This document shows, piece by piece, positions 1 to 64,000 of a stretch of DNA of 64,000 bases. The notes under the pieces are model-generated. The model did not search any database. It saw only the letters and a list, made by a program, of their open reading frames with translations, and was not told the origin of the DNA. Where the stretch lies: the NCBI RefSeq assembly GCF_000011225.1, contig NC_004432.1, positions 806,001-870,000 of the forward strand. The letters run 5' to 3'. The translations under genes were made by a program, and so were the position numbers. The first letter of the stretch is position 1. Every line of letters begins with the position of its first letter. This DNA comes from Malacoplasma penetrans HF-2. GTDB taxonomy: Bacteria; Bacillota_I; Bacilli_A; Mycoplasmatales; Mycoplasmoidaceae.

Positions 1-263
1 GATTTCTTCCCATGGATCAAGAAAAAGCAAATATATTTTTTCAATTGGTTAATAGTAGATATTTAAAAAGCTCAACAATTATTACAACAAATAAACTATT
101 TTCAGAATGGGGAAAACTATTCCAAGATGAAGTTATAGCAAGTGCAATATTGGATAGATTATTACATAAATCCCATGTTGTTAGCATTGCTGGAAAATCT
201 TATAGAAACTATGAGTCTTTAAAATTAAAAGAAGAAATTGAATGAAAGGATAATGTTAAATAA
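1..263 (+). CDS. istB: IS21-type transposition helper ATPase (IstB), C-terminal part
   Basis: Only the last 87 codons lie in the window; the frame is open from base 3. The visible part holds the C-terminal signature of IstB: a run ending in STIITTNK, then FSEWGKLF, DEVIASAILDRLLH and SHVV.I.GKSYR. IstB is an AAA+ ATPase that helps the IS21 transposase IstA capture its target. Reading TGA at 243-245 as Trp carries the protein on to the TAA at 261-263. The repeated end sequences of the element follow immediately. The upstream ATPase core (Walker motifs) lies outside the window, so whether the whole gene is intact cannot be judged. Confidence 0.9.
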
Positions 264-280
264 AACCCTTTTAAATAAAA

Positions 281-353
281 AAAGTTAAGTCCCACATTTA
301 TACTAAGGGGTGGGGAATTAACTTTACCGAAAGGGTGGGGAATTAACTTTACC
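281..353. mobile_element. Right end of IS21-like element with repeated terminal sites
   Basis: Two copies of a 21-bp sequence starting GGGTGGGGAATTAAC lie in direct orientation at 308-328 and 333-353, 25 bp apart. A partial inverted copy (AAAGTTAAGTCCCAC) lies at 281-295. Multiple short repeats inside the termini are typical of IS21 elements, where they bind IstA. The outer border is placed near 353-356 because an interrupted coding sequence resumes there. The left end and any target duplication lie outside the window. Confidence 0.75.
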
Positions 354-1235
354 AAAAACATATTTGAAAAAACTTAGATAAATACAATCCAAAAAAGAAA
401 AACTTAATTTGATTAGGTGATTCTTTAATCACAAGCAGAGATCACACCTATCCTCAATGATTAAAGGAAATGAGAGATGTTATGCAATCATGGTTAAAAA
501 TTTTTCCTTCTAATGAGTACAATTTCTTTGCCAAAAAACCATCCTTATTATAATGAAGATGAAGATACTGAGTGAACCAATAAAATTCCAAACAATATAA
601 GTGGGCAAGTCCAACTATCTAATTTGATAATTAATAATGAAGATCAAGCTTCACAAGTAATATATTTTCAAAAGGTTCCTTGAGAAATATTTTTGTCTTG
701 AGATTACAAGCAGCAAATGACAAATAAGAACTATGTGCCTTTTTTTAATTTAGAACCATCTTTAAGTAATACTTCTTTTATAGGATTCCAATATACTACT
801 ACATCTATTCAGACAACAGCTTTCTTTTTAAAAGATGCTTATAATTATTCTTTAGAAGATATTAATAAAGTATTAAATTCATTTTATTTCCCTATACCTG
901 AAACTTTTGATGTCATTATTAGAACAAATAAAGATTCATTTTCTGCTGATGATAGTTTAAATGGAATTTATGCTAAAAATAATATTTTAAAAATTAAAAA
1001 TATTTATGATCCATTTGTTTTTTTACATAGCTTTCCAGAATATGAAAAAAATCAAATTTTAGCATCTTCATTTATCAATCAAAATTATGATCCAAATTAT
1101 TCTGTTAATAATGAATATAATTTCTCTGATGTTGATAAGTCATTTTTTATTATTGGATTAATTGCAGTAATAACCTTTTCATTTCTAATTTTTATGTCTT
1201 TAAAAATATTTAAAAAAGAAAGTATAAATAAATAA
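354..1235 (+). pseudogene. Surface protein remnant, 5' end removed by the IS element, frameshifted
   Basis: Starting directly at the IS end, the plus strand reads (TGA as Trp) KNLIWLGDSL, then PSNEYNFF, PWEIFLSWDYKQQ and a C-terminal membrane segment (IIGLIAVITFSFLIF) with a basic tail. This is collinear with the protein on the opposite strand at 3552-5384, which has KNLVWMGDNL, PPNEYNYFF, GWELFLSWDNYQQ and a C-terminal anchor. The frame up to about 533 and the frame after about 543 differ by one; the shift falls at or next to the A6 run at 533-538 (CCAAAAAACC). The signal peptide and about the first half of the protein are missing. It is therefore the 3' remnant of a paralogue destroyed by the transposon. 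An internal ATG at 717 could still start a 172-residue fragment, but nothing suggests it is used. Confidence 0.8.
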
Positions 1236-1240
1236 TTTTT

Positions 1241-3568
1241 TTAAGATCACTTTACATTTAATTTAAAAACTAATATTTTAGGATATTGTCAAGATTCTTT
1301 CCCTACATCCAAATAAGTCACAGAATTACCAGTGTCATTTTTTTCTTTCTCATTTCCTGCTGCCAATTTTAAATCTATTGCAAAGTATAGATTATCATTT
1401 GTATTGTTATTATTGAAAATATCTTTTAACCCATCATTAGGTCATTCATATTTTTCATTATTAAGTTTACTAATTTCAGTTGAGTTTTCATTTACATAAA
1501 TCTTATCAGTTTTTAAAATTGCTCAGTTGCTATATCTATTTTTGCTATTGATTTCATCATACAACCACAAACCACTAGAAAAGTCTTGATTTGATATACC
1601 TCCTTTTAAATTAAAGTATTTTCAAATAGTTTGATCTAAATTAAAACTGTTTTTATTATCTTGTGAATTAATAAATTCAAATATTTTGGATGCTCAATTT
1701 GTGTCAGACTTTTCTATTGAAATTTCTTCATTTGATAAGTCAACTGATTTTGATCAATAATCTTTTATATTAATCACAATATTTGCTATTCCAAAATAAT
1801 AGAAAGAATTGTTAGTGTCTATTTCAACTTTATAAGAGTTATTAATTGAATCATATGAAATATTGCTTATTGTTAAATCATTCCACATAATTCTTTTGTA
1901 AGTTTTCTTAACTAATAACATTATTTCATCATTAGATAATTCTTTACTTAAATCACTCGTGAAATAATCTATATGATTTGAAAAACTACCATCATAATCT
2001 TTAAATAATTCTTTGTTAATTTCAGACTTTTTTGTATTTTTATTTCAAAATAAATCAATTTGTTTTAACAATTGATCATTATATGCTCCCCAATCATTTT
2101 TTATTGGATTAACTAAATCTGAAATAACTCATGAAAAAAAATTAAATTGATAATAGTCAATTGGATTTCTTTCAAAATTTTTAAGAACTTTTAAAGATGG
2201 TAGCATAATTCCATTTCTATCAAATAAACCTTGATTACTTCAATTGTATCCATATTTTCAATCTAAGCTTTTATCACTGTTTGTTATGTAATTTATCCCT
2301 GATTGGCTAGCTCAAGTTTGTTTTCCTTTGTACAATCATCCGGGTTCTCAATAGTAAAATCCTGTTTCTTTATCAGGAGTTAATTGTGAAATCAGATTTA
2401 AAAAAGCATTCAGCATAACAACTTGACCACTGCTAGTTGTTGGAATACTATTACTATTAGTTTTATAATCTAAATCTCCTGTATACCCTGTATTGTCTGA
2501 AGTGTATGGAGTTGAGTATTCTTCAAAGATGATTTCTTTACCTAACTTTGTTCAAAAGCTAGAAAAATCTTGTCTAAATTTTTCTAAATTCAAACTTCAA
2601 AATGGATAATAAGTTACACCAACAATATCTAAATTTTCATCAATAAACTGATCATTTAAAAATGTTGATATAGCCTTTTTTGAAGTTTGACTACTTAGAG
2701 ATTCTAAATGAACAGCTATTTTTATATTTGTGTTTTTATTGTATGTTTTATTTATATACTCTTGTGCTTCATTAACTGCCTCAATTGCACTTCTTAAGTA
2801 TTTTATTGAAACATCAGGTTTTAAGTAATCTGATTCAAATTTAGAATCATCATTTCCTCAAACAAAACCTTTAGTAATTTCATTCCCAATTTGTACTTGA
2901 GCTGGTAAAACACCTGTTTCCTGGTAAATCTTTACTAATGAATTATAAGTAAAATCTTTAATAGCTTTTTTTATGCCTTCAGTATCCAAACCATCTCAGG
3001 CTTTTGGATTAATTTGATGACCAGGATCTGCCCAAAAATCAGAATAGTGAAAATCTAGATTGAAATGATTTATACCCTCTTTAATAGCTTGTTTCATAAT
3101 ATAAATATCTGTATCTAAATCATTTACACCTTCTAATTCTCCCATATATGATTTTTTGTTTTCGTCATATGGATCATTTCAAAGTCTTAAACGAATTGAA
3201 TTCACATCACCTTGATCTTTTAAAATTTTGAAAAAGTTTTGATATTTTCTATTTCCATTGTCATCAATGTATGAATATAAATTATTATCAATATAATCTT
3301 GGATTGTTTGTTGAGTGTTATTTATAGTTATATTTTCAGTTTCATATTCTTTGTAACTATATGAAGATTTATCATCTTTTTTAATATTTTGTTCATTTAA
3401 AAAATTTGATGTTACATTTACATAACTTGAAATATCTACACCTTTTATAAAACTTTTAACAGTTTTAACCATCTCTAATTCAGATGAAACTGGAGCACAA
3501 GAAGTAACAAAAATTGATGCTCCTAAAATAGTTGAAACTAATGATATTTTTTTAATTTTGTTTTTCAT
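1241..3568 (-). CDS. GH53 endo-beta-1,4-galactanase-like lipoprotein
   Basis: 775 residues with TGA as Trp. The N-terminus is a lipoprotein signal, with lipobox FVTSC giving Cys at about residue 24. The family 53 glycosidase core follows: VDISSYVNV near residue 45, SIRLRLWNDPYD near 125, HFNLDFHYSDFWADPG near 160, QIGNEITKG with the likely acid/base Glu near 215, and IIFEEYSTPYT with the likely nucleophile Glu near 330. GH53 enzymes cleave beta-1,4-galactan and arabinogalactan. The 300 or so residues after the barrel are not recognised and may bind substrate or the cell surface. The start follows AAGGA and overlaps the end of the upstream gene by 17 bp, so the two are co-transcribed with the glycosyltransferase. 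A role in trimming or releasing a galactose-containing surface glycan is inference. Confidence 0.85.
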
Positions 3569-5384
3569 TTTTATTTTTCCTTTTTAAAAACATATATGAA
3601 CATGCAGCAATCAGAACTAATAAAGATAAAGTAATCAAAGGAATATAAAAATATTTTAGACTATTTGAATTATTGTCAGTATTTTCATTAACTTCTCTAT
3701 TGAATTGATTTGTAGTTTTCTTGTTGTTTAAGTACATTTCATAAAATTTTTGATAGGGTTTGTAAATTGAATCTAAGAAATTTAAATTTCTTGAAACATT
3801 TTCATCATATGGTTCAGATGATAAATAAATGTTTCACCCTCATAATCCATAAGTTCCTACAATAGGAAAATTACTAGAAGCAATAGAAAGAAATGCTTGT
3901 TCTTCTGTATATCCATACTCATTCAAAGTAAATGAATATGTAGTAAGTATTACTGAAGTAGAATAAAGTAAACCAACAAAAGAGGTTTGAGGATTTATAC
4001 TCTGATTTGTTTTGCTTGTAAAGAAAGGTGTGTAAGTTGAATTATTAATATGTTGTTGATAGTTATCTCAAGATAAAAATAATTCCCATCCAAATGATTT
4101 AAAAATAATTGGATTAATATTTGCTTTTTCAACAATATGATTAGTTAGCTTTATTTGATCTTCAATTGAATATGATGGGTGGTGTTTAAAGAAGTAATTA
4201 TATTCATTTGGAGGATATTTTTTTACCATTGATGCATAAGTGTTTTGAATTTCATCATTAATTATTTGATCACTTAGATCTACTGGTAAAAGATTATCGC
4301 CCATTCAAACAAGGTTCTTCTTATTCTTATCATAATAATTTGAACCAACCTCTATAAAGTCTAAAAAGTTTGAAATATTCACTTTAAAAAACAATTCATA
4401 GTTACTTATAAACTTTTGAATTTGATTGCTATTAGAAGTTCCATATAGTTGATTAGATACTCCATAATACCCAATATCAAATATATAAACATCATACATT
4501 TGTTCCTTTGTTAAACCTCAATGTAATGGAGCATCATCATATTCTAAAATATGAAAAACTACAATAACATCACTTAACTTTAAAAAATCTTGGAATCTAT
4601 ATTGAGCTAATAATTGAGCTCTTTCATCATCTGTTGTACTATTGTTTATCAACTTTTGTCACTTCTCTTTTGTTTCAACTTCAGTTCAATTATTTTCTTT
4701 GTATCTTGAAACATAAGTTTGAGCAAAACTAAATGTTTGAGCATTACCATCTGAAAGAGTATATATCTTATTTATATATGGCAACAATTTTGATAACCCA
4801 TTATATGAACCACTATTAAAAATAGAATCAATTGATAAATCAGCACCTCATATATCTATTTTTTTGCCTGAATCTAGTAATGTCTTATAATATTCATAAA
4901 TTTTAACTAAATGATTATCTAAAGGATGAGTATTATATAGTTCATTATTAGAAACAGAAGTTATGTCATTAGTTTCTTTAACTAATAGTAAATTTTCATT
5001 ACTCTCAATGACTGAATAATCAAATCTGTTATTTGTATAGTCATCACTTCTCATAAAATAAGCAATAGGTTTTATGCTTTGGTTGTTAGATATTTGGGAT
5101 GTAGCATCTAAAGAAAGCATATATGTTAAAGCTATAATACTTTCTTGATAAACAAGAGCAGCACTTCTTGTGAAAAATATCTTAATAGTGTTAGTGTTTT
5201 GTGCAGATTCTTTAATAGAATCAATCCATTTTTGATTTGTTTTAGTTATTGAATTTGATTGAAGTTTAGTTACATCTAATGAAATAACTTTTTCTGAATT
5301 AAGTGATGTTGTTGAAAGTAAGGAAACTGTAATAAAACTACTTAAAGAAACAAAAGTATTTAATTTTTTATTAAATGATTTCAT
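3552..5384 (-). CDS. Membrane-anchored surface protein of unknown function
   Basis: 610 residues. It has an N-terminal signal sequence (KLNTFVSLSSFITVSLLS) without an evident lipobox Cys, and a long ectodomain of about 540 residues rich in Asn, Ser and Tyr. Near residue 577 comes a single membrane helix (YFYIPLITLSLLVLIAAC), followed by a short basic tail. The layout is that of a type I surface protein. I do not recognise the ectodomain. A broken paralogue lies at 354-1235 on the other strand, so this is a small family. The start is preceded by GGAGTAAAA. It sits between a glycosyltransferase (33 bp upstream) and a GH53 lipoprotein (17 bp overlap), so it may handle the same glycan; that is inferred from position only. 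Confidence 0.8.
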
Positions 5385-5417
5385 TTTTACTCCATTTTGA
5401 TTTAATAAATTTAAAAA

Positions 5418-7085
5418 TTATGGAAAAGTTACAAGACTAGAATATTGATTGGTAACATTATTTCTATGAAAATTATTTATCTTTATATTTGGCACCATTG
5501 TAAAAACAATAGACATGTATAAAGGACAAATAGTAAGAAAAACTCATAACAGTCCAAATAGACCAATTTTAGGTATGAATATACTTATTAAAACTACTGA
5601 TGTTAACAAAATTGTAGATACTATTATTTCTACAATATTAGTTTTAATTGCATATCATATAGAGACTTTTTCACCTTCTTTTTTAGGTGTTACAAAAAAA
5701 GAAAATCTTTTTCCAAAAAGCCCTTTAATGACTGCTGTAATAGAAGAAGTAAATAATGATAGATAAACTAAATATTGAAAAAGTAAAACTAACACTAGAT
5801 GGAAAAAATTTACTTTCTTCCAATAAAACATTGTTAAATTGATTAATGGAATTGAAGTCAAAATAACTGATAGTAATATGTATCAATCAAAATAACTGAA
5901 ACTAAAATTCAATGGATATAGAATACTAATATTTATTACAAGAGAAAGTAATGAAAATATTGTTATAAAGAAACTTGCTTGATTTAAAAAGATATCTATT
6001 TTTTTAAAAAATGGAGCTTTAAAAAAGAAAATTTTTCATCCTATCTTTTTAAAACATTCAACCCCTCCCATAGTTCATCTAAATTGCCTTTTCTTAAATG
6101 AAATATAGTCACTTGGGAATTTTTCATAGCAAACAATATTATTAGCATAAGCTGTTAAGAAATTATTTTTTAAAGCTTGAAATGTTAGTGCTCAATCTTC
6201 TAGTAATATTTCTGGAAAACCTCCTGATTTTTCATAACATTCTCTTTTAATCATTGCACCGTGGCCACATAAATTTAACATGCCTATACTATTTCTTACA
6301 TTGTATTGATTTTGTCATTGATAGTTATGTATATAACTCCCAATATAGTCAAACCAATTAGTTTGTCTTGTACAAAGATTTTTAGCTTGCAATATTCCTA
6401 ATTCCTTATTTTCTTCAAAATACATTAAAGATTTCCCAACAAAATCACTTGGAATTATTTCATCTGCATCTAATATGATAAAGAAATCATAATCTTTTCT
6501 TTTTAATAAAAAGTTGTTAATATTCCCAGCTTTAAAACCCTTATTATTTTTTCTTCTTATAACTTTTACATTTTCATATTTTCTAGCAAATTTATTAACT
6601 TGATCTTTATATTCTTTTTTATTGGAATCATCTAGTATAAAAAATTGGCAATTCTTATATTCTTGCTTTAGACTTTCAGTTATACTTTCTTCATCAAAAT
6701 CATTACATGTACAATAAACAATAAATACAACATAGTTTAAATTATTAATTTTAGATTTATTTAGCAAATAATCTTTATTTCTTAGAACTCTTTCTGCTCT
6801 TATATTTTTTCTAATAAAAATGTAATATAAAGTCTGAATAAACTCTTTTATATTGTTGCAAAACAATAAGCTAAAGAATATAAAATTGAAAAATATCAAA
6901 ATTCTTGTTGCTATTTTTGAATATGAGAAATTAGTATTCTCTCATTGCAAAATAATATTTACATAGTAGGAAAGAATCACAACTAATATTCAAAGCAAAA
7001 TTGTAATTCATCAAATTAAGTTATATAAATATTTTTCTTTTTTATCTTTTTTGAGATTAATAAATTTATTTTTAGTATTTTTCAT
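5418..7085 (-). CDS. Processive-type GT2 membrane glycosyltransferase
   Basis: 555 residues. Two membrane helices lie in the first 80 residues, then a GT-A domain, then several helices from about residue 355 onward. Motifs in order: CNDFDE near 127, DDSNKK near 152, the metal-binding LDADE near 205, the catalytic-base context LLEDW near 298 and QFRW near 337. The D, DxD, ED, Q(Q/R)xRW set marks cellulose-synthase and hyaluronan-synthase-like enzymes that polymerise and extrude a polysaccharide. The start at 7085 was chosen because the frame upstream of an inner start (6899) encodes the first membrane helix. It is first in an operon with the surface protein and the GH53 lipoprotein. The sugar polymerised cannot be read from the sequence; a galactan would fit the GH53 partner. 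Confidence 0.85.
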
Positions 7086-7208
7086 ATATTAAAAAACATC
7101 AATTAGTAAGAATTGTATTACTATTTCAAAAAAAAAAAAAAACCCCTTTTTTTTTTAAAAACACATGCGTTTTCAGTAGTAAATTTATTTAGTTTTTTAT
7201 AAGTTTTT
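7086..7208 (-). terminator. A/T hairpin after glpK, ahead of the glycosyltransferase
   Basis: This short gap holds a homopolymer palindrome at 7128-7156: fifteen A, four C, ten T on the plus strand. Read leftwards it is A10-GGGG-T15, an AT-only stem running into a long U tract. It probably ends glpFOK transcription and separates it from the next operon. The runs are long enough to slip during replication. Confidence 0.5.
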
Positions 7209-8750
<1,542 letters not shown>

Positions 8751-8756
8751 TTAGTA

Positions 8757-9902
8757 TTAGTGAAATACTTTATATTTCTTGTGGTAGAAGTCTTTAGTAA
8801 TTAATTCTAAACCACTCTTAGATAATAGTTTTTCAATGTATAAAGCAATTGCTGGAGCAGAAGCTAAAGCTGGTGATTGCATTCCAGCAGCATTAATGAA
8901 ATTCTTATTATTTTTTGCACATCTAATAACAAAGTCATTAGTTTCTACATCTATTGGTCTAGAACCTGATAAAGTCATCACAGTTCTACTCATATCTAAA
9001 GATGGAATTATATGTTTACCAATATCACCAATGTAATCATATTTTTCTCTAGTTACTAATCTTGTATCTTCTTTAGCAACTCCTTCTTCAGCAGTTGGAC
9101 CAACCAATACATGTCCATCTAACATTGGAGCAACTATTACACCTTTACCATGAATAGTTGGTACCATGAAACAAATTGATTTAACAACACCATTAAGAGA
9201 ACGGTCTAAAATTCTATATCCCCCTCTTCTTGTTGTTTGTTTAAAGTCTCCACAATTTGCCATTTCTGCAATTCTGTCAGCATAGTGACCAGCAGCATTA
9301 ACAATGTATCTTGAGCTTACAATTTCTCTATTGTTAATTTCAATATTGAATTGATTGTTTACAAATTCAATTCCAGTAACTTCAGAATTTTTTCTTAACT
9401 CTACTCCATTACCTTCAGCCACTGCTAAAAATGCAGATGTAGCTTGAACAGGATCAATTGCTCATGAACTTGTACATAACAATGCACCAGCAACATCTCT
9501 GTTTAAGTTTGGTTCTCTTTCTAATAATTCTTCTTTAGAAATAATTCTCATATCAGAAGCTAATACACCATTAGTTATTCCACGGTCATATAGCATCTTT
9601 ACTGCATCCATTTCTTCTTCATTGAAAGCAATAATTAATGAGTCAACTTGTGCTCTAGAAAAATCTAGAACTTTAAAGATTTCTTCTCTTCAAATTCTGT
9701 TTCCTAAAACATTTAATTTTGCTTCAAGTTTATGTGGTTCTGGATCAAATCCACCATGAATTACACCAGAGTTACCTTTTGATGTTTCATCAGCATAAAC
9801 TGGATTTTTTTCTAATAATAAAATTTTTAAATTATATCTTGAAAGTCTGTAGGCAATAATAGAACCAATTATTCCACCACCTACTATTGTTAAATCGTAC
9901 AT
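8757..9902 (-). CDS. glpO: Glycerol-3-phosphate oxidase (H2O2-forming)
   Basis: 381 residues. It starts YDLTIVGGGIIGSIIAYRLS, a Rossmann FAD-binding GxGxxG motif, followed by the acidic end of beta-2 (LLLEK). NSGVIHGG near 44 and the C-terminal NAAGMQSPALASAPAIA segment are typical of the short, soluble DAO-type enzymes of mycoplasmas. These use oxygen and give dihydroxyacetone phosphate plus hydrogen peroxide, a known cytotoxic product in M. pneumoniae and M. mycoides. The length is far shorter than membrane GlpD dehydrogenases (over 500 residues). It lies between glpF and glpK. Oxidase rather than dehydrogenase activity is inferred from the subfamily. Confidence 0.88.
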
Positions 9903-9953
9903 TTATATATCACCTTGAAAGTTAAATTCTTTCATTTTCCTTTTTTTAAAAAA

Positions 9954-10772
9954 TTAAATTAAACCAAAGCATCCCATTACTACTCCAGCAGCCATTGGAG
10001 CAACAACTGGAACTCAGCTGTATCCTCAATCACAGATACCAGCAACTTTATCTTCTTTTCTTAAGAAATTAACAAGACCTGCAAAAACAATTCTTGGACC
10101 TAAATCTCTTGCTGGGTTCAATGAGAAACCAGTTGCAGATCCTAAAGACATACCAATAGAAGTAATAATTAACATTACAAATAATGGACCAATGTTTACA
10201 CTTGGAATACCACTCTTATTGCTTCCAAAAACTAAAATCATTCCAGTTAATACTAAAGTACCAACAAATTCATAAGATAAGTTAAAGATTGTTGCTTTAT
10301 CTTCTTTGTTTTTGTAAGCTGCACCAGTTGAATGAGCACCTCTAATTACATCTAGTGGGTTTTCTCTGTCTTTAATAAATTTGTAGTTAATAAAGTTTAA
10401 AACACTTTGTCCTAACATTGCACCTAGCATTTGGAAAATAACTGAAATAAAGAAAGTTGCAGCAATACCTGCAGCTACACTTCCAGTTGCTAAAATCCCT
10501 GTAGCATAAAGTCCACCAGGATTTTTAGAAGCAATGATAGCTTGCATAATAGAAACCACTGGGTTTAATCATCCATCTCCACCCATGGCAATAGAGACCA
10601 TAGCACCTGCAAAAACTGCTAGACCTCATGCAAATGAAATTAAGATTCATTTTCCTGATTGATTAGCATTCATCCTTTTGTAAGAAACTGATGCACAAAC
10701 ACCATTTCCTAAAAGAATTAACACAGCAGTACCAACCAATTCAGAAAGTAGACCTAATCATCACGTAGTCAT
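9954..10772 (-). CDS. glpF: Glycerol uptake facilitator (aquaglyceroporin)
   Basis: 272 residues with about six membrane helices of the MIP family. The two pore half-helix motifs are seen: the first as GWLNPVVS (NPV in place of NPA), the second as LNPARDLGPR, whose D after NPAR is characteristic of glycerol facilitators rather than water channels. The start is preceded by GGAAGGA. It is the first gene of glpF-glpO-glpK. The altered first motif (Val for Ala) lies beside the selectivity filter and may be lineage-specific. Glycerol is the expected substrate given the kinase and oxidase behind it. Confidence 0.93.
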
Positions 10773-10815
10773 ATTATCTTTTCCTTCCGAATTTATTATT
10801 CGCTAAAAAAATTAA

Positions 10816-10833
10816 TGTAGAAATACATCTACA
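10816..10833. promoter_or_regulatory. Inverted repeat in the glpF leader, possible operator
   Basis: TGTAGA and TCTACA are separated by 6 bp, 43 bp upstream of the glpF start. The perfect 6-6-6 dyad lies between the gene and a weak leftward TATAAA (10929-10934), where a repressor or RNA hairpin could act. No known consensus was matched. Confidence 0.35.
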
Positions 10834-10993
10834 ATTTAAAGTTTCCAACTAGTCGAAAAAAATTTAAAAACAAAAAAATTTTAAAATTAAAATTAATCGC
10901 AAAATTTTTTTGCTCTTAATAAAGACATTTTATATCATCATTTTTTTAATGAATCATAAGTAAAATAAAGTGGTATAATTGTGGTCAACAAAC

Positions 10994-11035
10994 AAAAAAC
11001 CTAATTAAAATCTTTATGTTTTAATTAGGTTTTTT
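10994..11035. terminator. Bidirectional terminator after recA
   Basis: A 17-bp perfect stem (AAAAAACCTAATTAAAA with its complement, 10994-11010 and 11019-11035) and an 8-base loop, with A and T tracts on both sides. It lies 10 bp after the recA stop and works for leftward recA transcription. In the plus direction it would also stop anything coming from the TATAAT at 10974-10979. Confidence 0.85.
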
Positions 11036-11044
11036 ACTTTTTAT

Positions 11045-12034
11045 TTACTTATTATTTTTATCAATTTCATCAAAAACAAGTTTTTTAATTTCATCATATA
11101 TTTCATTATTTTCTTTTAAATATGAATCTAAGTTATTTCTACCTTGTGCTAGTTTTGTCTCATTATAATAAAATCAAGATCCTGATTTTTTAATAATTTC
11201 ATACTCGATTGCAAAATCTATGATTTCTTTTGTTGGATCAAATCCTTTGTTGAAAAAGATATCAACAAAACAATTTTTAAAAGGAGGCGCAACTTTATTT
11301 TTAGTAACAGTAATTTTAGATCTAATTCCAATTACATCAGTTCCTGATTTAATTAATTCACTTCTTCTCACATCTAACCTTAAAGTGCTGAAAAACTTTA
11401 ATGCTCTTCCACCTGTTGTAATTTCGTTGTTACCAAACATTACGCCAATTTTTTCTCTCACTTGATTGATAAAAATTACAGTAGTTTTATGTTTGCTTAA
11501 AGATGTTTGCAAGATCTTTAATCCCTTTGACATCATTCTTGCATGTGTCCCCATTGATTGGTCTTCCATTGATGATTCTATATCATTTTTAGGAACTAAT
11601 GCTGCAACTGAATCTACTACTATTAAATCAACCATATTAGTTTTAATTAATGCATCAATTATAGAAAATGCTTGTTCACCATATTCTGGTGTTGCAACTA
11701 ATAATTTAGTTGGATCAATCCCAAGGTGTGATAAGTATTTTGAATCTATTGAGCATTCAGCATCAATATATGCAACACTACCACCTTCTTTAATACATTC
11801 TTTAACACATTGTAATGCTATTGTTGTTTTACCAGAAGATTCATTTCCATAAATTTCAATAATCTTTCCTTTTGGGTATCCCCCAACTCCAATTGCATTG
11901 TCTAATAAAATACTCCCACTTTTAATAACTTGGTTATCAAAAGATTCAGATTGAGAAAAAGTTTCTTTTCCAAATTTTTTCTCAATCTCTTTAATTGCTA
12001 ATTCTAAAGCTTTTTGTTCTGTCATACTATTCAT
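11045..12034 (-). CDS. recA: Recombinase RecA
   Basis: 329 residues, a normal mollicute length with a short C-terminus. The Walker A loop is GNESSGKTT near 64-72. LLVATPEYGEQAF, VDLIVVDSVAAL (Walker B) and FINQVREKIGVMFGNNEITTGGRALKFF (loop L2 region) all follow in the right order. RecA drives strand exchange and homologous repair, which matters here because the p35 array and the ParC tail are rich in homologous repeats. The start at 12034 was chosen over an ATG three codons in because GAGGT lies eight bases upstream of it. cinA ends 63 bp upstream. No SOS-type operator was seen. Confidence 0.97.
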
Positions 12035-12097
12035 AATTTTTTACCTCTTAAGTTTTTATAAAAAGCTAAGAAGCAAAATAAATAAAGTTAATTAGTT

Positions 12098-12595
12098 TTA
12101 TTCATTAAACTTATCTGGACGATAAACTAATTTAAAAAGTTCTTCAATAATCTTTGAAACAATAGTAATTCTATTGTTTGTTTTTCCTTCATCTTTTAAA
12201 GTTATTTCAAAATCATATGCTTTATCTACAATGATAATACAAAAATATGCCTTGCATTCTCTGTATTCATTAATGTCTACATTGTTGAATGGTCCTGCAT
12301 GACCTGTTACTGATATTGAAATATCTGTTTTCAATTTATCTCTAATTCCTTTAGCCATCTCTCTTGCTACATTTGCAGAATAAGCAGTGTATTTGTCTAA
12401 AGTATCACCATTTACTCTAAGTAATTCTTTTTTTGCAAAATCTGTATAAGCTACAATACCACCTTTAAATACCTTTGATGCATTTGGTACATCAACAAAA
12501 GTAGAGGCAATCATTCCACCAGTTACAGATTCAGCTATTCCAAGAGTTAACTTAGATTTAAGCAATTCATTTATTATTATTTCTTTGTAATTCAC
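12098..12595 (-). CDS. cinA: CinA C-terminal domain protein (nicotinamide-nucleotide amidase family)
   Basis: 165 residues, corresponding to the stand-alone C-terminal CinA/PncC domain. LGIAESVTGGMIAS near the N-terminus, FKGGIVAYTDFAKKELL, A.AMAKG-type helix AREMAKGIRDK and ISVTGHAGP (family: SITGIAGP) are all present. Members deamidate nicotinamide mononucleotide or are linked to recA in the competence operon of Firmicutes; the position ahead of recA matches. GTG at 12593-12595 is taken as the start because GGAG lies six bases upstream. A TTG at 12605-12607 would add four residues but overlaps that ribosome site. The His in TGHAGP is unusual for the family. Confidence 0.85.
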   Translation of the reverse strand: MNYKEIIINELLKSKLTLGIAESVTGGMIASTFVDVPNASKVFKGGIVAYTDFAKKELLRVNGDTLDKYTAYSANVAREMAKGIRDKLKTDISISVTGHAGPFNNVDINEYRECKAYFCIIIVDKAYDFEITLKDEGKTNNRITIVSKIIEELFKLVYRPDKFNE

Positions 12596-13002
12596 TTTAA
12601 TCTCCAAGGAAGTTTGTTGTTCAATAATAATTATTATATTTTTTAAAGATTTATTTTATTAATTTTTTTATCTTTATTTATTTATAACTTCTTATATTTT
12701 GAGTAGTCTCTTTTATGTCTACTCATTATATGTATGTAAATTTTTAGGGTTAATGTCATAAAAAAAACAATAATTTTTTTTTTTTTAATTAAAAACTATT
12801 TTTTCTAACTAAATCTAATAATTTCTTATGGTTTTTTAACTTAATAAAATTAATTAGAAAGATCCTTATTGTGTATTTAAATTAATAACTTTACTATTAC
12901 TAACCAAACAACTTTGCTTGTGGTTTTGCTTAGTTAAATAAAAATAACAACTAAGTGAATAGTTGTTATCATTAAGGTTATTAAAGGTTGTAAACTTATA
13001 TA
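12596..13002. repeat. Intergenic stretch with left copy of a ~43-bp direct repeat and a terminator
   Basis: 12725-12767 (ATTATATGTATGTAAATT, then a GGG, AATGTCAT and an A run) recurs with a few changes at 13711-13753, so the pair frames the gene at 13003-13542. A hairpin at 12944-12969 (ATAACAACTA with its complement) followed leftwards by a T-rich tract is the likely terminator of that gene. Nothing else was recognised in the stretch. Confidence 0.6.
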
Positions 13003-13542
13003 TTAAACAAAGTCAGGTGAATTATGGCTCTTGCAGTATTTGCCGGCTTTTACATCTGCCATATCTGCTTCAAGAACTGAAACTTTTTCTTTAAGAATAG
13101 TTACATCTTCTTTAAGAACAGCAACATCTTCTTTAAGAACAGCAACGTCTTCCTTAAGAACAGCAACGTCTTCTTTAAGAATTTTAATATCTTGTTTCAT
13201 TTCTTTCATTTCATCAATAAGATAATCTAATTTTTTATTAATTTCATCATGGGCATCGCCTCCACAAATAGTGCCACCACCACGACCATCTGTTGGTCCT
13301 AAAATAATAGGTTTTTGATATTTTCTACTAACTACCATTTCCACATATCCTTTAATATAAGTTGTTTCAGTTATTTCATTTTCAGATTCATTTTCATAAA
13401 CATTGAATGATTCTTCAAAATCTCTAACATTTACAATTTTACAACCTTTTATTTTTCTAACAAAATCTTTTTCTTTTAAAGGACCAGTAAAAGACCCTGA
13501 ATCAGAATTTATTTTTTGGTTGTTATTAAATTTGTCATTCAT
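13003..13542 (-). CDS. Coiled-coil hypothetical protein with 7-residue repeats
   Basis: 179 residues. The N-terminal half (to about residue 95) contains GPLKEKDFVRKIKG and a Gly-rich loop GRGGGTICGG. The C-terminal half is a coiled coil with repeats of LKEDVAV, flanked by LDYLIDEMKEMKQDIKI and VSVLEADMADV. It ends in a non-helical tail with CKSH. The arrangement resembles the DUF16-type families of M. pneumoniae, but I cannot prove relation. A ribosome site AAGGA lies 12 bases before the ATG. The gene stands alone between two copies of a direct repeat, like a cassette. Function unknown; oligomerisation is the only inference the sequence supports. Confidence 0.7.
   Translation of the reverse strand: MNDKFNNNQKINSDSGSFTGPLKEKDFVRKIKGCKIVNVRDFEESFNVYENESENEITETTYIKGYVEMVVSRKYQKPIILGPTDGRGGGTICGGDAHDEINKKLDYLIDEMKEMKQDIKILKEDVAVLKEDVAVLKEDVAVLKEDVTILKEKVSVLEADMADVKAGKYCKSHNSPDFV
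13087..13191 (-). repeat. 21-bp tandem repeat within the coiled coil
   Basis: Five 21-bp units encode the heptads around LKEDVAV. The three central units are almost identical at the DNA level and the outer two are diverged. Whole-unit gain or loss would keep frame and coiled-coil register. Confidence 0.85.
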
Positions 13543-13851
13543 AATTTTTTGATTCCTTTGTAAATTAAATCTATTGATGAGTGGTAAATTAATTAACTAT
13601 ATGTATTAGATAATTTGGCTTTGTTTGTTTTAAAACAAATTATTAATTTTTATAGTTTAGTAATTGGATAAAAAATATTAACAATTTTAATCCCCGTTTT
13701 TTACCTCTCTATTATATGTCTGTAAATTTTTGGGGCAAATGTCATAAAAAAAGTGTCATTTTTTTAAAATTTTTAACTATTTTTTTAAAAAATACTCAAA
13801 TAGCACATCAAAAAATAATTTAAATTTCTCATTTAAAAAAAATAAATGATA
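13543..13851. repeat. Intergenic stretch with right copy of the direct repeat
   Basis: 13711-13753 repeats 12725-12767 in the same orientation. The remainder is AT-rich and holds the leader of the coiled-coil gene. No further coding sequence was seen. Confidence 0.55.
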
Positions 13852-13880
13852 TTGACTTAAACTGTGGTTTAAGTAATATA
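13852..13880 (+). promoter_or_regulatory. Promoter with palindromic operator in its spacer
   Basis: TTGACT (13852-13857) and TAATAT (13874-13879) are 16 bp apart. Between and overlapping them is a perfect dyad, ACTTAAAC-TGTG-GTTTAAGT (13855-13874), 40 bp before the flavodoxin-fold gene. A dimeric repressor bound there would block RNA polymerase. HxlR, MarR or TetR-type redox regulators act this way, but the family cannot be told from the site. Confidence 0.65.
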
Positions 13881-13914
13881 CTAATATTTGTCTGAAAAAA
13901 TATAAGGAGAAATT

Positions 13915-14442
13915 ATGAGTACTAAAAAAACAATTATTGTGGTTGCACACCCTAATTTAAAAAATAGTAAAGCTAATAAAGGTTGATTAGATAATTTATC
14001 AAAATTTGATAGCAATATCAAAATTCACAATCTTTATGATTTATATCCAGATTACAAAATAAATGTTGAGAATGAACAAAAATTACTTGAACAATATGAT
14101 AACATCATTTACCAATTTCCAATTTACTGATTTAATTGTCCAAGTTTATTAAAAGAATGATTTGATAAAGTTTATACATATGGTTGAGCATATGGAAGTA
14201 ATGGAAAAAAACTTGTTAACAAAAATATAGGTTTTGCAGTATCCTTAGGTGCACCAATTAATTTTTATCAAAATGAAAATTCATTAGATAAAATCTTAAA
14301 ACCATTCATTGCTTCTTGTGGATTTGTGCAAGCAAATTTTAAAGGAATTCATGCAATTTATGATGTTGGTGTGGAATTCAATGACACAAGCATTATTGTG
14401 GATAGTTCTAAACAATATTTAGAATTCATTAATAAAATGTAA
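13915..14442 (+). CDS. NAD(P)H dehydrogenase (quinone)-like flavodoxin-fold protein
   Basis: 175 residues. It begins KTIIVVAHPNLKNSKANK, the phosphate-binding segment of the KefF/MdaB/YwrO group. The central IIYQFPIYWFNCPSLLKEWFDKV with YTYGWAYG is diagnostic of the group, which transfers two electrons from NAD(P)H to quinones or other acceptors through bound FMN. SLGAP and a C-terminal helix complete the fold. The ribosome site AAGGAG is ideally placed. The gene has its own operator-type promoter and a strong terminator after it, so it is a single regulated unit, probably answering to a redox or electrophile signal (inference). Confidence 0.85.
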
Positions 14443-14456
14443 AAATATTAATAGAT

Positions 14457-14489
14457 AAAAACTCACCAATTTTTAGTTGGTGAGTTTTT
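14457..14489 (+). terminator. Intrinsic terminator
   Basis: AAAAACTCACCAA and its complement TTGGTGAGTTTTT (14457-14469, 14477-14489) with a 7-base loop and a following T-rich tract, 15 bp after the flavodoxin-fold gene. Confidence 0.9.
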
Positions 14490-14623
14490 AATTTTTTATC
14501 ATTTGAATACCTAAAAATATTTTAATAATTTATTAAAACAAGTATTAAAATAATTACCTGACTTTTAGAATAAACTGATTTTAAAAGTTATTTTTTATTA
14601 TATCGAATTGAAAGGAAAAAGTT

Positions 14624-15352
14624 ATGCAAGTAATAGAAAATATTTTAAAAAGAAGATTAGAAAGAAATTATAAAAACACAGCTATTGAACAAGAAAAAAT
14701 TGATTATTTAATCAAGGTTATTAACAGTTCACCTACAAGTACTAATTCTCAAGATTTTTCTGCAATAATAGTAGAAGATAAAGAATTAAGACAAAAAATC
14801 TCAATGGGATTAGAAACACAATCTCACATTGTAAATGCACCATTGTTTATTATTTTTTGTGCAGACAACAATAGACTTAATCATGTTGCTTTAAAAGAAA
14901 ACAAAGAAATCAGAACAGATAATTTAAATAACTTTTTAACAGCATCTGGAGATGCTTTTATAGCAGCTTCTTTTGCATATAATGCAGCATTACAATTAGG
15001 TTTAGGTGCTTGTTATATTGGGATGGTAAGAGCAAGTTTAGAAGCAATCAAAGAAACTTTAAATTTAGAAGGGAACATTGTTCCTATAATTGGTTTAACA
15101 ATTGGATATATTGAATCACAAAATGAGATCAAACCTAAAATTAATCATGTTTATAAACAAAAATATAATATCAATCAATTAAAACAAGAAGTTGATGTAT
15201 ATGATAAAGATATGCTTACATACTATGATTCAAGAAATGCAAATGCAAAGAATTCTACTTGATCACAAACTTGTTTAAATCCATTTATTAATGGAACAGA
15301 AAAAGCAGCGCCAGTTGATGCTTTCATCAAAAAAACTTGAGGGTTAAAATAA
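14624..15352 (+). CDS. NADPH-dependent nitroreductase / flavin reductase (NfsA/FRP type)
   Basis: 242 residues with TGA at 15260 read as Trp. The N-terminal RRLERNYKN region and SSPTSTNSQDFSAIIVED form the FMN-binding entry of the family (consensus APSSxNxQ). DAFIAASFAYNAALQLGLGACYIGMVR, then PIIGLTIGYI, match the NfsA/FRP core. The C-terminal part holds the arm used by these homodimers to close the active site. The enzymes reduce nitroaromatics, quinones or free flavin. AAAGGA lies before the start. It is separated from the previous gene by a terminator but shares the theme of flavin-linked electron transfer. It converges on yqeH with one base between the two stops. Confidence 0.88.
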
Positions 15353-15353
15353 T

Positions 15354-16439
15354 TTAAATAATAAATTCTTTAATTAATTCAACCTTAAAATGTTCAGGGA
15401 AAAAGACTTTAATTTCCTGAACATTTTTTATTGACATAATTCCAAGCCCATTAAGAAACATTGTATATTTAATATCTTTTTCTAAATTACTAAAAATAAT
15501 TTCTTTAAGTTTGTATTTATCATCTAAAAAAATATTAAACATTTCATTAGCTTTATTTAAAATTTTTTCTTTATTTTTAATATTAGTTCTGTGAATATTA
15601 AACTTATCAATAATTAAAAATGAAATTGAACTATTTAACCCTTTTTGGATTTCACTACATTCAATTCTAGCTATGTTTTCTAAAAAGAAAACTTGGTTAT
15701 CATCTTTTAAAGCAAAAGACTTTAGAACCATTTTTTTAAAGTTTAATTTATTATTTTGTTTTATTATTGATAGGAAATTATTTTCATTCTGAAAACCTGG
15801 AGTATCAATTACACTGCTGTATTTACTAAGTTCAATTTTTCTTAAATTAACAGTTGTGTTTTTTATAGGGCTTACAGATAAACAAGGATCTTTGTCATTG
15901 AACTTCAGTAAAGCATTTATTAAAGAAGATTTACCAACATTTGTTTTTCCAACAATATAAACTTTCTTTTTTGCTTTAGCTTCTTTTTCGATTCATGCAT
16001 TAATATTTTTGATATTAAATTTATTAACAGAATCATAAAAAATTACTTGTTGATTTCATCCTAGTTTTTTTATATATGATTTAATTCTTTCAGTAACTGA
16101 CAAAATGTTTTTAAACATATTAAAAAAACTAATTTTATTAATCACTAGTAAAACATTTTTATTATTTTTAAATTCATCAATTAGTGAATCCTCAATATTA
16201 AAAACATCAACAACTAAAATAATTGAACCAAGTGAAAAATCAATTGAAGATAAATTATTTTCAATGAAAGCATCATCAATATTACTATTATCTAAAACAC
16301 CATAATTTTTTAGTCTAAAACATCTTTGACAATAAAGTGTGTTTTCTTTGGCTTCTTTTACATAACTTGGGCTTTTTTCATCTTTAGAAAAAAATTCTCC
16401 ACATCCTAAACATTTTTTATTATAGTAATTCATCTTCAT
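15354..16439 (-). CDS. yqeH: YqeH-type circularly permuted GTPase, ribosome assembly
   Basis: 361 residues. The N-terminal zinc finger is CLGCG near 10 and CQRCF near 37. The GTPase motifs are in permuted order: NKIS (G4) near 100, then GKTNVGKSSLINAL (G1) near 160 and DTPG (G3) near 205. The C-terminal domain is the one found in YqeH/NOA1 proteins. YqeH takes part in 30S subunit maturation. Its start overlaps yqeG by 20 bp, an arrangement kept from Bacillus (yqeG-yqeH). The last 35 codons or so also carry a terminator for the convergent nitroreductase gene. Confidence 0.92.
15387..15430 (+). terminator. Terminator for the nitroreductase gene, nested in yqeH coding sequence
   Basis: AAAATGTTCAGG (15387-15398) pairs with CCTGAACATTTT (15416-15427) and extends into the loop by a few A-T pairs, then Ts. 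It lies 35 bp after the rightward stop codon at 15352 and inside the 3' part of the leftward yqeH gene, so one sequence serves as code and terminator. Confidence 0.75.
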
Positions 16440-17019
16440 AATCCTCTAATTCACCTAGTGTTACATCATATTGATTCAAAACATTTTCTTGAGATAATTT
16501 TTTATAAATAAATTTTTCAATTAATTTGAAAAAAATATTAATGTCAGAATTGTTTTTAGAATCAGTTAAAGGAAACACTAAAATACTTTTTGATTTTACT
16601 CTATTCGCAAGCAAAACATCAGTTAAAAATTGATCACCTATAAAAACAGTTTGATCAAAAGAAAAACCATTTTCTTTAATTCACTTAATAATTTTGAAAG
16701 CAACTGGTTTTTTACAGCTTCACAAATGTCCTTCAATACTTGAGGTTTCTTCTAATTTTTTAACAAATGTAGAAACTCTTTTTTTAGTATTGTTAGAAGC
16801 TATTAAAATACTAAATCCCATTTGCTTTGCTTTATTAATAAAATCAAAAGCAAACTTATTTGGGTACCTTGTAAAATAAGGAACTAAAGTATTGTCAAGA
16901 TCACAAACAATTAACTTAATATCACTAATTCTTAATGACTCTAAATTAATTTCTGAAATGTCTCTAACAAATAAATTAGGTCTTAAATAATTTAATCAAA
17001 AAGTATTTATTTTTTTCAT
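16420..17019 (-). CDS. yqeG: YqeG-family HAD-IIIA phosphatase
   Basis: 199 residues. HAD motif I is VCDLDNTLVPY near 39, motif II is IASNN near 73, the motif III Lys lies in KKPVAFK, and motif IV is FIGDQFLTDV near 125. There is no cap domain, which fits class IIIA. The substrate is unknown in this family; homologues are conserved beside yqeH, so a link to ribosome assembly or phospholipid phosphate removal has been considered. The stop overlaps the yqeH start by 20 bp and the gene begins 3 bp after the acetyltransferase gene. Confidence 0.9.
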
Positions 17020-17022
17020 AAA

Positions 17023-17964
17023 TTAATTATAAGTTTTTTTATAAACTAATATTCTTCCTTTTTCATCATAAAAAAATGAATCATATTTAAATTCTAATTT
17101 TTTAATCAAATTAACCGATTTAATATTTTGTTCATAAACCGTACAGAAGAAAGTATATTTATCCAGTTTTGGAGCAACCTCTACCAATAATTCAGAAATA
17201 ATTTCAAAAGCATACCCATTCCTTTGAAATTTTGGCATTACAGTAAACCCAATAAAATATTCTTTACCTACATTTTTTTTAGATACAAAAATTTCACCAA
17301 CCAATTCATCTGTTTCTTTTAACACTAAAGCAAAATTTGCTGCTTCACTATATAAGCCTTTGGCTTTATTTTCATTGAACATTTTTAGTAAGTCATTTTT
17401 TTCAAATGAACTATATGACTGGTACTGATAACATTCTTTATCATTTCTGTATTTATAAACAGTCTCTAAATCTTTCTCATCAAAATGTCTTACATACAAT
17501 CTTTCAGATTCTAGAATTTTTTGATCGCTAATATTTTTTTTATCTTTTTTTGAATTCTTATCTTTTAATTCGTTATTTAGCTGTTTAAGTTCTTCATCAG
17601 ATAAGTTGTTGATACTGTCATTTATTATCTTAATTTTTTTAATGATTCTATTTCATGTACTTAGTGGACCTCAAAATATTTTTTCTAAATCATCTACAAA
17701 ATCATTTCCAAAAACATCTATTTTTTCAATTGTTTTAAAAGCTTTATTTCTTAAGATTCAAGTTGAAAGATAAATAGAAACTACAGATATAACAGATAAT
17801 ATCAAAGCAATAAAATAAAAAGGATTTTCAATAAATTCCTTTTTATAAACAGCAATACCAATTATTGCAAATATAACAGCTAGGAAGATAAAAAAATAAG
17901 ATAGAACAATAATTGTTCTAGCTTTTTTTGATATTTTATTTAAAACTTTAAAATTTGAATCCAT
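17023..17964 (-). CDS. Membrane-anchored GNAT acetyltransferase
   Basis: 313 residues in one open frame (TGA at 17758 is Trp). Two adjacent membrane helices (IIVLSYFFIFLAVIFAIIGIAV and FYFIALILSVISVVSIYLS) occupy residues 15-68. A charged linker follows (ELKQLNNELKDKNSKKDKKN), then a GNAT domain from about residue 155: LYVRHFDEKDLETVYKYRND, VGEIFV, the CoA-binding VMPKFQRNGYAFEII and NIKSVNLIKKLEF. The domain resembles RimJ/RimL-type N-acetyltransferases. A membrane tether on such a domain is unusual. It sits between parC (23 bp) and yqeG (3 bp) in one operon. The acetylated target is unknown. Confidence 0.8.
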
Positions 17965-17987
17965 AGTCTTACTTATAAAAAAGATTG

Positions 17988-20900
17988 TTAATCTTCATTA
18001 TCCTCATCATCTAAGTCATCTTCTTCCATATCATTTAGATCATCAAAAGAAAATTCACTTTCTTCTTCATCTTCATCACTAGATTCATCTTCTTCAAATT
18101 CATTTTCTAATTCTTCTTCATAATCATCATCAGAATATTCTTCATCTTCAGTTTCTTCATCATCTGACTCACTATCTTCATCCGATTCATCATAAAGTTC
18201 TTCAGAATCATCTTCACTATTTTCTTCTGAATCTTCTGATTCGTCATCAGTTTCTTCTTCAGAATCATCTTCTTCATCATAAGATTCATCTTCTATTTCT
18301 TCTGAATCATCAGAGTATTCCTCATCATTTTCATCATCAGATTCATAGTCTTCAGTTTCTTCATCATCTGATTCATCATAAAGTTCTTCAGAATCATCTT
18401 CACTGTTTTCTTCTGAATCTTCTGATTCGTCATCATTTTCTTCATCAGAATATTCTTCATCTTCAGTTTCTTCAGAACCATCTTCTTCATCATAAGATTC
18501 ATCTTCTATTTCTTCTGAATCATCAGAGTATTCCTCATCATTTTCATCATCAGATTCATAGTCTTCAGTTTCTTCATAATCTGATTCACTATCTTCATCT
18601 GATTCATCATAAAGTTCTTCAGAATCATCTTCACTATTTTCTTCTGAATCATCAGAATATTCTTCATCTTCAGTTTCTTCTGTAGAATCTTCTAATTCAT
18701 CAGACTCATAGTCTTCTGAATTATCATCTTCAGAATCTTTAATTTCAGTTATTTCAGTTTCATCCTCAGATTCATCTGAATCATTATCTTCATTTTCATC
18801 TTCATCTGAGATATCTAAATCATCTGATTCATCATCAGGATATTCTTCATCTTCAGTTTCTTCAGGATCATCTTCTTCATCATAAAATTCATCTTCTATT
18901 TCTTCTGATTCATCAGAGTATTCCTCATTATTTTCATCATCAGATTCATAGTCTTCAGTTTCTTCATCATCTGACTCATCATAAAGTTCTTCAGAATCAT
19001 CTTCACTGTTTTCTTCTGAATCTTCTGATTCGTCTTCAGTTTCTTCAGGATCATCTTCTTCATCATAAGATTCATCTACTATTTCTTCTGAATCATCAGA
19101 GTATTCCTCATCATTTTCATCATCAGATTCATAGCCTTCAGTTTCTTCATCATATGATTCACTATCTTCATCTGATTCATCATAAAGCTCTTCAGAATCA
19201 TCTTCACTGTTTTCTTCTGAATCTTCTGATTCGTCATCATTTTCTTCATCAGAATATTCTTCATCTTCAGTTTCTTCTGAATCATCAGAGTATTCCTCAT
19301 CATTTTCATCATCAGACTCATAGTCTTCAGTTTCTTCAGAATCATCTTCTTCATCATAAGATTCATCTTGATTATCATCTTCAGAATCTTCACTTTCAGT
19401 TATTTCAGTTTCATCCTCTGATTCTTCTGAATCATCATAATATTCTTCATCTTCAGTTTCTTCTGTAGAATCTTCTAATTCATCATTTTCATCATCAGAC
19501 TCATAGTCTTCTGAATTATCATCTTCAGAATCTTCACTTTCAGTTATTTTGATATCATCATCAGATTCATCTGAATTGTTATCTTCATTCTCTTCTTCAG
19601 CATCTTCTAAAGCTAATTCTTCATTATCAGATTCTTCTATTATTTCATCAGAATTATTTTCTAACTCTTCTTCTTGAATCTGATTATCTTCAGTTTTTTC
19701 TTCAACTTTTTCAATAGATGGTTCTATTTCTTTTTTAGTATTTGATTTGCTACTATTTTTATTTTTTTCCATCTCTTCTAAAATATTAAAATTAGTAGAA
19801 GATTCAAATTCATTTTCTTTAGGTTGTTGTTTTTCTAATTGTTTTTTTAATTTTTCAATTGGGATAATTTCCACATCATCTTCAACAAAGTGGTGCTCAT
19901 CATCCTCATTATCATCACTATTTTCTTTTAATTCACTAGAAGAAGATTTTTCACTATTAAGTGTTAAGAAATTATTTGTTTGACTAGTTTCAATATGAGA
20001 TTTATTAATAGTTAAATAAGTTCCTTTTAAAATTGAAGACTTACCAATTTTAGTAATTAAATTCATTCTAGAATCAGCTTCAGTAATTGGGATTTCAGCA
20101 ACTTTTAAGCTCACTAATTCATTTGACTCTAACAACATGAAAACATTGCTTCTACCACCTACCATAAATCCAGAATTTACAATATAAGGGTTTGAATCGA
20201 TTTGTTGGAAAATTCTTTTACCAAGTTTTGATCTACTAGTTACAACAATGTCATTGATATGAATTCTTTTAGCACCTCTATTTGAAATGAAAAATAAGAA
20301 GTTTTCATGTTTAGGAATTGGAACAGTAAATGCCATTAAATCTTTGTCTTTTAAAGACATGTTTTTAACACCAGCTGCAGTTCTACCAACTAATGGAATT
20401 TCATCAATTTTGTATCTTGTTGCATATCCATTTTGAGTAACACTAACAACCTCAGAATATTCTTTTTTAAGAATATAAGCACTTACTACATCATCGTTGC
20501 CACCCTTTAAACTAACATAAGTTGAAGATTTTGCATTTTTAGATAAATTGATATCTTCTAAACTAATTCTTTTAATTAAAGAGTTTTTAGTAGCAACCAG
20601 AATTTCAGTATTGATATCTGAATATTTTGACACACCAAAAGCTAAAATAGTTTTTTCAAATGAATCAATTGTGATTAATTCATTAATATGAACACCATTA
20701 TCTTTAAGTTTTGTCATTTTGATTTTATATGCCGGAATTGTAATCATTTTTCCACGGTTTGTTAAACACACTAAATGATCTAAAGTTGATAATCTAAAGA
20801 TATCAACTGGAATATCAGCATCTTTAATTTTTGCTTTTGAAAGATCTAGTTCTTCAATTGAAACATCATCAATAAACTTAATATAGTTGTCTCTGGTAAC

Positions 20901-22433
20901 AATACATGTCCCATTTCTTTCTTCAACAATATCAACAGTTTCAATTTCTAATTCTTCTACTTCATTTTCAATTAAAGATCTTCTCTTATATCCAAAGCTC
21001 TTTTTATGGTTTTCTAAAATTGAAACAATGAATTTATTACGATATGGAACTGAGTTAATAATCAGTTCTTTTTCTTTAATAAATTCTAATAATTCTTCAT
21101 ATTCTTTTTTTAGTTTTTCAGTATCAAAAGAAGTTAAAACATACAATCTTAAATTAACAATTGCTTCAGATTGTCTCTCATTAACTTTAAAATAATCTTG
21201 AATTTTAAGTTTTGCTTCTTCTTTACTAACTGAAGACTTAATTAGGTTTACTAAAACATCAATTTCACTAATCGCTTTAATTAAACCTTCAATAATTTCT
21301 TTTCTTAATAATGATTTTTCTAAATCATATTGTGCAGCTTTTATAACTACATTATTAGCATGTTCAATAAAAGAATCTAAAATTTCTAACAATCCTGCTT
21401 GTACTGGTTTTCTATCTTTAATTAAAACCATATTAGCATTGTAAGAAATTTGTAATTGAGTTTTCTTATATAAAAATGTTTTAATAATTTCTAAATCTTT
21501 TTCAGTATCAAACTCTAATACAATAGAAATACCATTTTTATCAGAATCATCTCTTACTTCTTTAAATCCAGGTAACTCATTATTATATTTGATTTCATCT
21601 AAAGACTTAACAATTGCTGACTTATTAGTATCATATGGAATTTCTTTAACAATAAGTCTTTTTACATTTTTAGTACTTTTAGTTGGTTCTTCTTCAATCT
21701 TTGCTCTAATAAAGAATTTACCTTTTCCAGTTTTATAAATCTCTTGGATAAATTCTTTTCCCTGAATAATTCCACCAGTTGGGAAATCTGGTCCTTTAAT
21801 AATTTTTGCAAGTTCTGCAAGACTAGATTCAGGTCTTAAAATTCTATAAATTGTTCCATCTATTACTTCACTCGGGTTGAATGGGGGAATGTTTGTAGCA
21901 TAACCTGCAGCAATCCCTGTAGCCCCATTAATTAAGATGTTTGGTAATAAAGATGGTAAAACAGTAGGTTCTTGTTCAGAATCATCAAAGTTATTAATAA
22001 ATTTAACAGTGTTTTTATCTATGTCTTTTAGGATAGTTTGACCAAATTTAGATAAACGACACTCAGTATATCTCATCGCAGCTGGAGAGTCACCATCAAT
22101 TGAACCCTTATTTCCTTGCATATCAAGTAATGGTAAGTTGTTTTTTCACTCTTGTGACATTCTCACCATTGCTTCATAAATTGAACTATCACCATGTGGG
22201 TGGTATTTCCCAATAACTTCTCCAACAGTTCTAGCTGACTTTTTATAAGGTTTATCATGATGAATTTTTAACTCATTCATGGCATGTAAAATTCTTCTTT
22301 GAACTGGTTTTAATCCATCCCTAACATCAGGAAGAGCACGATCTTGAATAATGTATTTGGCATACTTACCAAAACTTTCAGACATGATGTCATCTAATGA
22401 ACGGTTTCATATTTTATCATTTTGCTTACTCAT
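17988..22433 (-). CDS. parC: DNA topoisomerase IV subunit A with long acidic repeat tail
   Basis: 1481 residues; ParC is usually about 800-900. [17 protein letters not shown] and [19 protein letters not shown] open the protein. The catalytic Tyr is at residue 122 in AAMRYTE; AAM (rather than AAQ) and [11 protein letters not shown] favour ParC over GyrA. The breakage-reunion core runs to about 490 and the beta-pinwheel DNA-wrapping domain to about 815. After that come a Gln/Lys/Glu-rich linker (to about 940) and some 540 residues made almost only of Asp, Glu, Ser, Thr and periodic Tyr, ending [11 protein letters not shown]. The tail has no stop or frameshift and keeps its acidic composition throughout, so it looks selected. 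GGAGG in the end of parE serves the start. TopoIV separates daughter chromosomes; the tail is discussed as a finding. Confidence 0.95.
17997..19620 (-). repeat. parC: Degenerate in-frame repeats encoding the ParC acidic tail
   Basis: On the plus strand the stretch is a patchwork of TCATCT/TTCTTC-rich units. Longer blocks recur several times with few changes, for example the one encoding [20 protein letters not shown] (around 18200, 18400, 18630, 19000 and 19200). Recombination between blocks would change tail length without loss of frame. Confidence 0.85.
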
Positions 22434-22438
22434 AAATT

Positions 22439-24960
<2,522 letters not shown>

Positions 24961-24993
24961 AAAAAGTAGAGTTGTTTATCAACTCTACCTTTT
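24961..24993 (-). terminator. Array-end terminator after P1, not part of a switch
   Basis: AAAAAGTAGAGTTG and CAACTCTACCTTTT around a TTTAT loop. It has the same arms as the other p35 terminators but lacks the TAAYNNNNATTA core, as expected where no p35 promoter lies to its left. Confidence 0.85.
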
Positions 24994-25014
24994 ATAGTTT
25001 GTTTAAATTAAATA

Positions 25015-26199
25015 CTATTTTGTTCCAATTTTGATTGTTACATCAAAAGAGATGGTTTTTTCATCAGATGTTGAATCATCTGCTCAAACATATTTATTGC
25101 TAGTTGGTTTAGCTTTTAGACTAACAGTATAAGTAGTATCTTTTTGTTCTCTAGTAGTAACTGTTTTTTCTTTAATTTCTTGACCTGAGAAATTAACATT
25201 ATAGATACCTAAACCTTTTATTATTGCATCATTATCTAGTTCAGTACTGCTTCCATTCTTTTTAGCAAACCCTAATTTTTCTAAAACTTCATCAACTTTT
25301 ACTAAATCTTTTGTATTGTAAGCGATTTCAGTAGAACCTTGATTAAAATTTTCTTTAGAATCAATTCCTATGTTGAAATCAAATTTAGTTGAAGTTTTTT
25401 CTTGTGCTTCAATATTAGTTCCTTCAACTTTTATTGATAAATCAGAAACTGATAAATTAATGTCTGATGTTGGAATTTGAAGATCATACTGAGTTTTAGT
25501 TCCACTATTATCCCCTTCAACATTAACATGAATTAAATCACTATTTGTAAATCCTAATTTATTTTTAACAGTGAAAGTTGTTTTATCTGCATTTGCAATT
25601 TTAGCATTTGTAAATACTTCTTTTAATTTAGCCTCATTTAATTTAGAATGAAGATCATCTAATGACTTAATATCAATTTGGTCTGATGTTGTTGGAAAAA
25701 GAACAGGTTTTAAATCTTTTGTAGCACTTCAACTTTTGTTTGCATCAGTTTTGTTTGCATCAGAAGATTCATCAAGATACGCAACATCTTTTCAAGGGGA
25801 TTCAGTTTCTTCTGTAGTGAATTTACCATCTACTGTTACTGTTGCATTTTTAATAGTTTCTTTTACTTCAGTTTTATCACCATTAGTAAAATAATTTTCT
25901 GGATGAGCTTTAACATCATCTGCAATTAATTGGTTAGTAGTTTTTCTATCTTTTGTAGAAGAGTCATAAATTTTATCAAGTGATCCTGATAAAGAAACTT
26001 CTGATTTTAATTCAGGTGTAACCTTTTCAGTTTGTTGTCCATCTTGGCCACCTTGATTACCATTGTTATTGTCTCCACTTCCTCCATTGTTATCACCTGT
26101 CGAAGAACAAGAAGAAACAATTATTGGAACTGTTGCAACAATTCCAAAAGCTCCGGTTAATGCAAGAGCTTTCAATAATTTAATTTTTTTAATTTTCAT
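25015..26199 (-). CDS. P35-family lipoprotein P1
   Basis: 394 residues. The signal peptide is the family one, with Cys31 in VSSC as the lipidation site, so the protein is expected on the outer face of the membrane. A low-complexity Gly/Asn linker follows. Then come the family blocks in order: TPELKSEVSLSGSLDKIYD (about 60), DLIHVNVEGD near 215, QIPTSDINL, a T.FDFNIGID strand, DNDAIIKGLGIYNVNF, and the closing TVSLKAKP...YVWADD. This is the A-type middle (PTSDINL, FDFNIGID), shared with P12 to P15. The frame is intact. The promoter switch ahead is OFF, so expression is not expected in this isolate. AAAGG lies about 19 bases before the ATG across a TAATAATTATTA palindrome, as in all members. 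Confidence 0.92.
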
Positions 26200-26288
26200 A
26201 TTTAGTTAATAATTATTACCTTTCAAATTTTGAAATTTTAAAAAAGACAAATTTACTAGTTAAATAGATGAAAATTATTAAGTAGACC

Positions 26289-26447
26289 TAACAGGAATTA
26301 TTTCTAAGAAATAGGAAAGAAAATGCAAAAAATATATGTCTTTTATTTCATTTTTGATAATAATTATTAACAATCTAAGCCATTTTTGATATATAAATGA
26401 AATATGTTAAATGGATAAAAATAAAAAAGTAGAGTTAATTCCTGTTA
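26289..26447 (-). promoter_or_regulatory. Invertible promoter of P1, OFF
   Basis: Repeat TAACAGGAATTA at 26289-26300 and its inverse at 26436-26447. Inside, TTAACA (26367-26372), 17 bp, TATATA (26390-26395) with TG before it point right, away from P1. The distal half is the core of the hairpin 26423-26460 that ends P2. Confidence 0.88.
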
Positions 26448-26493
26448 ACTCTACTTTTTTTATATAGTTTGTTTATTTTTATTTACAAAAAGA

Positions 26494-27658
26494 CTAACTA
26501 ACTGTTAATTGAACAGTAAAGCTAACTTGCTTAGCATCTGTTGTACCATCATCTCAAACATAATTTGAGTCATATGGTTCAGCACTTAAAACAACTTTAT
26601 AAGCAGTTTTTCCAGCATCCGCTGTAACGCTAGTATCTGGATCACTTGAAACTGCAGTAAATTTACAATTATAAACCCCCAATTGCTGCAGAAATCTTAT
26701 CATTATCCAAAGTTATATTTCCACTTGTATTTGTAGCATATCCTAATTTTTCTAATACAGTTTCTGCTTTTTTAGCTTCATCAGTTGTTACTGTTGGATA
26801 AGTCTTAGGATCAGTGAATTTTACAGTGCTATCAATTCCAATATTATAAGAAAAGTTAGTTGTAAGACCTGATACTGCTTCTATTTTATTACCAGTAGTA
26901 TTTGTAGTTGCATCTACTGAAACAGTAAGAGTTGTTTTTAAATTAATGTTTGATACTGGTATTTCTAAATCTAAGTTCAAACCTGATTGATTAGCAGTTT
27001 TATTGTCAGCTTTTAAATTTACATGCAATAAATCTTCATCAGACAAATATAATTTATTTTCAACTCTAAAATTTTGCATATTTGCTAAATTAGCAATAGT
27101 TATTTTTGAATCAGTTATAAATTTATTAATTGTTTCAGAATCCTTAAAAGTTTTAGTTTTTAATTCATTTAAAGAAGCTATGTCTATTTGTGCAGCTTCA
27201 GTTGGGTAAAGGATTTTTGAAATATTGTTGTTACCATCTTTAGATCATTCAGAATATTCTTTAGCACCTTGATCATTTCATTCTGAAGCACTAAAGTTAC
27301 CATTAACTGTTACTTTTGCATCTTTAATAGCATCTTTAATATCTGCGCCATTAGTGAAGTATTTATCTGGATTGGCTTTAATATCATCAGATATTAAAGT
27401 ATTAGTATCTTTTCTATCTGTTGTAGATGCATCATAAATATTGTTTAATTTTCCACTTAATTGTACATCTGATTTGATTGCTGGCTTAATAGTAGTTTGT
27501 GTTTGTTGGTCTCCACCTTGTCCACCATTATTATTTCCATTACCATTGTTGTCACTTGTTGAAGAACAAGAAGAAACAATTACTGGAACTGTTGCAACAA
27601 TTCCAAAAGCTCCGGTCATAGCCAAAGCTTTCAATAATTTAATTTTTTTAATTTTCAT
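26494..27658 (-). pseudogene. P35-family lipoprotein P2, frameshifted near the C-terminus
   Basis: The signal peptide (Cys31, VSSC) and first 320 or so residues are normal, with the B-type middle (IPVSNINLKTTLTVSVDATTN, FSYNIGID). At 26676-26680 there are five Cs (five Gs in the gene) where the ISAAIGVYNCKF block of relatives needs four. The frame shifts and ends at 26669 as AIGGL. The remaining code (YNCKF..., ending VQLTVS at 26494) is intact one frame over. Product as read: 329 residues. A run of G is a plausible slippage site, so this may be reversible, or a sequencing error. The switch ahead is OFF. Confidence 0.85.
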
Positions 27659-27749
27659 AATATTTAGTTAATAATTATTACCTTTCAAATTTTGAAATAT
27701 AAAAAAGACAAATTTACCAGTTAAATAGATAAAAATTAGTTAGTAGAAA

Positions 27750-27909
27750 TAACGAGAATTATTTCTACAAATTTAAAACAAAATGCAAAAAATATTTGTC
27801 TTTTATTTCATTTTGAGTATTAATTATTAACAATCTAAGACATTTTTGGTATATAAATGAAATATGTTAAATAGATAAAAAAATAAAAAAGTAGAGTTAA
27901 TTCTCGTTA
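27750..27909 (-). promoter_or_regulatory. Invertible promoter of P2, OFF
   Basis: TAACGAGAATTA at 27750-27761, inverse at 27898-27909. The promoter (TTAACA, 17 bp, TGGTATATA) faces right into the hairpin at about 27885-27922, the terminator of P3. Confidence 0.88.
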
Positions 27910-27954
27910 ACTCTACCTTTTTCTTATATAGTTTGTTTGTAAACTTATCAATTA

Positions 27955-29139
27955 TTATCCAATTGAAAGTGTTACATCAAATGTAATATCTCTTTCTTCA
28001 CTATTTCCATTATCAGCTCAAACATAGTTTTTGTTAGCTGTTGGTGTAGCTTTTAAAGTTACTGTAAATACAGTATCAGTTGCTCTTGTAGTTGTTGACT
28101 TCTTATTAATTGAAGCTCCTTCAGCTGAAAAAGTAACATTGTAAATACCAAGTGCTTTAATTAATGCTTCATTATCTAAATTAATTTTAGTATTATCTTG
28201 TGTATCAATAGTTCCAAATTTTAAATCTTGAAGAACTTGATTTACCTTTACATCAGAGTCAGTAGCTGCAGTTGGTTTACTTCCTTGATTATAATTATTT
28301 ACAACTGGGTCTATTCCAATATTGAAATCATATTTAGTTGTTGTTTTATTACTTGCTTCGATATTATCACCAGTTACTTCAATACTTAAACTTGGAACTG
28401 ATAAATTAATATCTGATACTGGAATTTGAAGATCATAGTTTGTTTCATTTCCAGTTGTAGGTTTTGCTTTTACATTAACATGAAGTAAATCTCCACCTGT
28501 AAAACCTAATCTATTTTCAATAGAAAGAGTTGTTCCTTCAGCTATAGTAGATGCACCAGATTTTTCTAAAATATTTTTTAATCCATTATCTTTAGTTAAT
28601 TGAGTTTTTAAATCATTTAATGAAGAAATGTTAATTTGATCTAAGCTTGTAGCATAAACCAGTTTGTTAGCAGCTTCAATAGTTACTGTAGTAGTAGAAT
28701 CTTTTCAATTCCCATCTTCTCCAAATGGAAGTAACCCTTCTTTTGTTCATTCAGAATTAGAAAAGTTTCCATTTACTGTTACATTAGCATTTTTAACAGC
28801 TTCTTTTACTTTTTCATCATTACCATTAGTAAAATAATTTTCAGGGTTTTCTTTAATGTCATCTGAAATTAAAGTAGCAGTTGTTTTTCTATTAGATGCT
28901 TCTGATGTAGTATCAAAAATTTTACTTAATGAACCACTTAAATCAACTTCATCTTTTAATGTAGGAGTTACTTTTTCAGTTTGAGTACTTCCTCCACCTT
29001 GGTCAGTACCACCATTTCCACCTGTATTGTTATCACTTGTTGAAGAACAAGCTGAAACAATTACTGGAACTGTTGCAACAATTCCAAAAGCTCCGGTCAT
29101 AGCCAAAGCTTTCAATAATTTAATTTTTTTAATTTTCAT
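27955..29139 (-). CDS. P35-family lipoprotein P3
   Basis: 394 residues, intact. The lipobox is VSAC (Cys31). The linker is Thr/Gly-rich with TDQGGG. The middle reads IPVSDINLSVPSLSIEVTGDNIE and TKYDFNIGIDP, and ends LDNEALIKALGVYNVTF, so it joins a PVSD block to an A-type end; P8 is the closest relative by eye. The closing block is NYVWADNGNSEERDITFDVTL, nearly shared with P8. The switch ahead is OFF. Confidence 0.92.
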
Positions 29140-29231
29140 AATATTTAGTTAATAATTATTACCTTTCAAATTTTGAAATTTTAAAAAAGACAAATTTACT
29201 AGTTAAATAGATGAAAATTAGTAAGTAGAAG

Positions 29232-29390
29232 TAATAGGTATTATTTCTAAAAAATAGAAACAAAATGCAAAAATTTTTTGTCTTATATTTCATTTTGAGT
29301 ATTAATTATTAGTAATCTAAGTTGTTTTTGATATATAAATGAAATATGTTAAATAGATAAAAATAAAAAAGGTAGAGTTAATACCTATTA
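29232..29390 (-). promoter_or_regulatory. Invertible promoter of P3, OFF
   Basis: TAATAGGTATTA at 29232-29243, inverse at 29379-29390. TATATA faces right. The hairpin at about 29366-29403 ends P4. Confidence 0.88.
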
Positions 29391-29455
29391 ACTCTACCTT
29401 TTTTAGTTTATTAAATTTTAGAATTTAATTTTATTTATACTTAAATGCAAGATCA

Positions 29456-30645
29456 CTAAGCAGTTGTAATACCTAAAATTGCATCAAATGTTATAGGTTT
29501 AGAAGTGTTAGTAGCATCTTCTCAAACGTGCCCATCATTAGGAGTGGCATTTAATGTAATTGTATATGTTTTTTGATTTGCTGCATTATTAGCATCTGTC
29601 TTTTCAGTAACTGTTGCACCTGTATTAGTAAAAGTAACATTGTAAACACCTAAGGCCTTAACTATTGTGTCATTGTTTACTGTATATGTAGTAGGTGTCC
29701 CACTTGATGCTGTAACATAACCTAATTTTTCTAATATAACATTAGCATCTAATGTTTGTGATTGTGCTTGAGTTATTGAAGGTTTATTTGTAGGTTCTTC
29801 ATAATTTGATGCAGAATTAATTCCAATATTATAAGTAAAGTTAGTTTCTAATGTTGTTTCAGTAACATTAGTTCCCTTTACTGTAACACTTAAATTAGAA
29901 ATAACTAAATTTAAATCTGAAACAGGAATTTGCAAATCATAGTTTGTTGTTGTTGTAGTTGGATTTGCACCTGTTGTTGTAGTAGTCCCTACAACATTAA
30001 CATGTAGTAAATCTCTGTTGTCAGAACCTAAAGCTTTATTAGTAAAACCTAATGAATTAGCTACGCTATATACAGTATTAGCAGCTGGCGTAACTTTTGC
30101 ATCAGTTAAAATTCTTTAAGTTTTGTATCATCCAATTGTGTTTTTAAGTCACTTAGTGATGAAATATTAAGTTGACTTTCTGAAGAATATACTAATTTGT
30201 TAGCATTGTCAATTGTTACATCATTTCCTGAACTACCTTCAGCTTTTCAATTACCGCTTGTTGAATCAAAACTTAATCCTGTTCATGTAGATGCTGGAAA
30301 TGTATGTGTGACAGAAACTTCTAAATCACTAACATTAGTTAAATCAGATCCATTATCAAAAACATCAGCAAGATTATTTTTTATTTCATCTGCTATTAAA
30401 GAATTTGTTTTAGAAATATCTGTTGGATTATAAATATCTGTAAGAGCTCCAGATAATGTAACTGATGATTTTATTTGTGGAATAATAGTTTGACTTTGTT
30501 CTCCACCTTGGTTAGTATCACCATTTCCTCCATTGTTATCACTTGTTGAAGAACAAGATGAAACAATTACTGGAACTGTTGCAATAATTCCAAAAGCCCC
30601 GGTCATAGCCAAAGCTTTCAATAATTTAATTTTTTTAATTTTCAT
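29456..30645 (-). pseudogene. P35-family lipoprotein P4, frameshifted in the middle
   Basis: The signal peptide (Cys31, VSSC) and first 175 residues are normal. Compared with P21, which has TTAAAATTGCTTTAAG at this place, P4 has TTAAAATTCTTTAAG (about 30105-30120): one base is missing. The frame ends at 30106 as DDTKLKEF, giving 179 residues. The rest of the D-type code (NRDLLHVNV, IPVSDLNLVISNL, TYNIGIN, ending ILGITTA at 29456) is intact in another frame. No long homopolymer lies at the lesion, so reversion by slippage is less likely than for P2. The switch ahead is OFF. Confidence 0.85.
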
Positions 30646-30736
30646 AATATTTAGTTAATAATTATTACCTTTCAAATTTTGAAATATAAAAAAGACAAAT
30701 TTACTAGTTAAATAAATGAAAATTACTAAGTAGAGA

Positions 30737-30896
30737 TAATAAGAATTACTTCTAAAAAAGTGAAACTAAATACAAAAATTTTTTGCCTTTTATTTCATTT
30801 TGAGTACTAATTATTAACAATCTAAGTTATTTTTGGTATATAAATGAAATATGTTAAATAGATAAAAATGAAAAAAAGTAGAGTTAATTCTTATTA
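30737..30896 (-). promoter_or_regulatory. Invertible promoter of P4, OFF
   Basis: TAATAAGAATTA at 30737-30748, inverse at 30885-30896. This is the same repeat as P13. The promoter (TTAACA, TGGTATATA) faces right. The hairpin at about 30872-30909 ends P5. Confidence 0.88.
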
Positions 30897-30956
30897 ACTC
30901 TACTTTTTTAGTTGTTAATTTATACTTATCTTAACTATAGGAATTAATTATACTTA

Positions 30957-32117
30957 TTAAGACCCTGTTGCTGGAGCTGTAAAAGTTGCATTAATTGTAA
31001 CTGGTTTAGATCCATTGCTTCCATCATCTCAAACATAACCTTCTAGTGGTGTCGCTTGAAGAGTAATAGTGAAGTTATCATTTGACTCTCCAACTGGTGC
31101 AATTGTAGCACTATCAATATCAAATCTACAATTATAAACCCCTACAACTGCAGAAACAGCATCATTATCAATTGTGTATGTTGTATTCCCCCCTTCAGTT
31201 GAAGAAGAAGCTAAACCTAAAGCCACTAATGCTTGTTTTGCATCATTTCTATTTGCTGTAGCTAATGAAGCACTTTCATTACTTTCAGATACTGTATCAT
31301 CTATACCAATATTAAAGCTGAAGTTAGTTGTAGTTCTATTAGCTTCTCCAATATTAGTACCTGCTACTGTAATAGTTAAATTAGGAACTACTATATTAAG
31401 GTTAGATACTGGAATTTGTAAGTCATAGTTTGTTACAGTAGGAGAATCACCTGCTGGTGTAGCAGTAACATTAATGTGCAATAAATCATCATCAGTAAAA
31501 CCAATGTTATTAGCAACTGCTAAAGTTGTAGTGTTATCTATAGTTCCAGCACCTGCTGCTTCTAAAGCAGTTTTTAATTTATCCCCAGTTGATAATTTAG
31601 TTTTGAAATCATCTAATGAACTAATATCAAATTGTTCACTTTCAGAAGTATAAATCAATTTGTTAGCTTCTTCTATATTTACACTATCAGTAATATTTCC
31701 GTCTTCTCCCACAGAACCTCAATTCCCACTTTCTCCATTAAAAGTTAATCCATCTCAAGATGATCTTGAAAAATTACCAGTAACACTAACAGTTAAATCC
31801 TCTACTTGACTTAATTCTTGTCCATTTACAAATACATCGTTTAAATGATTTTGTTGAATATCAGCAGCTATTTTTTGGTTAGCATTTTGTGCTCCTGTTG
31901 AATCAAAAATATCTGATAATGCACCACTTAAATTAACACTTTCTCTTAACTCTGGATTAATAGTTTGATTTTGTGTTCCATCTCCACCTGTGTTTCCACC
32001 TGTATTGTTATCACTTGTTGAAGAACAAGCTGACACAATTACTGGAACTGTTGCAACAATTCCAAAAGCCCCGGTTAATGCCAAAGCTTTCAATAATTTA
32101 ATTTTTTTAATTTTCAT
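30957..32117 (-). CDS. P35-family lipoprotein P5
   Basis: 386 residues, intact, lipobox VSAC (Cys31). The first block is NPELRESVNLSGALSDIFD. The middle is C-type: IPVSNLNIVVPNLTITVAGTN, EANRTTTNFSFNIGIDD. The end is DNDAVSAVVGVYNCRF, then the closing EGYVWDDGS and a tail FTAPATGS. P7 is the nearest relative. The switch ahead is OFF and its promoter is the most degenerate of the set. Confidence 0.92.
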
Positions 32118-32202
32118 ATTTAGTTAATAATTATTACCTTTCAAAATTTGAAATTTAAAAAAGACAAATTTACTTGTTAAACAGAAAATCAATTTGGAGA
32201 GA

Positions 32203-32361
32203 TAACTGAAATTATTTCCAAAAAAATAAAACAAAGCGCAAATATTTTTTGTCTTTTATTTCATTTAGGTCATTAATTATTAGAAATATCAAGACTATTT
32301 AGTATTTAAATGAAATATGTTAAGCAGATAAAAATCAAAAAAGTAGAGTTAATTTCAGTTA
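32203..32361 (-). promoter_or_regulatory. Invertible promoter of P5, OFF, degenerate boxes
   Basis: TAACTGAAATTA at 32203-32214, inverse at 32350-32361. The usual TATATAAATG is TATTTAAATG here and the -35 region reads TTAGAA, so even after inversion this promoter should be weak. The hairpin at about 32337-32374 ends P6. Confidence 0.85.
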
Positions 32362-32406
32362 ACTCTACTTTTTTTATTATTTATAGTTTGTTTAAAAATC
32401 TTAATT

Positions 32407-33543
32407 TTAAGCTGTTGTTACAGTGAAAGTAACTGGGAATGAAATAGATTTTGCATCTCTTGTTCCATCTTCTCATACATAACCTTCTTTAGGTGTAGCA
32501 CTTAAAGTAATAGTGAATTGGTTACTTGAACCACCTTGAGTTGCAGCAATTGTTGGGTTAGAAAATTCAGAATTATAAACACCAATTCCAGCTGAAATCG
32601 CTTCATTGTTTAATGTATAATTTCCATCACTTTCATTTGCATAACCTAATGCTACAAGAGCTTTATTTCCATCACCATTTGTATCTGCACTATTAATACT
32701 AGGAGCTTGAGTTGGTTGAACAAAGTTAGCAGTTTCATTAATTCCAATGTTGTAAGTAAAATTAGTTGTTGTACTACCAGTTTGTTCAACATTTGTACCA
32801 GTTACTGTAACAGTTAAATCTGAAACAACTAAGTTAAGATCAGATACAGGGATTTGAAGATCATAATTTGTAGTATTACTTCCTTCTGTTCCAGTTACAT
32901 GAATATGTAAAAGGTCTCTTGATGCATTTGCATCTATGCTGTCAGCATTATTTGTTAATCCTAAAGCAGAATTTTCAACTACTGTAAAAACTGTTCCAGA
33001 AGCTGGTGCACTACTTGCTTCAGTTATAATGCTAGTTATTTTTTCTGATGTTAATTGAGTTTTCAAATCATTTAAAGAAGAAATATTAAGTGCTGCAGTG
33101 TTTCAATCATATAAAACATCTGTTAAACCTTGAGTTGCATTTCACCCATTGTTTCCTGCAAAAGCAGTAGTTCCAGTTCATTCTGAAGTTGTAGGGAAGT
33201 TACCATTTACAGTAATTTCTAAATCATCTACATTTGCTAAAGCTTCTCCATTTTCAAACACACTATTTAGATTACTTTTAATTTGTGCCGCTAATAATGT
33301 ATTTGTGTTAGATCCACTAGTTGGATTGTAAATATTAGAAAGAGCACCAGATAAAGTAACAGAAGATCTTAACTGAGTACTAATAGTTTGGTTTTGAGTG
33401 TTTCCTCCACCATTATTATCTCCACCTGTATTGTTATCACTTGTTGAAGAACAAGAAGAAACAATTACTGGAACTGTTGCAACAATTCCAAAAGCTCCGG
33501 TCATAGCCAAAGCTTTCAATAATTTAATTTTTTTAATTTTCAT
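32407..33543 (-). CDS. P35-family lipoprotein P6
   Basis: 378 residues, intact, VSSC (Cys31). The middle is D-type: SRDLLHIHV, IPVSDLNLVVSDLTVTVTGTN, TNFTYNIGIN. The end is NNEAISAGIGVYNSEF, with the Cys of YNC replaced by Ser. It closes EGYVWEDGT. The switch ahead is OFF. Confidence 0.92.
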
Positions 33544-33632
33544 ATTTAGTTAATAATTATTACCTTTCAAATTTTGAAATTTTAAAAAAGACAAATTTAC
33601 TAGTTAAATAAGGAAAAATTAGTTAGTAGAAG

Positions 33633-33791
33633 TAACGCTAATTATTTCTACAAAAGATAAACTAAATGCAAAAAATATATGTCATTTATTTTATTTTGAG
33701 AATTAATTGTTAACTATATTAAATATTTTTGATATATAAATGAAATATGTTAAATAAGCAGGAACAAAAAAAGTAGAGTTAATTAGCGTTA
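33633..33791 (-). promoter_or_regulatory. Invertible promoter of P6, OFF
   Basis: TAACGCTAATTA at 33633-33644, inverse at 33780-33791. TTAACT, 17 bp, TATATA face right. The hairpin at about 33767-33804 ends P7. Confidence 0.88.
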
Positions 33792-33923
33792 ACTCTACTT
33801 TTTTATTTGTTTAATTACTTAATTTATAGTTTGTTTTTTAATAATTTAATATTATTAGGGAGCTGCTGGAGCTGTAAAAGTTGCATTAATTGTAACCGGT
33901 TTTGCTTCAGTACTTCCATCATC

Positions 33924-34985
33924 TTAAACATAACCATCTAATGGTGTTGCTTGAAGAGTAATAGTGTAAGTTCCTGCACTTTCATCAACAGCTTGAATTG
34001 TAGGTGATGCAAAATTACAGTTGTAAACACCAACCACTGCTGAAACTGCATCATTATCAATAGTATATGTTGTGTTTCCGCTATCAGTAGAAGATGTAGC
34101 TAAACCTAAAGCAACTAATGCTTCATTAGCACTTCTGTTATCTGCGGCTAATTCTCCCTTTTCATCCGTTTCAGACACAGTATCATTAATACCAATATTG
34201 AAATTAAAGTTAGTTGTAGTTCTATTAGCTTCTCCAACATTAGTACCAGATACAGTTATGGTTAAATTAGGAACCACTAAATTAAGGTTAGATACCGGAA
34301 TTTGTAAGTCATAGTTTGTTATAGTTGGATTGCTACCTGTCGGAGTAGCAGAAACATTAACATGTAACAAATCCCCATTAGTAAAACCAAGATTATTGTT
34401 AATTGCTAAAGTTGTAGTTTCAGGAATTTGAGCAACTCCAGCATTTTCTAATGCTGTTTTTAATGTATCTCTGACACTTAATTTTTCATGAAGGTCATTT
34501 AATGATTCAATATCTATTTGTTCACTTTCTGAAGTATAAACCAGTTTATTAGCTTCAGCAATTGTTATATTATTTTGATTATTTGCAGAATCTTCTCAAT
34601 TACCTGTTTCCCCATTAAAAGTTAATCCAGCTCAAGAGTCTCTTGAAAAATTACCATTAACTGTAACAGTTAAATCACTTACTTGACTTAATGCTTCACC
34701 ATTTGTAAATACATCACCTAAATGATTTTCTTTGATATCAGCAGCTATTTTTTGATTAGCATTTTGTGCACCAGTTGAATCATAAATATCAGTTAATGCA
34801 CCACTCAAATTAACTGTCTCTCTCAATTCTGGAGTAATAGTTTGAGTTTGTGTGTTGCTATCTCCACCTGTATTGTTATCACTTGTTGAAGAACAAGATG
34901 AAACAATTACTGGAACTGTTGCAACAATTCCAAAAGCCCCGGTTAATGCAAGAGCTTTCAATAATTTAATTTTTTTAATTTTCAT
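33924..34985 (-). CDS. P35-family lipoprotein P7, truncated by Trp-to-stop change
   Basis: 353 residues as read. VSSC (Cys31); C-type middle (VVPNLTITVSGTN, FNFNIGIND), ending SAVVGVYNCNF. The conserved DGYVW motif reads DGYV-stop: TAA (33924-33926) replaces the TGA Trp found in the relatives. Without it the frame would run on to a TAA at 33855 and add the usual last strand (DDGS to TAPAAP). Loss of about 23 residues removes the final block of the domain. P22 has the same change at the same codon. The switch ahead is OFF. Confidence 0.88.
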
Positions 34986-35070
34986 ATTTAGTTAATAATT
35001 ATTACCTTTCAAAATTTGAAATTTAAAAAAGACAAATTTACTAGCTAGATAACAAAAACCTTAGGAGAAA

Positions 35071-35230
35071 TAACTTGAATTATTTCTAAATAAAATTCAA
35101 CAAAGTGCAAAAAATATATGTGTTTAATTGTCTTTTAGGTATCAATTAATAACTAACTTAGCTATTTTTGTTATATAAATGAAATATGTTAGATGAACAA
35201 AAACAAAAAAAGTAGAGTTAATTCAAGTTA
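35071..35230 (-). promoter_or_regulatory. Invertible promoter of P7, OFF
   Basis: TAACTTGAATTA at 35071-35082, inverse at 35219-35230; same repeat and almost the same cassette as P21. The right-facing box is TATATA after TTGT. The hairpin at about 35206-35243 ends P8. Confidence 0.88.
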
Positions 35231-35269
35231 ACTCTACTTTTTTTAATATAGTTTGTTTTAAAAAAATAA

Positions 35270-36445
35270 TTAGTTAGTTCCAATTGCAAGAGTTACATCA
35301 AATGTAATATCTCTTTCTTCACTATTTCCATTATCAGATCAAACATAATTCTTATTAGCTGTAGGTGTAGCTTTTAAAGTAATTGTATACACTGTATCTT
35401 CTATAGCTCTTGTTGTAGTAGCTTTTTTAGCAATAGTAGGATTAGAGAACTGAACATTATAAACTCCAAGAGCTTTGATTAATGCTTCATTATCTAAAGT
35501 ACCATTAGCATCAGTTGCTAAACTTAAGTCTTCAAGTACCTTATTAACATCTACACTTGCTTCATCATTTGCACTAGGTTTTGTGGTCCCTTGTACATAA
35601 TGAGTTGTTGGATCAATTCCAATATTGTAGTCATATTTAGTTGTAGTTTTTTCACCAGTTTCAATATTGTCACTAGTTACTTTAATAGATAAATCAGATA
35701 CTGATAAATTTAAATCAGAAACTGGAATTTGAAGATCATAGTTTTTATCAGCTGTATTAGCTTTAGTTTCTTTAACATTAACATGAAGTAAATCATCATT
35801 TGTTAAACCCAATCTATTTTCAATAGATAATTGAGCACCAGCATCAATTGTTGCCCCTGCTGTTTCCAATGCATTTTGTAAAACTGTTTTGTTGTTTGTT
35901 CCAGTTTTTTCTAATTCAGTTTTTAAACCATCTAAATCTTTAAAAGTTAATTGATCTAAATTTGTAGGATATAAATATTTATTTGCAGGGTCTATAGTAA
36001 CAACAGATGAATCTGCTCCTCAGTTTCCAGACTCTTGGTTATATGCTTGACCTTCTCAACTAGAACTAGAGAAATTACCTTCAACTTCTACAGTAGCATT
36101 TTGAATTGTTTCTTTAACAGTTTCTTCTGTTGTTTCAGTGAAAGTAAAGTAAGTTCCTGGATTTGCTTTAATGTCTTCAGATATTAAAGTATTAGTACTT
36201 TTTCTAGATGATGCATTAGTTGCTTCAGTATCAAAGATTTTACTTAATGAACCTTTTAAATCAACAGAATCTTTTAGTTGAAGAGAAACTTTTTGTGTTT
36301 GTGTATCTCCCCCATTATTTCCACCACCAGTATTGTTATCACTTGTTGAAGAACAAGATGAAACTATTACTGGAACTGTTGCAACAATTCCAAAAGCTCC
36401 GGTCATAGCCAAAGCTTTCAATAATTTAATTTTTTTAATTTTCAT
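35270..36445 (-). CDS. P35-family lipoprotein P8
   Basis: 391 residues, intact, VSSC (Cys31). It carries the block LTFKDLDGLKTELEKTG, shared only with P18 and P22, then IPVSDLNLSVSDLSIKVTSDNIE, TKYDYNIGIDP and NEALIKALGVYNVQF. It closes NKNYVWSDNGNSEERDITFDV, like P3. So the N-terminal half groups with P18/P22 and the C-terminal half with P3. The switch ahead is OFF. Confidence 0.92.
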
Positions 36446-36531
36446 ATTTAGTTAATAATTATTACCTTTCAAAATTTGAAATTTAAAAAAGACAAATTTA
36501 CTAGTTAAATAGAAAAATTAGTATGTAGAAA

Positions 36532-36690
36532 TAACACCAATTATTTCTACAAAATTTAAACTAAATGCAAAAAATTTATGTTATTTATTTCATTTCCTCT
36601 GTTAATTGATAACTATATTAAGTATTTTTGATATATAAATGAAATATGTTAAATAGATAAAAAATAAAAAAGTAGAGTTAATTGGTGTTA
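36532..36690 (-). promoter_or_regulatory. Invertible promoter of P8, OFF
   Basis: TAACACCAATTA at 36532-36543, inverse at 36679-36690; same repeat and nearly the same cassette as P22. The hairpin at about 36666-36703 ends P9. Confidence 0.88.
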
Positions 36691-36734
36691 ACTCTACTTT
36701 TTATTAACATTTTTAATAAACCTATTTATGAATA

Positions 36735-37859
36735 TTAAGAAACTGTAAGTGACACTGGGAACTGAAGATCTTTTGGTCCCGAAGTACCATCATCTCAAAT
36801 ATAATTACTATCAAAAGGTGTTGCAGTTAGAGTAACATTATATTTCCCACCTTCACCAGGCTCACTAGATTTTGCAACAAACTTACAATTATATACACCT
36901 AAAGCTGCTGATATTTTATCATTATCTAATGCTCCTGATGAAACATATCCTAATTTTTCTAAAACTTTTTGAGCATCTTTTGCTTCTGCTTCTGTAGCAG
37001 TAGGAGTTGCTCCTGTTTGTGTAAAGTTTACTGTAGAATCTATTCCAATATTGTAACTAAAATTAGTTGTAAGATCAGTCACTGCTTCAATATTTGTTCC
37101 ACTTTCATTATTTGTTGCATCAACTGAAATTTTTAAAGTTGCTTTTAAATTAATGTTAGACACTGGAATTTGCAAGTCAACATTTAAATTTCCACCACTT
37201 TTAGTACCTTTTAAATTTACATGTAGTAAATCCCCGCTTGATAAACTCAATTGATTTTCAACAGTATAATTAGTCACACCTGTAAAAGTTAAGTTAGCTG
37301 CAGTTAAAAAAGTTTGGATAGCTGCATCATCCTTAAAAGTTTTTTGTTTTAAATCATTTAGTGAAGCAATATCAATTTGTGGAGCTGCTGCTGGATATGT
37401 AACTTTTACAATTCCATTTGAAGTTGATCATGTAGAATATGGATCTCCATTTTGTCATTCTGAAGCACTAAATCCACCATCTACAGTTACTTTAGTTTGT
37501 TTAATAACATCTTTTAATTCTGTACCATTAGTAAAATATTTTTCAGGATTTGTTTTAACATCTTCAGAAATTAATTCATTTGTAGTTTTTGAATCAGAAC
37601 CACTACTATAAATAGTGCTTAACGATCCACCTAAACTTACATCTTTTAATAACTCAGGTTTAACAGTTTTATTTTCTTGTTGGCCTGTACCACCAGATCC
37701 TCCACCATCACCTTGATTTCCATTTCCACCTGTATTATTTCCTGATCCACCATTATCAGTAGAAGAACAAGATGAAACAATTACTGGAACTGTTGCAACA
37801 ATTCCAAAAGCTCCGGTTAATGCAAGAGCTTTCAATAATTTAATTTTTTTGATTTTCAT
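36735..37859 (-). CDS. P35-family lipoprotein P9
   Basis: 374 residues, intact. VSSC at Cys31, then CSSTDNGG in place of the usual CSSTSDNN and the longest Gly/Asn linker of the set (up to about residue 65). B-type middle: IPVSNINLKATLKISVDATNN, FSYNIGIDSTVNF; end SAALGVYNCKF; closing SNYIWDDGT. The switch ahead is OFF. Confidence 0.92.
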
Positions 37860-37949
37860 ATTTAGTTAATAATTATTACCTTTCAAATTTTGAAATATAA
37901 AAAAGACAAATTTACCAGTTAAACTAAGGCAATAATTATTAAGGAGAGG

Positions 37950-38107
37950 TAATTGGAATTATCTGAAATTAAATTCAAATAAATACAAAAAATTTATGTG
38001 TTTTATTTTATTTTCAGTACTAATTAATGACTATATAAACCATTTTTGGTATATAAATGAAATATGTTAAGCTAATGCATAATAAAAAGTAGAGTTAATT
38101 CCAATTA
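37950..38107 (-). promoter_or_regulatory. Invertible promoter of P9, OFF
   Basis: TAATTGGAATTA at 37950-37961, inverse at 38096-38107. ATGACT, 17 bp, TGGTATATA face right. The hairpin at about 38083-38120 ends P10. Confidence 0.88.
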
Positions 38108-38163
38108 ACTCTACTTTTTTGTTTAATAAAATACTTAGTTTGTTTTAATTTCTAAACAAAATC

Positions 38164-39363
38164 CTATGATTGTGCAGCTGCAGTAATATCAAGAATTACA
38201 TCAAAAGAAATATCTTTAGCATTGCTTGTTCCATCTTCTCAAACATAACCTTGGTTAGGAGTTGCACTCAATGTAATAGTGTAAGTTTTTTCATTTCCAT
38301 TGTTTGATGCATCTTCTTTTGGAACTATTCCTTGAACCCCTTCAGTAGTAGTTCTAGCAAAAGTAACATTGTAAATTCCTAAACCTTGAATAATTGCATC
38401 ATTATTTAATGTTGTTTCTGTTGCCCCTCCTGTTGCAGCAGTTGCATATCCTAATTTAACTAATACATCATCAAGTTTGCCTGCCTCTTCCTCAGTAGCA
38501 GTTGGTTTTGTACTTGGATCCACATAATTTTCTGCATCATTAATTCCAATGTTATAAGTGAAATTAGTTGTAGCAGTTGTTTCGGTTACATTACTACCTT
38601 TTACAGTAACACTCAAATTACTGATTTCTAAATCTAAATCTGAAACAGGAATTTGTAAATCATAATTTGTTGTTGTAGTTGTAGGAGTTTGTCCAGCTGT
38701 TGTTTTTGTCCCTACAACATTAACATGAAGTAAGTCTCTATTTTCAGAACCTGAATTTTTATTTGTGAAACCTAAACCATTATTTACACTATAAACTGTA
38801 TCTGCATCTACTGTAGCACCTGCATCATCAAGAATCTTTTCTAATTTTGCATCATCATTTAATTGTTCTTTTAAATCACTTAAAGAAGAAATATTAAGTT
38901 CTGTAGTTTGTGTAGGATACAATAATTTATTGGCTTCTTGGATTTCTACATTATCTTGTGCATTTGTAGAGTTTCCTCAATTCCCTGTATCAGAGTTAAA
39001 AGTTAAACCAGTTCATGTAGATTCAGGGAAACTATGAGTTACTGTAATTTCTAAGTCATTAACATTGTTTAAAGCATCGCCATTATCAAACACTTCTGTA
39101 AGATTCTTTTTAATTTCATCAGCTATTAAAGCATTAGTATTAGAACTGTTTGCTGGATTATAAATACTACTTAAAGCACCTGAAAGTGTAGAAGTAGATT
39201 TAATTTGTGGGGTAATAGTTTTAGTTTGTGTATTGTCTCCTCCACCTGTATTGTTATCACTTGTTGAAGAACAAGCTGAAACAATTACTGGAACTGTTGC
39301 AACAATTCCAAAAGCCCCGGTTAATGCAAGAGCTTTCAATAATTTAATTTTTTTAATTTTCAT
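38164..39363 (-). CDS. P35-family lipoprotein P10
   Basis: 399 residues, the longest member, intact, VSAC (Cys31). D-type: SENRDLLHVNVVGTKTT, IPVSDLDLEISNLSVTVKGSN, TNFTYNIGINDAENY; end NNDAIIQGLGIYNVTF; closing NQGYVWEDGTSNAKDISFDVIL. P4 would be its closest relative if repaired. The switch ahead is OFF. Confidence 0.92.
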
Positions 39364-39450
39364 ATTTAGTTAATAATTATTACCTTTCAAAATTTGAAAT
39401 TTAAAAAAGACAAATTTACTAGTTAAATAAGAAAAATAATCAAGTAGAGA

Positions 39451-39610
39451 TAACGGAAATTATTTCTCAAAAAATAGAAACAAAGTGCAAAAAATATATG
39501 TGTTTAATTTTGTTTTGAATAATAATTGTTAACTATATTAAATGTTTTTGATATATAAATGAAATATGTTAAATAACTAAAAATAAAAAAGGTAGAGTTA
39601 ATTTCCGTTA
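39451..39610 (-). promoter_or_regulatory. Invertible promoter of P10, OFF
   Basis: TAACGGAAATTA at 39451-39462, inverse at 39599-39610. TTAACT, 17 bp, TATATA face right. The hairpin at about 39586-39623 ends P11. Confidence 0.88.
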
Positions 39611-39664
39611 ACTCTACCTTTTTGTATTTGATACATTTGTTATCTAATATTAAAACTAACTATT

Positions 39665-40762
39665 TTAGCCTTGGGCATTTTGGGATTTAACATTAAGTTT
39701 TATTTGAAACTGTATAGTTTTAGATCCTGTACTTCCATCATCTCAAAAGTATAAATCACTGAATGGTTCTGCTGTTAAAGTGATGTTATACATGTCTTGA
39801 GATCCCTCAACTTTAACACTTGATACAGGTGTAAATTTAGAATTAAAAACTCCAACTGCAGAAGCTATTTTATCATTATCTAAATTTCCTGAAAAATCAG
39901 TATAATCTGATAATTTTAAAATTTCTGTTGCATCAACAGATTCTTGAGGGGTTACTTCTAATGCGGTTTTCAATGCCTTATAATTCACTGCAGGATCTAT
40001 CCCAATACTATAGTTAAAATGTGTTGTTAAATTAAAGTCTTTCCCAATATTTTGTCCATCTACATTATTACTAGCAGAAACAGAAACTTTAAGAGTTGTT
40101 TTTAAATTAAAATTAGAAACAGGGATTTGTAGATCTAAATTAAGATCACTATTATTATTTCTATTTCTGTTAGCTTTTATATTTACATGAAGTAAATCAC
40201 CATTTTCTAAACCAGGTTTATTTAGTAACCTAAAATTACTAGCATTACTTGTGAAAGGCAAATTAGCATCTTTTAAAAATTTTTGAATTGAAGCATCATC
40301 TTTTAATATTTCATCCTTTAAAGCATTTAAAGAAGTTATATCTATTTTTGGTGCAGCTGAAGGATATGGAGCTTTAGTAACTCCTCTTGCATCTGTTGAT
40401 CAAGTTTCAAAGTTCTCTCCTTCTCAAGTTGATTTTTCAGAAAATCCACCATCAACAGTAATAGTAGAAGTTTGAATTACATCTTTTAATTCATCTACAT
40501 TAACAAAATACTTATCAAGATTAGCTTTAATATCTTCAGCAATTAAAGTATTTGTATCTTTTCTATCACTTCCTGTAGATGTATCATAAATTCCTGTTAA
40601 TTTACCTTGTAAAGAAACTTCAGATTTAATCACAGGTGTAATTCCAGTATATTGATCAGCTGTTGAAGAACAAGCAGAAATAATTGCAGGAACTGTTGAA
40701 ACTATTACAAATGAACCAACAGTTGCTAAAGTTTTTAATAATTTAATTTTTTTGTTTTTCAT
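39665..40762 (-). CDS. P35-family lipoprotein P11, divergent member without a working switch
   Basis: 365 residues, intact. The signal peptide differs (MKNKKIKLLKTLATVGSFVI, lipobox ISAC) and the Gly/Asn linker is nearly absent (CSSTADQYTGITPVIKSEV). The middle is B-type but drifted (IPVSNFNLKTTLKVSVSASNN, FNYSIGIDPAVNY); the end is ASAVGVFNSKF, closing YFWDDGS. Its upstream region has no paired 12-bp repeat and no TATATAAATG box. It lies next to the transporter operon, at the edge of the left half of the array. It may be permanently on, permanently off or served by read-through from the transporter, since no terminator was seen between the two. Confidence 0.88.
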
Positions 40763-41001
40763 ACTAAGTTAATAATTATTACCTTTCAAAATTTTCAAAA
40801 TTAGACAAATTTACTAGTTAAATAAAGAAAATTTGAAATTAGAAATAATTAAAATTAACTCTGTTTTTTTGATTTTGTTTATTTGACTTAATTGGTTTTA
40901 ATTTTTAATTATCAATTATTTAATATAATGTTGCAGAAATACCAAAATAAAATGCATATATTTTTAACACTAGTTTTGATTTTATGAAATTATCAGATTA
41001 T
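40763..41001 (-). promoter_or_regulatory. P11 leader with a remnant of a switch
   Basis: TAATTAAAATTA at 40846-40857 is followed by ACTCTGTTTTTTT, the junction found on the gene side only in the ON form of a switch (compare 46234-46258). The inverse partner is missing; TAATTTTTAATTA at 40899-40911 has one base too many and lies only 40 bp away. No clear leftward promoter was found. Confidence 0.5.
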
Positions 41002-42744
41002 TTATATTTTCTCAAATTGGTTTTTAATTATTTTAAATTGTATTAATAGTTTTAATTTTGCATCAGACACAAGTTTAAAAATATTTTTATTTTCTAGAAC
41101 AAATATTTTTATTAAATAATGGACAGCAATCATAAAAACAATAATAAAAAATGAAACCCAAACAAAAGCAAACATATTATTTCATTGCTTTCTAGTGCCT
41201 GCAAAATAAACTGAAATATTAAATCCAATTGCAGATGCTCCAAAAGCCCCATAAGTAATTAATTCTCTAAATTGTGATTCTTGTTCAAATAAAAATAAAG
41301 TTACATAATCATTTTTTATTGAAGGCAATATATATCTAAAAAATACATATATTTTGCTATACCCTTGAATTAAATAAGAACTAATAATATCTGATTTTAA
41401 TTTATTAATACTTTCAGTTATATTTTTACAAATTACAGTGCTTGTTGAAACTGCAAGTATTAAACAAATTGTAGAAGTTGGATCTATAAAAATTGGATTA
41501 AAAATAAAAAAGATAGCAATCATCGGTAATGATCTAATAATTGTTGAAATAAAAATCCCAATTAAAGAGTAATACCCAAATAATTTAAAACAACTAATTA
41601 ATATTAATAATAAAGAAAGTATAAAAACTATACTCATAATTACTATGACTTGGGCAAAAAGATTTAATATGTCTAAAGTGATGTTGAAGTTAGTAGTATC
41701 TGATAATATATTTCAATTTGGATTAAATCAGCTTTTAATAAAGTTAATACCATCATTACTAGTATGTGTTCAATTTAAAGTTATTAAAGAAACTAGTATT
41801 AATGAAACTAAACTAATTAATAAAAATAATTTTATATAAGTTTTAATATTTTTATAAGATGTGAAATCTTTCATAGTTTTATTAAATACAACACTTTTAT
41901 GAACAAATAGAAATCTATTAAAAAGAAAAATTATAGTTTCTAAAAATAACATAAATAGCATAATGGTTAGAACAGGAATACCCATACTAGAATATTGACC
42001 ATGAGATGCTTTTTCAATTAATTCCCCAATTCCAGCCAATCCTAATGTTCCAAGAATTGAACTTCATCTCATATTAGAATCAAATGAATATAAAAATAAA
42101 GAAATGAATTTGTTATTAATCTGAGGAATGATAGTTTTTAAAAAAGATTTTGTTTTAGAGTATCCCTGAATTAATAAATTATAGTAAGGATAGTAATTTA
42201 AATTTTGGTAAAACTCAGACATATACTTGTGAAGTCATAATCAACTAAACCAAAATAAAACTAATACTAAAGATAAATTTTTAGAAAAAATTGTACTAAA
42301 TAAATAAACAAATATAATAGTTGGAAATGCTCTCAAAAAAGCAGTTATTACTCTTATAGTTCTCTCTAAAATTGTATTTTTAAATAAGTGACTATTGCTA
42401 AAAGTTGAAGTAATAAAAGCTAAAATAAATCCAAAAGTTGTTCCTATTAAAACACCTTTAATAGTTATCCATAAAAAGTTTAATGATAGTTGAACTAAAG
42501 AGTAATTTGGATAATCACTTATAGAATTTGAAAAGGAAAATATTTCGCTAATTCTATTACTAAATACTAGCAATCCTCTTGGGGATACATTAAAACCAAC
42601 AGCAATAAAAGAAACTACCACTAATACTAAAATAGCAATAGAAATTAATATTTTAGTTTGAAGTGATATTTTTTTCTTTTTGTATTTATTTTCATTATCT
42701 ATATAACTAAAAAAGAAATTAGATTTAACTAGATTATTTTTCAT
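41002..42744 (-). CDS. p69: ABC transporter permease, fused double unit (P69 type)
   Basis: 580 residues with about twelve membrane helices in two homologous halves. Each half has a binding-protein-dependent permease loop: SFLKTIIPQINNKFISLFLYS with GTLGLAGIGELI near 240, and IYVFFRYILPSIKNDYVTLFLF with YGAFGASAIGFN near 505. The fusion, and the order lipoprotein-ATPase-permease, match the p37-p29-p69 system of mycoplasmas. The start overlaps the ATPase gene by 11 bp. With the TPP riboswitch upstream, the likely cargo is thiamine or thiamine pyrophosphate. The halves resemble phosphonate permeases (PhnE), which was weighed as an alternative cargo. Confidence 0.88.
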
Positions 42745-43471
42745 ATAATAACCTCAAATCTTGCTCTGTTATTTCTAAAGGTTTCTTATCAAAAAGAACT
42801 TTAGATTCTTTTAACCCAATTACTCTATCAATATTATTTTTTAATTGATCTAAACTATGCAGATTAATAATTACAATAGAAAAATTTTCTTTAGCAATTT
42901 TGTTAAAACAAGAAATTACATAAGAAGAATTTAATGCATCTAGATTTGATATTGGTTCATCAGCTAATATAATTTTAGGTTTCTTTAATAAAATTTTAGC
43001 TACTTCAACTCTTTGTGATTCACCGCCACTTAAATCTTTTACTTTATAAAAGACTTTATCTAATATTCCTAAATCTAGTAAAACTTCGTAGATTCTTTCT
43101 TTTTGTTTTATAGTAATGATATTTAAAAAACTAAATAAAAAATTATTCTTATCTGATAAAACATATTTCAAATTATCAAATACAGAAATATCTTCAATTA
43201 AAGAATTCTTTTGACTAATATACCCAATATTCTTTCTATATTTTTTTAAAATAGTTTTTTTATTAAATTCTATTTTTTTATTATCAAAATAAATCTCTCC
43301 ACTATTAACTTCAGTATTTAAAGCTAAAGAATTTAAAAATGTAGTTTTACCAACTCCAGAACTACCAATAATAGCTACAACTTGTCCATCATAAAAAGAA
43401 AGGTTAAGTTCTTTAATAACTAATTGTTCTTGTTTAAAATTCTTAACTGATCAATTCAATAACTTAAGCAT
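42734..43471 (-). CDS. p29: ABC transporter ATPase (P29 type)
   Basis: 245 residues. Walker A GSSGVGKTT near 37, Q-loop YISQKNSL near 85, signature LSGGESQRVEVAKIL near 145, Walker B PKIILADEPISNLD near 165 and the switch His in INLHSLDQ near 205 are all present, so the domain should hydrolyse ATP. It powers the fused permease encoded next. Its ATG overlaps the end of the lipoprotein gene by 8 bp, so the three proteins are translationally coupled. Relatives include PhnC; the operon context decides for thiamine transport. Confidence 0.93.
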
Positions 43472-44672
43472 TATTAACTCCTAATGCATTAACCATAGGA
43501 GTTAATACTTCTTTATTAAAATCTGTAATTTTTCTATATCCATTGTATCCTAATCCTTCCCCATATAGGTTATTGTTATTTTCATATAAGTAAATAATTA
43601 CTTCACTTAATAAAGTAGCTACTTCACTATCTATAAATTTGTTAAAAATACCAACATCATAGATTGCAGGATTAGTAACACTAAAGATTTTTATTTTGTT
43701 TCCATTTATTGGAACATAATCACTACTATCATTATTGTTGTGAGTTCAAGCAAATGAACCTTCATCTGTAAAACTAATTACAAAATTAGAATATTTTCCA
43801 ATCTTACTAGTTCCTCCATTTGCATCAGTTTCATATTTATTAGGGTTTGCTAATTTATCTTCAGCAATTGTTCAATTTGATGAAGATAAATTGAAGTGTT
43901 TTTTAATTAATTGCTCTTGTAATAAATAAGTTCCAGCTGAACCACTTTCACCAGTGATAATTCCATAGTTTCTAAATTCATCTCAGTTTTTGTTATTTCA
44001 AGCATTTATTGCTCCATTAATTTGTTGTTCAGTTCCAGATAATAAAATCATTCCTCGATATCCATTAACTAAAGTAGAATTATCAAAATTATAAAAAGCA
44101 TTATATCTAATTCCATTCCAGTCATAATATGGCTGAACAGTCTTATTATTTGAATCAACTTGTTTTTCATCTTTTCAAGTATTAAATGGATAACTATAAT
44201 TACTTCCAAAACTAACACTTTGCATATTACTTGCAATTGTTCTTAAGGGATCTGATTCATTACCATCAACATATACTTGATCCATATTTGTATCAAATAC
44301 AAAAGAAGTTGTTAATGTTTGAATTAAAGGATTAACCTTTTGATAAAAGTTATTTGATACTAAAGATTGAGAAGAAATAAAAGCAAAATCTGCACTTCCA
44401 TTTTCTATCAAATCTTTTTTAGATTGATTGTCATCAATATTTCCTTTTACAGTAATTGTAATATCACTTAAATGTTTATATTTGTCATTACTGTTTTTTA
44501 ATTGGTTATATGCATTTTGTACATCTAATGCAAATTTATTATAATCACCACTATTTGCTGTTCCACTTAAAACAAATACATAATTATTAGCATTATATCC
44601 ACATGATGCTAATAATAGTGGTGATAATAAAAAACTATTAATAGATATTGTTTTTAAAATTTTATATTTCAT
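43464..44672 (-). CDS. p37: Substrate-binding lipoprotein of the transporter (P37/Cypl type)
   Basis: 402 residues. Lipobox LLLASCGY places the lipid Cys at about residue 24. The body is a type 2 periplasmic-binding fold: FVLSGTANSGDYNKFALDVQNAYNQ near 30, ADFAFISSQSL near 92 and ITGESGSAGTYLLQEQLIK near 225. The last corresponds to the ligand-binding SGSxxG/xY segment of P37-like and phosphonate-binding proteins. Homologous P37 (Cypl) of M. hyorhinis binds thiamine pyrophosphate. The ATG at 44672 was preferred to a TTG at 44696 because AAGG lies about eight bases before it. It is the first gene behind the TPP riboswitch. Confidence 0.87.
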
Positions 44673-44699
44673 TTTATTTACCTTAGTTATCAGCAATAA

Positions 44700-44731
44700 A
44701 TAAAAAAGTCTCCATTGTTATGGAGACTTAG
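44700..44731 (-). terminator. Riboswitch-controlled attenuator
   Basis: AAGTCTCCAT (44706-44715) and its complement (44720-44729) with a 4-base loop, followed leftwards by TTTTTTA. It lies between the TPP aptamer and the lipoprotein start, so ligand-bound RNA should end transcription here. Confidence 0.9.
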
Positions 44732-44760
44732 AAATAAATATACAAATTCAAATTTATATA

Positions 44761-44843
44761 TTATCACTTGCCTCCGCTAGTACTAACTAGATCAGGTCAT
44801 AAGCGTATTTTCTCAGCCATATTTTAATGGCACCGCCTGATAA
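44761..44843 (-). ncRNA. TPP riboswitch (THI element)
   Basis: Read on the minus strand: closing stem TTATCA/TGATAA, then GGCGGTGCC, GGCTGAGAAAATACG, and GACCTGATCTAGTTAGTACT followed by AGCGGAGGCAAGTGA. CTGAGA, ACCTGATCTGGTTA-type and AGCG.AGG.AAG are the conserved core of the TPP aptamer. It precedes a terminator hairpin and the p37-p29-p69 genes, so high TPP should shut off the transporter. Confidence 0.96.
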
Positions 44844-44969
44844 CATATTTTGATTATAAATCTTAAATTTAAGTATTTACATAAATGTTAGTTATATTAA
44901 TTTCAAATAAAAAATAGAGTTGAATAAACTCAACTCTATTTTTAGTTTGTTTTGGTTAGTAGAAATTTA

Positions 44970-46142
44970 TTATGAACCAATATCAATTGTTACTGGGAAA
45001 GTAATATCTTTTGCTTCTGTTGTACCATCATCTCAAACATAAGTATTATTACCTTCTTTGTTAGGAGTAGCTTTTAAAGTAATTTCATATGATGTAGCAG
45101 TAGCTGCTCTTGCTGTTACTGTAGCTTTTTTAATACTCGGAGATGAAAAAGTAACATTATAAATTCCAAGTGCTTTAATTAAAGCTTCATTATTTAATGC
45201 TCCTTTATCATCAGTAGCTAAGTTTAAATCTTTTAAAACTTTATTAACATCAACATCACCTTCTGTAGTTGCAGCAGACTTTGCACTTCCTTGATCATAA
45301 TGTTGAGTAGAATCTATTCCAATATTGAAATTGAATTCAGTTGTAGTTTTAGTAGTATCAGTTGATTCAATATTTTTTCCTTCAACTTTTACAGATAAAT
45401 TGCTTACAACTAAATTAATATCAGATGTAGGAATTTGAAGATCATGTTGAACAGTTGATTTGTCTGATTTAGTTTCTATTACATTAACATGTACTAGATC
45501 ATCATTTGTAAGAGCTGGTTGATTTTTAATTTCAAATGCTGTTGATGTTTCTGCAGTTGAAACCCCTGCATCTTTTAAAGCATTTTTTAAAACATCAGTC
45601 TTTTGTAGTTCTGTTTTAAGATCATCTAAAGATTTAATATTAATTTGATTTGACTTTGTAGAATAAAGAACTGGGTTTAAATCAGTTATAGCACTTCAAC
45701 TCTTATTTGGATCTTTTTTACTAGCATCATCTGTATTATCTACATATGGAAGATCAGTTCAGTTTGTTAATTTTTCTGGGAATCCACCATCTACAGTAAT
45801 TTTTAAATCTGTTTCAGCTGCTAATTTTTCACCATTTTTAAAAACATCTTTAATATTGTTTTTAATTTCTTCAGCTATTAATTCATTACTTTTTTTAGTT
45901 CCAGTAGAATCATAAATATCTTTTAATGATCCTGCTAAGCTAACTTTATCATTTAATTCAGGTGTGATTTTTTCTGATTGAGTATTTCCATCAGATCCTC
46001 CACCATTATTATTGTTTCCATTTCCATTATTGTTATCACTTGTAGAAGAACAAGAAGATACAATTACTGGAACTGTTGCAACAATCCCAAAAGCTCCGGT
46101 TAATGCAAGAGCTTTCAATAATTTAATTTTTTTAATTTTCAT
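44970..46142 (-). CDS. P35-family lipoprotein P12, the only one with its promoter ON
   Basis: 390 residues, intact, VSSC (Cys31), linker of Asn and Gly. A-type: DLVHVNVIETKS, IPTSDINLVVSNLSVKVEGKNIE, TEFNFNIGIDSTQHYDQG, NNEALIKALGIYNVTF, closing NTYVWDDGTTEAKDITFPVTIDIGS. The invertible segment ahead (46234-46392) has its TATATAAATG box pointing at this gene, so in the sequenced cell line this should be the expressed surface lipoprotein. It is the first member of the array upstream of the transporter operon. A terminator of the usual kind follows (AAAAATAGAGTTGA with its partner, about 44910-44943). Confidence 0.93.
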
Positions 46143-46233
46143 ATTTAGTTAATAATTATTACCTTTCAAAATTTGAAATTTAAAAAAGACAAATTTACTA
46201 GTTAAATAGATGAAAAAATTTAATAAGGAGAAA

Positions 46234-46392
46234 TAACATAAATTAACTCTACCTTTTTAAATGCTATCCATTTAACATATTTCATTTATATACCAAAAAT
46301 GGTTTAAATGGTTACTAATTGTTATCAAGAAAATAATAATAAACATATATTTTTAGCATTCTGTTAAGTTTTTGGAGAAATAATTTATGTTA
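46234..46392 (-). promoter_or_regulatory. Invertible promoter of P12, ON orientation
   Basis: TAACATAAATTA at 46234-46245, inverse at 46381-46392. Opposite to all others, TATATA (46287-46292 on the minus strand, with TGG before it, -35 about GTAACC) faces the gene; RNA should start near 46280. The arm ACTCTACCTTTTT now lies on the gene side (46246-46258), so the distal side (46393-46406) has no partner and no hairpin can form. Confidence 0.9.
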
Positions 46393-46404
46393 ACTCTACC
46401 TTTT

Positions 46405-46585
46405 TTATGTTAGAAACCCTAGACCTTATTAATACACTTACTCATTTTCTCTAATCTATGTTTTTTAATTTAAAGAAAGAGTTCTGTAAATAAGTGACTT
46501 AGCTAAGTATTATTTTCAAAAAAAATAAAAAAGTAGTGTTTAGTAATTAACACTACTTTTTAGTTTGTTTTAGTCAATAGTTTTA
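46405..46585 (-). terminator. Spacer with separate terminator of P13
   Basis: AAAAGTAGTGTT (46529-46540) and AACACTACTTTT (46549-46560) form a hairpin with a different arm (GTAGTG) and a loop unrelated to the P12 repeat, so P13 keeps a terminator whichever way the P12 switch stands. Nothing is recognised in the 120 bp between. Confidence 0.75.
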
Positions 46586-47752
46586 TTATGAACCAATTTT
46601 AATTGTTACTGGGAAAGTAATATCTTTAGCATCTGATGTTCCATCATCCCAAACATAAGTATTGTTACTATCCTTATTTGGAGTAGCTTTTAAAGTAACA
46701 GTATATTTTGTATCAACTGGAGCTCTTGATTGCACTGAATCTTTAGTAACCTTTGCATCATCTAATGAGAAAGTAACAGTATAAACTCCAAGTGCTTTAA
46801 TTAATGCTTCATTATCTAATTTAGTATTGTTGCCATCTGCAGTTGCTAATTTTAAATCTTTTAAAACTTGTTCAACTTTTACAGCATCTTCAGTTTGAGC
46901 TGTTGAAGTTTCAGAACCTTGATTATAATGAGTTGTTGTATCAATTCCAATATTGAAATCAAATTCAGTTGTAGTCTTAGTATTTTCAGTTGTTTCAATG
47001 TTTTGTCCTTCAACCTTTACAGTTAAATCACTTACAACTAAATTAATATCAGATGTAGGAATTTGAAGGTCATGTTGAACCTTAGTATCATCAGACTTAG
47101 TTTCTTCTACATTAACATGAATTAAATCATCATTTGTTAATCCTGGTCTATTTTTAATAGTAAATGATTTTGAAGTTTCTGTAGTTGTTACTCCACCTTC
47201 TTTTAAAGCTGCTTTTATTGTAGCTTCATCCAATTTAGTATAAAGATCATCTAATGATTTAATATCAATTTGTTTTGAAGTTGTAGGATATAAAACTTTA
47301 TTTAAACTTGCTGTTGCACTTCAACTTTTATCAGCTGTAGCATTATCAGCAGTCTCAGAAGAATCTAGATATGGAAGATCTTTTCAATTAGATAAAGTTT
47401 CAGGAAAATTACCATTTACAGTAATTTTTAAATCTGATTCAGCAGCTAATTTTTCACCATTTTTAAAAACACTATTAATATTAGCCTTAATTTCTTCAGC
47501 TATTAATTCATTAGTTTTTTTAGTTCCTGTAGAATCATAAATATCTTTCAATGAACCCCCTAAACTAACTTTTTCATTTAATTCAGGTGTAATTTTTTCT
47601 GTTTGAGTAGTTCCCCCAGAACCTCCCCCTTGATTATTTCCACCATTGTTGGTTGAAGAACAAGCAGAAACAATTACTGGAACTGTTGCAACAATCCCAA
47701 AAGCCCCGGTTAATGCAAGAGCTTTCAATAATTTAATTTTTTTAATTTTCAT
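46586..47752 (-). CDS. P35-family lipoprotein P13
   Basis: 388 residues, intact. VSAC (Cys31), followed by CSSTNNGG rather than CSSTSDNN. A-type throughout and very close to P12 and P15: DLIHVNVEETKSDD, IPTSDINLVVSDLTVKVEGQNIE, TEFDFNIGIDTTTHYNQG, NEALIKALGVYTVTF. It closes NTYVWDDGTSDAKDITFPVTIKIGS, where the last Trp is TGG instead of TGA. The switch ahead is OFF. Confidence 0.92.
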
Positions 47753-47840
47753 AATATTTAGTTAATAATTATTACCTTTCAAATTTTGAAATATAAAAAA
47801 GACAAATTTACCAGTTAAACAGAAAATTACTAAGTAGAGA

Positions 47841-47999
47841 TAATAAGAATTACTTCTAAAAAAGTGAAACAAGATACAAAAATTTTTTGCCTTTTATTTC
47901 ATTTTGGATATCAATTATTAACAATCTAACTTATTTTTGGTATATAAATGAAATATGTTAAATAGATAAAAATGAAAAAAGTAGAGTTAATTCTTATTA
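47841..47999 (-). promoter_or_regulatory. Invertible promoter of P13, OFF
   Basis: TAATAAGAATTA at 47841-47852, inverse at 47988-47999; the same address as P4, with almost the same flanks. TTAACA, 17 bp, TGGTATATA face right. The hairpin at about 47975-48012 ends P14. Confidence 0.88.
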
Positions 48000-48048
48000 A
48001 CTCTACTTTTTTATTGATAGTTTGTTTTAAAAATATTTAGATATTTAA

Positions 48049-49209
48049 TTATGAAGTAGTAGTAACATCTACTTTTACATCAAATGTAACTTTTTTAGTA
48101 GTATTAGAATCAGAACCATCAGATCAAACATATTTTTCACTTTGTGGTTTAGCATCTAAAGTAATAGTATAAGTTTTTTCTGCTCTAGTTGTTGCACCTT
48201 CTTTTGGAGCAATTGTAGGATTAGAGAAGTTTACATTATAAACTCCAAGTGCTTTAATTAAAGCTTCATTATTTAATGTACCATTAGCATCAGTTGCTAA
48301 GCTTAAATCTTGAAGAACTTTATTTACTGTTACAGCTGCATCATTAGCTGCAGTTACAGTTGTACTACCTTGGTCATAATGTGTTTCTGGTTCAATACCA
48401 ATATTGAAATCATAATTTGTTGTTGTTTTTTGAGATGTTTCAATATTAGTTCCTTCAACTTTAATAGTTAAATCAGTTACTGACAAGTTGATATCAGATG
48501 TTGGAATTTGAAGATCATATTGAGTTTTAGTTCCACTCTTATCTCCTTCAACATTAACATGGATTAAATCACCATTTGTGAAACCAGCTCTATTTTTAAT
48601 CGTGAAAGTTGTAGTATCTGTATCAGCTACACCTGCACCTTTCATAGCATCTTTAAGAGTTTGTTCCACACTTAATTTAGTATGAAGATCATCTAAAGAT
48701 TTAATTTCAATTTGATCTGAATTTGTAGCATAAGTAACTTCTTGTAAACCTGTTGTTGCTTTTCAACTTTTAGCAGCAGTTGCATTTTCACTTGTTTCTG
48801 AAGAATCAAGATAAGGAAGTTCTTTTCAAGGAGATTCTGATCCTGCAGTAGTGAAATTTCCTTCTACTGTTACAGTAGCATTTTTAACAGCTTCTTTTAC
48901 TGCTGATTCACTACCATTAGTAAAATAATTTTCTGGATTTTCTTTAATATCTTCAGTAATTAAGTCATTAGTAGTTTTTCTATTTTCACCTGTAGTAGTG
49001 TCATAAATTTTACTCAATGAACCACTTAGACTTACTGAATCTTTTAATACTGGAGTAACTTTTTGAGTTTGTTGATTATTATTTTCTCCTCCTGTATTGT
49101 TATCACTTGTTGAAGAACAAGAAGAAACAATCACTGGAACTGTTGCAACAATTCCAAAAGCCCCGGTCATTGCCAAAGCTTTCAATAATTTAATTTTTTT
49201 AATTTTCAT
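48049..49209 (-). CDS. P35-family lipoprotein P14
   Basis: 386 residues, intact, VSSC (Cys31). N-terminal block TPVLKDSVSLSGSLSKIYD. A-type: DLIHVNVEGDKSGTKTQYD and IPTSDINLSVTDLTIKVEGTNIE, TNYDFNIGIEPETHYDQG; end LNNEALIKALGVYNVNF; closing SEKYVWSDGS. The segment GDKSGT(K/Q)TQYDLQIPTS is shared with P1 and P18. The switch ahead is OFF. Confidence 0.92.
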
Positions 49210-49297
49210 ATTTAGTTAATAATTATTACCTTTCAAAATTTGAAATTTAAAAAAGACAAATTTACTAGTTAAATAAATAAAAATTAACAAGTAGAAG

Positions 49298-49455
49298 TAA
49301 CGCCAATTACTTCCACAAAAGTTGAAATAAATACAAAAAATATATGTGTTTTATTTTGATATTCATATTAATTAATAATCACTTGGAGTGTTTTTAAGAT
49401 ATAAATGAAATATGTTAAATAGATAAGAATAAAAAGGTAGAGTTAATTGGCGTTA
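49298..49455 (-). promoter_or_regulatory. Invertible promoter of P14, OFF
   Basis: TAACGCCAATTA at 49298-49309, inverse at 49444-49455. The box is shifted to AAGATATAAATG. Its hairpin (about 49431-49468) stands alone: P15 has a second terminator farther right. Confidence 0.86.
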
Positions 49456-49468
49456 ACTCTACTTTTTT

Positions 49469-49888
49469 TTGTGATATTTGCTTTTATAAAAATATTGCTT
49501 TTGTGAAATTCATAGACTTTTATAATGATATGTAAATATTCTTAACCTGAATTCTTTGAGTAATAAAGTTATTGTTTAGTTTTTAAACTAACTAACAAAT
49601 TAATTATGTGTTGTTGAAAACAAAAATAAATTAATTTATTTAAAAAATTAATATATTTTTATTTTAATAACCAAAACAACGTAAATTTTTTATAGCAACT
49701 TCTCTTGTCTGGTCTTGTTGAACTTTAATAATGTTTTTTATATTTTATATTTAAATAACTAAAGGCTTTTATTTGATTAATCATATATTGTCAGTATTAA
49801 CAAAAAAATTGTTTCAATTTATATAAATGAAAAAAGTAGTGTTAATTATTAACACTACTTTTAAAGTTTGTTTTTATTTAATGTTCTA
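49469..49888 (-). terminator. Long spacer with separate terminator of P15
   Basis: About 360 bp of AT-rich DNA without a credible gene, then the hairpin at 49831-49863 (AAAAGTAGTGTTAA and its complement) that ends P15. The arm is GTAGTG as at 46529-46560, and it carries no switch repeat. Confidence 0.65.
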
Positions 49889-51058
49889 TTATGATCCGAT
49901 TTTTATTGTTACGGGGAAAGTAATATCTTTAGTTCCAGATGTTCCATCATCTCAAACATAAGTATTTTTATCATTTTTATTTGGAGTTGCTTTTAAAGTT
50001 ACTACATACTCTGTAGGAGTAGCTGCTCTTGCAGTAGTTTCTTTTTTAGCAATAGATGCACCATCTAAAGAGAAAGTAACATTATAAACACCTAGTTCTT
50101 TTATTAATGCTTCATTATCTATAGTTTTATCAGTTTTAACAAACTTTAATGTTTCTAAAACCTTGTTTACTTCAACATTTTTTTCATCTGCTTCAGTTAC
50201 ATCAATTGTTTGGTTATAGTGTGTAGTAGAATCAATTCCAATATTAAAGTCTAATTCAGTAGTTGTTTTTGTGCTGTCTGTTGTTTCAATATTTTTTCCT
50301 TCTACTTTAACAGATAGATCACTAACAACTAAATTAATATCAGATGTAGGGATTTGAAGGTCATATATAGTTTTAGTTTTGTTTGTATCATTTGCTGTAC
50401 CTCCAACATTAACATGAATCAAGTCATCATTTGTTAACCCAGGTCTATTTTTTATTTCATAAGTTGATGTATCTGTGTTTGTAACACCTGCAGCCTTCAG
50501 TATATCTTTTAATGTTTTTTCTACACTTAATTGTGTATGAAGGTCATCTAAAGATTTAATATTTATTTGTTCTGAAGAAGTAGCATAAACTACTGTTTGC
50601 AAGTTTGTTGTAGCACTTCAACTTTTAGCAGGAGTAGGATTACTTGCCTCTGTAGAATCTATATAAGGAAGATCCTTTCAGTTAGATAAAGTTTCTGGAA
50701 AATTACCATTTACAGTAATTTTCAAATCTGTTTCAGCTTCTAATTTTTCACCATTTTTGAAAACAGTATTAATGTTATCTTTAATTTCTTTTGCTAATAA
50801 TTCATTTGTTTTAGTAGCTCCAGTAGAATCATAAATATCTTTTAACGAACCACTTAAGCTAACTTTGTCATTTAATTCAGGTGTGATTTTTTCAGATTGA
50901 GTGTCTCCACCAGTTCCTCCACCTTGATTAGTGTCTCCACCTGTATTGTTATCACTTGTTGAAGAACAAGAAGAAACAATTACTGGAACTGTTGCAACAA
51001 TTCCAAAAGCACCGGTAATAGCCAAAGCTTTCAATAATTTAATTTTTTTAATTTTCAT
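49889..51058 (-). CDS. P35-family lipoprotein P15
   Basis: 389 residues, intact, VSSC (Cys31). N-terminal block TPELNDKVSLSGSLKDIYDSTGATKTNELLAKEI, as in P12/P13. A-type: DLIHVNVGGTAND, IPTSDINLVVSDLSVKVEGKNIE, TELDFNIGIDSTTHYNQ, NEALIKELGVYNVTF; closing NTYVWDDGTSGTKDITFPV. The switch ahead is OFF. Confidence 0.92.
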
Positions 51059-51148
51059 ATTTAGTTAATAATTATTACCTTTCAAATTTTGAAATTTTAA
51101 AAAAGACAAATTTACTAGTTAAATAGATGAAAAATTTCCAAGTAGAAG

Positions 51149-51307
51149 TAACAGGTATTATTTCTAAAAATGTGCAAAGAAAATGCAAAAAATATATGTC
51201 TTTTATTTCATTTCAGGTATGAATTATTAACAATCTAAATGATTTTTGGTATATAAATGAAATATGTTAAATAGATAAAAATAAAAAAGTAGAGTTAATA
51301 CCTGTTA
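51149..51307 (-). promoter_or_regulatory. Invertible promoter of P15, OFF
   Basis: TAACAGGTATTA at 51149-51160, inverse at 51296-51307. It differs from P1 (TAACAGGAATTA) by one base. TTAACA, 17 bp, TGGTATATA face right. The hairpin at about 51283-51320 ends P16. Confidence 0.88.
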
Positions 51308-51351
51308 ACTCTACTTTTTTTAATAGTTTGTTTTAATTTTAAGTTTTTAGA

Positions 51352-52488
51352 TTACTTTAAGTTAAGACTTACATCAAATGAAATATCTTTACCACCTTCA
51401 GCACCATCATCTCAAACATAAGTTGAGTCATATGGAGTTGCAGTTACAGTTACTGTATAAACTTTATTTGAACCAGTAACTTCTGCATTTGGTGTTTCTT
51501 TATCATTTACTTTAGCAGTTTTAGCAGTGAACTTACAATTATAAATTCCTAGAGCTGCTGAAATTTTGTCATTATCTATGGCATCATCACTTCCAGTTGT
51601 ATATCCTAATTTTTTTAGGATAGCTTTAGCTGCAGCAGCTTCATCACTAACATCACTTGAAGTCACTTCTGGTGCAGTACCTTTTGTTTGTGTAAAGTTA
51701 AGAGTTGCGTCAATACCAATGTTGTAGCTAAAACTTGTTTCAAGATCAGTTACTTCTTTAATGTTAGTTCCACCTTTTATAGAAACTTTTAAAGTTGTTT
51801 TTAAATTTAAATTAGAAACTGGGATTTGTAGATCAATTTTAACTTCTGATTTATCAGTTTTTGTTCCTTTAACATTTACATGTAATAAATCACCATTTTC
51901 TAGATGTAATTTATTAGCAACATTTAGACCTGTAACATCTTTTACAGATTCAGATAGACTAGCATCTGTAAAAAATTTATTTATAGCTGTTTCATCTTTA
52001 AAAGTTGTTTCTTTTAAATCATTTAATGAAGCTATATTAATTTGAGGTGCAGCAGTAGGATACATAACTTGAGTAGCGCCAGTTTTTCATGTATCATATG
52101 CATCCCCATCTCATGATGAAGTTGTACTAAATCCTCCATCAACAGTTATTTCTGAACTTTGAATTCCTTCTTTAATTTCATTACCATTAGTGAAATAATT
52201 GTCTGGGTTTGCTTTCATATCAGCCACAATTAAAGTACTAGTATTTTTTCTATCAGTTGTATTAGTATCATAGATTCCAGTTAATTTACCTTGTAAATTA
52301 ACATTTGATTTTAATGCTGGTGTTAATTCTGTTTGTTGTTGATTATCACCATTACCATTATTGTTACTTCCTCCATTGTTATCACTTGTTGAAGAACAAG
52401 AAGATACAATTACTGGAACTGTTGCAACAATTCCAAAAGCTCCGGTTAATGCCAAAGCTTTCAATAATTTAATTTTTTTAATTTTCAT
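51352..52488 (-). CDS. P35-family lipoprotein P16
   Basis: 378 residues, intact, VSSC (Cys31). N-terminal block TPALKSNVNLQGKLTGIYD, with LQGKLTGIYD shared with P11. B-type middle (IPVSNLNLKTTLKVSIKGGTN, FSYNIGIDATLNFTQ); end SAALGIYNCKF; closing SNKVYTVTVTATPYDSTYVWDDG, a block also found in P18, P20 and P23. The switch ahead is OFF. Confidence 0.92.
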
Positions 52489-52580
52489 AATATTTAGTTA
52501 ATAATTATTACCTTTCAAATTTTGAAATTTTAAAAAAGACAAATTTACTAGTTAAATAGATGAAAATTAATAAGGAGAAA

Positions 52581-52739
52581 TAATGAGAATTATTTCTACA
52601 AATTTAAAACAAAATGCAAAAAATATTTGTCTTTTATTTCATTTTGAGTATTAATTATTAACAATCTAAGCCATTTTTGGTATATAAATGAAATATGTTA
52701 AATAGATAAAAATAAAAAAGGTAGAGTTAATTCTCATTA
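52581..52739 (-). promoter_or_regulatory. Invertible promoter of P16, OFF
   Basis: TAATGAGAATTA at 52581-52592, inverse at 52728-52739; one base from the P2 repeat. TTAACA, 17 bp, TGGTATATA face right. The hairpin at about 52715-52752 ends P17. Confidence 0.88.
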
Positions 52740-52785
52740 ACTCTACCTTTTTAGTATTAATTGTTTGTTTTGTATTATTAATTAA

Positions 52786-53937
52786 TTAGTTGTTAACAGT
52801 TAATTGAACAGTAAAATCAACTTGTTTAGCACCTATTTGACCATCATCTCAAACATAATTTGAATCAAACGGTTCAGCACTTAAAGTAACTTTATAAGCC
52901 TTTTTACCTGTTTTTGCTGAAACAGTAGTATCTTCTTTGCTTGAAACTGCAGTAAATTTACAGTTGTAAACTCCAATAGCTGCAGAAACTTTATCATTAT
53001 CAATAGTTCCATCAGTACCAGCATAACCTAATTTCTTTAACACTTCTGTAGCATCATCTGCTTCTGTTTTTGTTAAGCTTTGAGAAATTTTAGGATCTGT
53101 AAAATTCACAGTACTATCAATACCAATGTTATAACTGAAGTTTGTTTTAAGATCTGATACAGCTTCTATTTTATTTCCGGTAGTGTTTGTAGTTGCATCT
53201 ACTGAAACTGTAAGACTTGTTTTTAAATTAATGTTAGACACAGGGATTTGTAAATCTAAGTTTAATCCTGCTTGACCAGTAGTTTTATTATCTGCTTTTA
53301 AATTTACATGAAGTAAATCACCAGAAGATAAGTGTAATTTATTTTCTACTCTAAATTTTTCCATTTCTGAAAATTTATCAATAGTTATTTTTGATTCTGT
53401 TATAAAAGTACTAATTGTGTCTGAATCTTTAAAAGTAACTGTTTTTAATTCATTTAAAGAAGCTATATCAATTTGTTTTGCAGCAGTTGGGTAAGTAACT
53501 GTTGGGATAGCTTGACTATTATCTTTAGATCATTCAGCATAGTCTTTAGCACCTTGAGTGTTTCATTCTGAAGCACTAAAATTACCATTTACTGTTACTT
53601 TTGCATCTTTAATAGCATCTTTAATATCTGCAGCATTATTAAAGTATTTATCAGGGTTTGCTTTGATATCATCACTTATCAAAGTATTAGTATCTTTTCT
53701 GTTGTCTGCAGAAGTATCATAAACACCTGTTAATTTACCACTTAAATTAACTTCTGATTTTAAGTCTGGTTTAACAGAAGTTTGTGTTTGTTGGTCTCCA
53801 CCTTGACCACCATTACCATTTACATTGTTATCACTTGTTGAAGAACAAGAAGAAACAATTACTGGAACTGTTGCAACAATTCCAAAAGCCCCGGTTAATG
53901 CAAGAGCTTTCAATAATTTAATTTTTTTAATTTTCAT
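52786..53937 (-). CDS. P35-family lipoprotein P17
   Basis: 383 residues, intact, VSSC (Cys31). B-type and close to P2 along its whole length: KADNKT..QAGLNLDLQIPVSNINLKTSL, SVDATTNTTGNKIEAVSDL, FSYNIGIDSTVNFTDPK; end DNDKVSAAIGVYNCKF with four Gs in the codon region where P2 has five. It serves as the reference for the P2 frameshift. Closing FDSNYVWDDGQIGAKQVDFTVQL. The switch ahead is OFF. Confidence 0.92.
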
Positions 53938-54027
53938 AATATTTAGTTAATAATTATTACCTTTCAAATTTTGAAATTATAAAAAAGACAAATTTAACAG
54001 TTAAATAGAAAAAATAGTTTGTAGAAA

Positions 54028-54186
54028 TAACTGGAATTATTTCTAAAAAATTCAAACAATATGCAAATATTTTTTGTCTTTTATTTGATTTTGGTTACAA
54101 ATTATCAACAATAAGAATCATTTTTGGTATATAAATGAAATATGTTAAATAGATAAAAATCAAAAAAGTAGAGTTAATTCCAGTTA
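54028..54186 (-). promoter_or_regulatory. Invertible promoter of P17, OFF
   Basis: TAACTGGAATTA at 54028-54039, inverse at 54175-54186. TGGTATATA faces right; the -35 region is changed (ATCAACAATAAG). The hairpin at about 54162-54199 ends P18. Confidence 0.87.
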
Positions 54187-54231
54187 ACTCTACTTTTTTT
54201 AATATAGTTTGTTTTAAAAAAACTTAATCTT

Positions 54232-55398
54232 TTAGTTTACTTTAAGACTTACATCAAATGAGAAATCTTTTTCACCACTTGATCCATCATCTCATACATA
54301 AGTATCATTAAAAGGAGTTGCAGTTACAGTAACAGTGTAAACTTTGTTTGCATCAGTAACCCCAGCATCAGGTGTTGCACCTTGTTTTTCTGTAGCGCTT
54401 TTAGGAGTAAAATTACAGTTATAGATTCCTAAAGCTGCTGAGATTTTATCATTACTTAAATCTGATCCACCTGTAGTAGTTACATAACCTAATTTTACTA
54501 AGATGTTTTTAGCTGCAGTAGCTGCATCACTAAGATTATTTGCAGTCTCTTCTGGAGCTGCACCTTTTGCTTGTTCAAAACCAAGAGTTGAATCTATTCC
54601 AATATTATATTTAAAGTTTGTAGTTGTTTTTTCATTTGTATTTATATTATCCCCACTAACTTTAATAGTTAAACCTGTTACAGATAAGTTTAAATTAGAT
54701 GTAGGAATTTGAAGATCATATTGAGTTTGTGTTCCACTTTTATCAGCTTCAACATTAATATGAATTAAATCACCACTTGTAAATCCAACTCTATTTTTAA
54801 TAGTTAAGGTTGTATCAGCTTCTATTGTTGCCCCTGCTGCTTCTAATGCATTTTGTAAAACTGTTTTATTATCTGTTCCATTTTTTTCTAATTCAGTTTT
54901 TAAACCATCTAAATCTTTAAAAGTTAATTGTGCTGAACTTGTAGTGTAAATTAATTTGTTTGCATCTTCAATAGTTACACCGTCTCATCCATTTGAAGTT
55001 GTGTTATATGCATTACCAGTTCAAGAAGCATTAGAGAAATTACCTTCAACATCAATTGTTGCTTTTTCAATAGCTTCTTTTACATTAGTTTCATTACCAT
55101 TAGTAAAATAGTTTTCAGGGTTTGCTTTAATATCTTCTGAGATTAAAGTATTAGTGCTTTTTCTAGAAGAAGCATCAGTTGCTGTAGTATCAAAAATTTT
55201 ACTTAATGATCCTTTTAAATCTACTTCATCCTTTAATACTGGAGTAACTTTTTGAGTTTGTTGCCCATCTTGGTTTCCACCTGTGTTGTTATCACTTGTT
55301 GAAGAACAAGAAGAAACAATTATTGGAACTGTTGCAACAATTCCAAAAGCCCCGGTTAATGCCAAAGCTTTCAATAATTTAATTTTTTTAATTTTCAT
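54232..55398 (-). CDS. P35-family lipoprotein P18, mosaic
   Basis: 388 residues, intact, VSSC (Cys31). The N-terminal half has LTFKDLDGLKTELEKNG as in P8 and P22. The next block, EADKSGTQTQYDLQIPTSNLNLSV, resembles P14. The C-terminal third (SNDKISAALGIYNCNFTPKSATEK, then NKVYTVTVTATP.NDTYVWDDG) follows P20 and P23. The sudden changes of similarity suggest block exchange between members. The switch ahead is OFF. Confidence 0.92.
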
Positions 55399-55482
55399 AT
55401 TTAGTTAATAATTATTACCTTTCAAATTTTGAAATTTTAAAAAAGACAAATTTACCAGTTAAATGAAAAAAGTTAGGAGAAA

Positions 55483-55641
55483 TAACTCAAATTATTTCTC
55501 CAAAAACTAAAGAAAATGCAAAAAATCTATGTGCTTTATTTAACTGATGTCTTTATTTAGTCCTCATCTTGGTGATTTTTGGTATATAAATGAAATATGT
55601 TAAATGAACAAAAACAAAAAAAGTAGAGTTAATTTGAGTTA
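55483..55641 (-). promoter_or_regulatory. Invertible promoter of P18, OFF
   Basis: TAACTCAAATTA at 55483-55494, inverse at 55630-55641. TGGTATATA faces right. The hairpin at about 55617-55654 ends the small membrane-protein gene to the right. Confidence 0.88.
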
Positions 55642-55752
55642 ACTCTACTTTTTTCTGATATTCATAATTATCAATATATAGACTTTAAAAATATTCAAAT
55701 TACTTTTCTATATAAAACATTATTATATAAAGAAAAATATTAAAAAGTATTT

Positions 55753-56316
55753 TTACTTTTTCTTATTATTTTGCTTTTTGTAATTTCTATTTTTATTTAC
55801 AGTTTTGTTTTTTCTTTTGCCACTATCTGAATTATTTTTATTAAATGTAGCTTTTCTTTTTTTAACCATCAACACAAAAGGAGGTAATACAGATATAGAT
55901 ATAGTTAATCCTAGTGATAACAAAAATAAACTAACTATAAAAATAGAACCATCTATAGTGTAATAATAATTAAATTGATAATATTTATATTCTGCTAATT
56001 CATTATTAGTAAGTGTTGGATTAGCTTTTTTAAAATCATTGAATGTTGGGTATTGTTTAAAAAATTCTATTGATTCTTTTGTCTTTTGTTCTTTTTCTAA
56101 ATTTGATAATTTATTAAACTCACTATTAAAATCTTGTACTAATTCATTAAATGATTTTTCATTGTTATTTAAATCATAATATTCTTTTGCTATTTGATAA
56201 TTTTTAAATGAATTATAGTTAGTTGCTGAGAAAATAGATCCAAATATTATTAGTAATGCAGAGAATATAAAAATTGCATAATAAATGATAGTTTTATTTA
56301 CTTTCTTTTTCTTCAT
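55753..56316 (-). CDS. Small membrane protein of unknown function inside the array
   Basis: 187 residues, not related to P35 by eye. Membrane helices at about 10-31 (YYAIFIFSALLIIFGSIFSA) and 118-150 (IFIVSLFLLSLGLTISISVLPPFVLM) enclose a loop of about 85 residues rich in Asn, Glu and Tyr. The tail of about 35 residues is strongly basic (KKRK, KRKNK, KKQNNKKK). It contains no TGA codon. It has its own promoter and uses the P18 hairpin as its terminator. Possible roles such as array-linked regulation or membrane scaffolding are unsupported. Confidence 0.75.
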   Translation of the reverse strand: MKKKKVNKTIIYYAIFIFSALLIIFGSIFSATNYNSFKNYQIAKEYYDLNNNEKSFNELVQDFNSEFNKLSNLEKEQKTKESIEFFKQYPTFNDFKKANPTLTNNELAEYKYYQFNYYYTIDGSIFIVSLFLLSLGLTISISVLPPFVLMVKKRKATFNKNNSDSGKRKNKTVNKNRNYKKQNNKKK

Positions 56317-56345
56317 AGATAAAAATATGATTTTACAATGGTTCT

Positions 56346-56351
56346 ATTATA
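56346..56351 (-). promoter_or_regulatory. Consensus TATAAT ahead of the small membrane-protein gene
   Basis: A perfect TATAAT lies 29 bp upstream of the ATG on the minus strand, with TTGCTT about 19 bp farther up. No inverted repeats flank it, so this unit looks constitutive. Confidence 0.6.
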
Positions 56352-56406
56352 GTTTATTAAAATGTATTGAAAGCAATCTTATATATTAGTAATATGTTCT
56401 AAAAAG

Positions 56407-56443
56407 AAAAAAGTAAAGTTATAAAAATTAACTTTACTTTTTT
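56407..56443 (-). terminator. Terminator of P19 without switch repeat
   Basis: AAAAAAGTAAAGTTA (56407-56421) and TAACTTTACTTTTTT (56429-56443) with a 7-base loop. The arm is GTAAAG and there is no TAAYNNNNATTA core, as expected where the gene to the left is not a p35 member. Confidence 0.88.
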
Positions 56444-56482
56444 ATTTGTAGTTTGCTTAATAAATACAGTTTACAAATTTAA

Positions 56483-57619
56483 TTAAGAATTTACTGTGAA
56501 AGTAACATTGAATGAAACTTGTTTAGCAGTATTTGATCCATCTTCTCAAACATAACCATCTTTTGGTGTAGCACTCAAAGTAATAGTATATTGATTATTT
56601 CCACCATCTACAGGTTTAATAGATACCGCAGTAAATACACTGTTGTAAATACCAAGTTCAGCTGAGATTTTTTCATTATCTAATGTTGTTTGACCATCTG
56701 CCTCTGTTGCATAAGTTAATGCAACCAAAGCTTTATTGGCAGCATTAGCATCATCGTTTTGAATATCAGAACCTTGAACTGTTGGATTAGTAGTTGGTTG
56801 TGTAAAGTTTTGTGCTTCATTAATACCAATGTTGTAAGTTAATGTAGTTGTTAATGTAGTTTCAGCAACATTTGTTCCTTTTACTGTAACACTTAAATCT
56901 TTAAGTTCTAAGTTTAAGTCTGAAACTGGAATTTGAAGATCATAATTCTTTGTAGTAGGATCTCCTCCACTTTGACCTGGAACTGTTTCTAAAACATTAA
57001 CATGAAGTAAATCTCTATTTTCTGCTCCATTATTTTTATTTGTAAAACCTAAAGCATTTTGAACAGCATATGTAGCATTAGTAGTTGTAGTTGTACCTGC
57101 AGCTGTAAAAATTTCTTGAATTTTTGAATCACTTAGTTGTGTTTTTAAATCACTTAATGATGAAATAGTTAGAGGATTTAATGTGTAATCATATAGAACA
57201 GTGTCCATTTGTGCAGAATATCAACCACTGTCCCCAGAATAAGCAGTTCCAATTCAAGTTGATTCTGGGAAATTATGAGATACTGTAATTTCTAAATCAC
57301 TAACATCACTTAAAGCAGCACCATTTGTAAAGACTGTTTCAAGATTGTTTTTAATTTCTTCTGCTATTTTAGCATTAGTATTTTCAGAAGAAGAATTAGC
57401 AGTATCATAGATATCACTCAATGCACCATTTAAAGTAACAGCAGATTGGATTTGTGGAGTAATAGTTTGAGTTTGTGTTCCTCCACCATTATTATCTCCA
57501 CCTGTATTATTATCACTTGTTGAAGAACAAGATGAAACAATTACTGGAACTGTTGCAACAATTCCAAAAGCCCCGGTTAATGCAAGGGCTTTCAATAATT
57601 TAATTTTTTTAATTTTCAT
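56483..57619 (-). CDS. P35-family lipoprotein P19
   Basis: 378 residues, intact, VSSC (Cys31). D-type: AENRDLLHVNVLET, IPVSDLNLELKDLSVTVKGTNV, TTLTYNIGINEAQNFTQ. The end is NEKISAELGIYNSVF (Ser in place of the YNC Cys), closing KDGYVWEDGS. It resembles P21 in the middle. The switch ahead is OFF. Confidence 0.92.
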
Positions 57620-57704
57620 ATTTAGTTAATAATTATTACCTTTCAAAATTTGAAATTTAAAAAAGACAAATTTACTAGTTAAATAGAAAAATAGATAGTA
57701 GAAG

Positions 57705-57864
57705 TAACGATAATTATTTCTCCAAATAACTTAACTAAATGCAAAAAATATATGTCATTTATTTTATTTTGAGAATTAATTATTAGCTATATCATAGGTT
57801 TTTGATATATAAATGAAATATGTTAAATAGATAGAAATACAAAAAGTAGAGTTAATTATCGTTA
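57705..57864 (-). promoter_or_regulatory. Invertible promoter of P19, OFF
   Basis: TAACGATAATTA at 57705-57716, inverse at 57853-57864. TGATATATAAATG faces right. The hairpin at about 57840-57877 ends P20. Confidence 0.88.
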
Positions 57865-57907
57865 ACTCTACTTTTTTGTTTATAGTTTGTTTAAATTTGA
57901 AACAATA

Positions 57908-59074
57908 TTAACTAGTAGCAACCTTAAGGTTTACATCAAATGAAATATCTTTAGGACCTGTTGTTCCATCATCTCAAACATAATTAGTATCATAAGGTGT
58001 TGCAGTTACAGTAACTTTATAAACCTTATTTGATCCTGTAATTCCTGAATCAGGTTGAACTTCAGTATTTTCAGTAGCACTTTTAGGAGTGAATTTACAA
58101 TTATAAATTCCTAAAGCTGCTGAAATTTTATCATCACTTAAAGTATTTCCAGAACTTACATAACCAAGTTTTTGCAATATAGTAGATGCTAATGTTGCTT
58201 GTTCAGCTTCTGATTCTGTTTTTGATACATCTGGCGCTGTCCCAGTTTGTTTAAAACTAAGTGTTGCATCTATACCAACATTAAATTTAAAATTAGTTGT
58301 AGTTTTTGTAGCTTCTCCTACATTAGTTCCAGCAACTGTAATAGTTAAATTGTTAACAACTAAATTAATGTTAGATACAGGAATTTGTAAATCATAATTA
58401 GTTGTAGTAGCTGTTTGGCCTGATGCTACTTGTGGAGTAGATGAAACATTAATATGTAACAAATCATCAGTTAGCCCAATGTTATTATTAACTGCTAAAG
58501 TTGTAGTATCAGCAATTGTGGAAACTCCTGCTTTTTCTAATGCTTCTTTTAATGTTGCTTTAACACTTAATTGTGTTTTAAGGTCATTAAGTGAACTGAT
58601 ATTAAGTTGAGGACTTTCAGAAGCATAAACCAATTTGTTTGCTGCACTTATTGTTACATCACCTGAATCAGATTTTCAACCACCTGAAGCTGCATCATAA
58701 GTACCACCAGATCAACTATCTCTTTTAAAATCTCCAGCAACAGTAACTTTTAAATCACTTACTTGTTTTAAAGCATCTCCATTATCAAAAACATCACTTA
58801 AATGATTGTCTTTAATATCAGCTGCTATTTTTTCATTAGCATTTTGAGTTCCTGTTGAATCAAAAATATCAGATAATGGTCCACTTAGACTAACACTATC
58901 TTTTAATTGTGGAGTGATAGTTTGAGTTTGTGTTCCTCCACCATTGCCATCCCCACCTGTATTGTTATCACTTGTTGAAGAACAAGAAGAAACAATTACT
59001 GGAACTGTTGCAACAATTCCAAAAGCTCCGGTCATAGCCAAAGCTTTCAATAATTTAATTTTTTTAATTTTCAT
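57908..59074 (-). CDS. P35-family lipoprotein P20, mosaic
   Basis: 388 residues, intact, VSSC (Cys31). C-type first two thirds (DLLHINVSSTPQ, IPVSNINLVVNNLTITVAGTNVGEA, FKFNVGIDATLSFKQTG). The end is SAALGIYNCKFTPKSATENT and SNKVYKVTVTATPYDTNYVWDDG, as in P16, P18 and P23 rather than P5 and P7. The Val in FNVGID is shared only with P23. The switch ahead is OFF. Confidence 0.92.
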
Positions 59075-59160
59075 ATTTAGTTAATAATTATTACCTTTCA
59101 AAATTTGAAATTTAAAAAAGACAAATTTACTAGTTAAATAGAAAAATTAGTAAGTAGAGA

Positions 59161-59319
59161 TAATAAAGATTACTTCTAAATAAAGGTAATAAAATGCAAA
59201 TATTTTCTGTACTTTATTTCATATTGATTATTAATTATTAACAATCTAGGTTGTTTTTGGTATATAAATGAAATATGTTAAATAGATAAAAATAAAAAAG
59301 GTAGTGTTAATCTTTATTA
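59161..59319 (-). promoter_or_regulatory. Invertible promoter of P20, OFF
   Basis: TAATAAAGATTA at 59161-59172, inverse at 59308-59319; it breaks the usual ATTA edge less than others vary in the core. TTAACA, 17 bp, TGGTATATA face right. The hairpin (about 59295-59332) has one mismatch, GTAGTG against CTCTAC; it ends P21. Confidence 0.87.
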
Positions 59320-59361
59320 ACTCTACCTTTTTTCTTATATAGCTTGCTTATTTATTTTTAA

Positions 59362-60516
59362 TTAGCTAACTGTAAAATCAGTTGCAAATTGAACTGGTTT
59401 TGCAGTGTTAGTTCCATCTTCTCAAACATAACCTGAATTTGGTGTTGCTACAAGATTGAAAGTGAATTTATTAGTAGCATCATCAATTACCAAAGGGTTT
59501 TCTGCAGCTAAAGTAAATGTACAATTATAAATACCTAATGCTGCAGCAACTTTGTCATTGTCTATTTGATCTTGTCCGCTAACAGTTGCAGTATATCCTA
59601 ATGCTTTTAAAGCATTCATTGTTTCTTTGTTGGTTTTAACACTTGCTGCAACAGTAGGTTTCGCACTTGGGTCTACAAATTCAACCACATCATTAATTCC
59701 AATGTTGTATGTTAATGTAGTTTTCTCTGTTGTTTCAGCTACATTAGTTCCTTTTACTGTAACACTTAAGTCAGTAAGTTTTAAGTTAAGATCAGACACA
59801 GGGATTTGTAAATCATAGTTAGTTGTTCCAGGGTTTGATCCTGTTTTTGTACCTACAACATTAACATGTAGTAAATCTCTATTGTTTGTGTCATCCTTCT
59901 TTTTATTAGTAAAACCTAAAGCATTAGCTACACTATATGTAGTATCAGCAGCAGGAGTTACTCCTGTGTCAGTTAAAATTGCTTTAAGTTTAGTATCATC
60001 TAATTGAGTTTTTAAATCACTTAATGATGAAATATCAAGTGCTTGAGTTTTTGATGCATATAATAATTTATTAGCATCAGTAATTGTTACATCTTGATTA
60101 GAATCAGTTGAGTGTTTTCAATTACCACTTGCTGCATCAAAACTTAATCCTGTTCATGTTGATGCTGGAAATGTGTGAGTAACTGATACTTGTAAGTCAT
60201 TTACTTTACTTAAATCTTCACCATTTTCAAATACTTCACTAAGATTCTTTTTAATTTCATTTGCAATTAACTCATTTGTTTTTCCAGTATTAGCTGTATC
60301 ATAAATATTGCTTAAAGCACCTGATAATTTAGATTCAGTTTTAATTTTTGGAGTAATAGATTGAGTTTGTTGATTAGTGTCACCACCATTGTTATTGTTT
60401 CCATTATTATCACTTGTTGAAGAACAAGCTGACACAATTACTGGAACTGTTGCAACAATTCCAAAAGCTCCAGTCATAGCCAAAGCTTTCAATAATTTAA
60501 TTTTTTTAATTTTCAT
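59362..60516 (-). CDS. P35-family lipoprotein P21
   Basis: 384 residues, intact, VSAC (Cys31). D-type: NRDLLHVNVVGTKT, IPVSDLNLKLTDLSVTVKGTNV, TTLTYNIGINDVVEF; end DNDKVAAALGIYNCTF; closing NSGYVWEDGT. Its stretch around 60040 keeps the base missing from P4 and serves as the reference for that lesion. The switch ahead is OFF. Confidence 0.92.
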
Positions 60517-60603
60517 ATTTAGTTAATAATTATTACCTTTCAAAATTTGAAATTTAAAAAAGACAAATTTACCAGTTAGATAACAAAAAACATATAGGAG
60601 AAA

Positions 60604-60763
60604 TAACTTGAATTATTTCTAAATAAAATTCAACAAAGTGCAAAAAATATATGTGCTTAATTGTTTTTTAGGTATCAATTAATAACTAACTTAGCTATTT
60701 TTGATATATAAATGAAATATGTTAGATGAACAAAAACAAAAAAAGTAGAGTTAATTCAAGTTA
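60604..60763 (-). promoter_or_regulatory. Invertible promoter of P21, OFF
   Basis: TAACTTGAATTA at 60604-60615, inverse at 60752-60763; near-identical to the P7 cassette over about 190 bp. The hairpin at about 60739-60776 ends P22. Confidence 0.88.
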
Positions 60764-60863
60764 ACTCTACTTTTTTAATTAATAATCATTTTAAAATCAA
60801 TTAGCTTGTTAGTGTAAAAGATGCATCAAATGTGAATTCTTTGGCACTATTTGTTCCGTCTTC

Positions 60864-61925
60864 TTAAACATATCCTTCATTAGGAGTAGCACTTATCTTA
60901 ATTGTAAATGTACCTGCATTATTTGTGTCTTCTGTAGCAGAAACCAATGTAAATTTACAATTGTATAATCCCAATTTAACTGAAATTTTATTATCATCTA
61001 AAGCATCACCAGCAGTGTTTGTATAACCTAATGCTTCCATAACTTTCATTTGAGTACCTTTATCTGCAGTAGCTAGATTGGGTTTATCAGTTGGAACTAT
61101 TACACCCTCTTTAATACCAATGTTATATGTGAAGTTTGTAGTTGTTTTTTCACCTTCAGTGATATTTTCCCCTGTTACTTTAATGCTTAAACCTGTAACA
61201 GATAAGTTTAAGTCAGAAGTAGGGATTTGAAGATCATAGTTTACAGGATTCCCAGATGATGGAGCAGCTTTAACATTTACATGAATTAAATCATCATTTG
61301 TAAATCCTAATCTATTTTCAATAGTTATAGTAGTTCCTGATGCAAAAGTTGCTCCTGCTGCTTCTAATGCAACTTGTGCAACAGTTTTACTATCTGTTCC
61401 AGTTGTTTTTTCTAATTCTGCTTTTAAACCATCTAAATCTTTAAAAGTTAATTGTGCTGAATTTGAAGTATAAACTAACTTGTTTGCATCTTCAATAGTT
61501 ACACCACTTCATGTATTTGTGTTAGTATCATAAGCATTTCCAGTTCAAGATGCATTAGAAAAATTGCCTTCAACATCTATTGTTGCGCTTTGAATTGCAC
61601 TTTGTACATTAGAATCACTTCCATTAGTGAAGTAGTCTTCAGGATTTGCTTTAATGTCTTCAGAAATTAAAGTGTTAGTTGATTTTCTAGAAGCAGCATC
61701 AGTTGCAGTAGTATCAAAAATTTTACTTAATGAACCTTTCAAGTCTACTGAATCTTTTAGTACTGGAGTAACTTTTTGTGTTTCTGTGTTTCCATTAGTA
61801 TTTCCATTACCATTGTTATCGCTTGTAGAAGAACAAGATGAAACAATTACTGGAACTGTTGCAACAATTCCAAAAGCTCCGGTCATAGCCAAAGCTTTCA
61901 ATAATTTAATTTTTTTAATTTTCAT
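60864..61925 (-). CDS. P35-family lipoprotein P22, truncated by Trp-to-stop change
   Basis: 353 residues as read, VSSC (Cys31). N-terminal half with LTFKDLDGLKAELEK as in P8 and P18; middle IPTSDLNLSVTGLSIKVTGENI, TNFTYNIGIKEG; end DDNKISVKLGLYNCKF. It stops as NEGYV because the conserved Trp codon is TAA (60864-60866) instead of TGA. The frame otherwise runs on to a TAA at 60801 with the usual last block. P7 has the same lesion. The switch ahead is OFF. Confidence 0.88.
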
Positions 61926-62011
61926 ATTTAGTTAATAATTATTACCTTTCAAAATTTGAAATTTAAAAAAAACAAATTTACTAGTTAAATAGAAAAATTA
62001 GTATGTAGAAA

Positions 62012-62170
62012 TAACACCAATTACTTCTACAAAATCTAAACTAAATGCAAAAAATTTATGTTATTTATTTTATTTCTAGTGTTAATTAACAACTATATTA
62101 AGTCTTTTTGATATATAAATGAAATATGTTAAATAGATAAAAATATAAAAAGTAGAGTTAATTGGTGTTA
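62012..62170 (-). promoter_or_regulatory. Invertible promoter of P22, OFF
   Basis: TAACACCAATTA at 62012-62023, inverse at 62159-62170; same address and nearly the same cassette as P8. The hairpin at about 62146-62183 ends P23. Confidence 0.88.
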
Positions 62171-62229
62171 ACTCTACTTTTTATAATGACACTAACATAT
62201 GTAGTTTGTTATAGTATTTAAATTAACTT

Positions 62230-63384
62230 TTAATTAACAGTCAAGCTTACATCAAAAGTAAATTCTTTAGAACCTGAAGATCCATCATCTCATACATAAC
62301 TTGTATCATATGGTTCTGCAGTTACAGTAACTGTATAAACTTTATTACCATTGTTTGTTGCAGTAGCACTAGTATTTTCAGTTGCATTTGTTGGAGTAAA
62401 TTTACAATTATAAATTCCTAGAGCAGCTGAAATTTTGTCATTGCTTAAATCAGTACTACCAGTTGCAGTAGTGTAACCTAATTTTTGTAATATAGTTGAT
62501 GCAGCATCATCTCCTGTAACTTCATCAGTTGTTGCCGATGGGGCATTACCTGTTTGACTAAAATTAAGTGTAGGATCAATCCCAACATTAAAATTAAAGT
62601 TAGTTGTAGTTCTATTAGCTTCACCTACATTTGTTCCAGCAACAGTAATTGTTAAATTAGGAACCACTAAATTAAGATTTGAAACAGGAATTTGTAAATC
62701 ATAATTAGTTGCAGTTGCACTAGCTCCTGTTGGTGTAGCAGTTACATTAACATGAAGTAAGTCTCCATTTGTAAAACCTAGATTATTACTTACTGCTAAT
62801 GTAGTAGTTTCTGGAATACTAGCAACACCAGCATTTTCTAAAGCAGTTTTTAAAGTTTCTCTTACACTTAGTTTATTGTGCAAATCATCTAATGATTCAA
62901 TATTTATTTGATCACTTTCAGATGTATATACAAGCTTGTTTGCATCTGCAATTGTTATATTATTTGAATTATCTTCAGAATCTTCTCAATTTCCAGTTTC
63001 ACCATTAAAAGTTAAACCTGTTCATAATGCTCTTGAAAATTCTCCACTAACTGTAACAGATAGATCAGATACTTCACTTAATGCTTGACCATTGGCAAAA
63101 ACATCACTTAAATGATTATCTTTAATATCAGCAGCTATTTTTTGATTCGCATTTAGAGTTCCTGTTGAATCATAAATATCAGATAAAGAACCGCTTAAGT
63201 TTACAGTTTCATTAAGTTCAGGTGTAATAGTTTGAGTTTGTTGGTTTCCATTACCACCATTATTATTTCCATTGTTATCACTTGTTGAAGAACAAGAAGA
63301 AACAATCACTGGAACTGTTGCAACAATTCCAAAAGCCCCGGTCATAGCCAAAGCTTTCAATAATTTAATTTTTTTAATTTTCAT
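62230..63384 (-). CDS. P35-family lipoprotein P23
   Basis: 384 residues, intact, VSSC (Cys31). The N-terminal two thirds follow P7 (LSVRETLKTALENAGVASIPETTTLAVSNNLGF, IPVSNLNLVVPNLTITVAGTNVGEANRTTTNF). From FNVGIDPTLNFSQTG onward it follows P20 (SAALGIYNCKFTP, NKVYTVTVTAEPYDTSYVWDDG). It is the right-most member seen. The switch ahead is OFF. Confidence 0.92.
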
Positions 63385-63470
63385 ATTTAGTTAATAATTA
63401 TTACCTTTCAAAATTTGAAATTTAAAAAAGACAAATTTACCAGTTAAATAAGAAAAACAGCAAGTAGAGA

Positions 63471-63629
63471 TAATGTAAATTATTTCTACAAAAGATAAAC
63501 TAAATGCAAAAAATATATGTGTTTAATTTTGTTTTGAATACTAATTGTTAACTATATTAAGTCATTTTGATATATAAATGAAATATGTTAAATAGATAAA
63601 AACAAAAAAGGTATAGTTAATTTACATTA
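63471..63629 (-). promoter_or_regulatory. Invertible promoter of P23, OFF
   Basis: TAATGTAAATTA at 63471-63482, inverse at 63618-63629. TTAACT, 17 bp, TATATA face right. The hairpin (about 63605-63642) has a mismatch, GTATAG against CTCTAC, and no p35 gene lies directly to its right. Confidence 0.87.
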
Positions 63630-63744
63630 ACTCTACCTTTTTTAAGTTATGGAATTTCAAATTTAGTATTAAAAAAGCATTAACTAAATAAATCTAAATT
63701 GATTTATATCATTAAATAAAATAACTTTAATAATTTTCAGAATT

Positions 63745-63769
63745 AAAAAAAGACATTTTTTAAATGTCT
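63745..63769 (-). terminator. Intrinsic terminator of a leftward transcript from beyond the array
   Basis: AGACATTT (63751-63758) and AAATGTCT (63762-63769), followed leftwards by seven Ts. It ends whatever is transcribed leftwards from 63770 onward. Confidence 0.75.
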
Positions 63770-64000
63770 CTTTGTTTGTTAACAAACCCCAAACCTCCCT
63801 CACAATACAGTCAACATCATGGTAATAAACAATAATTAATAACTATACACTTTTGCATTATTAGCTATAACAATAAGTGTATTTTTAATTTAAATTTAAT
63901 TATATTGTTTCAACAAGGATTGCAACTAACGCTGTTGCCTGCGTGATATTCGCCCTGTAATTGTTACCAACTTAACAATTATTCAATTAGATCAATTGCT
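63770..64000 (-). other. Unassigned window edge
   Basis: The minus strand is open from the edge to a TAG at 63926-63928 (last residues TGRISRRQQR), possibly the end of a gene. The stretch 63779-63830 is locally richer in G and C and precedes a terminator, which could also suit an RNA gene, but no tRNA, tmRNA, RNase P or SRP signature was matched. Confidence 0.25.

What the first reader, a model, noticed from the sequence alone, without database searches (positions are those of the whole stretch)
46234..46406. Inversion takes apart or rebuilds a terminator as well as turning the promoter
The 12-bp distal repeat is the centre of the hairpin GTAGAGTTAA...TTAACTCTAC. Its left arm lies inside the invertible segment and its right arm outside. 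In OFF loci the hairpin is whole and sits directly before the outward promoter. In the ON locus (P12) one arm has moved to the gene side, so no hairpin can form. One recombination thus couples promoter direction, blocking of the wasted promoter, and termination of the upstream neighbour. Whether this coupling has been described I cannot verify.
Basis: partly seen in the sequence, partly recalled or inferred. Interest (0 to 1): 0.8.

Follow-up and report, generated by a model that had tools for sequence, protein, structure and literature searches.

The report
Known terminator-splitting mycoplasma promoter switch
In this Mycoplasma penetrans genome, flipping a small promoter segment in front of each surface-lipoprotein gene also breaks or rebuilds a transcription-stop hairpin; this is real and repeated at more than 30 genes, but the core of it was already reported in 2003.

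Summary
At P12 the exact 12-bp inverted repeats are 46234-46245 and 46381-46392, 135 bp apart. The distal repeat is the centre of GTAGAGT[core]ACTCTAC, with one arm inside and one outside the invertible segment. I examined 34 such elements. In the OFF form the distal hairpin is strong (mean -13.5 kcal/mol, z -6.7) and has T-runs on both sides at 34 of 34. In the ON form it falls to -3.4 (z -0.6) and no T-run remains.

At most loci the hairpin is the only terminator of the upstream gene. At P12 it is not: the neighbour has its own terminator at about 46530-46559. Weak stems also persist in ON, so 'no hairpin can form' is overstated. The arms probably double as recombinase-binding arms.

It is not new. 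PMC8614714 attributes to Horino et al. 2003 exactly this: a hairpin likely acting as terminator, destroyed by ON inversion. E. coli fimS/fimE and C. difficile cwpV are related precedents. Verdict: already known, with quantitative additions here (covariation, backup terminator, second ON locus, predicted ~60-nt outward RNA).

The parts
46234..46245 (.). gene-proximal 12-bp crossover core TAACATAAATTA of P12 (ON)
   Evidence: exact inverted partner of 46381-46392
46246..46380 (-). 135-bp invertible segment with promoter, pointing at the gene on the minus strand (ON)
   Evidence: inverted relative to sibling loci
46381..46392 (.). distal 12-bp crossover core TAATTTATGTTA; centre of the split hairpin
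46246..46258 (+). hairpin arm ACTCTACC plus T-run that belongs to the distal hairpin in the OFF form; now on the gene side
   Evidence: sequence; OFF form rebuilt
46393..46406 (+). outer hairpin arm ACTCTACC plus T-run, outside the invertible segment
   Evidence: sequence
46284..46295 (-). putative extended -10 promoter TGGTATATAAAT
   Evidence: conserved in most elements; located; assignment is inferred
44970..46142 (-). lipoprotein gene switched by P12 (P35/mpl, Pfam MpPF1)
   Evidence: Pfam PF07668, E 3e-107
44912..44941 (-). standalone terminator of the P12 gene (AAATAGAGTTGAGTTTATTCAACTCTATTT)
46530..46559 (-). standalone terminator of the upstream neighbour, GTAGTGTTAATTACTAAACACTAC plus T-run; makes neighbour termination at P12 independent of inversion
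46586..47752 (-). upstream mpl gene
47841..47852 (.). proximal core of the next element (OFF)
47979..48008 (.). intact distal hairpin of the next element (OFF): sole terminator of gene 48049-49209, core begins about 49 nt after its stop

Best explanation
The element is one of about 34 tyrosine-recombinase promoter switches of the M. penetrans P35/mpl family. Crossover takes place in a 12-bp core. At the distal site the core's flanks are a perfect palindrome with A/T runs on both sides. When the promoter points away (OFF), the two arms face each other and form an intrinsic terminator that works in both directions. It ends transcripts of the upstream gene, so an OFF gene in a tandem array is insulated from an ON neighbour, and it ends the misdirected promoter's RNA after about 60 nt. 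Inversion to ON carries the inner arm and its T-run to the gene side. The terminator is lost just when the promoter faces the gene and insulation is no longer needed. Shown: anatomy, arm exchange, predicted stability, base-pair covariation. Inferred: actual termination, the insulation role, RNA length. The arms are probably also recombinase-binding arms.
For: Two ON loci show the arm exchange that inversion predicts. Folding: OFF distal -13.5 (sd 1.9), ON distal -3.4 (sd 2.2), T-run of 4 or more on both sides at 34/34 distal sites versus 1/34 and 0/34 at proximal sites. One stem pair swaps A-U and G-C across the inversion boundary (Fisher 2e-7; 12 double changes in 27 distinct sequences, 0/500 shuffles; the slid controls show none), while the same position at the proximal site does not follow. 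Hairpin position is 39-60 nt after the upstream stop at 21 of 26 sole-terminator loci. Standalone terminators after mpl genes without an adjacent element have related arms with compensatory variants (GTAGTGT/ACACTAC, GTAAAGT/ACTTTAC, ATAGAGT/ACTCTAT). Gene 877416-878543, just upstream of the ON element 877218, has no terminator-like site within 300 nt. Literature agrees.
Against: No RNA data. P12's own neighbour has a backup terminator. Similar GGTAGAG...CTCTACC arms occur around an apparently invertible segment at a DNA methylase in relatives without T-runs, so arm conservation alone may reflect recombinase binding. The covariation is one pair; the tree has few supported branches (3 supported independent pairs), and hairpin self-templating or gene conversion could also make it. 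The divergent locus 967985 does not fit the rule.
Confidence: 0.82

Rival explanations
1. The palindromic arms exist only to bind the recombinase (a Xer-like site: about 10-bp arms, 6-bp spacer). The hairpin is incidental and promoter direction alone sets expression.
For: GTAGA-type arms are present at both proximal and distal sites. The same arms occur in two relatives at an apparently invertible DNA-methylase start with no T-runs. Such symmetry is typical of tyrosine recombinase sites (own knowledge).
Against: T-runs flank only the distal site (34/34 versus 1/34 and 0/34). The position-8 covariation is distal only. The site sits where the upstream gene's terminator should be, with no other candidate at 26 loci. 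Related standalone terminators lack the 12-bp core.
Confidence: 0.12
2. The terminator serves only the upstream gene's 3' end, the element arose next to it by chance duplication, and loss in ON has no regulatory meaning.
For: Genes without an element have related terminators at the same distance. P12 has a backup terminator, so ON costs nothing there.
Against: The hairpin centre coincides exactly with the crossover core and has T-runs on both sides at all loci, which a one-way 3' end would not need.
Confidence: 0.2

Closest known systems
Mycoplasma penetrans mpl (P35) invertible promoters, Horino et al. 2003 and 2009
   Same: Same system: 12-bp repeats, about 135-bp promoter segment, MYPE2900 recombinase, and a 16-bp-arm hairpin upstream of the promoter, thought to be a terminator, that ON inversion destroys (reported in PMC8614714 and PMC3047005).
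   Different: The originals are not in the library, so I could not check whether they discuss the outward promoter, the upstream neighbour or backup terminators.
E. coli fimS with the detachable Rho-dependent fimE terminator
   Same: One inversion connects or disconnects both the promoter of the downstream operon and the terminator of the upstream gene (PMC9993118).
   Different: Rho-dependent terminator carried inside a 314-bp segment; not an intrinsic hairpin whose loop is the crossover. It affects production of the FimE recombinase.
C. difficile cwpV switch (RecV)
   Same: An intrinsic terminator at the repeat/segment junction forms in one orientation only (PMC2784873).
   Different: The promoter is outside the invertible segment; the terminator is in the gene's own leader and does the switching.

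Membership tests
M. penetrans mpl invertible promoter | P35-type lipoprotein gene downstream | tested here: met
   Pfam MpPF1 'M penetrans paralogue family 1', E 3e-107
M. penetrans mpl invertible promoter | 12-bp inverted repeats flanking about 135 bp | tested here: met
   exact 12-bp pair, 135 bp between
M. penetrans mpl invertible promoter | promoter faces gene in ON, away in OFF | tested here: met
   conserved promoter-like block inverted in P12 relative to siblings; transcription not measured
M. penetrans mpl invertible promoter | 16-bp-arm hairpin destroyed by ON inversion | tested here: met
   AAAAAAGTAGAGTTAA/TTAACTCTACTTTTTT; OFF -13.5, ON -3.4 on average
M. penetrans mpl invertible promoter | tyrosine recombinase MYPE2900 mediates inversion | not testable with these tools
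   genome has two phage-integrase genes; assignment from PMC3047005
fimS/fimE-type coupled switch | inversion changes termination of the upstream gene | tested here: inconclusive
   predicted at the 26 sole-terminator loci and at ON locus 877218; not predicted at P12, which has a backup terminator
fimS/fimE-type coupled switch | Rho-dependent terminator | tested here: not met
   the structure is an intrinsic-type hairpin with U-tract; mycoplasmas are said to lack Rho (PMC2268961)

The most novel reading that the evidence does not exclude
The distal recombination site is a dual-code sequence, recombinase site and bidirectional terminator at once, selected as an insulator that keeps dozens of tandem switches independent. 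Adjacent ON genes then become transcriptionally coupled unless a backup terminator exists.
Probability: 0.35. Interest if true: 0.45.

Novelty: already known. Interest (0 to 1): 0.25.

Why it matters
It shows how a tandem array of independently switched surface genes can avoid cross-talk: an OFF gene carries a terminator that disappears only when it is switched ON. The basic fact is published. What remains testable is whether neighbouring ON genes are coupled by read-through, which would shape surface-antigen combinations.

Tried and rejected
Looked for the same hairpin elsewhere: no exact match in genome contigs or viral contigs, though records near the window's genome may be left out there. 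Same-genus lipoprotein arrays in G008 and G005 lack mpl-type elements; only a related site at a DNA methylase was found in G008 and G006. The Horino 2003 and 2009 papers are not held, so their content is cited second-hand. A same-species second genome to catch ON/OFF polymorphism was not available. Rejected the A/T-only pairs TAATAATTATTA near start codons as elements. Treated 'no hairpin in ON' as too strong after folding both junctions.

Full report
Setting. The window is positions 806001-870000 of a single-contig 1,358,633-base genome. The size (from memory), the TGA=Trp reading and the Pfam family 'M penetrans paralogue family 1' identify it as Mycoplasma penetrans HF-2 and its P35/mpl lipoprotein array.

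Observation. P12 has exact 12-bp inverted repeats at 46234-46245 and 46381-46392 with 135 bp between. I collected 34 elements next to lipoprotein genes in this genome: 33 with exact repeats and one with a single mismatch, at 878635/878783. Most cores fit TAAYNNNNATTA and differ between loci, while the two copies within a locus match. In OFF loci the distal site reads AAAAAAGTAGAGT[core]ACTCTACTTTTTT: one arm outside and one inside the segment. P12 and the locus at 877218/877365 carry the inner arm and its T-run at the gene side instead, as an inversion through the core predicts.

Is the hairpin more than chance? The OFF distal stem averages -13.5 kcal/mol and the ON form -3.4 (31 loci). Against dinucleotide shuffles the mean z is -6.7 for OFF and -0.6 for ON (34 loci). 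T-runs of four or more flank the distal stem on both sides at 34 of 34 loci, but the proximal site at 1 and 0 of 34. One stem pair switches between A-U and G-C with 12 double changes in 27 distinct sequences and no shuffle as high. The corresponding proximal position does not follow. Parsimony gives about ten switches, though few branches are well supported, and hairpin self-templating or gene conversion could contribute.

Relation to the upstream gene. At 26 of 31 OFF loci the element hairpin is the only terminator-like structure between the upstream stop and the promoter, and at 21 of these the core starts 39-60 nt after the stop. Lipoprotein genes without an adjacent element have standalone terminators with related arms and compensating changes. 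This favours a real terminator role. It also shows that P12 is atypical: the neighbour 46586-47752 has its own terminator at about 46530-46559, so the claimed orientation-dependent termination is not expected there. At the second ON locus no backup is present: gene 877416-878543 has no terminator-like site within 300 nt. That gene's own element is in the OFF orientation in this assembly.

The outward promoter. A conserved extended -10-like block TTTTTGRTATATAAATG lies a few tens of bases before the hairpin when OFF. A start a few bases after it gives an RNA of about 60 nt ending in the T-run. This is a prediction.

Residual structure. The ON junctions are not structure-free: -4.2 at the distal and -10.5 over a longer window at the proximal junction of P12. 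In the OFF form the proximal site of P12 is itself a -13.3 hairpin.

Rival. The arms also look like tyrosine-recombinase arms around a 6-bp spacer. In two same-genus genomes the motif GGTAGAG...CTCTACC marks an apparently invertible segment at the start of a C5 DNA methylase without T-runs. The best reading is dual use: recombinase arms onto which the distal site adds perfect symmetry and T-runs.

Prior knowledge. PMC8614714 states, citing Horino et al. 2003, that in M. penetrans a hairpin made by 16-bp inverted repeats upstream of the mpl promoter likely acts as a terminator and that inversion to ON destroys it. PMC3047005 confirms the 12-bp repeats and the active recombinase MYPE2900. In E. 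coli, fimS inversion connects or disconnects both the operon's promoter and the fimE terminator (PMC9993118). In C. difficile cwpV, inversion forms an intrinsic terminator at the junction (PMC2784873). The finding is therefore real but already known in its core. The originals by Horino could not be read here.

Noticed in passing
L031:3819-4002 (genome 938819-939002): An orphan OFF-type invertible element next to two genes (936508-938683) that look like an IS21-type transposase pair and may separate it from the MKIWKK-type lipoprotein gene 935471-936325; a related switch outside the P35 family.
   Followed up: partly
   Followed up: partly
genome 967985-968155 (L006:7985-8155): A divergent element where a perfect GTAGAGT/ACTCTAC hairpin (-13.9) sits on the gene side in the apparent ON orientation, opposite to the rule.
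   Followed up: no
L038:3291-6699 (genome 1096291-1099699): The second tyrosine recombinase of the genome lies beside two oppositely oriented hsdS-like genes, a likely type I restriction specificity shuffler.
   Followed up: no
window 44752-44847 (minus): TPP riboswitch (Rfam RF00059) before a CypI thiamine-binding lipoprotein and ABC transporter genes, lying between two parts of the mpl array.
   Followed up: yes
genome 836737 and 853841, 841071 and 866604, 842532 and 868012, 843950 and 872654: Four pairs of loci share identical 12-bp cores, so recombination between them could in principle rearrange the array.
   Followed up: no
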